Both the position numbers and the translations under genes were made by a program. This document shows, piece by piece, positions 1-57,782 of a stretch of DNA of 57,782 nucleotides (its first letter is position 1; each line of letters starts with the position of its first letter). This DNA comes from Ramicandelaber brevisporus (taxonomy: Eukaryota > Kickxellomycota > Ramicandelaberales > Ramicandelaberaceae), in the NCBI GenBank assembly GCA_025201865.1, contig MU602669.1, positions 89,813 to 147,594 on the forward strand, given 5' to 3'. The notes under the pieces are model-generated. The model saw only the letters and a list, made by a program, of their open reading frames with translations, was not told the DNA's origin and searched no databases.

Positions 1-482
1 TCCACCACCGCCTCCAGCCTGTCCGCAACCCTGTCCAGCCGAGACGCCAGTCTGCCCATGGCATCGGCCTGTCGCTTGAAGCTGTCGAGCGCCTCATTTG
101 TTCCAGCGCCGGCCGATGTTGCCAGCTCGGCATCGTCGCCGTCTCGCTTCAGCAGCAGCACCGTCTGGCTCAGCCGCTTCCGAACGAGCGAGTCCAGGAA
201 CTCGCGGTGCGCGCACAGCTCCAGCAGCCGCCTCCGCAGCCTGCGCTGGACCCACCAGTGATACAGCGCAAGCAGCGCCGTGGCCGTTATGCTCTGGACC
301 GCGACAGCCAGAACTGTGAAGGCGAGCCGGTTGCTGCTGAGCCACAGAATGACACGAAGAAGTGCGCCTGGTCCTCGCTTGCCGCTGCTGCTGCTGCTGC
401 TGCTGCCAATGGACCTGGTCACTGCCCGTTGCAGGTAGTCGCGCGGTGGCAGCGCTGGCGCCAGCAGATTTGTCGAGCTCAT
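1..482 (-). CDS. N-terminal part of an unrecognised membrane/coiled-coil protein (runs off left edge)
   Basis: The reverse strand is open from an ATG at 482 to the window edge, giving 160 codons with no stop. After a Ser run (residues 27-33) comes a hydrophobic stretch at about residues 52-77 that looks like one membrane-spanning helix. It is followed at once by a very basic segment (QRRLRRRLLEL), as expected for a cytosolic flank. Residues 79-160 are rich in Leu, Arg, Asp and Glu with heptad-like spacing (ASRLDRVADRLEAVV), suggesting a coiled coil. The start is the first ATG after an in-frame TGA upstream. I do not recognise the family and the rest of the gene lies outside the window. A different reverse frame at 94-564 is also open but is low-complexity and less convincing. 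A sequence like a 3' splice site (ttttcacag) lies just upstream of the ATG, so an upstream exon cannot be excluded. Confidence 0.6.
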   Translation of the reverse strand, partial: MSSTNLLAPALPPRDYLQRAVTRSIGSSSSSSSGKRGPGALLRVILWLSSNRLAFTVLAVAVQSITATALLALYHWWVQRRLRRRLLELCAHREFLDSLVRKRLSQTVLLLKRDGDDAELATSAGAGTNEALDSFKRQADAMGRLASRLDRVADRLEAVV

Positions 483-994
483 CTCGGGCCAGTTCTGTGA
501 AAAATGAAAATATTGGCTTCGTATTGCACTGAAAGCTATAGAAATGCCACTCGGCAGATGTCACTCGTCAGAAATCATGTGATTAGTTTGCCAATGCCGA
601 TGGACGTCAAACCTGCGTACAAGTTGCCTTGATTGAATGACTTGTTGATTGACCTCGGCGCCACTTGTGTTTGGTCGCGTTCATTAGTGTTCGTTTCGTT
701 AGTCATAACCGTGCGAACTCTTCGGTCTAGATGCGGAGTAGATTGAATCATTCGTTCATTCATAGACACAGACCATGTAGCGCTCGTTTGTGTGTGTGTG
801 TGCACGCTTGCTCGAGTGGTGTTGTTGTTGTTGTTGTTGCTAATCATCCCACTTTCTCCCTTCCTCCTTCCTCCTTCCTCCTTCTTCCCCCAACTCGTAC
901 GACCGCTTTGTCCGATTAGCGACAACGCCGAACCACCGCACTTTTTAATCTTTTTGTTGTACAACAGTCATTCTGCTGTAACGGCTGTGCAGTA
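483..994. promoter_or_regulatory. Divergent intergenic region
   Basis: This is the space between the leftward edge gene and the rightward split-PH gene. It holds GT/GTT repeats (about 790-840) and a pyrimidine-rich tract of ctt/cct repeats at about 855-895, shortly before the start at 995. Short ORFs here are low-complexity and not credible. No RNA gene was seen. Confidence 0.4.
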
Positions 995-3900
995 ATGACC
1001 ACGCGCGCACTAGGCATCTCGACACTAGATGAGCAACAAGCGAGTAGCACTTCTTTGACAGCTTCAACTGATACGGTCTCCATAGCCGACTCGTCAGGAA
1101 CAGCAAAGCCACTCTTTCGGTCAACCTCAGCAATTGCTGCGCCTGTTTCAATAACATCAACATCAACATCAGTATCAGCATCAACATCAACATCAACATC
1201 AACATCGGCATCGACGAACAATCGAAATGGACTGGGATTGGCAGGGAGGGAACGTGCCCAGCATCAACCGTCATCGTCGTTAGCGTCATCATCGCTAACA
1301 TCATCGCCACATCGACATTCGCTTGGAATTGGATCAGGTAATAGCGGAGGATCACCAGCGCGGATTGCAGTTAGAATGCCGACTCCAGCAGCACCAGCAA
1401 CATCGTTTATATCAGCATCAATCATATCAGGAGACCATCATCGCACAACTGTTGATAACACTAATAGAGACTACTCATTCTCTCCATCAAGATCAAGAGT
1501 ACGACTCGCTTCAATATCATCAACCGATCGGCCTCTTCAACAACATGCATCACTTCCACTGCCATATATGAGCACAACCGACTCGTATCCTCATCCTCAC
1601 CAACATCAACATCAACATCAGCACCCAGCACCACCTCCAGCATTCAGATTAAGTGGCGTTGGGATGACTCGTCGCCGTAGTTCACTAGCTACAGCTGGGT
1701 CCATCTCAGCTGAACATGAAAATGTAACCGAAATGGGAATAGTTGGGACCAATAAGAGTGGCGCGAATTTGATTGGTGGAGAATCTCAGCAAAGCAACCA
1801 AAAAGAGTGCCAAAAGGAGTATCGTCAACAACAGCAGCAACAGCAGCAACAGCAGCAAAAGCAACAACCAAGTCTTCTTCTTTCAGCTTTGCCTACTTCC
1901 TCTTCCTCTTCCTCTTCCTATTCTTCTTCTTCTTCAGTCAGATCTACAGCTCAACCGCACGAATCTACAACTACAGCTACAACTACAGCTACAACTACAG
2001 CTACAGTTACAGCTACAGCAGCTGCAACAACACTTGACCACAATAGACATTCACAGCGCGCTCACTGGGCTTCTCCTCCTCCAACCTCTTTCTCTTCCTC
2101 TTCCTCCTCCTCTTCAGTAACAGCTCGATTGGCACGGTCTCATTTAATGCCATTGTCTTCATCGCCTATGGCATCAGATGGAGTCCGTATCAATCAGCGA
2201 AGGTTGGCTCCAACCACGTCCTCAATGACTGCTGGTCCGGCAGCTGCAGCATTGGCAACAACAGACACTGCTCCAGTTTCATTCCCTGCCGCCCGTGCAG
2301 ATGATCCCCTTCTATCAGTTTCCTCAGCATCAGGATCAGCATCCGCATCAGCATCCACAATTGACCAGTTAAGTGTGATTGGCTCATCTCGTATTAGGAG
2401 TCAGACAGCCATTGATATGAATCCATCAACCGCTTCATTACGACCACCCTCTCGCTCCTCAAACTCACCTCGCTTGATGCATCAGCTGAGACGTACTCGT
2501 CCTGCTTCACCTTTGCCTGATTTACCTGCTCCAGCGGTAACTCTTGGTATTAGTAGTACACAGCAGCAGCAGCGTGGACTTGGACCTCGATCCTCATCAT
2601 CTGGAGGCAGTGCTGGTCAGCAGCCCACTTTATTTGAACGGAGATTATCCGCACTGACATCATCTCAGAATATTAATAGGGATGATAGTAACAATAACAG
2701 TAACAGTAACAGTAATAACGGAATGGATTTACCGCTGCCTAGACCCATCCCTCGAACCAACAGTAACAGCAGCACCAGTGGTGGACAGCGTGTGAATAGA
2801 CGGAAGAGATTCTCAATGCTGGCGCCAGATGAGCTGCCTTCAGCCAGTGTATTGCAAGGCGGTAAATATGGATCAATCTCACCTTCACTTGTGCTGGGCG
2901 ACTTACGATCATCTTCTCCTCCCCCATGGATTGGTACCGGCTCTCCTATTATCTCTACTTCGGCAGCAATAGCAGCAGGTGAGAATGACAGTCTTGCAGC
3001 CACTTTATCCCCCAGCTCATCACCTCCACCGCCCATTGGAGAACTAAGCAGACGCAACACTGTTGAACGGAGACACCGTCACTGGCATCACAAGCATCAG
3101 CAGCAGCACCCATCACCCATTACAACAGCACTGGGCGATTCTTCTACTAACCAGCCGAGACTTAGCTCGTCATCCAGCTGGAGAAGGTCCCTCTTAGGTG
3201 CATCTCGTGCTAGCTCACCCACTTTAACTGCAGTCTCACCACTATCGGCATCAGCATCGGCGTCCACAGCGTTAATCACGAACATTACCGATATATCACA
3301 GCACAACGAATCTCCGCCAGTTGCATCCAACTCGTCCAGCACAGTTGAACCTGCAGTGAGATTGAACCGTAAGCAAAGTGCAATATTAAGAGCATCAATG
3401 CAGCCGCCTTCTCTCAAATTCAGGTCATCAGCATCAACAGCATCAGTCTCAACAGTGTCTGCTGCTGTGTCTGCCCGCAATTTACAAGACTCTTCTTCCT
3501 CATACTTACTCAGCGATGATACAGATGCTGGTTACGGCACTACTAACAATGGTATAACATCTCGTAATCTATCGCCTGAAATGCAGTCTCAGCAATATCA
3601 TCACCATCAACAACAACATCAGCTGTCATCTCAAGCATCACTAACTGCGTTAACAACCACACTCGCTACAGTTGGGTCCAGAGCAAGCTTTCGTTCAACA
3701 GCTCAGCCACGTTCAGTCACGTATTCCCCAATGAATACCAATGCCACAAATAAACCAACCACAGCAACAACAACGACGACGTCAGCCACTATGACACGCA
3801 CTACGTCAATGACTTGGTCCTCAGATGATGATAATGATAACACTGGCGAGCCCATCTCTGACGACGGAAGTGACTATGATGTGTTTATGCCTCTTTCCCC

Positions 3901-6436
3901 TAGAATTGCCGCAGCTTCAGCCACATCTACTGCAGCTGCAGCCGCTACTGCTGGTACTATTCCTACTACAACAGATGCACAGTCTCAACGTCCCATTGTG
4001 GCGGCATCCTCCTCGATCTCATCTCTTCGGTCTGGTAATTCAAATGTATCTCGCAGCAGAACTCCATTGGCGTTTGCACGGCCTGCCCTGGCATCGATTA
4101 CAGCTGGACTTGACAGTATTGGTATAATGGGAATATCTGGCAGATCAGGTCGGTCCAATGTTGGAATGCTATCCAGCAGTGCACCTCCATCACAGCAGCT
4201 CGTGCATCCATTTAGTAAAACTAGATGGTGGATGGCTATTCCTGGCAATGACAGTAACAACACTAGCACTAGCATTAGCACTACCACTAACACTAGCACT
4301 AACAATGGCGGCAGTGGCTTAGCAAATGGCACGCTTCCATGTACCTTTGAGGATCTTCATGAATTGGCTTCAATTGAACAGCGATTTAGACATCCGCAGC
4401 CTTTGATTGCGCCTCATCGATCGGTATTACGCCAGGCTTTATTAATGACCCAGAATCCACAGGAACTATCAATGAATCGCTCTGCTGTTATTTTACTCAA
4501 TGATTCTCTTGTATTTGGATCGCTGCAATCAGCACCAGTGTCAAGTAGCGACGATAGCGACTATGCTGACAATCCACTGGCTACTGGAATGCTATATGAT
4601 ACAATGCATGCCATTCCTCTCGGCAGAGTCATTGCTCGTAAAGAAACTGCGCCGGAAACATCAACTCAGTACCAATTCTTGCTTCGACTGCGCGAACGCT
4701 CAATTATGACGACAGTTGATCAGTCTTCAACTTCAGTAACAGCAGTCCCATACGGATCAACTGACTTTGTGCGACGCTCTTCAATACAGACTGATCCAAT
4801 GAGTCCAGGTCGCCATGCCTCAGTTCGTCTCACTGCAACAACTGCCAGCTCAGTTGCACAGTCTCTCTCCAATGTCACTGAGCCTCCGCCAACCCCTCGT
4901 TCCGCCATTATTGGCCAGCCTCAGCACTCGGATGCAGCAGCATGCGCTTCAGATACTGGACATTGTTCACTCACCTCCGATGCTGAGCGTGGTGGCCCGA
5001 ACGACAATGTGCGCGACTTTCTAGTTCTTTGCTTCGAAACTGTCGAGGATCGAGATGCTTGGCACGATGCCCTGTATGCCGCTCGCAACGTACATCGTAT
5101 ACAGCGACAGCAGCAGCGTAGATTGAGACACACAAACTCCACTATGCTGATGACAGGGTCTGCTGGATTAATAGGTCAGCCTGGAGGCTCTTGGGCATAT
5201 CGACATGCTCACTCAGCATCTTCGACCACAGCTGCATCGGTCGCTGCAGTCATGTCAGCGGGCAGCAATACAGCTTCAGCTACAACTGGTGGTGGTGGTG
5301 GTGGCGGTGGCGGTGGCGGCGGTGGATCATTGAGACAGCGTTTGCTCGCATTGGATACTGGCGATCGCTCAGATGATACAGAGTCAGATCGACAGCCTGG
5401 CAGTCTCCGCTCAACTCTATCCTCATTGCGGGCTGCTGGTGGCCAATCATCCAGTAATGGAAGTCGACGTGCTCTGGACTTGGCTGCTTCTTCTCAAAAG
5501 CAGCCCACAATCAGCGGCATTCTCTCCAGTTCAACCAGTGCCATAAACGGCGTCCTTAGTGGAGCCGAGTCCGATACTACTGAGCCACCACCTCCACCTC
5601 ACCAACCTCACCGCACCGCTTCGGCCGCTCTGCTGGCAACCGCGGCAGGTATGAACTCCCAGTCCACGTCAGCTATTGGTGCAAATGCAGGTTCTTCATT
5701 AGACAACAGCAACAACAGCAACAGCAGTCTCGCTGGGCGAATGCGTCTTCCATCTGCGCTCATGCGTGCTTTCAACTACCTGCGACCCTCTGCGGATAGC
5801 AGCGGAGATGAATCCTCCTCAGCATCATCAGCACTAGCATCAATGTATCAATACGGCGGACTGGCTGGACCTCTTGAGAGTCTACCGGCTGATTTGGATG
5901 TATTCCGGACTCCACCAGCGCCACCGGTACTGCCAGAACACGACATTGTTGATCATTTTACTGGATTGAGCTATGTGACCGCATCGTCGGCTTCAGCAGC
6001 AGCAGCGGCGGCGGCGGCGGCGTCAGCGTCAGCCTCTGCTTCGCCCAAGCCGATTAAGCCGATTCAAACACCAACACAAGTGATTACAACAGCCACTCCA
6101 ACAGTCGAGGAAGTTCCCGTCCTCGAAACCACAACCACAGCGACTGACGCACCATCATCGTTTGGTGAGAACCTGCTCGCCGACGCTGTTGATTCGGTAC
6201 AGTCTCCCTCGCAGTACCACGACGATGCTCAGGATAGCCAAGGAAATGTCACTGGCAGTGTCATTCGCCAACTTCAGCCAACTCTTCCAGAAGACGCAGA
6301 TGGTTTAGAGACGAATGGACCAGGAACGACAGCGATGGCAGCAGTATCACCAGAAGCATCTCGAATTCGACCATCACTCTCTGTGATGAATTTTCACCCT
6401 CCGTCTTCACCCCAGTCTACTTCTTTAAACCCTTAA
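995..6436 (+). CDS. Large Ser-rich low-complexity protein with a split PH-like domain
   Basis: A single ORF of 1813 residues starting at ATG 995. Most of the chain is predicted disorder: Ser, Thr, Ala and Asn runs, a poly-Gln tract (nt 1828-1866), a poly-Gly run (nt about 5287-5325) and a poly-Ala run (nt about 5995-6020). The only ordered part I can see begins near residue 1115 with a helix (FEDLHELASIEQRF) and strand-like segments (HRSVLRQALLM, NRSAVILLNDSLVFGSL) resembling the first half of a PH domain of the RhoGEF/FGD type. The last strand and the helix with its invariant-type Trp (DFLVLCFETVEDRDAWHDAL) follow near residues 1341-1360, after about 200 residues of Ser-rich insertion. No DH (RhoGEF) or FYVE domain is visible. 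A membrane- or cortex-binding scaffold is a reasonable inference. The function is unknown. Confidence 0.8.
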   Translation: MTTRALGISTLDEQQASSTSLTASTDTVSIADSSGTAKPLFRSTSAIAAPVSITSTSTSVSASTSTSTSTSASTNNRNGLGLAGRERAQHQPSSSLASSSLTSSPHRHSLGIGSGNSGGSPARIAVRMPTPAAPATSFISASIISGDHHRTTVDNTNRDYSFSPSRSRVRLASISSTDRPLQQHASLPLPYMSTTDSYPHPHQHQHQHQHPAPPPAFRLSGVGMTRRRSSLATAGSISAEHENVTEMGIVGTNKSGANLIGGESQQSNQKECQKEYRQQQQQQQQQQQKQQPSLLLSALPTSSSSSSSYSSSSSVRSTAQPHESTTTATTTATTTATVTATAAATTLDHNRHSQRAHWASPPPTSFSSSSSSSSVTARLARSHLMPLSSSPMASDGVRINQRRLAPTTSSMTAGPAAAALATTDTAPVSFPAARADDPLLSVSSASGSASASASTIDQLSVIGSSRIRSQTAIDMNPSTASLRPPSRSSNSPRLMHQLRRTRPASPLPDLPAPAVTLGISSTQQQQRGLGPRSSSSGGSAGQQPTLFERRLSALTSSQNINRDDSNNNSNSNSNNGMDLPLPRPIPRTNSNSSTSGGQRVNRRKRFSMLAPDELPSASVLQGGKYGSISPSLVLGDLRSSSPPPWIGTGSPIISTSAAIAAGENDSLAATLSPSSSPPPPIGELSRRNTVERRHRHWHHKHQQQHPSPITTALGDSSTNQPRLSSSSSWRRSLLGASRASSPTLTAVSPLSASASASTALITNITDISQHNESPPVASNSSSTVEPAVRLNRKQSAILRASMQPPSLKFRSSASTASVSTVSAAVSARNLQDSSSSYLLSDDTDAGYGTTNNGITSRNLSPEMQSQQYHHHQQQHQLSSQASLTALTTTLATVGSRASFRSTAQPRSVTYSPMNTNATNKPTTATTTTTSATMTRTTSMTWSSDDDNDNTGEPISDDGSDYDVFMPLSPRIAAASATSTAAAAATAGTIPTTTDAQSQRPIVAASSSISSLRSGNSNVSRSRTPLAFARPALASITAGLDSIGIMGISGRSGRSNVGMLSSSAPPSQQLVHPFSKTRWWMAIPGNDSNNTSTSISTTTNTSTNNGGSGLANGTLPCTFEDLHELASIEQRFRHPQPLIAPHRSVLRQALLMTQNPQELSMNRSAVILLNDSLVFGSLQSAPVSSSDDSDYADNPLATGMLYDTMHAIPLGRVIARKETAPETSTQYQFLLRLRERSIMTTVDQSSTSVTAVPYGSTDFVRRSSIQTDPMSPGRHASVRLTATTASSVAQSLSNVTEPPPTPRSAIIGQPQHSDAAACASDTGHCSLTSDAERGGPNDNVRDFLVLCFETVEDRDAWHDALYAARNVHRIQRQQQRRLRHTNSTMLMTGSAGLIGQPGGSWAYRHAHSASSTTAASVAAVMSAGSNTASATTGGGGGGGGGGGGGSLRQRLLALDTGDRSDDTESDRQPGSLRSTLSSLRAAGGQSSSNGSRRALDLAASSQKQPTISGILSSSTSAINGVLSGAESDTTEPPPPPHQPHRTASAALLATAAGMNSQSTSAIGANAGSSLDNSNNSNSSLAGRMRLPSALMRAFNYLRPSADSSGDESSSASSALASMYQYGGLAGPLESLPADLDVFRTPPAPPVLPEHDIVDHFTGLSYVTASSASAAAAAAAAASASASASPKPIKPIQTPTQVITTATPTVEEVPVLETTTTATDAPSSFGENLLADAVDSVQSPSQYHDDAQDSQGNVTGSVIRQLQPTLPEDADGLETNGPGTTAMAAVSPEASRIRPSLSVMNFHPPSSPQSTSLNP

Positions 6437-6561
6437 TAACAATAAAGCAACAACAAATAATAACCCACCTCTTGTTAACTATATCTGACCCTGATCCTTT
6501 GATTTAATGATAGAGAAAAAGATAAAGAAAAGAGTGCTTTAAAATTGTATCAAAGTTTGCC
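6437..6561. terminator. Convergent 3' region with AATAAA signal
   Basis: An AATAAA hexamer at 6441-6446, five bases after the stop of the split-PH gene, is a likely plus-strand polyadenylation signal. CPA2 ends from the other side at 6562, so the two transcripts converge within 125 bp. Confidence 0.45.
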
Positions 6562-9500
6562 TTAGTTCTTGAGAGCAAGGAATTCATCCCAAGCCATAAC
6601 CTCGCGAGGCCAGCTTTCTTCGGTCTGCTGTGAAACACGCAGCTTCTCGCGCTGGCGATATTCCTTGAGGGCATCAACAAACAAGTTGGCGCACTGTGCG
6701 TCGTTGATCAGGGGGATTCCAAAGTCGACGGCAGCACGGCGCAGCTGGTAGTTGGCATCAGCGGTGGTCTTTGGACGAGAGCGTGCGGCGCTGATAACAA
6801 AGTCAACAGCAGGCTTGGTCTCGGTGTGGAGCTGAGCATGGAGGGCACGCTTGTTGGCAAAGTCGAGCTTAACAATCTTGTGGGGAATACCGGCTTCAGC
6901 GAGGACGGTGGCGGTGGCAGCAGAGGCGGTCGCAATTGGGTGGCCAAGGTCAAAGTGCATGACGCTGGCGATGTGGACGAGGTCGGCTGGAGTCGTGAGC
7001 TGGTCGCCATCTAGAAGAACAGTGCCCTTTGGAAGACGGAATCCGGTGGTGGCCTGAAGTGCGGCAATGTAAGCCTCCTTCTCATCGCGTCCAAAGCAAG
7101 CAACCTCGCCAGTCGACGCCATTTCGACGCCAAGGAATGGATCGGCGCCTTGCAAACGAGTCCAAGAGAACTGTGGCACCTTGACAGCCTGGTATGGACG
7201 CTCAATCGCCATTGGATCAGAAACTGGCAGTGGTGCGTCGCCTGGAGCAGCAACAAGTGCCTGAGTGGCCAGGTCGATGAAGTTGCTGTCAAGCACTTTG
7301 CTGACGAACGGGAATGAACGAGAGGCGCGAATGTTGCACTCGATAACCTTGAGAGAAGCGGGCTTGGATTCGGTGGCAGGCTGGTAGATGAGCTGCATGT
7401 TGTATGGGCCAGTGATTTTGAATGCCTTTGCAAGCTTGGCGGCAATCTCCTTGATGCTACCAAGAGTCACAGTGTCCAAATTGCGAGATGGCAGAACGAG
7501 CGTGGCATCACCAGAGTGGACACCAGCACGCTCGACGTGCTCGGAGACCGCGTGAGTAAGCAAGCGGCCATCTTGGGCAACGGCGTCAACGTCAATCTCT
7601 TTGGCGCCTTCAATGAACTTGGTGACAACGACCGGGTGCTCTGGAGACACTGCAGCGGCCAATGACAAATGGGCATCCAGCTCGGCAGCGTCGCGGGCAA
7701 CATTCATGGCAGCACCGGACAGAACGTACGATGGACGCACCAGAACCGGGAAGCCAACCTGGGAAGCAAAGCCCTGGGCATCCTGCTTGCTGCTGAGCTC
7801 CTTCCAAGCGGGCTGGTCGACACCAATAGAGTCAAGCACCTGCGAGAACTTGAAGCGATCTTCAGCGCGGTCAATATCCTCTGGGCTCGTACCAAGAACC
7901 TTGACATCAACATTGTGCAAGCGCAGCGCAATGTTCTGTGGAAGCTGGCCACCAACCGACACAACGACGCCACCGGCTTGCTCGAGCTCGTAGATATCGC
8001 GGACACGCTCATACGACAGCTCTTCAAAGTACAGACGATCGCATTCGTCAAAGTCAGTCGAGACGGTCTCTGGGTTGTAGTTGACCATGACGGTCTTGTG
8101 GCCGAGGCGACGAAGAGCGCGGATGCAGCTGACGCCGCACCAGTCAAACTCGACCGATGAACCAATGCGATACACGCCAGAGCCCAATACCATGGTACCA
8201 CGGTCATTGAAGTCAACATCGTGGGTAGTGGCGTTGTAGGTGGTGTAGAGGTAGTTGGTGGGAGCTGGGAACTCGGCGGCCAATGTGTCGATGCGCTTGA
8301 CGAATGGAGTGATGCCGAGCTGCTGGCGCTGAGTACGAACGCTGTCCTCCTTCTGGTCGGTGAGCTGAGCAATCTGCTTGTCAGAGAAACCAGCCTGCTT
8401 GGCGGTACGCAGCAGTGGCTCTGGCAAAGCAGACTTGGACGGAGCAGGCAGCGCCTTGACCTCCTCACGGATGCGACGGAGATTGGCCAGCTTGTGCAGG
8501 AACCAGCGGTCAACCTTGGTCAGCTCGTGGACCTGATCAACAGAGTAGCCGTGTTCGAGCATGGCGGTACCAATGGCAAACAGGCGGCGGTCAGTGGGCT
8601 TGGACAGTGCGGCATCGAGCTCTTCGCGAGTCTTGTATGTGCCGGCAGCGGCAGACTGGAAGCCATCAAAGGAAGGATCAACTTGGCGGATGGCCTTCTG
8701 CAGACTCTCTTCGAATGTGCGGCCAATTGCCATCACTTCACCAACGGACTTCATGCTGCTGCCAATGTCGCGGGCAACGTGGCTGAACTTGGCGAGATCC
8801 CAGCGTGGAATCTTGGTGACAATGTAATCGAGACTGGGTTCGAAGCAAGCAGTGGTGGTCTTGGTGACAGCATTGCGAAGCTCGGGCAGTGTGTGGCCGA
8901 GCGCAATCTTAGCGGCAACAAAGGCCAGAGGATAGCCGGTTGCCTTTGAAGCGAGAGCAGATGAGCGAGACAGACGGGCATTCACTTCGATGACACAGTA
9001 CTCGAGCGAGTGTGGGTTGAGAGCATACTGCACGTTGCATTCACCAACAACACCCAAGTGGCGAATGATCTTGATGGCAGCGGAGCGCAGCATGTGGTAT
9101 TCTTCGTCGCTGAGAGTCTGACTCGGCGCAACCACAATGGAGTCGCCAGTGTGGATTCCGAGCGGGTCAAAATTCTCCATGTTGCATACAGTGATGCAGT
9201 TGTTGGCAGCGTCACGGACGACTTCATACTCAACCTCCTTCCAGCCCTTGAGTGATTTCTCAACCAGAATCTGCGGCGACAAAGACAGCGACTTGGTGGC
9301 CAGCTGACGCAGCTCCTCGGCATCATTGGCGAAGCCAGAGCCAAGACCACCAAGCGCGAATGCAGAGCGCACAATGATCGGGTAGCTAATGCGCTCGGCA
9401 GCAGCCAGGGCATCATCGACGGTCGAGACGGCGTACGATTGGGCAACTGGGATATCAATCTCGTTGAGAGCCTGGACAAACAGGTCGCGGTCCTCACTGG

Positions 9501-10155
9501 TCAGCAGAGTCTTGATTGGCGTACCAAGCACCTTGACTCCAAGACGCTCCAAGACGCCAGATTTGTCCAGAGCGATACCGCAGTTGAGGGCAGTTTGACC
9601 ACCAAACGTCAGCAAGATGCCATCGGGACGCTCGCGCTCCAGAATGTGCGTCAGGTACTCTGGCGTGACAGGTAAAAAGTACACCTTGTCAGCCAAATCA
9701 CGCGACGTTTGGATGGTGGCGATGTTTGGATTGACCAGGATCGTCTCGATTCCAGATTCACGCAGAGCCTTGATTGCCTGGGAGCCAGAGTAGTCAAACT
9801 CGCCGGCCTGGCCGATGGAGAGGCCGCCTGAGCCAACGACAAGCACCTTCTTGACATTTTCCTTTGGCACGCTGGCAAGAATCTCGGACGATACGAACTC
9901 TGCACGTTCAGCTGGCGACGAACTGAACCAGCGGGCAACGGCAGCGGTGATACCGGAGCCATAGCGAGTCTTGACGTGACGATTCAGACCAGAAACAGAC
10001 GATGGGGTTGTGGCAGTGGCTGCTACCGTCGCAGTGGAAAGACGGGCAGCGGAACGAATGGCGGCAGGAGCGAGAGCGAGGGCTTTGGCACGGGCCACAG
10101 CAGACGAGGCGGTGGCGAGGGAGTTGGCGCGTGAGATGGAGCGTAATCCAAGCAT
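6562..10155 (-). CDS. CPA2: Carbamoyl-phosphate synthase, arginine-specific, large chain
   Basis: The 1197-residue product makes carbamoyl phosphate from ammonia, bicarbonate and two ATP for arginine synthesis, paired with a separate glutamine amidotransferase (CPA1/arg-2), which is not in this window. The synthetase body begins near residue 102 ([20 protein letters not shown]). The first ATP-grasp half holds the family block [20 protein letters not shown]. The second half begins near residue 650 with the duplicated core, and the chain ends in an MGS-like allosteric domain. There is no fused glutaminase, ATCase or DHOase, which excludes the pyrimidine-type URA2/CAD enzyme. Residues 1-75 are rich in Arg, Ser and Ala without acids, typical of a mitochondrial presequence, as in Neurospora and unlike the cytosolic yeast enzyme. 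The leader carries an arginine attenuator uORF (10275-10352) and Gcn4-type sites. Confidence 0.95.
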
Positions 10156-10274
10156 TTGTATTTCTTTCTTTTTAGTAGTAGGTGATAGGTGATAGGTGAT
10201 AGATGATAGGTAGTAGTAGCTGCTGCTGTTGTTGTTTATGAGCGTGCTGTTGCTGCTGTTGTTGCTGTTGTTGT
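10156..10274 (-). promoter_or_regulatory. CPA2 leader between the attenuator uORF and the main start
   Basis: 119 nt of presumed 5' UTR. It contains no other ATG on the coding strand, so the attenuator uORF is the only upstream AUG between itself and CPA2. It holds GTT/GCT-type trinucleotide repeats (10217-10274) and a heptamer repeat of aggtgat (about 10180-10212). Confidence 0.6.
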
Positions 10275-10352
10275 TTATGAAGATTGAGAGGCTTTCCAGA
10301 TCTGGTCAGACAAGTAGTCGGCGCTGTTTTTCTCGTATGAGTGACGGTACAT
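10275..10352 (-). CDS. Arginine attenuator peptide (AAP) uORF of CPA2
   Basis: A 25-codon ORF from ATG (10352-10350) to TAA (10277-10275) on the CPA2 sense strand. Its second half contains [11 protein letters not shown] at residues 11-21, which matches the core of the fungal AAP (QDYLSDHLWRA in Neurospora arg-2, QDYISDHIWKT in yeast CPA1). The length (24-25 residues), Asp12 and Trp19 fall at the same positions; Asp12 is the residue known to be essential in Neurospora. AAPs stall the ribosome at their own stop codon when arginine is high, blocking scanning to the main ORF and promoting nonsense-mediated decay. The oddity is the location: known AAPs precede the small-subunit gene, while this one precedes the large-subunit gene, 119 nt ahead of it. 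The start context is ggcATGt. A ttttacag sequence ends 3 nt before the ATG, so a leader intron could end here. Confidence 0.9.
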
Positions 10353-10574
10353 GCCCTGTAAAAAGGGTGAATGCGTGTAAAGCTAAGGAGTAGCGGGTTT
10401 GAAGAGGCTGGCTAACGAAGCAGCTTGTTTCTTGTTGTTTGAGAGTGTGTTGGGTAGTGAAGTCAAGAAGCAAAAGCAGATCAGGAAAGTCGGACTGGCA
10501 GACTTCAAGGCTGATATCGGCTGGGCCGCTCAGCTCCGCCACTGCCGAATTATCGCTTTGTCATCGATAAATTT

Positions 10575-10581
10575 TGACTCA
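10575..10581 (-). promoter_or_regulatory. Gcn4/CPC1-type site TGACTCA
   Basis: A perfect TGASTCA box, the known target of the fungal bZIP activator Gcn4/CPC1 in general amino-acid control. It lies 420 nt upstream of the CPA2 start and 222 nt upstream of the attenuator uORF, a sensible promoter position for an arginine gene. Confidence 0.5.
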
Positions 10582-10635
10582 TCTGGTCTGTAGTCAATGT
10601 GACAGTGCACTGCATCCAAGGCTGCTGATATCATG

Positions 10636-10642
10636 TGACTCT
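10636..10642 (-). promoter_or_regulatory. Near-match Gcn4-type site TGACTCT
   Basis: A six-of-seven match to TGACTCA, 61 nt beyond the perfect site. A second half-site so close supports the control model weakly, as such matches also occur by chance. Confidence 0.25.
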
Positions 10643-10842
10643 TCCTGCTTTGGCCGATTTCAATTCACAGATAGTATTTAAACTGAGGAAAGAGGGGGGA
10701 CGGAGAAAGGAGATGGAGGAAAGACAGATAGAAAGACAGACAGGAAAGGTGAGTGATTTGAGTGAGAGTGAGTGAGAGTGAGTGATTTGAGAGAGTCAGG
10801 ATGAGGATGTGGCATAGAAGCATACAATGAAACTAAAGACAA

Positions 10843-12189
10843 TTAGATTTCGCCCTCTTCAACGTACTCTTCGTCGGCATAGACCTCTTCATCAGCGGTG
10901 GCAGACTGGTACTGCTCGTACTCGTTAACCAAGTCGTTCAAGTTGGATTCGGCCTCGGTGAACTCCATCTCGTCCATGCCCTCGTCGGTGAACCAATGCA
11001 GATAAGCCTTGCGGTTGAACATCTTCTGGAACTGCTCGCGGAAACGAACAAACACCTGCATGACAGCAGTGTTGTTGGCAATAAACGTGCCCGACATGGT
11101 CTCACCTGGCGGAGCCACATCGCACTGAGCAGTCTGCACATTGTTTGGAATCCACTCAACAAACTGGGCGGCATTCTTGGTGCGCAGCGACAGCAGCTGC
11201 TCGTCAATCTGCTTCATGGACACACCGGCGCCACGGTAGATGGCGGTGGCAGTCAGGTAGCGGCCGAGACGCGGGTCGGCAGCGGCCATCATGTTGCGGC
11301 CGTCAAACATCTGGGCAGTGATGTCCTGGACAGTCAAGCTGCGGTAGCTGCGAGTGTTTGTAGCTGAGAGAGGGGCAACGCTGCTCATGAAGAAGTGCAG
11401 ACGCGGGAATGGAACCAGGTTGACAGCCATCTTGCGCAAGTCAGCGTTCAGCTGGCCTGGGAAACGCAGACAAGTGGTGACACCAGCCATGACCTTTGCA
11501 ATCAGGCTATTGAAGTCCGCGTGCGTTGGGCTTTGAATCTTGAGAACATCAGTGGAAATTCGGGTCAGAGCCTCGTTGTCAAGGCAGAAGGTCATGTCAG
11601 TGTTCTCAACCAGCTGGTGGGTCGACAAGACAGCATTGTATGGCTCGACAATCGTCTCAGACACTCCAGGAGCTGGCAGCACGGAGAAAGTGGCCATCAT
11701 GCGGTCTGGATACTCTTCGCGGATCTTGGAAATGATCAGAGTGCCCAAGCCAGAGCCAGAGCCTCCACCAAGCGAATGCACCATCTGGAAGCCCTGCAGG
11801 TTCTCACAGCGCTCAGCCTGGAGACGGACAACATCGAGCACCTTGTCAATCAACTCAGCACCCTCGGTGTAGTAGCCCTTGGCCCAGTTGTTACCAGCAC
11901 CCGAAGCGCCAGCAATGATGGTGTCGGGGTGGAAGAGCTCGCCCAATGCGCCAGACTTTAAGCTGTCAAGCGAGCCAGGTTCAAGATCAACGCAGATAGC
12001 GCGTGGGACGTACTTGTTGCCAGACGCCGCGTTGAAGTACACGTCAAGACGCTGCGCCTCGAGTGAGTCTTCAGCAGCGCGCAAGACACCGTTGGGATCA
12101 ATCTTGTGCTCAGCGAGAACGCCGTCCCAGAACGCGGAACTGACTTGATTACCACACTGGCCGACTTGAAGATGAACGATTTCTCTCAT
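10843..12189 (-). CDS. Divergent beta-tubulin
   Basis: A 448-residue beta-tubulin. The start is set at 12189 because the product then begins [15 protein letters not shown], the canonical tubulin N-terminus carrying the MREI autoregulation signal. The open frame runs 62 codons further up as an Asn/Ser repeat, which I treat as untranslated. Visible landmarks are the GTP-binding glycine loop (GGGSGSG, where most have GGGTGSG), [18 protein letters not shown], the FVEWIPNN segment and an acidic, Glu/Tyr-rich C-terminal tail. Divergence is spread through the chain (for example [21 protein letters not shown], where family members are nearly invariant). The residue at the canonical Glu198 position, a key benzimidazole contact, is Met199 here ([12 protein letters not shown]). 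Phe167 and Phe200 equivalents are kept. It is probably a specialised paralogue rather than the main beta-tubulin. Confidence 0.93.
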
Positions 12190-12489
12190 GCTTTTGATAT
12201 CGACTTTACTGTTGCTGTTGCTGTTGCTATTACTATTACTATTACTATTACTATTACTATTACTGTTGTTGTAACTGTTGTTGTAGCTGTTGTTGTTATT
12301 GTTGACAATCAAGTCGAAAGAGAGCGGATTCTGGTATGCCAGAAATGAACTCAAAACAAAAGCAAAAAAAAACAAGCAACAACAACAAAACGCAACACCA
12401 ACACCAGCAACAACTACGACGATACAAACAGCAAGCAGCAGCCCCTTACTCTCGCCCCGCTTCCCCTCTTCGTTCTATCAGAGTGCGCA
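12190..12489. promoter_or_regulatory. Shared promoter of beta-tubulin and PRP16
   Basis: A 300-bp divergent region. It contains a run of att/gtt trinucleotide repeats (about 12208-12300), which read as Asn/Ser codons in frame with beta-tubulin on the reverse strand, and an A-rich stretch (about 12355-12395). An ATG at 12346 opens a frame overlapping the PRP16 start; it may lie upstream of the transcript. Confidence 0.5.
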
Positions 12490-15453
12490 ATGTCGGATAT
12501 TGAGTCCCAGGTGGCTGCATTGCTGGCAGCTGACTCGACTGCAGGAATTGATTTTGATGCAGCTGCACGACTTGCATCGAGTGTGACACCGATAGCCAAG
12601 TCCTTTGCAGAGCGCGAAACAGCCCAGTTTGCCAGTGCAATGCGCACATTTGGAAGGTTTTCAGATGCAACGCTTGCAGCCATTCGTGCAGTCATCTGCG
12701 GTGAAGATGTCCATCAGAAACCATGGAACGACAGCAATTGGTACAACCAAGACGAATCAACAGCATCATCGTCAGCCATGTACACTGATAGCAGCAACAC
12801 TGCAGAAGATTATGATCAAAAGAGAGAGGCAGAGCTCATTAGAAGAAATGTAAACAAACAACGGCAGCAGCAGAGGCTGCGTCAAAATAATGAGCATGAA
12901 ACACAATGGCAAGTGTCACGGTTAAATCGGGCTGGAATTGATCAAATTGGAGTATCACGAACATTTGATGATATGATGGAGAGTGATGAACCAGTCTCTC
13001 TCATTGTAAGAAGCACACGCGCTCCATTTCTTTCCAGTCCAGACGATCCAGCGATACCAAACTCTGGATACGAACCGGTATCACTTGTACGAGATCCAGC
13101 ATGTGATATGGCTCGGTTGGCAAAACGCGGCAGCCAAATTGTACACGATAAAAGAAATGAGCGAGAGAGACAGCGCGCAACAGCCAGTGCCATTGAAGTC
13201 AATCAAAGTAATAACAGTAGCAGCAATATCAGTAGCATTGGCAACTCCACAGACAATGATACAGCAGCAGCTCTGACAACATTAGGCGACTATGTGGAAG
13301 AAAAGACGCAGTCAGCAGCTGATATTCTCAAACAGAGACAGAGTTTGCCAGCGTACGCATCCAAAAATGAGCTGTTGCGCAGCATTAGAGATAACCAAGT
13401 GGTGATTATTGTGGGCGAAACTGGATCGGGTAAGACCACACAGCTAACTCAATACTTGTATTCAGACGGATTTACAAGCAATGGTGGGATGATAGCATGC
13501 ACTCAGCCCAGAAGAGTCGCGGCTGTATCAGTGGCCGAGCGTGTTTCTATCGAAATGGACTCTGGCTCAGTTGGTGGGTTGGTTGGCTACTCCATTAGGT
13601 TTGAGGATTTAACGTCTCCCAAAACCAAAATCAAATACATGACTGATGGAATACTGGTGCGTGAAGCATTAGCTGATCCTTATCTCGATCGATATTCTGT
13701 AATTATTATCGACGAAGCTCACGAACGTGCACTGAGCACTGATATATTACTGGGTCTACTAAAACGCGCAACTTCAGCTAGATCTGATTTGAGACTGGTT
13801 GTAACCTCCGCAACTTTGGATGCTCAGAGATTTGCTTCATTCTTTGGAAACGCTCCAATCATTCACATCTCTGGCCGCACTTTCCCCGTAGACATAAACT
13901 ACAGTTTGGCACCGGCTGATGACTACGTAGCCTCCTCTGTTCAGCAAGCACTGGCCATTCACGCCAGCCAGCCACCTGGTGACATTCTCATATTTTTACC
14001 TGGTCGTGAAGAGGTTGAAGTTGCATGCTCTGTAATGGCTGAGCGGTTAGCCAAATTGGACCGCGCCAAGCCGTTGCTTATCCTGCCAGCTTACTCAATG
14101 CTGAGATCTGATTTGCAACAGCGCATTTTTGCACCTGCTCCACAAGGTTCCCGTAAATGCGTGATTGCAACCAATATTGCCGAAACATCGCTCACCATTG
14201 ATGGCATTCGCTATGTAGTTGACCCCGGCTATGCCAAAATCAAGGCATTCAATCCTCGCATCGGCATTGATTCCCTACAAGTCGCGCCAATTAGCCAAGC
14301 CAGTGCTAACCAGCGAGCTGGTCGAGCCGGTCGCACTGCAGCCGGTGTATGCTTCCGACTGTATTCTGAAGATGCCTTTATGCGCGACTTGCTGCCAGCA
14401 ACTGTTCCTGAAATTCAAAGGACTAGTTTGGCGAGCTCTGTTTTGCTTTTGCTGGCTCTTGGAGTGTCAGATATCACATCCTTCCCGCTGATTGATCCGC
14501 CTCCCAAAGCTGCCTTCCATGATGCTCTGCAGAGACTCTGGATTCTTGGCGCAGTTGATGCTACTGGGTCATTGACTGATGTTGGCAGAGAGATGGCTGC
14601 ACTGCCATTGGATCCAGTTCTGGCCAGGATGCTCGTAGATGCCATACATCACAACTGCACTGCCGAAGTTCTTACCATTGTCTCCATGCTCTCTGTTCCA
14701 CAGGTGTTTGCTCGCCCTCGTGCTCAGCTCGAACAAGCAGATGCAGCTCGTGAGCGCTTTTGTGTTCCTGAAAGTGACCATCTCTCGCTCCTCAATGTCT
14801 TCAAGCAATGGACCACCAACAGTCGCAGCACAGTTTGGTGTAACAAGAATTTCATTTCATCTCGCTCAATGTATCAAGCGGAGGATGTGTGCAAACAGTT
14901 GGCGGATATAATCTCTCGCAAATACGGCGATGAAGCTGTGCTGCAAACGTGTGGCCGAGATTGGGATGTAGTGCGGCGGGTTGTGTGTCGCAGTTTGTTC
15001 CATCAAGCAGCAAAGATGACGCGCATTGGAGAGTATGCGGACATGAGAACAGGATTGCCATGCTATCTGCATCCGACTTCTTCATTGTTTGGAATGGGAC
15101 TGGCTGCACCGTATGTAGTTTACAGCGAACTGATATTCACGCAAAAGGAGTACATGCAGTGTGTTACAGCTGTTGAACCAAGATGGCTGGCCGAAGCTGG
15201 TCCCATGTTTTACACTATTGAGGGCGAAGAACCAGTAGTATCGATGGTAGTGGAAGAGAAGAAAGAAGTCAACGACAACAGCACGACATTTAGACGACCC
15301 AAATTACCAGCACAAAAGTCAAAAAGGTCCAACATCATGGTCACAGCATTGACTTCTGCTGCAGGTGTCGATGGTATTGATGAAGACAACAACGATGACG
15401 ATGACGACGGTGTTGTGACATTTGGTCGAAATCGCAAGAAACGTAGACGTTAA
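12490..15453 (+). CDS. PRP16: DEAH-box pre-mRNA splicing helicase Prp16/DHX38
   Basis: The 987-residue protein is the spliceosomal ATPase that remodels the complex after the first transesterification step. In order: a poorly conserved Ser/Asn-rich N-terminal region; RecA1 with motif I GETGSGKTTQ (near residue 310), QPRRVAA, motif II DEAH (near 408) and SAT; RecA2 with NIAETSLTIDG and QRAGRAGR; then the winged-helix, ratchet and OB segments. The downstream segments DAARERFCVPESDHLSLLN and WLAEAGPMFYTIE are the closest to Prp16 among the DEAH paralogues (Prp2, Prp22, Prp43). The tail is acidic, then basic (RNRKKRRR), a likely nuclear signal. Its presence implies a working spliceosome although the genes here look intronless. 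Confidence 0.92.
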   Translation: MSDIESQVAALLAADSTAGIDFDAAARLASSVTPIAKSFAERETAQFASAMRTFGRFSDATLAAIRAVICGEDVHQKPWNDSNWYNQDESTASSSAMYTDSSNTAEDYDQKREAELIRRNVNKQRQQQRLRQNNEHETQWQVSRLNRAGIDQIGVSRTFDDMMESDEPVSLIVRSTRAPFLSSPDDPAIPNSGYEPVSLVRDPACDMARLAKRGSQIVHDKRNERERQRATASAIEVNQSNNSSSNISSIGNSTDNDTAAALTTLGDYVEEKTQSAADILKQRQSLPAYASKNELLRSIRDNQVVIIVGETGSGKTTQLTQYLYSDGFTSNGGMIACTQPRRVAAVSVAERVSIEMDSGSVGGLVGYSIRFEDLTSPKTKIKYMTDGILVREALADPYLDRYSVIIIDEAHERALSTDILLGLLKRATSARSDLRLVVTSATLDAQRFASFFGNAPIIHISGRTFPVDINYSLAPADDYVASSVQQALAIHASQPPGDILIFLPGREEVEVACSVMAERLAKLDRAKPLLILPAYSMLRSDLQQRIFAPAPQGSRKCVIATNIAETSLTIDGIRYVVDPGYAKIKAFNPRIGIDSLQVAPISQASANQRAGRAGRTAAGVCFRLYSEDAFMRDLLPATVPEIQRTSLASSVLLLLALGVSDITSFPLIDPPPKAAFHDALQRLWILGAVDATGSLTDVGREMAALPLDPVLARMLVDAIHHNCTAEVLTIVSMLSVPQVFARPRAQLEQADAARERFCVPESDHLSLLNVFKQWTTNSRSTVWCNKNFISSRSMYQAEDVCKQLADIISRKYGDEAVLQTCGRDWDVVRRVVCRSLFHQAAKMTRIGEYADMRTGLPCYLHPTSSLFGMGLAAPYVVYSELIFTQKEYMQCVTAVEPRWLAEAGPMFYTIEGEEPVVSMVVEEKKEVNDNSTTFRRPKLPAQKSKRSNIMVTALTSAAGVDGIDEDNNDDDDDGVVTFGRNRKKRRR

Positions 15454-15779
15454 TAATTATGTTTATTGTTTTCGTGAGTATTGATTAGGGATAAAAATCG
15501 AGGGGTCTCAGCCTGAGGGGATAGCAGACGTAATCTTGACCTTTTTGCATCACAATCGTAAGAAAGAGAGGCATGCTTGATGAAACTGCACACGTGTAGC
15601 TTATCCATGTCACATTAATGTCACGGCCGACATTACAGAACAACATCCCCATCTAATGAACAACCACTTGTGCAAGATTAAAAATAAATGCGAAGAAAGG
15701 AGAGAAATAGCTTATGATTGTGAACTACTCTCGCAGCTACAGTTATGCACACAAACGACCCACAGTATTAAACCGCTGG
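15454..15779. other. Convergent intergenic region
   Basis: 326 bp between the stops of PRP16 and the secreted Cys-rich gene. It is AT-rich and presumably holds both 3' UTRs. No ORF, RNA gene or clear AATAAA was found. Confidence 0.35.
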
Positions 15780-16052
15780 TTATTGCGTAGTGGATGACTC
15801 CGGCGGGCATACAAGAGCTATCTGCTGGCTAATGAGCGGATAGGTGCAGTGGCTTTTGCAGCCCTTTTCTTCAAGGCACTTGACCTTGGCCTTGAGGAAC
15901 GGACAGATACAATCGAGCCCAGTGCACGACAGCGAGATGATGGTGTCGATATCGAGGCAGGCTTGTGCAACATCTTTGTTGCACTGAGTGCTACCCTGGG
16001 CGAAAGCACACGCGGCGAAGACGGCAACGGAGGCGATAGCAGACAGTTTCAT
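15780..16052 (-). CDS. Small secreted cysteine-rich protein (CFEM-like spacing possible)
   Basis: A 90-residue product with a clear signal peptide (about residues 1-18, ending in an Ala-rich AFA site). The mature chain has nine cysteines, at 24, 32, 43, 48, 50, 59, 65, 69 and 82. The CTGLDCIC segment (43-50) recalls the Cys-x3-Asp-Cys-x-Cys core of fungal CFEM domains, but other spacings do not fit cleanly and the odd cysteine count is unusual. Candidates are a small cell-wall or extracellular protein, a haem-binding CFEM relative or an effector-like protein. The sequence alone does not decide. It faces an 880-bp divergent promoter, long for this region, which would suit regulated expression. 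Confidence 0.75.
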   Translation of the reverse strand: MKLSAIASVAVFAACAFAQGSTQCNKDVAQACLDIDTIISLSCTGLDCICPFLKAKVKCLEEKGCKSHCTYPLISQQIALVCPPESSTTQ

Positions 16053-16932
16053 AGTGTAGTAAAAATCAAGTCAAGTCAAAAAATTAAAATAGAGAGCTTG
16101 ATGATAATGTGTGTGAATATCGAATGGTTGAGCGTGGAAGCAAAGCAAGGCGAGGGAGAACGCGTTCGATTTCTCTATGCTGGCTATAAGTTCAACCTGG
16201 AGCTGTTGCTGCCTCACTCCACTCTCATCCCAACACATCCAGTCAGCTGCATCGTGTTGTTAATGGTGAGTGGGATTGACACTCAATGTGTTGCGAGTAC
16301 ACATATGGAGAGCTTGAGGTTGCTGTTTTTTTTTTTTTTTGCTTCGTGTCCTGCTGGAGTGTGAGCATGTAGGCACATTGCAGCGAATGGGAACATTGCA
16401 GATCATCACTCTCCAGTCAAGAGTGGCAGAGAGTAGTAATTCACACACAAACACACACAAACTGTTGGGCGAATAAGAATTTTTCTGTCGTTAATCTACC
16501 TTTACTCACGCCGGCTTTCACTCTGACTGTTCCAACAAAGACTCTTTTTTGCCGTTCTCTTTTAATAAACAGACTTTACGCTCTCAATCAAGTTTCACGG
16601 ATTCAAATGGATCTTAATTATTCGAGTATCCTCTTAGATCACAGTGGGTTAATCCGTTTCTGTTACAACAGCCTGACTCTTCAGAGTATCAGAACTTGAT
16701 CGATATACAGTTCGAGACTCTTAAAGTGTCAGATATGCAATCGATGACATTTGCGAGCTTATACGCCACCATCAAAGTTTGTACAAAATGATGTCGCCGC
16801 TGCACTCCATCTCGATGCGGATGCACACTCGCTGGTTCTATTCTTCCTCCTCCTCTTTCTCCTCCTCTTCATCCTACAACTTTTGAACTTTTCATCAAAT
16901 AAGCTCTCAACCAAACTGACCCGTTGACAAGA
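16053..16932. promoter_or_regulatory. Long divergent promoter region
   Basis: 880 bp between the secreted Cys-rich gene and the acidic-protein gene. It contains a T14 run (about 16325-16340), CA repeats (16440-16462) and several gactctt words (near 16539, 16673 and 16714). Plus-strand open frames here are low-complexity and lack coding character. No tRNA-like fold was noticed. Confidence 0.4.
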
Positions 16933-17859
16933 ATGACCGATAACCACGAAGAGACCACAACTACGTCAACCACATCTATAGCTGTGACAACTACTGAGTC
17001 GGCTGCTGTCAGTGTCTCTCCAACTGCCAGCGCTGCTCCAAGTCCAACGACAACCGTGCCCGCTGATAACCAAGCTACTGCTGCTGAAGGTGATGGTGTG
17101 TATTGCGATTATTGGGCCGCTGTTCAATCTGAAGCAGCCGACGAAGTTGAAGATGAAGATGACGATGATAGTGACGATGATTTAAGCTCCGAGTTTGAGC
17201 TGAGCCTCGGCGATGGTCCTCTGGGCATGATGATGCCTGGTCTGACCATTGTGGGCGATATGGGCGGACTGCTTGGCGCCTTAATTCCACCTGGAATGGC
17301 GCAGCACAATACACTGACCACCAGCTCCACCACCCAGAACCCACATGGCTGCCGCTCAATCCCTCCATGCGGCAACACAGCCTGTGATTCAAGCTGTGAG
17401 CGCTATCCTCGAATGGAGATTAACCGCTTTGCTATCGAGCACTCCTTGAACATGCACTATGAGAAGATTCGTGCCCTCAAGCCTGCCATTGCGACCGAGG
17501 CTACTCTGTTCCATGTGATGGTGGTTGTCCGCATTCCAGATACCGTGCAGACGCTGGTCATGCAGCGCATTCGCAAGTTTGACAAGACTGTCGTTTGCAA
17601 GTTCAGCCAAGCCAATCCAAATGTGCGTGTTGGCTCTGTCGCGATGTTTGAAGAGAGCGGAAACCGCAAGAAAGTCGCCAAGATGCTCTATCCACGCGGA
17701 GTTGAGTACATTGTGTGGATTACACCCATCAATGCGATGAAGGAGTCGTTCAAGCTGCATCGTCGCGTGGAAGGTGACAATCTCTCGCCTGCCGACATGT
17801 ACAACGACATCACTCCGGCTGGCACTGGCAATGACCGCTTCATCCTGCCAACTGATTAA
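16933..17859 (+). CDS. Unrecognised acidic protein with a Cys motif and conserved-looking C-terminal domain
   Basis: 308 residues from ATG 16933; the open frame begins earlier only with a TTG. Residues 1-50 are Thr/Ser/Ala-rich. An acidic run of Asp, Glu and Ser follows (about 68-90), then a Gly/Met/Leu-rich hydrophobic patch (about 95-122). Next comes a Cys cluster, CRSIPPCGNTACDSSC (about 138-153), which could bind zinc. The last 150 residues look folded, with alternating strands and helices (FHVMVVVRIPDTVQTLVMQ, GVEYIVWITPINAMKESF). I do not recognise the family. Good codon quality and the ordered C-terminus make it a real gene. It could be a lineage-specific regulator, but no role can be assigned. 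Confidence 0.7.
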   Translation: MTDNHEETTTTSTTSIAVTTTESAAVSVSPTASAAPSPTTTVPADNQATAAEGDGVYCDYWAAVQSEAADEVEDEDDDDSDDDLSSEFELSLGDGPLGMMMPGLTIVGDMGGLLGALIPPGMAQHNTLTTSSTTQNPHGCRSIPPCGNTACDSSCERYPRMEINRFAIEHSLNMHYEKIRALKPAIATEATLFHVMVVVRIPDTVQTLVMQRIRKFDKTVVCKFSQANPNVRVGSVAMFEESGNRKKVAKMLYPRGVEYIVWITPINAMKESFKLHRRVEGDNLSPADMYNDITPAGTGNDRFILPTD

Positions 17860-18190
17860 ATTGTTCCTCAGTTTAGGCATCCTTTTTAAGGCTATAAACA
17901 AAGTCACCTCGTCATTTGAGCACACAGCAAGCACACTGCATGACCATCTTGTGATGATTTGAAAATTGTAACAAAGCTTCTGCATCGTGCAGCTACTGTC
18001 AACCAAAAGAGTCAAACCAAAAGACTCTGGTTCAGCATGTTCGATGATGGTATAAAGGACGTCGCCTCGTCGTTCAATCTGTTTGCCAAACTGGTCACAT
18101 CCACCACCATCATCTTCATCAGAAGCATTCACTCATATACACAACACAACACAAAACAAGCACACTAACGAACTCCCAAACTCACTGACA
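17860..18190. promoter_or_regulatory. Tandem intergenic region, promoter of the NmrA-like gene
   Basis: 331 bp holding the 3' end of the acidic-protein gene and the promoter of the NmrA-like gene. Two partly similar segments, each TATA-like followed by tcacctcgtc or tcgcctcgtc, lie near 17889 and 18051. An imperfect inverted repeat (agagtc ... gactct) lies near 18007-18028. Confidence 0.4.
18051..18056 (+). promoter_or_regulatory. TATA-like box of the NmrA-like gene
   Basis: TATAAA 140 nt upstream of the ATG at 18191. Rab6 and the four-helix membrane gene have TATA-like boxes at similar distances, which supports it modestly. Confidence 0.4.
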
Positions 18191-19327
18191 ATGTCTACTC
18201 CAGTCAGCTTCCTGAACAACAAGAACAAGCCAGCCGTGTTTGTGACTGCCGGTGACAACTACATTGGCTATCGCATTGCCCGCACCATGCTGTCATCCGA
18301 CTTGAAACAGCACTTTGACAAGATCATCGTCGGCAATCCATCCTCCATGCACAAGGACGACAATATCTCCGATGTCAAATGCAGCACCGAAGACCAGCAC
18401 CAGGCAGCTGAGCGTGACAAGAAGCGCGAGGAGTGGATTCGCGAGTTGCAGCAGATGGGTGCCAAGCTGGTCCAGTACGATGTAACGAAACCAGATCAGA
18501 GCACCAGCTTGCGCAACGAGCTCAAGAACATTGACATCGCAGTGTTGATTCCACCATGCGAACACTCCACTCAGCGCAGTGTCAAGGACGAGGCTCAGCG
18601 CTTGGTTCACGAGACGAAGGCGATGCTGCACATGCTCGAGCAAGTCAAGGTTGAGACACTGGTGCAGTGGTCCGTACTCAAGGCATCCAAAGGCACCAAG
18701 CAGGAGAGTGGAATGGTGGCACTGGAGGTGTTCCACGAGATCGAGAAGGCTGTCAAGGATGCATCGGACAAGTTCAACGGTGGCGTGTACATTGCCGAGG
18801 TGGGTTTCCTGCTCGACTGCTTGTACTTCTGGCGCACCCAGATCCAGCACGAGTCTCGCTTGGCCCTGCCGATTGGCGATGGCAAATTTGCGCCGGTCGC
18901 AATGAAGGATGTCGCCAAGGCGATTGCCACGATTGCCAGCGAGGGCCGTCGCCGCTCACTTGGTGAGATTCCAGAGGAACAGGAAGCCGACGACGAGACC
19001 AAGAAGGAGCGCCGCAAGGTTCACACATTGTCGCTGATGGGTGCAGAGAAGGTTAATGGCAAGCAGCTCGCCAAGTGTGCCAGCAAAGGCGTTGGCGCAC
19101 AGATCCAGTTCAAGGATGTGTCTGAGGAAGACGCCGACCGCGTTCTCAAACAGTGTCCAGAAGTCACTCCATTTGTGCGCCACTTGATTCTTGAGAAGAT
19201 GAAGCTCATCAAAAAGAACGAGTACAATGTGTCCAAGAATGACCTCGAGAAGTATCTGCACGGCAAGCCGGAGTCAATCAGCTCGTTCTTCAGCCACCAC
19301 AAGGATGAATTCAAGCCACGACAGTAA
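18191..19327 (+). CDS. NmrA-like NAD(P)-binding Rossmann protein
   Basis: 378 residues from ATG 18191; the open frame extends to 18083 only with a TTG. The N-terminus holds a beta-strand and glycine-turn nucleotide-binding motif (AVFVTAGDNYIGYRIAR). A strand ending in Asp (LVQYDVTKPD) and a second strand (IDIAVLIPPCEHS) follow. The order matches atypical short-chain dehydrogenases of the NmrA type, which often sense NAD(P) rather than catalyse: no YxxxK pair is evident. A Lys/Glu-rich insert lies near residues 255-275. The C-terminal third is helical and charged. The codon bias (many ..C and ..G endings) suggests high expression. The specific role is unknown. Confidence 0.8.
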   Translation: MSTPVSFLNNKNKPAVFVTAGDNYIGYRIARTMLSSDLKQHFDKIIVGNPSSMHKDDNISDVKCSTEDQHQAAERDKKREEWIRELQQMGAKLVQYDVTKPDQSTSLRNELKNIDIAVLIPPCEHSTQRSVKDEAQRLVHETKAMLHMLEQVKVETLVQWSVLKASKGTKQESGMVALEVFHEIEKAVKDASDKFNGGVYIAEVGFLLDCLYFWRTQIQHESRLALPIGDGKFAPVAMKDVAKAIATIASEGRRRSLGEIPEEQEADDETKKERRKVHTLSLMGAEKVNGKQLAKCASKGVGAQIQFKDVSEEDADRVLKQCPEVTPFVRHLILEKMKLIKKNEYNVSKNDLEKYLHGKPESISSFFSHHKDEFKPRQ

Positions 19328-19652
19328 ACACCATGTCCACTCTGCTTCTTCTTTTGTTCCTCACTTTTTGTTCCTTTCAATAAACCCATTGTCCCCAGAA
19401 TAGCATGTATCACATGCTGAAGCGTCGGTTACATTTACTGACGCCTCGTTTCAGAAGATGCTGTGTCGTCAAGTAGCAAATGCAAGCAGTCGCTTCGAGA
19501 AAAGGCTTCGTCTCATGTTGCTTCTGTGCTGACTGTGATGAGAACGAGATTCCATATGAGTAGTAAATCTGTTTTATAACTCTTTTAGTTTAAAAGATGA
19601 TATTAAGTGAATAGAGCGGCTCAGTATGTATCCTTCATGTAAAGCGAATGGA
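19328..19652. terminator. Convergent 3' region with AATAAA at 19379
   Basis: 325 bp between the convergent NmrA-like and Rab6 genes. AATAAA at 19379-19384, about 50 nt after the NmrA-like stop, is a likely polyadenylation signal. Nothing else was seen. Confidence 0.45.
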
Positions 19653-20634
<982 letters not shown>

Positions 20635-21435
20635 TTAGACAAAGAGCTCGCTCACAATCTTGATGGTGTCTGCTGGGCTCGTCACGCTGTGGCCAGTCAC
20701 CTCTGGATGCGAGTAGATCTCGTAGTCGTTGCCGCCCGGGTGCGTCTTGTCGCCAAAGAAGTGGATCTTGCTGAAGCCCTCGTCCTTGATGTGGCGCAGG
20801 CAGTAAGTCTTGTCCCAGCCGGTTGGGAACACGTCGAACGAAATCTGGCCACCAATCGAGTAAGTCAGCGGGTACTCCTCGTGTGGGAAGTTCTTCTTGA
20901 GCTCGGCGACAAACTTGGTACGGATCTGGTGCTCCTTGTCGTAGGCCTCGAACTCATTGCGCTCCTGTGGAGAGCAGTTGCGGCCGATTGGCGACACGTT
21001 GATCATGCCGTTGCGGAACTCGATGAAAGTGCCACGCTTGCGCGGAATGTCAAGGTCGGCAATGTAGCGCAGAACGAAGTTGGCCAGCTTGGCGTAGCGC
21101 TCCTCGCCGAGGAAGCCAATGAAGCTCTGAGACTCGAGCTTGCGGCCAAGACGGTAGGCAGTCAGGCCGTTCTCGGAGAAGCAGAAGTCGAACTGGGCAA
21201 GCACGTCGGCGCCGAGCTGCTCCTCCTGCTTGGCCAAGTCAGAGCCACCCACGAAACCGATGACGGCCTTCTTACGGAGATCAGCCAGCATGGCGAGCAC
21301 ATCTGGAGTAACGTCGCGGCGAGCAGGGGTGAGCGTGCCGTCCACGTCGAACAGAACGATCGTGTCAGGGTGAGCGCGATCGGCCCAGCTGGAAGCGCCA
21401 GTGGAGGAGGAAGCGGTGGCAGTCTGGAGCGTCAT
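20635..21435 (-). CDS. SEC53: Phosphomannomutase
   Basis: 266 residues. The enzyme interconverts mannose-6-phosphate and mannose-1-phosphate, feeding GDP-mannose to N-glycosylation, O-mannosylation and GPI anchors. It is a HAD-superfamily cytosolic phosphomutase: the catalytic DxDGT block is visible as [11 protein letters not shown] near residues 29-39, followed by [16 protein letters not shown], the sugar-binding segment [13 protein letters not shown] and the C-terminal [19 protein letters not shown] and [15 protein letters not shown]. Length and motifs fit Sec53/PMM with about 15 extra N-terminal residues. The start is ATG 21435; an open frame further up to 21591 has no similarity. It shares a 505-bp divergent promoter with VMS1. 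Confidence 0.95.
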
Positions 21436-21705
21436 GCTGTGGTATTCTTTAGGCAACGTGGTTATTATTGAATTTGGAGTTTGAACTATGATGATGGTGG
21501 TGGTGGTAGTAGAGCAGCGGAGATGAATGACGTGGAGCAAATTCTGCTCTGTCTCAACCAGCAAGCATGCTGTGACGACTATTATCAACAAGTCGGTTCC
21601 AAATTAGAAACAAACAGCAGTTGGCGGCATTGTGGTCTCGGACAATATTGCTCAAGCCATGCTGCGCATCCGCAGTATCTGCAGCATCTGTAATACGAAT
21701 CTACT

Positions 21706-21719
21706 TGCTTGGCCAAGCA
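21706..21719. repeat. Perfect 14-bp palindrome in the SEC53/VMS1 promoter
   Basis: tgcttggccaagca reads the same on both strands. It overlaps the 22-bp palindrome by three bases. A dimeric transcription-factor site is possible. Confidence 0.6.
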
Positions 21720-21738
21720 GGTTATCGCGACAACCTGC
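21717..21738. repeat. 22-bp near-perfect palindrome in the SEC53/VMS1 promoter
   Basis: Arms gcaggtt and aacctgc flank a centre containing tcgcga, itself a palindrome. Only one base pair is unmatched across the 22 bp. Confidence 0.65.
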
Positions 21739-21940
21739 CGCAGTCGAACCAGCGATGACCATATATCCACAGCTAGTAGCATATAAGTAAGCTGTTTGTC
21801 TTTCTTCTTTCTTTCGACAACTTTCTGCATCGTTTCTTTTTTTATTTGTTTATTCATCAACCTTGCATTCACTAGATAGAAGACAACGGCAACAGTAACA
21901 GTAACAACAACAGCAACAGCAACAACAGGCTACAAAGAAT

Positions 21941-24472
21941 ATGCCGCCAAAGAGTTCCAAGCCAGCTCACACGGGCAAGACCGTCGTCGAAGCTCCATTC
22001 ATGTTAACGGACTTCCCGAGGGACATCTTGTCGTTCATCGCGCCTGAAGAAGGGCGTACATTAGCCGAGATGCAGACGAACTTTGCAGCAACTGAGGGCG
22101 ACCGCAGTAACACTGCAGTACCAGCGAAGGCTGCCAGCAAGTTCACCTGTATGCTTTGCAACGCAGTGTTTGAGACTAGTCTTCAGCAGAGATCGCACTT
22201 CCAGTCGCAGTGGCATGTCATCAATCTACAGCTACGAGATCGCACTCGCGGCCTTGGAGTGTTCGTCCCGGTTACCGAGGAGCAGTTCAACAAGCTCACC
22301 GAGGCTTTCCAGCAGAAAGATAACGCAGTTGGAGACGCTATGCGTGCTCGGGTTGACCGCGACTTGCTGGCTCTTGGTGTCCGCAGCACTCGCATTGACG
22401 ACTCTGACATTGAGAGCCTCGACTCATTCGACGAAGACGAGGATCCGCGTCCAGCATCTGCGAAACGACCCAATCCAACTCCAGCTGCAGGTAAAGGCGC
22501 TGCGGCTGCGGCTGCGGCTGCGGAACACAGCGATGATGATGACGATGACGATGAATGCGAATTCATGAGTGCTGACGAAGCTGACCGACTGAGCGGCGAT
22601 GATTACGATGTTGATGACGACATGACTGCGAGACACGCTGATGGTGACCATGGAGACATTCTCGAACAGCTGGTGGCAATGCGCATGGTTGCTGCCAAGA
22701 GAGGTGTTCTTGATCGCATCGCCGATGAACAAGCCTCTGATGCTCAGCATCTTGGTGATCATTTCTCGTGGTTCCGCCCATCATTTGCCACTGATGACAC
22801 CGTACAGCTGTATGGCATATACCGCGAGTTGCTGGTTACCCGTCGCTCCATCCGCAAGATTAATCCGCTTGATCCAAATGCACCATCTCTGCCTATGCTG
22901 ATGCTGCGTGGTCTCCATGAGATCCGCCGCCTGACTATTGCTCCGCAGTCCAAGAAGCCAGCCCTGTGGACCATCATGCTCATTGGTTCGGGGTACTTTG
23001 CCGGCGCTATCTACAATCTCTACACGCATGAAATGGTTGCTCACAAGACGTTGAAGCGATACACTGTGCGCAAGAAGCAAGGCAAGGCCCAATACTCTGT
23101 TGGTGCGGCTGGCTCGGCTGGTTCTCGCCTGCGCATGGAACAGGACAAGCGCCTCCGTGAAGACATTGAGAAGCTGATGGTCGCCTGGAAGGGATACATT
23201 GCCGATTCGTCGCACATTTTCCTCCGTGTGAGTGAGCATTATCGCCAGACTGTGCTCCGTTTCCCGTCCGACCGCAGGGGAAGCCCAGCTGCCGAAGATG
23301 CACGAAGCCACTTGATTAATTCCGATGACCCACGTATCCGCAGCATTCCGTTCACTGTCAAGAAGGGCTCGCTCGATGAGGTTCGTCGTGTTTACAAGGA
23401 GCTGCAAACTGTACGCCTTCGTTACTTGGATGGCAGCAAGATCCTCAAGCAGGATGTGCACAACCTCAAGAAGGTGGCACAGGCTGAATTGCAGGAGCAG
23501 CATGAGCTTCAACAGCAATCTGCCGCTGCGATACCAACAACACTAACCGCGGAAGCTACGACTGCAGCCACGACGACCACCACCCTTGTTGAAGGCACTT
23601 CTCCACTGGAAACTGCACAGCCCAAGACCATCACCGTTCAACCTGAAGTCAAAGAAGAGCCAGTCGAGGATCCGGAGGCTATTGCTGCTCGCTTGGCAGC
23701 CAAGCGTGAAAAGGAGCGCGAGCGCAAAAGACGTGCACGCCAGCGCAAGAGTGCCGAGAGACAGGCTCAGCTGCATAAGAATCAAGGGGCAGAAGAGACC
23801 GAGGATAGCGATGAGGACGATGATGACAGTGATGGCTCAGATTCGTCCGAGTCAGATTCGCAATACTCCATGACGAGTCGGGCTAATCGAATGTCCATTG
23901 CGCAGATTGAGGATCTCCTCACCAAAAAGCTGGCCAAGAAAGGCGATGCTTCTGCGGCCCGGTTACGCGCTATTATTCAAGAGCGCCGTGACCAAGAAAC
24001 ACGTGAGAAGCGCGTTGCTGCCATGAACAAGCGCAAGGAAGATCAACAGCGCGGTCTGCTACTCGCTGCGGCCGCGGCCGCCCCGACCGCTGAAGCCCGT
24101 GCTCAATTGTTTGAAGCTGCGGAAACTCCTACTCGAGCTGCTGCACCATCTGGCCCAACTGATGTGGTCCGTCGCGCAGTTCTCCCTGAGACGATGAAGC
24201 GCGAAGCATCCTCGTTTGCCTTCAAAGCGGATGCCCCGCGCTCTCGTTTCGCTCCTGCTCCAATTGCTGTTCCCGCAGCCAATGCTGCACCATCCAATCC
24301 CGTTTCCCCGACATCGCCAACTGCCAATGCTGCTCCAAACTCTAGTGCGCAATCCACTCCCGAGCTCAAATGTGCTGCCTGCGGAAATGCGATTACTAAG
24401 CTGGTAGTCAAGCGCAATCTGAACTTTTGTTCTGCCAAGTGCACGCTTGCTCGCGTTCTGAACAAGTCCTAA
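21941..24472 (+). CDS. VMS1: Vms1/ANKZF1-type peptidyl-tRNA hydrolase of ribosome quality control
   Basis: 843 residues. Vms1/ANKZF1 releases nascent chains from stalled 60S subunits and protects mitochondria from faulty products. A C2H2 zinc finger (CMLCNAVFETSLQQRSHFQSQWH) lies near residues 70-93. The VLRF1 hydrolase domain spans about 265-440 (ALWTIMLIGSGYFAGAIYN, HKTLKRYTVRKKQGKAQ, then AAGSAGSRLR). The Gln in GKAQ aligns with the catalytic glutamine region of the family. An acidic, Ser-rich linker and a very basic helix (RLAAKREKERERKRRARQR) follow near 585-610, and the C-terminus has a CxxC ... FCSAKC zinc-binding motif. I did not find a clean VIM (Cdc48-binding) motif; RREKRVAAMNKRK-like sequence near 690 comes close. 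Poly-Asp and Ala runs match the window's low-complexity style. Confidence 0.88.
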   Translation: MPPKSSKPAHTGKTVVEAPFMLTDFPRDILSFIAPEEGRTLAEMQTNFAATEGDRSNTAVPAKAASKFTCMLCNAVFETSLQQRSHFQSQWHVINLQLRDRTRGLGVFVPVTEEQFNKLTEAFQQKDNAVGDAMRARVDRDLLALGVRSTRIDDSDIESLDSFDEDEDPRPASAKRPNPTPAAGKGAAAAAAAAEHSDDDDDDDECEFMSADEADRLSGDDYDVDDDMTARHADGDHGDILEQLVAMRMVAAKRGVLDRIADEQASDAQHLGDHFSWFRPSFATDDTVQLYGIYRELLVTRRSIRKINPLDPNAPSLPMLMLRGLHEIRRLTIAPQSKKPALWTIMLIGSGYFAGAIYNLYTHEMVAHKTLKRYTVRKKQGKAQYSVGAAGSAGSRLRMEQDKRLREDIEKLMVAWKGYIADSSHIFLRVSEHYRQTVLRFPSDRRGSPAAEDARSHLINSDDPRIRSIPFTVKKGSLDEVRRVYKELQTVRLRYLDGSKILKQDVHNLKKVAQAELQEQHELQQQSAAAIPTTLTAEATTAATTTTTLVEGTSPLETAQPKTITVQPEVKEEPVEDPEAIAARLAAKREKERERKRRARQRKSAERQAQLHKNQGAEETEDSDEDDDDSDGSDSSESDSQYSMTSRANRMSIAQIEDLLTKKLAKKGDASAARLRAIIQERRDQETREKRVAAMNKRKEDQQRGLLLAAAAAAPTAEARAQLFEAAETPTRAAAPSGPTDVVRRAVLPETMKREASSFAFKADAPRSRFAPAPIAVPAANAAPSNPVSPTSPTANAAPNSSAQSTPELKCAACGNAITKLVVKRNLNFCSAKCTLARVLNKS

Positions 24473-24597
24473 ACTACTCTCCTCCATCCCCACTTTCTTT
24501 ACTTTACTAACCGCTATATTCATCTCCTTTTTTTGGCAAATGTCTGCGTACAAATCAAACTATTATATAAAAAGAATAGCTAAAACAAATGACAGAG
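24473..24597. terminator. Convergent 3' region of VMS1 and the dehydrogenase
   Basis: 125 bp, AT-rich, between two convergent stops. No AATAAA hexamer was found; tatataaaaag near 24565 may serve. Confidence 0.3.
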
Positions 24598-25431
24598 TTA
24601 CAGCATTCCCTTCATGATGGGTTTCTCTTGCACGAGCTGGATGCCTTCATCGGGAGTGATGGTCAGAATATCGCCAGACAAGGACTCATCAGTGATGCCA
24701 CGCACCATGGCATCCAGAACCTGATCGACCGTAATCCAGCCGGATGCCTCCAACAGCAGTCTCAAGTTTGGCTCACCGTCCAATTCACGCAGCACCAGCG
24801 GTGTTGGAGCAAAGTATGGTGCTACGGCGTTCACGCGAATTCCGTACTTTTCCTTGTACGCAGCCAGACCAGCCGTCATGTGGACAACTGCCACCTTGCA
24901 GAATCCGTAAACGGGCATCATGCTGAGTGGAGCATAGGCAGCCATGGACGCCGTGTTCAGAATGATTCCATTAGTAACGCCTTCCTCGACGCCATCAACT
25001 GGGCCATCAACTTCAAGCTTGTCGATCCAACGACGCAGTGCCAAGCGAGTGCCAATGGCGACGGCCATGAGGTTAATGTCGACCATCTGGCGCCACTCCC
25101 GCTCGTCGCAGTCCTTCTCCCACAGCTTGCCTCCGTGTGCAACACCAGCGTTGTTAACCATGATATCAAAGCCCTTAAACTCATCAACGGCCAGCTGGAT
25201 CAGAGCGTCAATGTCCTCTTGCTTGGTAACATCGCACTTCTGGAAAACAATGGGAATCTGCTCAGATGTCTTGTGCTTGACGCCAAGTTCCAGTGCGGTC
25301 AGCTTGCCTTGATCAACAGAAATGTCGCCAATGACCACGAACGCGCCCATGGAGAGCAGGCGATCGGCGAGACCCTTGCCGAATCCAGACGCACCACCGG
25401 TGATGACCGCGACCTTGCCCTTGACTGACAT
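24598..25431 (-). CDS. Classical short-chain dehydrogenase/reductase
   Basis: 277 residues. The NAD(P)-binding motif TGGASGFGKG (residues 11-20), Asp at the end of strand 2 (VVIGDIS, suggesting NAD preference), NNAG (after IMV), the catalytic Ser in NTASMAAY and the YGFCK (YxxxK) pair are all present, so the enzyme should be active. The general layout resembles the 15-hydroxyprostaglandin dehydrogenase-like group, but the substrate cannot be told. An acidic insert (EVDGPVDGVEEGV) before the catalytic serine is unusual. It is divergent from GPN2, with a 364-bp shared promoter. Confidence 0.88.
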   Translation of the reverse strand: MSVKGKVAVITGGASGFGKGLADRLLSMGAFVVIGDISVDQGKLTALELGVKHKTSEQIPIVFQKCDVTKQEDIDALIQLAVDEFKGFDIMVNNAGVAHGGKLWEKDCDEREWRQMVDINLMAVAIGTRLALRRWIDKLEVDGPVDGVEEGVTNGIILNTASMAAYAPLSMMPVYGFCKVAVVHMTAGLAAYKEKYGIRVNAVAPYFAPTPLVLRELDGEPNLRLLLEASGWITVDQVLDAMVRGITDESLSGDILTITPDEGIQLVQEKPIMKGML

Positions 25432-25795
25432 GTTTGCTTTGTGTGTTGTGTTGTTTGCTTTGTTTGCTCTGTGTTTGTATAGGAGCGCGCGTGGAGATGA
25501 AGATGAGCTTGGTGTGACCCGAGAGAAAAAAAGAGATAAAGAGAAAGAGAAAAGTATATGCGTACAGCGCTGTGAGTATGAAGAGGCAGTTGACTAGTGG
25601 TTCTTTCTTTCTTTCTCTCTTTCTCTAACTCACTTGGACAAGACCAGCGGCACACTCCTCTTTATACCACTGTCGGCCCAATGTTCGGACGCGTGACCTC
25701 GGTCCTCGGACAACTAACTTTCAGGTTTTGTGGAGGTGTAAAAGTTTTGCGCAAAAAAACAAAAAACAAAACAACAAAAAAGCCCAAGTTCAAAG
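25432..25795. promoter_or_regulatory. Shared promoter of the dehydrogenase and GPN2
   Basis: 364 bp. It holds GTTT/TTTG repeats (25435-25475), a purine stretch (25520-25555), a TTTC run (25602-25625), a minus-strand TATAAA at 25661-25666, and an A-rich leader directly before GPN2 (25753-25785). Confidence 0.4.
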
Positions 25796-26830
25796 ATGCC
25801 GTTTGGACAGCTCGTTTTTGGACCGGCAGGCAGCGGTAAATCAACGTACTCTGCTGGTATGCACCAGTTCCTGAACGGTATCGGCCGCAAAACACTGGTA
25901 GTCAACCTCGATCCCGGCAACGACCAGACGCCATACGAGTGTGCAGTTGATGTTCGCGACTTGGTATCGGTTGAGGACGTGATGGAGCTCAAGGGGCTTG
26001 GGCCAAACGGCGCCATGATGCACTGCATGGAGTTTCTTAACGAAAACCGGCAATGGCTACTCGATCAAATGGCGGACGCGGCAGCCACGGCCCTCGGCAT
26101 CAACGCCAGTAGCGACATTGGCGGTATTGCGGAGAATGAGAAAAGTAGTGCGATTGACAAGGTGTACTTTATATTTGATTGTCCTGGCCAAGTCGAGCTT
26201 TACACACACAGCGACTCATTGCGAGAGTTGATAGCGTGGCTATGTGGAAGACCGCGGCATTTCAGACTTGTGGCGGTCAACCTGATTGATTCTCACCACA
26301 TTACTGACCCGGGCAAGTATATTGCTGCGCTAGTATTGAGTCTGCGAGCCATGCTCATGTTTGAACTGCCTCACGTCAATGTTCTCAGCAAAATAGATCT
26401 AATTAAGAGGTATGAGGGCAATGAAGAAGAAGAAGAAGAATACGACAGTGATGACATGGATAACAACGGCGGCAATAGCAATAGGAGAAGAAATAGACGA
26501 CCAAGGGCAGGTGGAATGCGATTCAATCTGGATTACTACACCGATGTCACCGATCTCAGTTATTTATACGATGAATTTGATGATCCCGATGCAGAAACTG
26601 CCGCACCAACCACCCAAGCATTCGGAAGGCGATATGCAGCGCTAAACAAAGTACTATGCGATCTCGTTGAACGATATAACTTGGTTGGTTTCCAGACACT
26701 GGCTATCGAAGACAAGAACTCGGTTACAAAACTGATGCGAGTGATTGATCGAGCAAACGGATTTGTGTTTGGTGGACTCACACCCGATAACACCTCGATC
26801 ATGAGCACTGCAATGGCGGAATTGGATTAA
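25796..26830 (+). CDS. GPN2: GPN-loop GTPase 2
   Basis: 344 residues. GPN GTPases assist assembly and nuclear import of RNA polymerase II and III. The P-loop GPAGSGKST begins at residue 9, the defining GPN loop appears as LGPNGA near residue 70, switch II is FDCPGQVEL, and the base-recognition motif is LSKIDL. The order and the LDPGNDQTPYE segment fit GPN2 rather than GPN1 or GPN3. A Glu/Asp/Asn-rich insert (nt 26415-26505) separates the core from the C-terminal region. AATAAA at 26860-26865 is a likely polyadenylation signal. Confidence 0.93.
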   Translation: MPFGQLVFGPAGSGKSTYSAGMHQFLNGIGRKTLVVNLDPGNDQTPYECAVDVRDLVSVEDVMELKGLGPNGAMMHCMEFLNENRQWLLDQMADAAATALGINASSDIGGIAENEKSSAIDKVYFIFDCPGQVELYTHSDSLRELIAWLCGRPRHFRLVAVNLIDSHHITDPGKYIAALVLSLRAMLMFELPHVNVLSKIDLIKRYEGNEEEEEEYDSDDMDNNGGNSNRRRNRRPRAGGMRFNLDYYTDVTDLSYLYDEFDDPDAETAAPTTQAFGRRYAALNKVLCDLVERYNLVGFQTLAIEDKNSVTKLMRVIDRANGFVFGGLTPDNTSIMSTAMAELD

Positions 26831-26919
26831 GAATTAACTATAGTTATAAAAAAGATTTGAATAAAGAATGAATGAATGAATGAATGAATGAGTAAGTAAT
26901 AATCATTAAATAAGAGAGG
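26831..26919. terminator. Convergent 3' region with AATAAA and AATG microsatellite
   Basis: 89 bp between GPN2 and INTS3. AATAAA at 26860-26865 is followed by about six copies of aatg (26866-26890). Confidence 0.5.
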
Positions 26920-29900
26920 CTAGCCATCATCGTCGTCATCATCAGGATCGGTCAATGAGATGCCGCGCATTCTTTTGGGATTGGTTGCTTGACGCTGGAT
27001 CTGTGGCTTGAGAGGGGATGGTGGTGTTGATCTGCCGCGTTTTAGTGGGATCGTTGAATGATTGCTGTTGTTACTGCTGCTTCTTGATGGTGGTACAACG
27101 GCAGGAGGTGGTATTATTGCTGGTGCTGATGCAACATTGTCGAGAGATTCAAGCATTTGATTGAGTAACTGAACAAGTGCTGAGTCTTGGCCTGTTGATG
27201 CACTGTGGTGCTGACTGATGCCAGGTACAGCGTGATCTCGAGTCCATGTTAAAAGCGTTCGAAGTGATTCTCGCACACTACTATCTGCTGTATTGGATGA
27301 TGTGCCATTTGTAGACCTATGGTTTGCATTGTCAGTAATCATGCCGTTATTCTCACCACTGTTGACGCCGTCGTTGTTGTTGTCGTTGTCATCATCGTCA
27401 TCGTCATCATCTGCAAAGAGGTCACTTGAGTTACGTCGTCGCTGTTGTTGAACTTGAGCTTGAGCTTGAGCTTGAGCTTGTTGACGACGGGCTGGTGGAA
27501 TCAATTGTTGCCAACTGCTCCACATCAATGTCCGCAAAACAGGACTCCTCGCCCACAATGCCAATGTGGATACACTGATTACCAGTCTAGCATCTGCAAT
27601 ATTCAGCTGTTGTTGGCTCAGTTTATGCGACTCCATGACGGCTTTTACCAGGTCAAAGATAAACTGTACCAATTGTGCATCTGGCGTCAGTGTTTCAATA
27701 AGCTGCAATATTCCAATGTGTTCTTCGCTTGTACATGTGTTGTCTCCATTGGAACAGACTGCGCTGAGGATCGACTGTACAATTGGAGAGTTACCTGTGA
27801 ATTGAGTACAGATAAGCGGCCAGACCATGATTTGATCCACAGCGGGCCATTGTCTCATATCCATAATTAAACCACATATCATCTGATCACTAACTAATCT
27901 AAAATTTGAGCCCATCAGCATACTCCTGCTCAGGACTGAGACATCGCCAGGACATAATCGGGATGCAACCAGCCGAATATACACAATGTCATTTTGAACA
28001 GTGTCGCCAAATAGAGTTGAGATTGCCATAACAAAGCTACAGAGTTGGTCGGGCGATATCATCACTAATTCATTATAATCAGCCAGAATAGCATCCATGA
28101 CTTGAACTGACATACTCTCACAGAGTTCACGGTAGATGGCGGCCAGATTTTGGATAATATCGCGTGAATTATACAATCTACACTCACATAAAATACACAT
28201 CAGTAAATGCAGTCTCAGTGATACGCTCTCCGATGTCACTGCATTGTTGGATAGCCTGATAAGAAGAGAGTTGATCGATTTGAACAGCTGAGTAGAGGGT
28301 CGAATGACAACAGATTGCACCAGTGCGTGAATAAATGCAGTTACAAAGTTACGTGGAGATGCCCGTATCTGCCTTAGTTGTTCATTTGAATACTGTAGCA
28401 TTTCAACAACCTGCTCCGCAGTGACTGGCATAAATGTAGCTGATGAAATCTGGTCTGAGATGAGATTACTGAGTCTGTCCATATCCGCATCCTTGGCGGT
28501 AGGCAATGCTTCAATTATTTGGTTGATTCTTACTTGGAGATTAGACCATGCAGATGCAGCCATTGTAGTTGATGAGTAATTCTGTAGTCCATAAACTAAG
28601 TTATCAATTCTCGTGCCAAATTGAGTCACAGTAGATGGTTGTTGCTGATGCTGCGATGTTGCTGCTGATGCTTGTAAAATTGCTGCCGCAGAAGTGGCTG
28701 CCGCCGTTGTCGAGGATGATAGAGTGTGGGATGATGATGCTGAGGATCGTCTGCTGGATAAAGCTGACTTTCGAGGTGACATTCTACTGCCGATACCACC
28801 ACCACCACCACCACCACCACCACCACCACTGCGATTGCCAGCGCCGAGGGAATCATCAGCATCTTCAAAGAAACTGAGGAAGTTTGTATTATCACTACCA
28901 GTCGGTGACGTCACTGGTACTTCGTCAACATCCATTCGGTCCACTAGTTGAGTTGCCTCATCTGTGAATGACTGTTGTGACTCAGAGGAAGCCTGCTCCA
29001 TCTGCTGCTGTTGCTGCTGTTGCTGCTGTTTTTGCTGTGGATGTTCATGTTCTTGCTCATTTTCCTGTTCATGCTCATGCTCTTGTTGTTCTAGTTGCTT
29101 CTGTTGCTGTTGCTGGTTCTGATGCTGAGCCTGGTTTAAAACTTGGTGGATATGAGATGGGTTAATGCGTGACATGAACAAGTCATTATATGCTGCATGA
29201 AGCTCTGGAGCTACGCTTAAATTGACTCCAAGCCTATCGACATCTGCGGGCAGTATCAGCTTGTTGTTAACTGCGCAATGAAGTGCATTTTGAATGTTTT
29301 GTACAAATAGCGGACGTAGCCTTGGATAAAATTCATTGGCCAACATCCGTAGATGCTCAATGCAGGTTCTTGCCATGTAAACAGTGTGAGGGTCATCGCT
29401 GGCTCTGAACAGTAGGTGAGCGAGTGGCTCCACTTTATCCTTTGAATCTTGACTATTATTGAATCCAATCCAGTCTAGCATTAGAGACAGTTTCACTGAA
29501 GCACCCAGATGCGGAGTGCGGACATATCTGAGCAGAGATAATAGTATAACAAAGCGAGGGCAGTGGCGTTCTTGAGTTGTAATGGCAGACACAACATAGC
29601 GCACAATATCTGAGAATAATCTATCAGATGGCTGTTGATGCAAATATCTATCGTATAGCCAGCTAATATATCTATTGAACGATCCAGGGTGTGATCCAAG
29701 AATTGCTCCAAATAAATCCTCCATATCATTTGGAATACGCGACAGCAGGTATTGATAATGAGTGGGCTGCATTAATAGCTGACTAATACCAGTGAATGAT
29801 TGATGTAGACTCTGGGGATGATGTATTATGCGAATCCATATTTCATTGAATTCTGGAATGCGAGATACATCCTGAAGTGCACGAATCAAATCTCGCCCAA

Positions 29901-30699
29901 CTCTCATAATATCACCAAAATGATTACTCAGCATGTCGACACAGAATGCAATTTCTTGTCTGTAAACCTGCTCAATAGTTACATGGTCAGGAATGAGACG
30001 AAGGAAGCAGTACACAGCTGTGACATAAATATCAGGATACTGCATTGCCCAGGCTCGAGAGTGGCGATGGAGTAGCTGACACATTATATCACACAGGAAC
30101 AAATTGGGGTTGGAGAGATCACCACCGCGCATCTGTCGAAACAATGCCTTCACAACCTGTTCAAGACCCTTGACATGCATTTCAATCAGTCGCTGTAGCA
30201 GCCACATTATACGCCTGCGGGTTTCCATTGTGATTCTGTCGAACCGCTTGTTATTCTGAATAAATATGTAGAATGATTGGACCAGAAAGTTGAACGAGTC
30301 GCGGTTAATGAGCTGTAGCAAACGCAACAATCGAGAGGCTGGAATTCTGATGCTGCCGTCTGGACCAGGACCTATCATAATTTGATCACTGCTAAAGATG
30401 TCAGTATCCAGAGCCGATACTGCAGGAGAGAGAATGGAGTAAAGAATACCGAGCGTGAATGCTTGACCAAGGCCATTATCTGAGAAGGCCTGCTGCTGAA
30501 TGGTGCTGTTGGCCTCGGATTCTGGCTGGGAATGAAGGACATGAAGAAGCTTGTGGTGATGTTCAGACCATGCCACTTCGAGATGATCATCTGCATCAAG
30601 AGAGTCAAACTCGTACAGTGTCGTTGAATGCATTGACAAGGGCAGCGGCATGCCTCCACCATCACCGCCGCCACCTCTCGCGTGCAACTGTTGGTCCAT
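26920..30699 (-). CDS. INTS3: Integrator complex subunit 3 homologue
   Basis: 1259 residues. In animals INTS3 belongs to Integrator, which cleaves snRNA and paused mRNA transcripts, and to the SOSS single-strand-DNA complex. The N-terminal half (about 30-470) matches the INTS3 N-terminal helical domain: RRRIMWLLQRLIEMHVKGLE, LRLIPDHVTIEQVYRQEIAFC, MRVGRDLIRALQDVSRIPEF, then NEIW and HHPQSLHQSFTGISQLL follow the animal protein in the same order (IGRDLVRLLQNVARIPEF and QALSPQFTGILQLL there). A Gln/Glu/His-rich linker (about 510-560), a poly-Gly run and Ser/Ala runs separate it from a second helical half (about 690-1060). The tail is acidic and Asn-rich with a basic cluster. No introns are needed. 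No other Integrator subunit is in the window. The identity rests on motif recall, not on a search. Confidence 0.8.
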   Translation of the reverse strand: MDQQLHARGGGGDGGGMPLPLSMHSTTLYEFDSLDADDHLEVAWSEHHHKLLHVLHSQPESEANSTIQQQAFSDNGLGQAFTLGILYSILSPAVSALDTDIFSSDQIMIGPGPDGSIRIPASRLLRLLQLINRDSFNFLVQSFYIFIQNNKRFDRITMETRRRIMWLLQRLIEMHVKGLEQVVKALFRQMRGGDLSNPNLFLCDIMCQLLHRHSRAWAMQYPDIYVTAVYCFLRLIPDHVTIEQVYRQEIAFCVDMLSNHFGDIMRVGRDLIRALQDVSRIPEFNEIWIRIIHHPQSLHQSFTGISQLLMQPTHYQYLLSRIPNDMEDLFGAILGSHPGSFNRYISWLYDRYLHQQPSDRLFSDIVRYVVSAITTQERHCPRFVILLSLLRYVRTPHLGASVKLSLMLDWIGFNNSQDSKDKVEPLAHLLFRASDDPHTVYMARTCIEHLRMLANEFYPRLRPLFVQNIQNALHCAVNNKLILPADVDRLGVNLSVAPELHAAYNDLFMSRINPSHIHQVLNQAQHQNQQQQQKQLEQQEHEHEQENEQEHEHPQQKQQQQQQQQQMEQASSESQQSFTDEATQLVDRMDVDEVPVTSPTGSDNTNFLSFFEDADDSLGAGNRSGGGGGGGGGGGIGSRMSPRKSALSSRRSSASSSHTLSSSTTAAATSAAAILQASAATSQHQQQPSTVTQFGTRIDNLVYGLQNYSSTTMAASAWSNLQVRINQIIEALPTAKDADMDRLSNLISDQISSATFMPVTAEQVVEMLQYSNEQLRQIRASPRNFVTAFIHALVQSVVIRPSTQLFKSINSLLIRLSNNAVTSESVSLRLHLLMCILCECRLYNSRDIIQNLAAIYRELCESMSVQVMDAILADYNELVMISPDQLCSFVMAISTLFGDTVQNDIVYIRLVASRLCPGDVSVLSRSMLMGSNFRLVSDQMICGLIMDMRQWPAVDQIMVWPLICTQFTGNSPIVQSILSAVCSNGDNTCTSEEHIGILQLIETLTPDAQLVQFIFDLVKAVMESHKLSQQQLNIADARLVISVSTLALWARSPVLRTLMWSSWQQLIPPARRQQAQAQAQAQVQQQRRRNSSDLFADDDDDDDDNDNNNDGVNSGENNGMITDNANHRSTNGTSSNTADSSVRESLRTLLTWTRDHAVPGISQHHSASTGQDSALVQLLNQMLESLDNVASAPAIIPPPAVVPPSRSSSNNSNHSTIPLKRGRSTPPSPLKPQIQRQATNPKRMRGISLTDPDDDDDDG

Positions 30700-31303
30700 T
30701 GTCGACAGTATCTAATGCTCACAAATGTCAAGTTTCAACGGGTTGATCAAAAGCTACACGGGTTATGTGTACAGAGATGCAACGCTATGCACTCAATCAA
30801 TCGTTCCAAGTGAGCAAGCTCCCGTCAACAGCACTATAGCACGATCTTCAGCAGCTTCAGCTCTCTTCAACCTCAAGTACACCCTTTCCTTTCAGCCCTT
30901 TTTGGAGGTATGCTTGGCTCGGGAGTTGTTGGTTGGTAGTAGCAGTAGGTTTGCGTGGTGAAGTCGCTGTGTTTTGTCAATCTTTTCTTTCTTTTTTTTT
31001 TACACACAGTTGTGCATGGGGCAAAGTGACCACTCAAAGCAACACGAACAAGGCTGCGATGAATACACAACGCATGTATACAAACACACTTGCACACCTG
31101 CACACCTGCACACTTGCACACCTGCACACTTGCACACCTGTATACAAAATGGTACAATGACGGCTGGTAATCTGTAACCCTGAATTAGTATATCAGATGC
31201 AAGATTAAAGAAACAGATATGAGAATAACGAGATGTGTTTGTTGTTACTGTGTTTGTTGTGTTTGTTGATGTTATTTTTTTTTGGTTTTCAATTGAAGAG
31301 GAG
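30700..31303. promoter_or_regulatory. INTS3 upstream region and ERG6 3' flank
   Basis: 604 bp. It includes T-rich runs (30988-31002 and 31275-31284) and an 8-bp minisatellite at 31085-31140. Frames open here follow the repeat and are not credible genes. Confidence 0.4.
31085..31140. repeat. Seven-copy 8-bp minisatellite
   Basis: Seven head-to-tail copies of cacacYtg (Y is t or c), between ERG6 and INTS3. The t/c alternation runs t c c t c t c along the array. Confidence 0.85.
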
Positions 31304-32488
31304 TTAAGAACGCTTTGGCTTGATAGCCTTGACGCAGTACATTGGAGTGAAAACACCGAGCTTGCCACCTTCGTGCAGGGCATCGGCGGCAGTGTTGAGC
31401 AGCTCGCCAACCTTGGCAGCACCGGGCGGTGCGAGACGGACAAACTCCAATGCGCGAACAACGACAGCGGTGATCCGGCGGCCAACCGGGCTCTTTGCGA
31501 AGCCCATCAAGCTGCCAAACATGCCTGGGGACAGATCAGTGTACCACGGCTGGTCACCGCCAATGTGGGACTCGGCCATGTTCTGGGCGAACTCAATCTC
31601 GAAGCCAACCTCCTTGAGAGCAGCCAGACACTCGGTGGTGGGGAACAGCTTTGGAATGCCGTCACCCAGCTCGACTTCGTGAATGACACGGCGATGCACG
31701 GGGTTTTCGGGGTCGTACTTGTCGGTTGTGCACCATTCGTAAACGGCAAAGACACCGCCGGGCTTCAAGACACGGAAGATTTCACCGTAGACACCAGCCA
31801 GCTTCGGAGCATGGCACGTGGCCTCAATTGCATAGGCACCGTCAAAAGATTCATCAGCAAATGGCATCTCCATGAAGTCGCCCTTGGTGTAGCTGGTCAA
31901 CGGAGTAACGCCCATTCGCTCGGAATATTTGGTGGCAAGAGCAATCTGATAATCGTTGTTGTTGATGCCAGTAACGTTGCAGCCAGCAAAGCGTGCGATT
32001 TCGCGAGCAGGTCCACCAACACCACAGCCGACATCCAGCACCTTCTGGCCCGGCTTGAACTGGCCCAGTGACGCCAAAAAGTGCTCGTGGCGGGCAATCG
32101 ACTGCTTGAAGCCCTCACCCTTGTACTTGCGCGCAAAGTGATACGAGGTTCCCCAGCCAAAGGAGTAAAAGTCGGTGACAAGGTTGTAGTACGCGTTCAC
32201 CAGCTTTGTGTACTCCTTCTTGCGCGTTTCCGTGAACTCGGCCTCCTCGGCGCCGCTCTTCTTGGTCGCCTTGGGGTCCCAGAAGCCCATGTAGTTGTTG
32301 ACCTCTTGGCCATGCGCATCTGCGCTCTTGGAGCCAAGCTTGCCGAGGTAGAAGGTGGCATCGGACGATGCCGCAACGTCGCCGTGGATGGCCTTGCTGT
32401 GAGCGAGATCGCGTTCGTGAACAGCGGTCTTGGTTGAGCCGTCACGGCCTGAGGCTGTCGCGGTAGCGTCTGCTGGGCTGGAGGACAT
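31304..32488 (-). CDS. ERG6: Sterol 24-C-methyltransferase
   Basis: 394 residues. Erg6 moves a methyl group from S-adenosylmethionine to C-24 of zymosterol in ergosterol synthesis, on ER and lipid-droplet membranes. The sterol-binding region I reads FYSFGWGTSYHFAR. The SAM motif is VLDVGCGVGGPAREIA, followed by NDYQIALA, GDFMEMPF, the AIEATCHAP segment and the LKPGGVFAVYEWCTTDKYD block. The length matches the family (about 380). The start at ATG 32488 gives a Ser/Thr/Ala-rich N-terminus. The gene marks the organism as sterol-alkylating, as expected for a fungus. Confidence 0.95.
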   Translation of the reverse strand: MSSSPADATATASGRDGSTKTAVHERDLAHSKAIHGDVAASSDATFYLGKLGSKSADAHGQEVNNYMGFWDPKATKKSGAEEAEFTETRKKEYTKLVNAYYNLVTDFYSFGWGTSYHFARKYKGEGFKQSIARHEHFLASLGQFKPGQKVLDVGCGVGGPAREIARFAGCNVTGINNNDYQIALATKYSERMGVTPLTSYTKGDFMEMPFADESFDGAYAIEATCHAPKLAGVYGEIFRVLKPGGVFAVYEWCTTDKYDPENPVHRRVIHEVELGDGIPKLFPTTECLAALKEVGFEIEFAQNMAESHIGGDQPWYTDLSPGMFGSLMGFAKSPVGRRITAVVVRALEFVRLAPPGAAKVGELLNTAADALHEGGKLGVFTPMYCVKAIKPKRS

Positions 32489-33727
32489 TGTCTTGGCGTT
32501 GTCAGTAATGCTGATATTTGCTATTGTCGGGAGAGAGAGTGGGAGAGTGGAGTGGAGAGTGGAGGGTGGGGCTAGCGAGTAGTTAGTAATATTGGTGAGA
32601 CGAAGGTCAGGAACGCGAGCAAGTGTACTGTGAGAAACGAGTCAAGGGAAGGGAAAAGGTCAGCTGGGAGTGTGTCTATGTGCAACGCTAGAAGCGGAAT
32701 CGAAGGCTTTCTTTCTTTCTTTCTGTCTTTCTTTCTGTCTTTCTGTCGTTCTTTCGAGAGTGCGGTTTTTTTTTTTGGAAAAGTACAGACGCGGATGGTC
32801 CTGAACGCGGAAAGCGGTCGGCATCAGGAACTGTTCATCCTATATGTATGACTGCCACTGCGCGCTGATATGTCAGCATGCGCGCAAACCGCAGCATTGG
32901 CAATGACATCCTATTGCATGCCCCCCCCCGCACAAATGATGATCATTCAGCATGGCGTCAGATAAATCCGACCCCCGTTCCTCCCTCTAGCGCCAGAGTG
33001 TATTTGTAAGCGTATACACCTTTCGCGTGTGTGTATACTGACGCGGCAGCTGTTATCGACCTCGCTGGCCATAATGAGGCTTGTCTTGATGGCTTGCTGA
33101 TGACTTTGCTGTAGTGTTGCAATTTTCTTTTCATAGTGCTGTGATGTGATTGGCTGAGCACTCGCCTCATTGGTTGGATTATGGGGCTATTCGATCAGCC
33201 GTTCATCTCCAGCTTTTATTGACACAGAACTCATCTGGGTTGAGAAGATGTTTAACGGGGTGAATGGTGAACAATGGCAACCTCAACTTCAGTTTCGACT
33301 TCAGTTACAACTTCAACTCTAACTTTAACTTTGACGGGCAGCATTGTTGTATCTCCCATTGCGCACCTTTTCTGTGGCGGAATCAAGTGACTCAACTTCA
33401 TGTATTGTGGATGCATGCAGCGACAACTAACCACTGGATGTCGAGCAAAACTGCATTACATTGGCAACGATGTTGGCAAAGATGGCCGTTCTCCACCGGT
33501 ATCGAGATACACACAAGTAGCCTCCTCACCCCTACCCCCAGCTTGCGTCTAGCGACGGCGACATGGCTGTTGACTCTGTTTGTTGGAACCAGCTGTGATG
33601 TTTTTTGTCGGTCGAAGGTGAACTCGGAGAACTGGGCTGCACTTTCTTTACGTTCACAAACTGTTCCCTATCCACACACACAAGTTTATTCACTTCTCAT
33701 TACCACGGCGTGTCTTCTGTTCAAGCG
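32489..33727. promoter_or_regulatory. Divergent promoter region of ERG6 and UBC6
   Basis: 1239 bp, one of the largest gaps here. It holds gagagtg repeats near ERG6 (32528-32570), a TTTC/TGTC microsatellite (32707-32755), a T run, a C10 run (32921-32930), two inverted CCAAT boxes (ATTGG at 33149 and 33169) and a cttcaa/cttcag-like hexamer repeat (33275-33330). The open frames at 32630-32851 and 33264-33743 are repeat-driven. No tRNA-like sequence was noticed. Confidence 0.4.
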
Positions 33728-34957
33728 ATGGCCTCTAGAGTAGCGCACAAGCGGCTGGCGAAAGAGTACCAAGCGATCCAGCGCAACCCTCCGCCTTACA
33801 TCGTTGCCAAACCGCTTGAATCGAACATACTTGAGTGGCACTTTGTGTTCCGAGGGCCGCACAACACTCCTTACGAAGGCGGCGAGTATCACGGCAAGGT
33901 TGTATGGCCGCCAGACTACCCATATGCTCCGGGCAGTCTGCAGATGCGCACACCGTCCGGCCGCTTCGAAACGAACTCTAGCATCTGCACAACTATGAGC
34001 AACTTCCACCCCAACTTGTGGAATCCAAGCTGGAGCGTGAGCACAGTGCTGACCGGGCTGCTATCGTTCATGTGCGAGGACGAAACCGGCACTGGCAGCA
34101 TCAGAGCGACTGCGCATGAGCGGAGAACGCTTGCTGCTCAATCTCACGACTTCAATTTGAAGGATCCAGTGTTCCGCGAAGTGTTCCCAGAGCTGTGCAC
34201 TCCAGGACTAGCCCCGTTGCCATCACTGGATGTAATTTCTAAGATGGGCAACGAATTAGCCACATCCGAGCCATCTGCTGAAAGCGCATCCAACGGTGAC
34301 GCCAGTAAACGCTCGTCAGTAGCCGCTGCATCAGCCACTCCAACTCCACCAGTTGCCGCCCGAGCTCAGACTCCAGCCGACATTTTGCTACAATCTGCTC
34401 GTCCAAAGCCAGCAGCTGCTCCATCCGCAACTCAGTCTCCAAGTTCAGCAGCAAAGCCACTCGGAAAAGCCGGCGGAGGCAATTCCTTGCAGAGCCGGAT
34501 GCTAGCACGTCGCCAGAAGGCAGCTGCTATTGCGGCTGCGGATTCCGATGATACCAATGATTCTGCAAATTTTTCTGATGGCCCGCCACCAAGTTCCGAC
34601 TCATCTGACCTTACTTCAACCACTGCAAGCAGCTTCGCGACGGGCCTCTCCATCAGCACTTCAGAGACACAGCAGAACCAGCATCAACGACAGAATAGCG
34701 AAGGTGCTAGCACGGCAGCAGTGACAACAACAACAACAACAACAACAGCAACAACAACGACAGCAACAGTAACAGCAACCGCAGCAGCATCAAATGTACC
34801 AACGCCAGTGGTTCAAACTGTGCAAACTGTGCAAACCGCCGTTGGTGCTGGCCGAACGACTGTAGTTGCTGGGATGGATGCCGAACAGTCTAAAAAGTGG
34901 CTGGCGATTCTATTAGTAGTGGCAGTCTTTATAATACAGAGATTCTTCCTTAATTAG
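33728..34957 (+). CDS. UBC6: Ubc6/UBE2J-type tail-anchored ubiquitin-conjugating enzyme
   Basis: 409 residues from ATG 33728; the frame is open to 33605 but only this start gives the family N-terminus (ASRVAHKRLAKEYQAI). The E2 fold includes WHFVFRGPHNTPYEGGEYHG and WPPDYPYAPGSLQMRTPSGR, with the catalytic Cys at residue 87 (ETNSSICTTMS), the same number as yeast Ubc6, followed by FHPNLWNPSWSVSTVLTGLL. A long Ser/Thr/Ala/Gln-rich linker leads to a single C-terminal hydrophobic helix (WLAILLVVAVFIIQRFFL), the ER tail anchor. The role is ER-associated degradation, working with membrane E3 ligases. The linker is much longer than in yeast (250 residues in all). Confidence 0.95.
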   Translation: MASRVAHKRLAKEYQAIQRNPPPYIVAKPLESNILEWHFVFRGPHNTPYEGGEYHGKVVWPPDYPYAPGSLQMRTPSGRFETNSSICTTMSNFHPNLWNPSWSVSTVLTGLLSFMCEDETGTGSIRATAHERRTLAAQSHDFNLKDPVFREVFPELCTPGLAPLPSLDVISKMGNELATSEPSAESASNGDASKRSSVAAASATPTPPVAARAQTPADILLQSARPKPAAAPSATQSPSSAAKPLGKAGGGNSLQSRMLARRQKAAAIAAADSDDTNDSANFSDGPPPSSDSSDLTSTTASSFATGLSISTSETQQNQHQRQNSEGASTAAVTTTTTTTTATTTTATVTATAAASNVPTPVVQTVQTVQTAVGAGRTTVVAGMDAEQSKKWLAILLVVAVFIIQRFFLN

Positions 34958-35027
34958 TATTTAACTAACCTTTCAAAAAAAGATAATAATAAAAAGATAA
35001 TAGTATTACTATCGCCTGTAAGTTAAC
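34958..35027. terminator. Convergent 3' region with AATAAA at 34988
   Basis: 70 bp between UBC6 and RAD14. AATAAA at 34988-34993 serves UBC6. The transcripts almost certainly overlap. Confidence 0.45.
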
Positions 35028-36049
35028 CTACATGTCTTCACATTCTATAGTGATTTTACATCCTGGACACTGCTGCATCGATCGGCCGAGTCCTTCTGGA
35101 TCATCAATATCTTGAAAGTTGTGCACATGAGCAGAAGCACTTGAGCCCGTCGAAGCCACACCGAGTTCTCTTGTCTTCCACGTGCTTGTTCTTGTTCTGC
35201 GTCGCAAATCATCCAATTTGCTTTTGAAGCGCTGCTCTTTCTTTATAACCTTTTCCGCTTCTCTCCGTTGATACTCTGCATCCATATTCTCAAATGAACC
35301 CCATTTCTTTAGTGCAAATGCCTCAACCTGCATTCGTAAATATAATCTCATGTTGTTCCAGGTTGCCTTGTGTGGATTTGGCTTCTCAATATATGGCATT
35401 GCTTTTGTATCTGTCAGTTCACTATCTGTCAGCATGTAGTCACTCTTCACCTCTGTCTTTGTAAGCAGACTGTACTTTTCACTTAGCGCCTCCTTACACA
35501 CGCGACATATCTTCACTCCAAATGCCTCCAAGTATTTTGCATCAACATCCTGTGAGCTGCATTCTTCACATTTGGCCAACTCTCGAGCTGTCATGGCATC
35601 AATTGCAGCCGCATTTGCACCCAATGGATGATTGTTGCGCTTTTGCTGCGCTTCTTCCAATTTACGTTTCTTTGATGCCGCTGCAATGTCCAGAAGAGAT
35701 GCAGTTTGACCATCTTTGCCGTTAGCCTCTCCATTGGCATCATTGTCATCAGGCTCATCAATCAAGAACCCACCATGAGAGTCTTTCATTGAGCTGAGAT
35801 TGTAGTCATAGTATCGCCTTGTCAACCGTGAAGCCGCAAGAGGTGCTGCATCCTTGGATGCTATCGATGCTGTCGATGCTGCCGATGCTGTCGATGCTGT
35901 CGCCGTAGTTGTTGTTGCTTCCTTTTCAGCTTGTGCAGATGAGGAACCTCGATCAGCGCTTGTTTGCTTGACTGTGGCTGTTGCTGCTGCTCGTCGTTGC
36001 AAAGCCTTTTGCCGGTTGGCTTCAATCTGGAGACGAGCTGTCTCATCTA

Positions 36050-36080
<31 letters not shown>

Positions 36081-36116
36081 GTGCAACTGTTGTTGCTGCT
36101 GATCATTCTCGGCCAT
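35028..36116 (-). CDS. RAD14: XPA/Rad14 DNA-damage-recognition protein
   Basis: 362 residues. XPA/Rad14 verifies lesions and scaffolds nucleotide-excision repair in the nucleus. The C4 zinc module has Cys183, Cys186, Cys204 and Cys207 (CEECSSQ ... FGVKICRVC). It is followed by the DNA-binding segment LLTKTEVKSDYMLTDSEL, then PHKATWNNMRLYLRMQVE and the helix with EAEKVIKKEQRF. A second Cys pair near the C-terminus (QQCPGC) recalls the TFIIH-binding tail of human XPA. The N-terminus is poly-Gln (residues 6-22) and Ala/Thr-rich, with no similarity. The start is the only ATG that gives the full frame. Confidence 0.93.
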
Positions 36117-36198
36117 GTGTGTTACAAAGTGTTAACAAAATCGAGTGGAAGAAACTGTAACAATACGACGTGGGGACATCCGCAGCAAGCCATCTTAA

Positions 36199-36213
36199 NN
36201 NNNNNNNNNNNNN
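36199..36213. other. Assembly gap of 15 N
   Basis: Fifteen undetermined bases in the RAD14 upstream region, between RAD14 (start at 36116) and the 3' end of the four-helix membrane gene (36302). No coding sequence appears to be interrupted. Confidence 0.99.
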
Positions 36214-36301
36214 AATATTTACAATATCTTTACAAACTATAAAACAATGTGATGACAATGAACGTGAATGTGAATGTAGTTGTGATTGTTGATGAATTGG
36301 T

Positions 36302-37030
36302 TTAATCAGAAGAGGAAAGCAGTGTATCGCGACCAATTTCTTGTCTCTGTGCATATGTCGCTGGATGCACTATGCCGCTGGATGGACTAGTTATAGCGGC
36401 GGCAGTAGCAGCCGATGTAGTGCCAAGAGTTGGAATGACGGCCGAGTTTCCAACAGTAGCTGATGGCATTGACATTGCGAATCCACCGCTGATTCCGCGC
36501 ATTTGCTTGGCTGCCAGCATCTCTTCGTCAGTCGTGCGTGCTGTTAATGAGCTGTTTCGGCGTGCCAGAATAGTAAAGATAAAGACCACAAACCACAGGA
36601 CCATTGTAATCGGAGAGAAGAACTCAATAATCTTGAAGTGAACACACCAGTAATAGCTCCAGTCGTAGCTCACGACACCACCTGGACCAACAATCATGCC
36701 ATTTGTAGCGCAGGAATACGAATATGGCACAAGAACACCATTCCGGAAGAAGTAGCCAAGAGTCGATGCCCAGAGAACAGCGAGAATGCCAGAAACGTAG
36801 AGCTGGACATTGCCGGATTGGCGGCCACGAGAGCCAGCACCACGGCCAGCAGCGAGGAAGTAGATGGTCGCCAGAATAGCAAGACCGCTGACAATGTAGC
36901 CAAGCTTGATGCCCCAGCCTAGCTCGATCCACATGTTGATGTTCTTGAATGAGACCGATAGCCCGATGAGGCCAACCAAGGCACCGACCGATGTCAAGCC
37001 AGCCAGAACGACACTGATGGTAGGGAGCAT
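36302..37030 (-). CDS. Four-helix membrane protein (MARVEL-like topology)
   Basis: 242 residues from ATG 37030; the frame opens earlier only with a TTG. Four hydrophobic helices are visible at about 3-25, 42-62, 76-96 and 136-157. A 40-residue loop between helices 3 and 4 holds two cysteines (Cys107, Cys129) and aromatic residues (SYDWSYYWC) that could form an extracellular disulphide. The C-terminal 85 residues are Ser/Thr/Ala-rich and probably cytosolic. The layout resembles fungal MARVEL or SUR7-like plasma-membrane proteins, but I see no decisive signature. A role in membrane domains is a guess. Confidence 0.75.
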   Translation of the reverse strand: MLPTISVVLAGLTSVGALVGLIGLSVSFKNINMWIELGWGIKLGYIVSGLAILATIYFLAAGRGAGSRGRQSGNVQLYVSGILAVLWASTLGYFFRNGVLVPYSYSCATNGMIVGPGGVVSYDWSYYWCVHFKIIEFFSPITMVLWFVVFIFTILARRNSSLTARTTDEEMLAAKQMRGISGGFAMSMPSATVGNSAVIPTLGTTSAATAAAITSPSSGIVHPATYAQRQEIGRDTLLSSSD

Positions 37031-37189
37031 GGCTGTTGGTGGGAGAGTGAGCAAGTGAGTGTGTTAGTGAGTGAGTGAGATGAAGTGAATCAAAAAAAAA
37101 AAACAGGATGAGTTGATGTGTTGATGCTGGTGTTGATGTTGCTGACGTGTATGCGAGAGTGGCGAGAATGCAGTGAACATCCCTACCGA

Positions 37190-37197
37190 TTTATATA
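37190..37197 (-). promoter_or_regulatory. TATA-like box of the four-helix membrane gene
   Basis: TATATAAA on the minus strand, 160 nt upstream of ATG 37030. Confidence 0.4.
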
Positions 37198-37655
37198 GTA
37201 TCATTTCGGCGTTCAGGAGTAGCCTGGACTAATGATAAATTGGAAATAGAAGGTTTGCATTAAAAAAAATGGTTTGCATTAACTTGCATACTAATCTTCA
37301 GTGGCGTGCGTGTGGCGTATGCAAAACAAATTAACTAACACAGCTGAATAAGCTCATTTAGTCAGGTAATCTTCAATCTTCGATCTATAGATTGAAGTAG
37401 AGGTAGAAGCGAAGGCAGGACTAGTTTACACATGATTGTTGGGTGTTTGTCCCTCAACTCATTCGTACTCATCAGACAGTTTGCAAAAAGTATCCGAAAT
37501 CGAGAAATACCAACTGCAGTAACAGGCACTCTCCCTTGCATACTTGCTTAATCATACTAGCGAATCACCTTGTGTCATTCCCTGGATTACAGTGTTGATA
37601 CACTCTCTAGCTCTTTCCAATTTGATACAGACACGTAGAGTGAGTGAGTGAGTGA

Positions 37656-37679
37656 ATGGGCAAGTGAATGGGCGAGTGA
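37656..37679 (+). promoter_or_regulatory. Two abutting three-codon uORFs upstream of the VPS39-like gene
   Basis: ATG GGC AAG TGA is followed at once by ATG GGC GAG TGA, ending 59 nt before the main ATG. They sit inside a gagt-type repeat, so they may be accidental. If transcribed, they would lower translation or permit reinitiation. Confidence 0.3.
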
Positions 37680-37738
37680 GTGGGCGAGTGCCAAGGAACG
37701 AAGGCTAATCTCTCATCACAGAACAATTTTTTCTTGTA

Positions 37739-40700
37739 ATGACAGCACAGCTGCCCTTTCGACTACAGACGCTGGTGTCGCGTCTGGCACTGGACGATCT
37801 GCAAGCACAGCCCACCGCGCCGCCATCAAGGCAAAGCAACGAGTCAGGATATGTTCGACAGGGTTGGATCAATAGTCCAACAAGTCATCCTCAACAACCT
37901 CAACAACCTCAACAACAGCAGCAACAACAGCAACAGCAACAGCAGCAGCAACAGCAACAGCAGCCTTCTCCACAACAGCAGCAGCTTGTGCCGGTATCGC
38001 TGGAATGTGCAGAGATAGTGGGAGGGATACTATACGTTGGAACATCGGATGGAGTCGTTCTCGCGTTTAGACCACCTTCAGCACCTTCGCACAATCGGCC
38101 GCCACTTACAATGGAGAATGCAATGGCGGGACTGTATGGCGGACAGTTTACATTATGTGGAAGTATTCGGATCAGTAAGAAACGTGCTAGAGTGGTTAAG
38201 ATGGTTGGCATTCCATCAGCAAGAAAGTTAGCGGTTCAATGTGGAGAGATCTTATGCTACTTGAGGCTACCTGAATTGGTATTAGTTCCGCCGGATGCCC
38301 ACCAATATGCCTTGCTTCGTGGAGTATCATGTTTTGCATCTGATAGCAGCAACAGTAATAATAGCAATACCAATATTAACAATGCTAATAATGTTAATAA
38401 TGCTAATAATGGAGGAGTGTTATTATGTGTGGCTAGAAGAAGAGCGCTGCAATTTTATAGAGTGATGAATGGAGATCAAATAGCATTGGAGCATGACATA
38501 GCACTGGAGGATGCAGCACAGATGGTGGTATTAAATGGACAATATGTACTACTAGCCAATCAAACTATATATCAGGCTGTTAATATACGCACCTATGATG
38601 TTATTGACTTGATTCCATTCGGATCATCTGCATCTGCATCTGCATCTGCATCTGTGTCTGCGTCTGCATCCTCGATCGACCAATCAGATACCTCAACCTT
38701 GCTGAATAGACCAATAGCAGCAGCCACTACTCGAAGTGAATACGTGTTAGTAGTTGGAACCGAAATAGGCAGTGGAGCAATTGGGCTGTTTATAGATGTC
38801 CGTGGAGATCCAGTTCCCAAAGTGCCACTTAATTTTGCATCCTATCCACGCACAATTAGTGTTTCTGGCTCATTTCTATTTGCTCTATTGCAGTCTAACA
38901 CGGTTGAAATACATTCTCTGGATACACTTGAATTGATCCAATCCATTGAGTTATCTCGCACCTCAGATCTACGCTCAGTCATTGTGCCCTCTTTTACCAC
39001 TGATATTCAACATAACGACTCAATGAATCTGCTATCATCTAAGCACAGACTACAGCTTGGTAAGACCAGTCCATCTCTAGCGGCCACAATTGAAAATAGA
39101 AGACTTGCATGGCTCGTTCGTGCGCTCGTGATTAGTAGCGACTCTATCAGCGGCATTTCGGACTCCTCCTTTGTGTGCTCGGCTAATGCACTGATTGAGG
39201 ATGGCAGGATTGAAGAGGCTATATCACTGATGAACAATGCAATTAATCTCCCAAACAGGCCACCTGCCATGGCTACTGAGATCATTTATACCAGACAGCG
39301 CATCGCTCTGGAGTACTTTGTGAATGGACAATATGACACTTGCTTGGAGCATTTACGGCTGGCTAGGCTAGACCCACGTGTTTTGCTATACATTTTGCGT
39401 CACTATCAGAAAACTGGTAAGATTATCACACATGACTCAGGCAACGTTGATGGTGAACATAATCCGATTGATATTATCAGTATAGATCGAGTTGGCGACG
39501 CCTCTCCACCAGAAGTTGACTCCGAGACTCAGCCAGCATCTCCGGAAATAGCAAGCCTGCTGCCACAGCTAGAGTTTGATGAAATCAGCTTAGACCAGCT
39601 TCCTTTGCTGCTTGGTATTAGAAGATTCATCGACACATTGATATCGTCAGCTAGTGGAAGTGTCAAGTCAAGCTCGTCTCATGTTGGAGATGCGTTTATG
39701 GTAACAGGTGCACTTGACTGCGTTCGGTCATACTTGGAGGATGTAAGAAGATGCTACTCGATTCTGTCAGCGTTGTCCGAATACAAATCTGACTCCATTG
39801 GTCTCGATGGTATATTCGATCCCAATGATAATGGCCTTCGAGTAACTGTCGATACAATGCTTCTACAACTGTATGCATCAGCGGACTCTGATGAGCTGTA
39901 TTCTTATTTGACTCAACCTTTTGCAATGCATCCTACTCAGCCATCTACAGTCAACTGCGTTTCATTTGTGATTGACACTGCCATCAAAATTCTGCGACGA
40001 TTTGAGAGACTCTATGCGCTATCCATTATATATCAAAGAACAGGTCAGATTGCACAAGTGATCGATGTGCTCATGTCCATTGTCGAAAAGCGTGCATCTC
40101 AGAGCGACTCTAGCGTTATAATTGAGCCTCGTTTTGGTGGAATTGAGCAAGTAATTGAGATATTGAATGACTCGCTGGATATCGCTCTAATTGATAGATA
40201 CTCAGAATCCCTCTCTAAACACAATGTGGCTGCAGTTGCCAAATTGTATCTGCGCGCCAATGCAAAGAGACCGTCCAACATTGGACCCGAGCACATTTTT
40301 GAAAGATTAAAGGCACTTGGAGATGATGAGAGCTGGGCTATTGAATATGCACAGTCAACGCTACTTGACCAGGGAATGAGGAGTGACTCTATGGCGAGAT
40401 GGTTGGCGGCTGCTCTGCTGCGCAAAATCACATCTTTATGCTCAAACTATAATGGAGATGGCAAGAGATTGAGTGAAATGGAGGCTATCAAAGAGAATAC
40501 TCTAGGTGAGTATCGTGCTGCACAACGATCGCAATGTGGAGTCAATGGTGGATGCAAGCTGACATTCTCCGAGTTTATTCATCAAAAGTCTAGAAGTAAA
40601 TCATCACGGGATAGCCTTGAGTTGATATACCAACAGCGCTCTCGCCTGCTATCTCTCATTGCGGCTGGAATGACCCTCGCTGCAGCAAATGAGCTTCATG

Positions 40701-41320
40701 AATTGCTACAGACTGAACAGCATGCGTTGCTCCTGGTGGCTGAGCGTGCAATGGTCCTAGCCAGGCTCCAGAAATATGAGGATGCCGTTGCACTGCTTGT
40801 CAATGAACTGGCTGATTTGGCTGCCGCTGAGCAAATATGTCTCGCAGTCAAATCAGCTAATCGCCGACGCACTCTTCTTCAGCAGTTGTTCCAGCTCGAG
40901 CTTGCATCCAGCATCGATCCCAGCATGCTAATGCCGCATTTGAGCGCATTTCTAGCAAGACATGGCCACTTGCTGGATTTTGCGAGCGTCATTGATGCAT
41001 TGCCTGCTGACTGGCATCTTGATTTATTCGAAGAGTATATCGCGTCTGCTCTGCGCAACCGCGTGCACAGCGCACGTGACAGCCTGGTATGCAGGGTTGT
41101 GAGCCAGGTTCACGGTCAGCGCGCAGAGTCCGAGGCTGAACAGGCTGCGAGATCATTTGGCGCATTCGAAATTACCGCATCATCAAAATGCGACAGCTGC
41201 GGTGAGAAGCTGGCTCGCGACACCAGCGCTGAGGAGCCGATCGCCTGGCTGCATTCAAAGAGTCCCGAGGATGGCCAGGTTTGTGTCAAGATTGTGCATA
41301 AGGAATGTTTAAAAGTTTAA
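37739..41320 (+). CDS. VPS39/VPS3/TGFBRAP1-family tethering subunit (HOPS/CORVET)
   Basis: 1193 residues. The N-terminal third is a CNH-type beta-propeller (about 75-400: CAEIVGGILYVGTSDGVVLAF, RVVKMVGIPSARKLAVQCG), interrupted by a poly-Gln run near the start (nt 37915-37963) and an Asn-rich insert. A long alpha-solenoid follows (LEHLRLARLDPRVLLYIL, RFERLYALSIIYQRTGQ). The C-terminus has the family end: a helix (YIASALRNRVHSARDSLVCRV), then CDSCGEKL ... HKEC, a treble-clef-like zinc site as in VPS39 and TGFBRAP1. Such proteins bind Rab GTPases (Ypt7 for Vps39, Vps21 for Vps3) and tether endosomes or vacuoles. I cannot separate the Vps39 and Vps3 branches by eye. Confidence 0.82.
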   Translation: MTAQLPFRLQTLVSRLALDDLQAQPTAPPSRQSNESGYVRQGWINSPTSHPQQPQQPQQQQQQQQQQQQQQQQQQPSPQQQQLVPVSLECAEIVGGILYVGTSDGVVLAFRPPSAPSHNRPPLTMENAMAGLYGGQFTLCGSIRISKKRARVVKMVGIPSARKLAVQCGEILCYLRLPELVLVPPDAHQYALLRGVSCFASDSSNSNNSNTNINNANNVNNANNGGVLLCVARRRALQFYRVMNGDQIALEHDIALEDAAQMVVLNGQYVLLANQTIYQAVNIRTYDVIDLIPFGSSASASASASVSASASSIDQSDTSTLLNRPIAAATTRSEYVLVVGTEIGSGAIGLFIDVRGDPVPKVPLNFASYPRTISVSGSFLFALLQSNTVEIHSLDTLELIQSIELSRTSDLRSVIVPSFTTDIQHNDSMNLLSSKHRLQLGKTSPSLAATIENRRLAWLVRALVISSDSISGISDSSFVCSANALIEDGRIEEAISLMNNAINLPNRPPAMATEIIYTRQRIALEYFVNGQYDTCLEHLRLARLDPRVLLYILRHYQKTGKIITHDSGNVDGEHNPIDIISIDRVGDASPPEVDSETQPASPEIASLLPQLEFDEISLDQLPLLLGIRRFIDTLISSASGSVKSSSSHVGDAFMVTGALDCVRSYLEDVRRCYSILSALSEYKSDSIGLDGIFDPNDNGLRVTVDTMLLQLYASADSDELYSYLTQPFAMHPTQPSTVNCVSFVIDTAIKILRRFERLYALSIIYQRTGQIAQVIDVLMSIVEKRASQSDSSVIIEPRFGGIEQVIEILNDSLDIALIDRYSESLSKHNVAAVAKLYLRANAKRPSNIGPEHIFERLKALGDDESWAIEYAQSTLLDQGMRSDSMARWLAAALLRKITSLCSNYNGDGKRLSEMEAIKENTLGEYRAAQRSQCGVNGGCKLTFSEFIHQKSRSKSSRDSLELIYQQRSRLLSLIAAGMTLAAANELHELLQTEQHALLLVAERAMVLARLQKYEDAVALLVNELADLAAAEQICLAVKSANRRRTLLQQLFQLELASSIDPSMLMPHLSAFLARHGHLLDFASVIDALPADWHLDLFEEYIASALRNRVHSARDSLVCRVVSQVHGQRAESEAEQAARSFGAFEITASSKCDSCGEKLARDTSAEEPIAWLHSKSPEDGQVCVKIVHKECLKV

Positions 41321-41580
41321 AACATGATTGGCTGGCTCATTTATTTTAATTGATATCTCCGATCCACTCGCGTCAACCGCGAACGGGGGAGAGAGAAAGT
41401 TAGTGATCGCGGTTGGAGAGGGAGAGGGAGAGTCAGTCAGAAACGTGTCGTCGGTCAGAGTCAGCGTTTCTCTCAGCAGATCACACTCACTCACTTTCTG
41501 ACACAGTTTTCGACCCACCTCACCCCCCCTCTTCTCTCCCCCACCCCCCAAAGAGACTCTGCGTGTACCGTCGTTGAAGT
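41321..41580. promoter_or_regulatory. SEC61 promoter
   Basis: 260 bp with gagagg repeats (41412-41432) and a C/T-rich stretch (41515-41550) just before the start. The upstream gene ends in the same direction, so this carries both its 3' end and the SEC61 promoter. Confidence 0.45.
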
Positions 41581-43005
41581 ATGGCCAGGCTTCTCCATCT
41601 CATCAAGCCAGTACTTCAGTTCGTCCCAGAGGTGGCGACTGGCGCCAAACAGACGACCCAAAACAAGTTGATTTACACCGGTAGCGCGCTCCTTGCGTAT
41701 CTTGTTCTGTCTCAGGTGCATCTGTATGGAGCTCTGTCGAGTGACGCCGACCCGCTGTACTTCCTGCGCACACTGTTTGCATCCAACCGTGGCACGCTGA
41801 TGGAGTTTGGTGTCATGCCGGTCATTACAGCTGGTATGATCATGCATTTGCTGGCCGGTGCAAACCTGGTTGAGGTTGATTACAATATCCGCGAAGACCG
41901 CATGCTGTTTGGTGCTGCCCAGAAGCTGCTTGCTCTGCTGCTGACATTCGTCCAGGCTGTTCTTACTGTCTTCTCTGGTGCGTATGGTTCTCCGAGTGAG
42001 CTTGGCGCTGCCACCTGCATTTTGCTCGTCGCTCAGCTGCTCTTCTCCGGTGTCATTGTCGTCCTGCTGGATGAGATGCTGCAAAAGGGCTACGGCTTCG
42101 GCTCTGCCCTGAATCTGTTCATTGCCACCAACGTTTGCGAAACTGTCATCTGGCAGGCGCTCTCCCCACAGTCCGTCAACTCGGGCCGCGGCTCAGAGTT
42201 CCAGGGTGCTCTCCTGAACCTGCTTCACCAGTTCTTCACCCGCTCTGACAAGGCTCGCGCTCTGAAGGACGCCTTCTACCGCTCCAACTCTGCCAACGTC
42301 ACCAGTGTGCTTACCACCGTGCTTGTCTTTGGCGTCATTGTCTACGTGCAGAGCCTCCGCATCGAGATCCCCGTCAAGTCGAACAAGTTCCGTAGCCACC
42401 GCGTCATGTATCCAATCAAGCTGCTCTACACCTCGAACATGCCCATCCTGCTGCAGAGCGCGCTCGCATCCAACATTTTGCTCATCTCCCAGTCGTTGTA
42501 CAGCTGCTTCCCGGATAACATCTTTGTGCGCCTGCTTGGTGTCTGGCAGCCACACGAAGGCACCAACAACTGGCATGCCACCTCTGGTCTGGTCTACTTC
42601 CTGTCGGCACCACAGGGACTGTGGTCTGCCCTGCTTAGCCCAATCCAGTTTGTCACCTATACCGCCTTTGTGCTCGGCACCTGTGCCTTCTTTGCTCGCA
42701 CTTGGATTGAGCTTTCCGGCGCATCTGCCCGCGAGGTTGCCAATGAGCTCAAGGAGCAGCAGATTGTGATTGCTGGTTTCCGTGAAGGCTCCATGTACCA
42801 GGAGCTGAAGCGCATCATTCCTTCCGCCGCTGTTGTTGGCGGTGTCGTTGTTGGATTGCTGTCAATCTCTGCCGATCTTCTGGGTGTTCTTAGCTCTGGT
42901 ACTGGCATTTTGCTGGCTGTGACCACCATTTATCAGTATGTTGAGCTGTTTGCCCGCGAGCAGCTTTCGGATAACCCGAATGCTATGCAGATGCCTAATC
43001 TGTAA
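41581..43005 (+). CDS. SEC61: Sec61 alpha subunit of the ER translocon
   Basis: 474 residues, the normal length for Sec61 alpha. It forms the protein-conducting channel of the ER membrane. The N-terminal LHLIKPVLQFVPEV, the plug-region ASNRGTLMEFGVMPVITAGM, the cytosolic loop YVQSLRIEIPVKSNKFRS with its ribosome-binding basic residues, and PIKLLYTSNMPILLQSAL are all present. About ten membrane helices can be counted. The final QYVELFAREQ segment also fits. Codon use is strongly biased to C-ending codons, as expected of a highly expressed gene. It is a neighbour of UBC6, also an ER protein, but I see no operon-like link. Confidence 0.96.
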   Translation: MARLLHLIKPVLQFVPEVATGAKQTTQNKLIYTGSALLAYLVLSQVHLYGALSSDADPLYFLRTLFASNRGTLMEFGVMPVITAGMIMHLLAGANLVEVDYNIREDRMLFGAAQKLLALLLTFVQAVLTVFSGAYGSPSELGAATCILLVAQLLFSGVIVVLLDEMLQKGYGFGSALNLFIATNVCETVIWQALSPQSVNSGRGSEFQGALLNLLHQFFTRSDKARALKDAFYRSNSANVTSVLTTVLVFGVIVYVQSLRIEIPVKSNKFRSHRVMYPIKLLYTSNMPILLQSALASNILLISQSLYSCFPDNIFVRLLGVWQPHEGTNNWHATSGLVYFLSAPQGLWSALLSPIQFVTYTAFVLGTCAFFARTWIELSGASAREVANELKEQQIVIAGFREGSMYQELKRIIPSAAVVGGVVVGLLSISADLLGVLSSGTGILLAVTTIYQYVELFAREQLSDNPNAMQMPNL

Positions 43006-43171
43006 TTACATTTCAATTCCAACAAAAATATTCGTACGAATGTTGTCAACATATAATAGTTTTATCCCTCCCTCATCTTCATTTATTATTGTTTAAGAAG
43101 CATTGATCTATTATTATTATCGTATTAGTACCAGTAGTATTTAAAAGAATAACAACGAGAGTAACACACAT
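43006..43171. terminator. Convergent 3' region of SEC61 and the TBC gene
   Basis: 166 bp. TTTATT at 43082-43087 is AATAAA on the minus strand and may serve the TBC gene, 90 nt after its stop. Confidence 0.4.
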
Positions 43172-45028
43172 TTAAACGCCAAAGAGATGAGCTAGGAAAC
43201 CACGAGGCGCCTTGGCAATTTGGGAGGCAATTGGATCGTCACTGTCAGCGTCAGTAACCGTCACAATACCACGCTCAACCACTCTTCTAGCCACGTGAGC
43301 CAGATGCTTGCCGGTGAATCGTATCGACAGGGCCGCCTCCATCAGAGCCATGTCATCCTGAGGAGAGCCGTTGCCAAGCAGTGCATCATGAGGGATATGC
43401 AGCAGGAAGCCCAGTAGATCAGTCATTGAGGGGCAATTGCTCAGAATGTGTCTTCTACAGATGGAGAGCATGCCGATGCCGACTCTGAACAACACCTTGG
43501 GACCACGCAGTATCATCCAATCCCAGACCCGCAGCGCAAGATGCCAAGGTAAGGCCATTGTGTACGCTGTCAAGAACCAATTCGTCATAAACGTGAGTGG
43601 CTCCACTTGACACTTTTCGATAATGTGTCGATGCAAATAGGGGTCGTGCTCACGCAGCAGTACGCCAAACGAGGCAGCATGGACACGGAGCTGGAAGAGA
43701 GTCGGTGTGTAGTATCCCTTCAGAGTATGGGATAGAAGCGCCGTCAGTAGCCAGAATGCAGCTTCGGGAGCCAAGCCGGTGATTAGCATTAGACCCACCA
43801 GTCGTCCCATGCCCTGGCAATATCCAACATCCGGATTGTGGAGAGCATAAGCGCGCAAAATGTTACGAAGCTCACGCTGGCCCGGCCCATTGGGATCTAC
43901 AAAAAGAACATGGTCGGGATAGCAGCGACCAAGATCTCGTTCAATCACGTCAAAGAGATGCACTGTGGCTGCAGGAAGAGCGGATGAATCTGAGGCTTGG
44001 TCGATGAGACGCTGGTATTCATTTGGTTGATATACATCTTGCACCCCGGCTAGATACTGCCACACCTCGGCACGCATACAATGAGGAATGCCCTCGGAAA
44101 CCACCAGATGACGCACTCGCCGCGATCGTCTAACTGCTTGAAGACTGAAATTATCCATGATGGATCGCCACTTGAGTGCCAATTGTGCTTGCTGGTGCTG
44201 ATGTTGTTCAGATAGTGCATGGTTTGTGGTAGGATTAGGTTCGCTGGCCAGATCAATGAATCCGTAGTCGTCAATAGAGAGTTGCTTGCCTACATAGCGC
44301 GTTGAGGAGAATGTCGAGATGTCTGAAGCTGTTGGAATGTCCGTGAAATGACTACGAAAGAGCTGGTTGCTGGTTGCAGACTCATGGTGGTGAGATGTAT
44401 CTACTCTTGAGTCGTGCGATGTTGATGGTTGCGCAGCATTCGAGGAGTGCTCAGTTAGTTTGTTGCTGCTCTTGATGTGCCGAATTGAGTTCTTCTTTGT
44501 AATCTGCTGTGCAATGGCAATGGCGGCTCGATCGAAACCCACTCGCATTAGAACTTTACCGGCTCTATGAGGCAGCGACGCATGCGATGCATTGGCAGAT
44601 GATGCACCATCGGCATCTCGAACAAGTACGCCGGATGTTCGTGACATTGTGTGCACAATAGCACCATCATCCGAATCAATGCTGTCCGCATCAATGTCCC
44701 GAGTCCGATCAGCCGACATGCGCCGCCTCTGCCTCAAGACACTTCCATGAGCTTTACCATTCGCTGCCGCCGCCGCCGCTGCTGCTGCTGCTATTTCAGA
44801 AGACTCATGATGGATAGCGCTGGTACTGATGTCAACGAGAGCCGGAGTCGACACCGAGTTGCGTGGTAAATAGGGTACTGGGAGAACTGGAGATCTGATC
44901 GCTGTCGAGTCTTGCGGAGAAAGTATTGAGCCGATACTGCTGCCGTTGTGCAGAGGTGACGCTACGCTGCCCATTGTAGGAGGCGACCCGCTGTCTACCG
45001 CCGATGGAGCAGTTTTGGAGTGGCTCAT
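43172..45028 (-). CDS. TBC-domain Rab GTPase-activating protein
   Basis: 618 residues from ATG 45028; the frame opens earlier only with a GTG. The N-terminal half is Ser/Ala-rich with a poly-Ala run. The TBC domain covers about 310-580: GIPHCMRAEVWQYLAGV, the arginine-finger motif IERDLGRCYPDH, the glutamine-finger motif YCQGMGRLVG, then ALPWHLALRVWDWMILRGP. Both catalytic residues are kept, so it should be an active GAP. The target Rab is unknown; Rab6 is 23 kb away but that means little. It is related to the Gyp/TBC1D group. Confidence 0.9.
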   Translation of the reverse strand: MSHSKTAPSAVDSGSPPTMGSVASPLHNGSSIGSILSPQDSTAIRSPVLPVPYLPRNSVSTPALVDISTSAIHHESSEIAAAAAAAAAANGKAHGSVLRQRRRMSADRTRDIDADSIDSDDGAIVHTMSRTSGVLVRDADGASSANASHASLPHRAGKVLMRVGFDRAAIAIAQQITKKNSIRHIKSSNKLTEHSSNAAQPSTSHDSRVDTSHHHESATSNQLFRSHFTDIPTASDISTFSSTRYVGKQLSIDDYGFIDLASEPNPTTNHALSEQHQHQQAQLALKWRSIMDNFSLQAVRRSRRVRHLVVSEGIPHCMRAEVWQYLAGVQDVYQPNEYQRLIDQASDSSALPAATVHLFDVIERDLGRCYPDHVLFVDPNGPGQRELRNILRAYALHNPDVGYCQGMGRLVGLMLITGLAPEAAFWLLTALLSHTLKGYYTPTLFQLRVHAASFGVLLREHDPYLHRHIIEKCQVEPLTFMTNWFLTAYTMALPWHLALRVWDWMILRGPKVLFRVGIGMLSICRRHILSNCPSMTDLLGFLLHIPHDALLGNGSPQDDMALMEAALSIRFTGKHLAHVARRVVERGIVTVTDADSDDPIASQIAKAPRGFLAHLFGV

Positions 45029-45431
45029 GCCAAGTCTTTGAATAGGTTTAGGTGAATACAGAGAAATCTGAACTACACGGTCTGGGGGAGCATAGAGTGA
45101 GCTGGTCAACTGCAAAAACACCTCCTTCGTGCCTGATTGTAAACATCAGGGAGATCGACACATTCAGAGCTTCTAATACTCTTTTGTCTGACATTGATAG
45201 AACCAGCAGTATCGAGAAGCAATACATGAGGTGTAGTCATCAGGATGCTGCGGTGCTGACAGACTGGCTGACAGACTCGCTGACAGACTTTGGCTGCGGT
45301 GCTGATTTCTACAGGAGAGCAAGCATGTTTCTTGAATGTCGAGTCAGACTACACTGGACAAGATGTGAGTAATGTTTAGCCATTGACCATATCCTCATTC
45401 GTGACCGTACCACTCTCTAAAGTTATCTCGA
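45029..45431. promoter_or_regulatory. Divergent region upstream of the TBC gene
   Basis: 403 bp. It includes three copies of a 12-bp repeat (45255-45289). No other structure was seen. Confidence 0.4.
45255..45289. repeat. Three-copy 12-bp direct repeat
   Basis: gctgacagact occurs three times, spaced by one base, at 45255, 45267 and 45279. Confidence 0.8.
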
Positions 45432-45653
45432 ATGTGTGTCGGTATCTGGACCAAGTACAATTGCGAGCACACTTCCACTCGCTATCTCACATGCGAACAT
45501 GGCAGCCCCGATGGTCCTTGCGACAGAGTGCGCCGAGAATCCTCACCGTACAAGATAATCTCGTCCAAGTGCGACATCTGTCTTCAGTTTGAGCACTTGT
45601 GCTCAGAAACACTCATGTTCAAAATCGCCTGCTCGCATTGCAAGGTAATTTAG
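45432..45653 (+). CDS. Small cysteine/histidine-rich protein, possibly first exon of a longer gene
   Basis: 73 residues with eight cysteines (residues 2, 11, 21, 30, 47, 50, 57 and 67, plus 70 near the end) and two His next to Cys (NCEH, TCEH). The pattern WTKYNCEH ... TCEHG ... CDICLQFEHLC ... CSHC is reminiscent of small fungal zinc-binding proteins that begin with a Cys-x-His and end with Cys-x2-Cys pairs. The frame ends TGC AAG GTA ATT TAG. AAG|GTAATT could be a splice donor; an acceptor at 45763 (ctgcaag) or 45766 (gcag) would continue in frame to Cys-poor, then Trp/Cys-repeat sequence of doubtful quality. I treat the single exon as the safer model. The function is unknown. Confidence 0.4.
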   Translation: MCVGIWTKYNCEHTSTRYLTCEHGSPDGPCDRVRRESSPYKIISSKCDICLQFEHLCSETLMFKIACSHCKVI

Positions 45654-46581
45654 TTGACAATAATTCGATTGGCACTGTTTTAATAATAATAATAAAGCTA
45701 TATTATATAAATGCGCCTGATGATGAATAATGAATGACGTGGTCTCTTTTATTAAACTGCAAGCAGATCGCCAAACGTCCTCAGCAATACAACTGCACCG
45801 ATGAAGGTGCCAGTTCCCAAGGCGAGTTGGCCGTTGGAAGATTGAAGAGCGCGGCCAGCTCGTGCGAGAAGAGTATTGCTGGGTGGTGGCGGTGGTGGTG
45901 GCATAGCGCCAGCAAAGCGAGAAAAGTCCATCGTTGTTGTCGTTGTCGTTGTCGTTGTCTTCTTGGTCTTTATTTTTTTTTTGCAAGTAGATTTTTTTTT
46001 TTTTCAAACAACGAACAGAAGCAATAACTCTGCATTCCTCCAGAACAACGGACAACAACAACCTGCTTTTTTTTTCTTCACTTTCTGTGTTTTTAAACCA
46101 AGTCGTCCACCAGCATTCCCTCGTTCTTCCCTTCCCGTCAGCTGCTTTGAAGCCTTGATTTGTAGAAAGGATAGAGACAAGCTACCTACGCTCTGCCTTT
46201 GCTTTCTTGCCCTCTTCCTTCATTGCCTCTCTCTTGACACTTCCTCCCCTCCCTCATAACAATAACAACAGCAGCAGCAGCAACAACAGCAGCAACAACA
46301 GCAACAGCAACAGTGAGCAGCTTCAACAGCAACCAGTGCAACATCAAGCAGAGAAAAGCTTCGTTACCAACGTCTCGAGCTGTGCTAGCTGTCGATCTTC
46401 TACTCGATCGAGTGTTGTTGCTGTAGCATTCCACAATATAAGGTCTGTGTTCGCTTCAAGAGCCACTCCGCCAAGCTTCCTTTTGCTCACAAGTAGTTGG
46501 TGCCTCTGCAAGTTGGTCAGCTTGAGCTCAGGCGTAGTGTTTCAGCATAGTCATCACTGGTGTCGATATATAGACAGCGTG
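45654..46581. promoter_or_regulatory. BRE1 upstream region
   Basis: 928 bp. It holds GGT/GTT trinucleotide repeats (45885-45960), T runs (45970-45980 and 45991-46004) and CAG/CAA repeats (46261-46315). The frame of BRE1 is open from 46207 but without an ATG before 46582. No ATG occurs on the plus strand in the last 500 bp, so the BRE1 leader has no uORF. Confidence 0.4.
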
Positions 46582-49500
46582 ATGCCAATGGAGGACCGCA
46601 AGCGTAGCATGGTACAAGTCGAGAGTGCAGATAGAGCCTCTGTTGACTCAACATCGACATCATTATCATCATCATCATCAACAGCAGCAGCAGCAGCAGC
46701 AGCAGCAACACTTCCACCCAAGAAACGACTTCACATGGCAAATGGCTCTGCTAGTGCTGTATACAGCGATGATGCGGGCTATGGCTCAATCAAGTCCAGG
46801 TCGCCGAGTGCAGCTCCGATGGTTAATGGCAATCATTCATCATCACCGTCGTCGGTTCCACCAATGCCAGCCCCAGCAGTTACAGCCGGACCACTTCCCA
46901 ATGAAGAGTTTCTGGCACAATTCCAGAAGGAGGCACTTTGGAGGCAGATGCAGGTTTATAAAAGACAATGCGCAGATATTAAGTCGGAGGTTAATCACTT
47001 ATCGACAGAGAAGAGACTAATTGAGGATGCTCTGTCCAGACTTGCCTCGACAATTGCACTCTCTGTAACTGATGCTTCAGCCATTGCTTCATCCATTGGC
47101 ACTGACATCCCATCCGAGTTGATTCACCCTTCCTCCTCTGATGCAGTCTCCGAGTCTCCAGTTGGTGTATTATTGAGGAGAATGGTTATTGATTACAACA
47201 GTGTCTCTCAGCAAGCAAATACTGGGATTGTTCATGTTGATGAATTACTTGGACGCTGGAGATCAGCTGTTGGTAAATTACTCGGTGACATCGCAAAGGC
47301 TCTCTCAAAGTTGCAGCTCAATTCAACTACCAGTGCTACAGCTAGTAGTACCGGTACAGCAGATAATGCAGCTACTCTGAATGATAGTAAACTTCTTGAT
47401 CAAGCGAGAGAGCAAGTCAAAAGAGCCAGTGTGCTGGATGTTCAATTGGTATCTGTTACAGCCGAGAGAAAATTAAGGCAGATAATGCAGCTACTCTTCT
47501 TGATCAAGCGAGAGAGCAAGTCAAAAGAGCCAGTGTGCTGGATGTTCAATTGGTATCTGTTACAGCCGAGAGAGATAGATTATATGAGCAGTTGAAATCT
47601 GCCAATGATAAAATATCGAAACTGGAACGGACCGCTGATCGTAAACAATGTACAACTCTATCCAACTACAAGTCAGAACCACACCATTCTTCAGTACCGC
47701 CACAATCGTCATCATCAACGGTATCAGCGATAGACTCCACCACAGCCGCAGCCACAGCTACTTCATCATCATCATCAATGGTACCAACAACAACAGCAGC
47801 AACAGCAACAGCAACAACATCGGCTCAAGTGAATGTATTCTCTCTCACTGGAGTGCAAGAACAGCCAAATACAACTGATAATAACCGCACTAATGATGCG
47901 GGAGAGTCTGCTGCAGTCTCTAATTCAGCTTCTAACATGCATTTATCCATGGTAAATAGCAATAATAGTACTGGTAATGTTAACCATAATGGGCTAATTG
48001 CAGAGTTGGAATCAGCTAGAGCAATTGCAGAACAACGATTGGCCGAGATTGAGCAGCTAATGCGAGATAAGGCAAACATGGCAGCAGAGATTGATATGAT
48101 CAATTTGAAGAATGGGTCAATCACAGATGCACGCATATTGGAATCAACACCTTATAAACAGGCGTTGGCAGCACGTGATTTCTTCCAAGCAGATGCACAG
48201 CAGAAGAGAGCAGATGCGGACAGATTGGCCTATGAAAATCATGAATTATCATCAGAGCGCACCTCATTCAGAGAACAGATTGAAGCAGAGGAATCAACCA
48301 GAAGACAGGCTTTGATAGCTGATTTGCGTAAGATTGAAACCGATTTGGCCAGAATCAGAAACCAAAGAGACTTATTACAGCAACAATCCAGTGCAGCCAA
48401 TTCGAGAGAGGAGCGTTTACAAGAACAATTGTCCAATTTAGAGAAACTGGCAGAATTCAGATTAAGTATGATTGGTTCTTTGCAGAATGAAATCAAGCAT
48501 TATAAATTACATATGGCTGCAGAATCTGGTGATACATTTAAGTACAATGCTATCTTAAATGAACCTGTGGTAGTCACAGCTACAGCTACAACTACAGCCA
48601 CAACCACAGCTATACCACAACAACAACAGCAGCAAAATGGAACTAATAACGATGGTAGTGATGGTAATAGTAATAGCAATAATAATAATAATGAACCTCA
48701 GCATGAACCAATGGATATTGTTAGTAATGATAATACTGACGCCAGTAATGACACTGTGGATAATACAGATGAATTGACAAGACTTCGGCAATGTGTAGAT
48801 GCATGGAGTAAGCGCTATGGTATTCAGTTTAATAGACCACCTCCAGATAGCGAGGCCGAGTCTATTGAGAAGGAGCCGGAGTCTAATGTGGATTCTTCAT
48901 CGACTAGCGTTAAAGTTCAGATTGACGTATTGAATCAGCGTGTTGAAGAGTTAAAATTCAAATGTAACAATTATTCACAAGCCGAGGCACAGTTGATAAC
49001 AGAAATAGAACGACTAAGTAAATCATTTGGAGAATTGGAACAGCAATTGAGCTCAGTAACGCTTACTCTGAATAAAAGAGATGAGCAAATGAACAAATTT
49101 GAAAAGGAAAGAGTCAAGTTTAATCAAAAGTTTATTGCATTGAATAAGCAAAAGGACGCATTAACATCAGCTAATAACCATGCAAATAGACTGGCAGAAC
49201 GTCAATTAAATTATATTCAGAGCTTGGAAGAGAATGATAAAAGCTTAACTATGCAGCATGCAGCCTTGGAGCGAGAATTACATCAGCTGCAGGCAGAGCT
49301 AAGAACAGTGCGCGACAGATTGCAGGATGTGTCTGGTCAACATAATGAGCTCCAGTCGTCGTTTAGTACCCAGGAAAAGAGATTGGATGAACTGTCAAAT
49401 TTGCTGACTGAAAGACACTCTCAGCTCTCCTCTTTGGATAATGAACGCAGTGTGGCTTTATCTGAAGTTGAGTCTCTTAAAAAGAAGGTTGAGCAACTGC

Positions 49501-49736
49501 AGCGGTTGGCTGATTCTGTAGAAAATCAATCAGAGGTACAGCGGTTATACACCGAATATAGAGATATGGTTAAATGTCCAACTTGCTCAATTAGATTCAA
49601 GAGCCATGTTCTAAGTAGATGCATGCATGTATTCTGCAAAGAGTGTATCGACTCGCGCCTAAATACCAGACAGCGAAAGTGTCCACAATGTCAAGAAACC
49701 TTTGGTGTAAACGATGTTCGTCAAATTTACCTATAA
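46582..49736 (+). CDS. BRE1: Bre1/RNF20-type histone H2B ubiquitin ligase, frame broken by a tandem duplication
   Basis: Bre1 with Rad6 monoubiquitinates histone H2B during transcription. The N-terminal block EFLAQFQKEALWRQMQVYKR, the long coiled coils and the C-terminal RING (CPTCSIRFKSHVLSRCMHVFC ends with CPQC and FGVNDVRQIYL) identify it. ATG 46582 is the first ATG in frame. The frame from 46582 stops at 47595, while the downstream half, including the RING, is open in another frame. The break is explained by a near-duplicate segment: 47359-47469 repeats at 47478-47573 with a 15-nt deletion and an 8-nt linker. The extra 104 nt shift the frame; counting it out leaves one reading frame of about 1016 residues. 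It is either a haplotype-merge artefact or a real mutation. Confidence 0.85.
47359..47469 (+). repeat. Tandem duplicate, copy 1, within BRE1
   Basis: A 111-nt copy containing the in-frame codons for NDSKL that copy 2 lacks. It is otherwise identical by eye to 47478-47573. Confidence 0.9.
47478..47573 (+). repeat. Tandem duplicate, copy 2, within BRE1
   Basis: A 96-nt copy, shorter by exactly 15 nt (five codons). It is separated from copy 1 by aaattaag. Confidence 0.9.
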
Positions 49737-50730
49737 TTACTAGAATAAATCAACTCCACTCTATTTTACTCTGCTTCCCTCTACTCTACTCTACTTTACT
49801 CTACTCTTTCTTTTTTAACCCCTTACTTTTATTTATTTATTTATTTATTTATTTATTTGTTCATCCCTCCTACTCATTCATCCTCCACTTCACTCTTCAT
49901 CTTCTTTTTTCAGTTGTGTTTTCGTTCCTCTGGGCATTGTTTGTCTGTCCATACTATTACCATCTAAGCTTGATGCTACCTTCTGCTTTCCTCTCCTCTT
50001 TTCTATTATAAATAATGCACTGTTTGTGAATGGTTGTGTGTAGAATCACACATTGAGATGCTGACCTCCAGCTTCGGCCGCCGCCATCGTCGCCGCCGCC
50101 ACTACCACCGATTGGATGACTGGGTGTGCACTTTGTTCCCACAGTCAACGTTCCTCTCCATACCCATCTACTCGCTCACTCGCTCACTTGCTCACTTGCT
50201 CACTCACTCGCCCCTCCTTTAGATTGAAGGCATCCGCACCCGTGTGCAATTCGGTGCAGCCTGCAACGTCCATCACCCTGTCGCCTTTGCTTGTTCTTCT
50301 TCTTCTTCTGTTTGTGGCTACTACCACGTTGGTTCTTCTCTTTGCACCTCTTCTTTTGTCCGCCTGCTTGTTCACTCGTTCGTTTATTCATTCGTTCTCC
50401 CCCACTTTCCTATTTTGTTTGCGCTACCCTGCCGCTTCAAACCCTCTCAAAACGACCAGACCGCCTGTCTCCGTTGTTGCTGTTGTTTCCGTCGTTGTTG
50501 TTATTGTTGCCATCTACGTTCTTTTCTCTCTCTTCTCTCTTCTCTCTTCTCTTCTCTCTGTTTCTCTCCGTATTGCATCTCGTTTTCAACAATCTCTCCA
50601 TACCGACAGCAAACTACAACAACCATCTCCACTCTCTCAGAAACGCCAAATTTCAATAATCTCTTCACAATACTAGTAGCACCTTCTATCTCTTTCAATA
50701 ACAATCACTGAATCTCTCATCGGATCCCAA
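49737..50730. promoter_or_regulatory. BRE1 3' flank and promoter of the acyl-CoA synthetase
   Basis: 994 bp. AATAAA at 49744-49749 is the likely BRE1 signal. Then come ctact repeats (49755-49808), a TTTA microsatellite (about 49827-49858), a TATAAA at 50007-50012, cactcgct-type repeats (50170-50210) and long C/T-rich stretches up to the start codon. The open frames at 50116-50711 are pyrimidine-run artefacts. Confidence 0.4.
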
Positions 50731-53058
50731 ATGCCTCTCCTCAGTATTGCTCGTCGGCTGCCAATCATTGGCAGTCATGTATTCCCTCCATCCACCGTCT
50801 CCATCAAGCACCGCGCATTCACCGGCTCGGTTGGATCAAGCTACATCCCTCCAGCAACCCCCGTCAGCGAAAGCGCACCGTTTCTGCGCCAAGTTGCACT
50901 TTCCCGCCAGGCTGCCGAGTCGCCGTCAGCATTTTGGCTCGATGCGGCCCGGATGATTGATTGGAAAGAGGCACCGACTGTGTCACACGACTTTCCATAC
51001 AGCCGGATGTCACCGTTGCTGTCGAACCATGCCCGCTGGTTCCCCGACGGCAAAGTCAACATGAGCTACAACTGCCTTGACCGCCACGTCGAGGCTGGCC
51101 GCGGCGATCGCACTGCCATCATCTTTGACAGCCCCGTGTCTGGCACTGTTGAGTATCTGAGTTATGCCGACACGCTCGAGTCTACCAAGCGAGTGGCAAA
51201 TGTTCTTCGCAACGAATATGGCGTGCAAAAGGGCGATCGTGTGCTCATTTACATGCCCAATATGCCCGAAGCAATCCATGCAATGCAGGCGTGCGCTCGT
51301 ATCGGTGCAACCCACTCGGTCGTGTTTGGTGGATTTGCACCAAAGGAGGTGGCGAAGCGTGTTATTGGTTTTAAGCCCAAGGTTATCATCACCGCTTCGT
51401 GTGGTGTTGTCAAGGGCGAGCCAGTTCCGTACGTGCCATTACTCCGTGAGGCATTGCGCATCAGTAGCGAAACAGCCGGTGTCGATGTCCATCACACTTT
51501 GGTCTTCCAGCGCAACAATCTGTACACACAGACCGATTTGGATGCATCGCGTGGCGAAAAGAGCTGGGACCAGGTCTACTCTCGCAGCCAGGCTGCTGCC
51601 GAGTGCGAATGGGTCGAGTCCAACCATCCATTGTACGTTTTGCACACATCTGGCACCACTAAGGACCCGAAGGCTGTGCAGCGCGACACTGGTGGCCACG
51701 CCACAGCACTCTTGTGGAACACGCGCAACTTCTTTGGCTTGACCCGCGTTGGCGAAGGCTGCTTCTTTGCCGCCAGTGAACTTGGTTGGATTCTTGGCTC
51801 CAGCTACTGCAACTACGGCGTGCTGCTGAACGGCTCCACTTCGGTCTTGCTTGAGGGCAAGGTTGTCGGCACACCCGACCCATCTACATTTTACCGGGTC
51901 ATTGACCAGCATCGCCCGGATGTGCTCTTTACCGCGCCAACTGCTCTGACGATGCTGCGCCGTGAAGATCCAACCGGTATCTACCGCTGGCGCGGCAAGC
52001 AGGTTGGCGCTGGCGGCGTGTACGACTTTAGCAGTCTCAAGGGCATTTATGTCGGCGGCGAGCGCTGCATTCCAGATGTGCTCCGCTGGTTCCGTCGTAT
52101 GGTTGCCGAGCCAGTTCCAGGCGCTAACCCAGAGCAGTTCGCCCGTGCTGTTGTTGCGCAGGACAACTTTTGGCAGACTGAAACGGGCTCTCCAGTCCTC
52201 GGAGCCTGCATTGGGTTTGATCCAAGTGAACGAGTAGCTCCTCGAGATGGCTCAGCTGGCATGCCAGTCCCAGGCTATAATCTCAAGGTGCTGACTCGCC
52301 ACGAAGATGCGCTCGACGGCGCAGATTTGCCAACCAGCACGCAGAGCATTCTGGACCCGAGCTACCATGAAGCTGCCCCCAATGAGACCGGCAGCATTGT
52401 GTCCAAGCTGCCATTGCCGCCTGGTGCCATCATGGCCATGTATCCAGACAACTTTGTTGGCTTTGCGCAGAACTACCTCTCCGATTTCCCTGGTCACTAT
52501 TCAACTGGTGACTCCGGCCACAGAGACGAGGATGGCTACTTCCATGTCATGTCGCGTGACACTGATATCATCAACGTTGCAGCCCACCGTCTGTCAACCG
52601 GCGCGTTTGAAGCAACCATTGTCAGCTGCGATGAGCGAATCGCCGAGGCTGTCGTTGTTGGTCGCAATGATCCAATTCGCGGCAGCGTTCCGGTTGCATT
52701 TGTCGTTCTTCGTGGCGATTCGACTTCCGCAGCTACACCTGAGATGCGCGCGCTGATAGTTGCATCGGTGCGTCGTGAGATTGGCGCTGTCGCATGCATG
52801 GCTGAACACAACATTATCTTTGTACAGCGATTGCCCAAGACGCGGTCAGGTAAAGTTCTGCGGCGCATGCTGAGACAGATGCTGACCATTGTGATCGACT
52901 CGTCTACTGGTGACGAGGTGGTTGCCAACAAGACTGTTCCGGATAAGTTTGAAGGACAGATTCCAGCGACAATCGAGGATGACGCTGTCGTTGCCGAAAT
53001 GTACGATGCAATCCGCACATTTGGTGCCATCGAAAACTCTAATCTCCAATCCTCTTGA
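50731..53058 (+). CDS. Mitochondrial short-chain acyl-CoA synthetase (propionyl/acetyl-CoA synthetase, ACSS3/PrpE-like)
   Basis: 775 residues. It activates propionate or acetate to the CoA thioester via an acyl-adenylate. The N-terminus (MPLLSIARRLPIIGS) is basic and hydrophobic, consistent with mitochondrial import. The ANL-family body shows MSYNCLDRHVEAGRGD, VVFGGFAPKEVAKR, the nucleotide loop as TSGTTKDPKAV, SELGWILGSSY, QDNFWQTETGSP, YSTGDSG and the C-terminal catalytic lysine region LPKTRSGKVLRRMLR. The closest type is ACSS3/PrpE rather than ACS1. Unusual replacements: the loop reads KDPKA where PKG with a preceding Gly is normal, and VAAHR replaces VAGHR. The lysine and acid residues are kept, so activity is plausible but not certain. 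Confidence 0.88.
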   Translation: MPLLSIARRLPIIGSHVFPPSTVSIKHRAFTGSVGSSYIPPATPVSESAPFLRQVALSRQAAESPSAFWLDAARMIDWKEAPTVSHDFPYSRMSPLLSNHARWFPDGKVNMSYNCLDRHVEAGRGDRTAIIFDSPVSGTVEYLSYADTLESTKRVANVLRNEYGVQKGDRVLIYMPNMPEAIHAMQACARIGATHSVVFGGFAPKEVAKRVIGFKPKVIITASCGVVKGEPVPYVPLLREALRISSETAGVDVHHTLVFQRNNLYTQTDLDASRGEKSWDQVYSRSQAAAECEWVESNHPLYVLHTSGTTKDPKAVQRDTGGHATALLWNTRNFFGLTRVGEGCFFAASELGWILGSSYCNYGVLLNGSTSVLLEGKVVGTPDPSTFYRVIDQHRPDVLFTAPTALTMLRREDPTGIYRWRGKQVGAGGVYDFSSLKGIYVGGERCIPDVLRWFRRMVAEPVPGANPEQFARAVVAQDNFWQTETGSPVLGACIGFDPSERVAPRDGSAGMPVPGYNLKVLTRHEDALDGADLPTSTQSILDPSYHEAAPNETGSIVSKLPLPPGAIMAMYPDNFVGFAQNYLSDFPGHYSTGDSGHRDEDGYFHVMSRDTDIINVAAHRLSTGAFEATIVSCDERIAEAVVVGRNDPIRGSVPVAFVVLRGDSTSAATPEMRALIVASVRREIGAVACMAEHNIIFVQRLPKTRSGKVLRRMLRQMLTIVIDSSTGDEVVANKTVPDKFEGQIPATIEDDAVVAEMYDAIRTFGAIENSNLQSS

Positions 53059-53208
53059 TTCACTTTCTTTTATTAATTGGCTTAACATCTTTTTTATATA
53101 CTATACTATACTATATAACTGCTGATGATGAGATTATGATGTCAGATCTTTAAAGTAAAAGAAAAGAGGTAAAATCATGTTAAAGTACTTAATTAACTAG
53201 CGATATTA
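53059..53208. terminator. Convergent 3' region of the synthetase and HECT genes
   Basis: 150 bp, AT-rich with a ctata repeat (53099-53115). TTTATT at 53069-53074 is AATAAA on the minus strand, 135 nt beyond the HECT stop. Confidence 0.35.
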
Positions 53209-56200
53209 TTAAACCAGACCAAATCCTTGGCAATTTGTGATGGCAGTGATTAATCGATCGCGCATCTTGTCCCGTGAGCGATACTCTGGAAGCAGCAACC
53301 GTCCAAAGCAAGTCAGCGCCGTTGGCAGTCGATCAGAGTCATCACCGTTCCGCTGGATAACAAATGTCACATCTCGCCAGCCACCAACCGGCAGGCGTTC
53401 TGTGGCAGTGACAAATATCAGCAGTTGACGTACCAGTTCAGGTGTAAATGTTTCAGAATCAAGAACGATTGACCAAAACATTTGGATGGCTGGATGGCTT
53501 GAAGAGTAGCCGTCATCATACGCCGTGTACTGCCGAAGCTCGCTGAGACTTGGAGGCGCTTCGTTGCCACACAAGAGTGACTGGAGGTCATGTGGACTGT
53601 TCACCACAAAATGTGGGAAGACAAGCATGTCACGCTGGCCAATCATTTCTTCAGCACGCACGGGCTTCTCAATGTAACCAGGCGGTGGCGTCGATTGTGA
53701 TCCCAAAATGCCGGCCGGAGTAATGTCAGGTAGCGAACCGCGCATAGCACAAACCAAGCCTGCCAGCATTGCCTCGAATGGCGCCTTGACGCTATCATTC
53801 GCCAGGTAGTCTACATACAGACGGACATAGCGACGTCTGTTCTCGCCAGTCACAGTCAATGTATCACCGTTTTCGACAAGAGGTACATTCACAGCGCTTG
53901 ATGTGGTGTCTGAGCTGAGGGAAATCTCAAAGCTGCGACAGAATACATCCTCCACGTCTTCAGATGGGCTGTATTCAAGAAGCTGTGTCAATCCGTGAGC
54001 TAAATCAGGGAAAGACTGCGCAAGCTGCGCAATGGTCACGCCATCGATGCGCCGTGAAGGAACTGACTTGTGCATGGCAGCTGTCAGCGGCTTGGTAGTA
54101 GCTGTAGACGCCAGCGCAACGGCCAGCTTGGAGAATACAAGTGGCGCAAACGGAACACCAACCTGGATGCCATTCGACCACGCCAGACCCAGTAGTGCAC
54201 CAACGAATCGATAGAGAGCCATAGCACGCTCGAATGCAGTGACAGATGTAGATGTAGATGCAGATGCAGATGTGGGGTCTGGTTCAAGCCAAGTACGGAA
54301 CCAAAGTGTATTGGTGACAGGATCATTCTCAAAGAGTGTTGGGATAGCCACATCGGATGCCGAATCTTGGGAAGGTGCCAGAAATGCAGCCAAAATGATA
54401 CGGAAGAACTCCTTTTGGACACCACCTTGATCATATCCAATCTCACCGGACTCCATGAACCGAACTCGCAGAGGAGCATGCAGTAGCTTGCGCTGGGCAA
54501 ACAGCTGCACAACTGTGTCTCGTACAATGTGGTTTCGTCGCAAATTGAGAACAAGATAGGACTGGGTTGAGCGCAATAGAGTCCGCTGCAAATCCGACAT
54601 GCCACCATAGACACTGTTGCTGTTGACATACGCAGACGATGACGCCGCTGGAGATGCACTCTGATGCTGGCTGTAAATGTCAGGATGGATAGCAGTTTCA
54701 AGAATCTGCTCGTTAAATGTGGGACGGTTGCGATGTGCCATGGTTCGTAGATGGTCGACAATACTGAAGCGCACATAGCCTTCTTCAAATACATTGCCCA
54801 GCTGGTTCGCATATTCAAATCTCTGAATATGCTGCTTCATCTTGAGACTCAGCAAGAAGGGGAAGTCCAGCACGGACACCCATGAGAGCGACCCGGATGT
54901 ATTGCCACTGCTGGATGATGATATACCGCCATCGTAATCGAAGCCTTCCGGGTGGATGGACCATGAGGTGCTCGGCAGGACGAAATCAATCCAGTGAGAG
55001 CCGGGGAAGAGCAGATCAGATGGCTGGCTGGAGCTGTAACTGAACAAAGGATGTATTGAGGGAGGACGCTGGAAGAGCGACATTCGTGTGCATCTCGCGC
55101 GAATTCCATTCCATTGAGCTGATGGTCGCGTCAATGAATCTGCGAGTGAAGATGGCAATGTGAACGCGTGGTTGCCTTGCTCATTGAGGTGACGGCTGTG
55201 TGCACTTTGCATCCAAGCAGTGACTTCACGCTGCCAGTTGATGACAGACTCCAAGCGTGCAGCTCGTGCATCGGTACGCGATGTGCTGACTACATCGATA
55301 TTTCCGGCTCGAGCAGGTGCAAAATCCGGACCAGTCAAATGCCAGTGGTTCTCAGATATATAAGGCAGTCCACCAGATCTCAGCGGATGCGGTGTTTGAG
55401 GATGGAGCTGGTCTGGATCAGCCATGAGAGAATATTCTCGAATTACAGTTGTATTCACTGCGTAGAGAACCGCAAGCAATGTGCCAATAGCAGCCAATCG
55501 GTAAGAACCAGCTGAGCCAGGATGGCGTGACGTAGCGCTAATTCCAGATACCCGAGCACCAGAGACTGTAGCTGCAGCAAAGTCCCTCCTGAATGCAGTC
55601 ACAATGGCTGATAAAGTGCCTCTTACATTTGGGATCATGCGCTGTTGTACCTCTTTAATGTTGAGACTGGTAAGAATAGCGCGGCTCATCAGTGTAACTA
55701 AGTGCCGCCGACCATTTGGTGGGAGAAGGAGCACAATGCGCGCCAGAGCGGCTCTCAGAGGTGAACCGGTGTGAGTCAAGCAAACAGTGTAGCTGAACAT
55801 TGCAATCACTAGTGGTTTGATAATTTGGGCAACAGCGTCGTTTTCATTGTCATTTTCATGTTCCAAGTCGATTGTGTCCATAGATGAAAGGTGCGACACC
55901 AAGCGTGTTTCAATGTCAGTCAAGAGCACCATGAGTGAGTCTCGGATTGCAGCGCTGAACAATGATACTGGCTCAAGTCGCTTAAAAGTGAGATACGACA
56001 CATAGACACTGGTGAAGTCAATCTGGTCAAGAACGTCCATGTTGGCTGTAGATGTGGTTTGGACTGAATCATCATCTTGTCTGACATTTGTAAAACTACG
56101 GCCCAGCGCTGATATTGACGAGAACACTGCTTTGGCTGTGTTCAATAATAGCTTGGGATCATCTAGAGCAGCAGTGCGCAGACTGGATACGGACTGCCGT

Positions 56201-57720
56201 AGCTGGGGAGTCAGAGGAGCGTTGTCAGACGGTGCTGGAACAACAGATACTGCAGAAGTAGGAATGATCTCAGGCAGAGAGTGTTCATCAGTTGGATATT
56301 GTTCAGATACAAGTGAGATGCGGCTGCGGTTTAGATGAGTGTAGAATGTGGGTTCCCACGTTGGACCAACTCGTCTTATTGCCGGTCTCCTCCGAATTGA
56401 GTGTCCAGCAAGAGACGATGCTGAGTCAACAGGTGATGGAAGTGGTGGAGATACAGTTGTAGCTGGTGGTGGTGGAGTGTTTGAGATTGGTGGCGGCCGT
56501 GCAAATTGTCTGATTTGAGTGGGTGATGATGTCGCTGGTAATGAGAGTGAGTCTGGTTCATCTTGCTGGAGAGATAGTGAATGCCTGCGTTCGCTAGATG
56601 CAAAGATGGAATCCGAGGGTCTCTTGCCAGTGTACAGTGTATACAGCCGAGTAACAAGGAACAGTGATAAGTGATCCAGAGTGGCCAATCGATTCTCACA
56701 AACTGTCTGCTGGTCTGCCACTGCTGTTGAACTCGAGCGTAGCTGCTGTTGTAGCAGTAGTTGCTGTTGCTGAGATGAAGAATGTACATGAGTGTCATCC
56801 AGATTCAACGAGACAGAGACTGGAGTCACAATGGATGGCAATAGATGTGAATCCAACTGGACTGGCAAGTTATATTCAGGTGGTCTAATTTTGCTAGCTG
56901 CCATAACACGACCATTATCATAGAGTTTGGTAAGAGATGGCTTTTGCTGTAATATCGGTAATACATTTGAAGATTGTTGTTGCTGTTGTTGTTGTTGTTG
57001 TTGTTGTTGCTGCTGCTGCTGCTGCTGCTGTGGTAGAGTATTGGCGCCTGAAGCTTGCTTGCTTGGCTTTGTGGCAGGCTTCTCATCAGTCGGCTCGTTG
57101 GCAAACAGTGAGCGTACAGCTGGAGAGTTGAGCAAAATGCCTAACATTGGCGGTAATGCAGTAGGTGGTACTTGGCTCAATAGCTCCAATGGAACGTCCG
57201 TAGGTGGCAAATCGGGACAGTCTGGACACAGTCGAGACTGGAGTTCAGACATTGGAACAATCGCCATTTGTATTGCCAACTGGAGTAGAAGCGAAGGTAG
57301 AAGGTTATTATCAAACCGCTGTGGATCACACGTTGAGACTGGGCACCTGGAGTTGCCACAGCCAACTGTCAATTGATGATACAGTCGTCGAACCAGCTTG
57401 GCAAATTCGACTGTGGAACTGCCACTATGCTTCGACGACTCGGTCTCCTCTGAAGTGTCTGCAACTGGAGCTGTACTGATGTTAGATAAAGCTGTGTTGT
57501 GGAATGTAGAGAGTGAGTCGCTGCTACCAAACTTGGCGGCTAGAGAGTCTGAAGTGGGCTTCGCACGAAAAGAACAAACATCAAGAGCGGAAGAGGATGG
57601 TCGCAGATGAGGACGCAAAGTGCCATCGGCCCAAGCAGCGAGGAGAGCAGGGCTTGGTGCTTCATCCGAAGAAGCCGCAAGCACGACCGAAGCAGGCCCG
57701 GATTGAGTGAGCATCGTCAT
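53209..57720 (-). CDS. AZUL-HECT ubiquitin ligase (UBE3A/Hul4-like)
   Basis: 1503 residues, complete from ATG 57720. Near the N-terminus (about 104-170) is an AZUL-type zinc module: KLVRRLYHQLTVGCGNSRC, then CxxxC-like Cys131, RFDNN and a later Cys pair (CPDC). AZUL is the proteasome-binding (Rpn10-binding) domain of UBE3A/E6AP. A Gln run (nt 56971-57030) and Ser/Pro-rich linker follow, then helical segments. The HECT domain fills about 1120-1503: PLRVRFMESGEIGYDQGGVQ, the N-lobe ALYRFVGALLGLAWSNGIQV, and the catalytic Cys1471 in LPTALTCFGRLLLPEY, 32 residues from the end, exactly as in UBE3A. The final GFGLV fits the family. An active E3 with proteasome links is the best reading. Confidence 0.9.
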   Translation of the reverse strand: MTMLTQSGPASVVLAASSDEAPSPALLAAWADGTLRPHLRPSSSALDVCSFRAKPTSDSLAAKFGSSDSLSTFHNTALSNISTAPVADTSEETESSKHSGSSTVEFAKLVRRLYHQLTVGCGNSRCPVSTCDPQRFDNNLLPSLLLQLAIQMAIVPMSELQSRLCPDCPDLPPTDVPLELLSQVPPTALPPMLGILLNSPAVRSLFANEPTDEKPATKPSKQASGANTLPQQQQQQQQQQQQQQQQQQQSSNVLPILQQKPSLTKLYDNGRVMAASKIRPPEYNLPVQLDSHLLPSIVTPVSVSLNLDDTHVHSSSQQQQLLLQQQLRSSSTAVADQQTVCENRLATLDHLSLFLVTRLYTLYTGKRPSDSIFASSERRHSLSLQQDEPDSLSLPATSSPTQIRQFARPPPISNTPPPPATTVSPPLPSPVDSASSLAGHSIRRRPAIRRVGPTWEPTFYTHLNRSRISLVSEQYPTDEHSLPEIIPTSAVSVVPAPSDNAPLTPQLRQSVSSLRTAALDDPKLLLNTAKAVFSSISALGRSFTNVRQDDDSVQTTSTANMDVLDQIDFTSVYVSYLTFKRLEPVSLFSAAIRDSLMVLLTDIETRLVSHLSSMDTIDLEHENDNENDAVAQIIKPLVIAMFSYTVCLTHTGSPLRAALARIVLLLPPNGRRHLVTLMSRAILTSLNIKEVQQRMIPNVRGTLSAIVTAFRRDFAAATVSGARVSGISATSRHPGSAGSYRLAAIGTLLAVLYAVNTTVIREYSLMADPDQLHPQTPHPLRSGGLPYISENHWHLTGPDFAPARAGNIDVVSTSRTDARAARLESVINWQREVTAWMQSAHSRHLNEQGNHAFTLPSSLADSLTRPSAQWNGIRARCTRMSLFQRPPSIHPLFSYSSSQPSDLLFPGSHWIDFVLPSTSWSIHPEGFDYDGGISSSSSGNTSGSLSWVSVLDFPFLLSLKMKQHIQRFEYANQLGNVFEEGYVRFSIVDHLRTMAHRNRPTFNEQILETAIHPDIYSQHQSASPAASSSAYVNSNSVYGGMSDLQRTLLRSTQSYLVLNLRRNHIVRDTVVQLFAQRKLLHAPLRVRFMESGEIGYDQGGVQKEFFRIILAAFLAPSQDSASDVAIPTLFENDPVTNTLWFRTWLEPDPTSASASTSTSVTAFERAMALYRFVGALLGLAWSNGIQVGVPFAPLVFSKLAVALASTATTKPLTAAMHKSVPSRRIDGVTIAQLAQSFPDLAHGLTQLLEYSPSEDVEDVFCRSFEISLSSDTTSSAVNVPLVENGDTLTVTGENRRRYVRLYVDYLANDSVKAPFEAMLAGLVCAMRGSLPDITPAGILGSQSTPPPGYIEKPVRAEEMIGQRDMLVFPHFVVNSPHDLQSLLCGNEAPPSLSELRQYTAYDDGYSSSHPAIQMFWSIVLDSETFTPELVRQLLIFVTATERLPVGGWRDVTFVIQRNGDDSDRLPTALTCFGRLLLPEYRSRDKMRDRLITAITNCQGFGLV

Positions 57721-57782
57721 CAGGCGCTGGCGGTGGGAGGGGGAGTAGGATGAAAGGATGAGAGAAAAGAAAAGAAAAGAAA
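57721..57782. promoter_or_regulatory. HECT gene 5' flank (window end)
   Basis: 62 bp, G/A-rich with gaaaa repeats. Too short to judge. Confidence 0.3.

Follow-up and report, generated by a model that had tools for sequence, protein, structure and literature searches.

In its textbook form, the arginine attenuator peptide (AAP) is a nascent-chain sensor that sits on the small subunit only, and leaky scanning is part of its known mechanism. The AAPs of Neurospora crassa arg-2 and Saccharomyces cerevisiae CPA1 are alike in being encoded by a short upstream open reading frame (uORF) that carries the core D12-Y13-(L/I)-S-D16-x-(I/L)-W19-(K/R) shortly before its stop codon, and both uORFs precede the gene of a subunit of the arginine-specific carbamoyl-phosphate synthetase (PMC7969011). 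For the yeast leader, a repression of about 2.5-fold is reported; the substitution D13N abolishes the response to arginine, and this aspartate corresponds to D12 in the numbering used here (PMC7969011). AAP stalling also sends the yeast CPA1 mRNA to decay (PMC11550727, PMC2075485).

We analyzed a stretch of 57,782 bases (the window) from Ramicandelaber brevisporus, a member of the Kickxellomycotina (Ramicandelaberales). A sequence-only reading of this DNA had described a 25-codon uORF, with D12 and W19 among its residues 11 to 21, located 119 nt before the start of CPA2 with no ATG intervening. Translation of the minus strand from 10352 to 10275 returned this frame with both residues in place, and a scan of the interval 10274..10156 found no ATG ahead of the CPA2 start codon at 10155 (Table 1). 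The encoded peptide has the core of the AAP family, that is, Asp12, Tyr13, Asp16 and Trp19 in a peptide whose length falls within about 24–26 residues, and it also keeps S15; in position, it lies directly upstream of the gene of an arginine-specific carbamoyl-phosphate synthetase subunit. It lacks the Q11 and H17 common to the N. crassa and S. cerevisiae AAPs, and has A11 and Q17 in their place. These two residues were not counted as defining, because the sister peptide encoded before CPA1 of the same genome, described below, also has A11.

Table 1. Features of the CPA2 locus, in window coordinates.
Feature	Position	Strand	Basis or remark
AAP-type uORF, 25 codons plus stop	10275..10352	-	ORF translation, ATG scan, scoring against Dikarya cores
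uORF core D12-Y13-L14-S15-D16-Q17-I18-W19	10296..10319	-	Pattern searches
ATG-free spacer, 119 nt, CAA/CAG-rich, from uORF stop to CPA2 start	10156..10274	-	
CPA2, carbamoyl-phosphate synthetase large chain, 1197 aa	6562..10155	-	Pfam and protein matches
TGAGTCA, Gcn4/CPC1-form site, 426 nt before CPA2	10575..10581	.	Weak

The ATG of the uORF is at −197 relative to the CPA2 start, and the next ATG upstream is found at −409. A tubulin gene located upstream of CPA2 on the same strand ends at 10843, which leaves 687 nt between the two genes. Position −3 is a G at the uORF start and a C at the start of CPA2, and therefore leaky scanning is not obviously favoured on the CPA2 leader; the uORF start in the CPA1 leader, in contrast, has a T at −3. 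The spacer combines its CAA/CAG-rich run with repeated ACCTATC units, and it is likely to be unstructured. A pyrimidine-rich CAG is present at −203, just 5′ of the uORF, and the sole match to a simple 5′ splice-site pattern between −409 and −203 is GTCTGC at −348; an intron in this leader is considered unlikely. An N-terminal extension of either enzyme through its uORF was discarded, given that a stop codon ends each uORF and that the two starts are out of frame with each other, being separated by 197 nt in the case of CPA2 and by 337 nt in the case of CPA1.

The identification of the downstream gene as CPA2, also part of the sequence-only reading, was corroborated by its product of 1197 residues, in which the CPSase_L_D1, D2 and D3 domains score far over the Pfam cut-offs. 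An MGS-like domain at the C-terminus reached 23.4 bits, just under the cut-off of 24.1, and is possibly a diverged regulatory domain. Among the matches listed, the top-scoring named relatives of CPA2, after one fused protein, belong to Dimargaris, Tieghemiomyces, Basidiobolus and Dispira. A 1923-residue protein labelled Albugo candida (P0003), in which CPA1 and CPA2 are joined in one chain with the amidotransferase part first, has the second-best score to the window CPA2 among the matches listed, after CPA2 itself. A long large-chain stretch is present twice in this protein, and for this reason we regard it as partly an artefact of assembly or of the gene model; it possibly comes from an organism other than the one on its label.

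When the 17.9 Mb assembly was searched with CPA2, the query recovered itself, a gene on contig C186 and three weak matches, and the small-subunit family was found in two places, the gene on C186 and a separate CPA1 on C251. The C186 gene is a 2376-residue open frame of the pyrimidine type, which also holds a large-chain part that is 63% identical to CPA2. From the results of both queries, it follows that the genome has one arginine-type pair, whose members are on different contigs (C3 and C251). Because a separate synthetase is encoded by the pyrimidine-type gene, the CPA1/CPA2 pair could be shut for arginine alone, which agrees with the proposed lowering of both chains by arginine. The 700 nt that precede the pyrimidine-type gene contain three ATG frames, none of them AAP-like.

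Within the R. brevisporus assembly, the leaders of both CPA1 and CPA2 hold an AAP-type uORF. The uORF in the CPA1 leader, located on the other contig, encodes MYLHSQEKVTADYIADHVWKSSNGNF followed by a stop codon (L003 1681..1761; CPA1 start at 2018), and its ATG is the only one from −683 to the CPA1 start. The proposal that an AAP-type peptide stands before the large-subunit gene was upheld at the level of sequence. Three histories had been offered for it, relocation, duplication or ancestral control of both subunits, and the first of them fails: the AAP cannot simply have moved from CPA1 to CPA2, since CPA1 of the same genome keeps an AAP of its own. The canonical arg-2/CPA1 arrangement, in which the small subunit is controlled, is not that of the CPA2 uORF, and we classed this uORF as a paralogue of the CPA1 leader, because it precedes CPA2 and its sister precedes CPA1. 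Hence, CPA1 and CPA2 of R. brevisporus both appear to carry AAPs, which would be paralogous.

The ungapped alignment of the two uORF peptides showed that 13 of the 25 residues are identical, and none of 200,000 shuffles reached either the score or the identity count. Within residues 2–10, five of nine are identical, a value matched by 64 of 200,000 shuffles. The pair scores 80 in frame, 34 in frame +1 and −5 in frame +2, although frame +1 retains 9 of 24 identities. The 12 differing positions include 14, 15, 17 and 18 of the core, where the substitutions within the pair are L/I, S/A, Q/H and I/V, while D12, Y13, D16 and W19 are retained. At the DNA level, synonymous sites differ more often than non-synonymous sites, with pS of 0.78 (10.3/13.3) versus pN of 0.38 (23.7/61.7) and a Fisher p of about 0.014 on fractional counts, which supports constraint on the peptide; these values come from one pair of 25 codons. 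In an alignment of four sequences (the CPA2, CPA1, N. crassa and S. cerevisiae peptides), only M1, D12, Y13, D16 and W19 are invariant; identity to the CPA2 peptide is 52% for its CPA1 sister and 38% for each of the N. crassa and S. cerevisiae AAPs. The N-terminal half shared by the pair points either to common descent of the two peptides or to conservation of this N-terminus among early-diverging fungi. Outside the uORFs, a comparison of the CPA1 and CPA2 leader DNA found no alignable similarity, the best match being the 10-mer AAATTTATCG, which is in opposite orientation and not significant (E 0.52). A conserved peptide within diverged surrounding DNA is the pattern that an old duplication would be expected to leave.

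The shared 10-mer adjoins a TGASTCA site in both promoters (window 10565–10574; L003 1348–1357), and this may be due to chance. We take TGASTCA to be the Gcn4/CPC1-form site. Each CPA promoter has one; that of CPA1 reads TGACTCA and is located at −691 (L003 1327–1333), and none was found within 700 nt upstream of the pyrimidine-type gene. Because nine such sites are present in the 57,782-base window, they are weak evidence for joint transcriptional control of CPA1 and CPA2. Elsewhere in the window, positions 21941–24472 of the plus strand encode a protein in which a VLRF1 release-factor-like domain is accompanied by a weak zinc finger, presumably of the Vms1/ANKZF1 kind that acts on stalled ribosomes; its closeness to the AAP is probably a coincidence.

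The specificity of the resemblance was evaluated with several searches. The least biased of them scored every ATG-to-stop frame of 15–60 residues (1262 frames, nested starts counted apart) with only the cores of N. crassa and S. cerevisiae as reference, over 83,156 bases comprising the window and loci L003, L004, L008, L009 and L010 of the same genome. The uORF of the CPA1 leader ranked first with 47.5 and that of CPA2 second with 46.0; the next frame reached 25.5, and the remaining frames had a mean of 0.4 with a standard deviation of 5.6. The core GAYTAYNTNNNNGAYNNNNTNTGG, a pattern composed after both peptides of this genome had been seen, has a single occurrence in the window, and none of 100 dinucleotide shuffles contained it. 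A stricter core pattern, composed before the CPA1 leader was read, matched the window only and gave three control matches. Throughout the 17.9 Mb assembly, a relaxed core pattern matched two places, which are the two leaders (one match for the reversed control), and a pattern for the N-terminal part matched the same two leaders (control 0). Both of these patterns were composed after the two peptides had been seen, and therefore they add only the absence of a third copy, for example before another arginine gene, in the assembly.

In single-sequence comparisons with structures, the sole match of the CPA2 peptide among 177,635 PDB chains was the N. crassa AAP (2xl1; weak, E 0.24), which was also the best chain for the CPA1 peptide (weak, E 0.18). 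The core pattern was absent from 84 loci of CPA2 relatives (944,891 bases of prokaryotic and viral contigs), a set that serves as a negative control and not as evidence on relatives of this fungus, since it consists of the best 80 of 595 relatives in bacterial or archaeal contigs and four viral-contig loci; one of the latter, L095, holds a bacterial-type carAB. A strict two-part AAP pattern gave no match in the viral contigs. Likewise, the AAP core did not occur in the first 200 residues of 119 CPA2 and 120 CPA1 proteins (from the best 120 matches listed for each), a result that says little because uORFs are normally absent from gene models. Two CPA1 proteins among the matches listed fit a looser half-motif at residue 153, which is inside the enzyme.

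Taken together, we consider it very probable that the uORF provides the CPA2 mRNA with a working AAP, a paralogue of the one that the CPA1 mRNA carries in this genome. A random short frame that resembles an AAP by chance would agree with the modest E-value of the match to 2xl1, but this explanation is hardly credible: the frame stands second among 1262, 20 points above the third, it is on the right strand before the right gene, and neither the peptide shuffles nor those of the window reproduced it, so that the shuffles and the ranking together rule it out. It is also conceivable, and in our opinion unlikely, that the uORF descends from a copied CPA1 leader and still encodes an AAP that no longer regulates CPA2, or that it is absent from the mature transcript. 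Such a relic is compatible with an ATG-free leader that begins only at −409 when the uORF is at −197, and with the change of two Dikarya-conserved residues in the CPA2 copy; however, the frame is intact and shows an excess of synonymous over non-synonymous differences, and a relic of that age is expected to have decayed, because the flanking DNA can no longer be aligned at all.

A further reading keeps the uORF active, with a CPA2 copy that stalls ribosomes constitutively, or responds to another arginine threshold or another ligand than the CPA1 copy does. The differences at 12 of 25 positions, four of them in the core, and the unlike start contexts (G versus T at −3) would fit with this possibility, which we nevertheless judge quite improbable, given that the core changes are limited to L/I, S/A, Q/H and I/V and that D12, Y13, D16 and W19 are maintained.

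The preferred reading, an active AAP on each of the two mRNAs, builds on direct observations: the position and sequence of the uORF, the homology of the two peptides, the absence of a third copy of the motif and the excess of synonymous differences. By analogy with Neurospora and yeast, the uORF would be transcribed, and its peptide would sense arginine, stall ribosomes, repress CPA2 and promote decay of its mRNA. A subset of the scanning ribosomes would initiate at the CPA2 uORF and, once they reach the stop codon of this uORF at high arginine, the nascent peptide would block the peptidyl transferase centre; a ribosome arrested in this way would then hold back the scanning subunits, and may expose the CPA2 mRNA to decay. 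Because high arginine most likely causes each peptide to stall ribosomes at its stop codon, the output of CPA2 would drop along with that of CPA1, and both chains, encoded by two genes on separate contigs, would be lowered by one signal. It seems likely that a single kind of arrest peptide operates here as a shared translational switch, with arginine lowering both synthetase chains through paralogous nascent peptides, as a eukaryotic equivalent of an operon whose two genes share one attenuator. This dual control may be an ancestral fungal state, with a later loss of the CPA2 peptide in Dikarya, or may result from a duplication of the leader in the Kickxellomycotina line.

If confirmed, a paralogous AAP on the partner subunit would mean that the leader of an arrest peptide can be duplicated inside one genome and build a small regulon. 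As a natural pair of diverged AAPs, with 12 of 25 residues different and the four anchors unchanged, the CPA1 and CPA2 peptides lend themselves to structure-function studies. They also extend the AAP outside Dikarya, and make the ancestral control of both subunits in fungi a testable idea.

Among known systems, the AAP literature, in the parts of the sources available, refers to the small subunit, or to the synthetase with no large subunit named (PMC7969011, PMC11550727, PMC2075485, PMC8370653). In the literature searched, mostly open-access papers, we found no description of an AAP before a large-subunit gene. The uORF of Toxoplasma gondii ApiAT1 is similar in being AAP-like and arginine-responsive, in preceding a gene other than that of the small subunit and in requiring a conserved Asp; it differs in that it has 33 residues and precedes a transporter gene in an apicomplexan, whereas the R. 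brevisporus copies are paralogues in one fungus (PMC8370653). Its authors considered that a function shared with the AAP would be a remarkable convergence (PMC8370653). The uORF of AdoMetDC, which mediates polyamine feedback, is comparable in that its nascent peptide responds to the product of the pathway by delaying termination (PMC2075485), but its ligand, peptide and gene are all different. In comparison with the AAPs of Dikarya, the CPA2 peptide has A11 and Q17 where these have Q and H, another N-terminus, and six residues instead of five after W19. Known AAPs are on the small (glutamine amidotransferase) subunit, whereas in R. brevisporus the peptide is on the large subunit and its sister on the small one; what is new here is the same peptide on another gene, with two paralogous copies in one genome.
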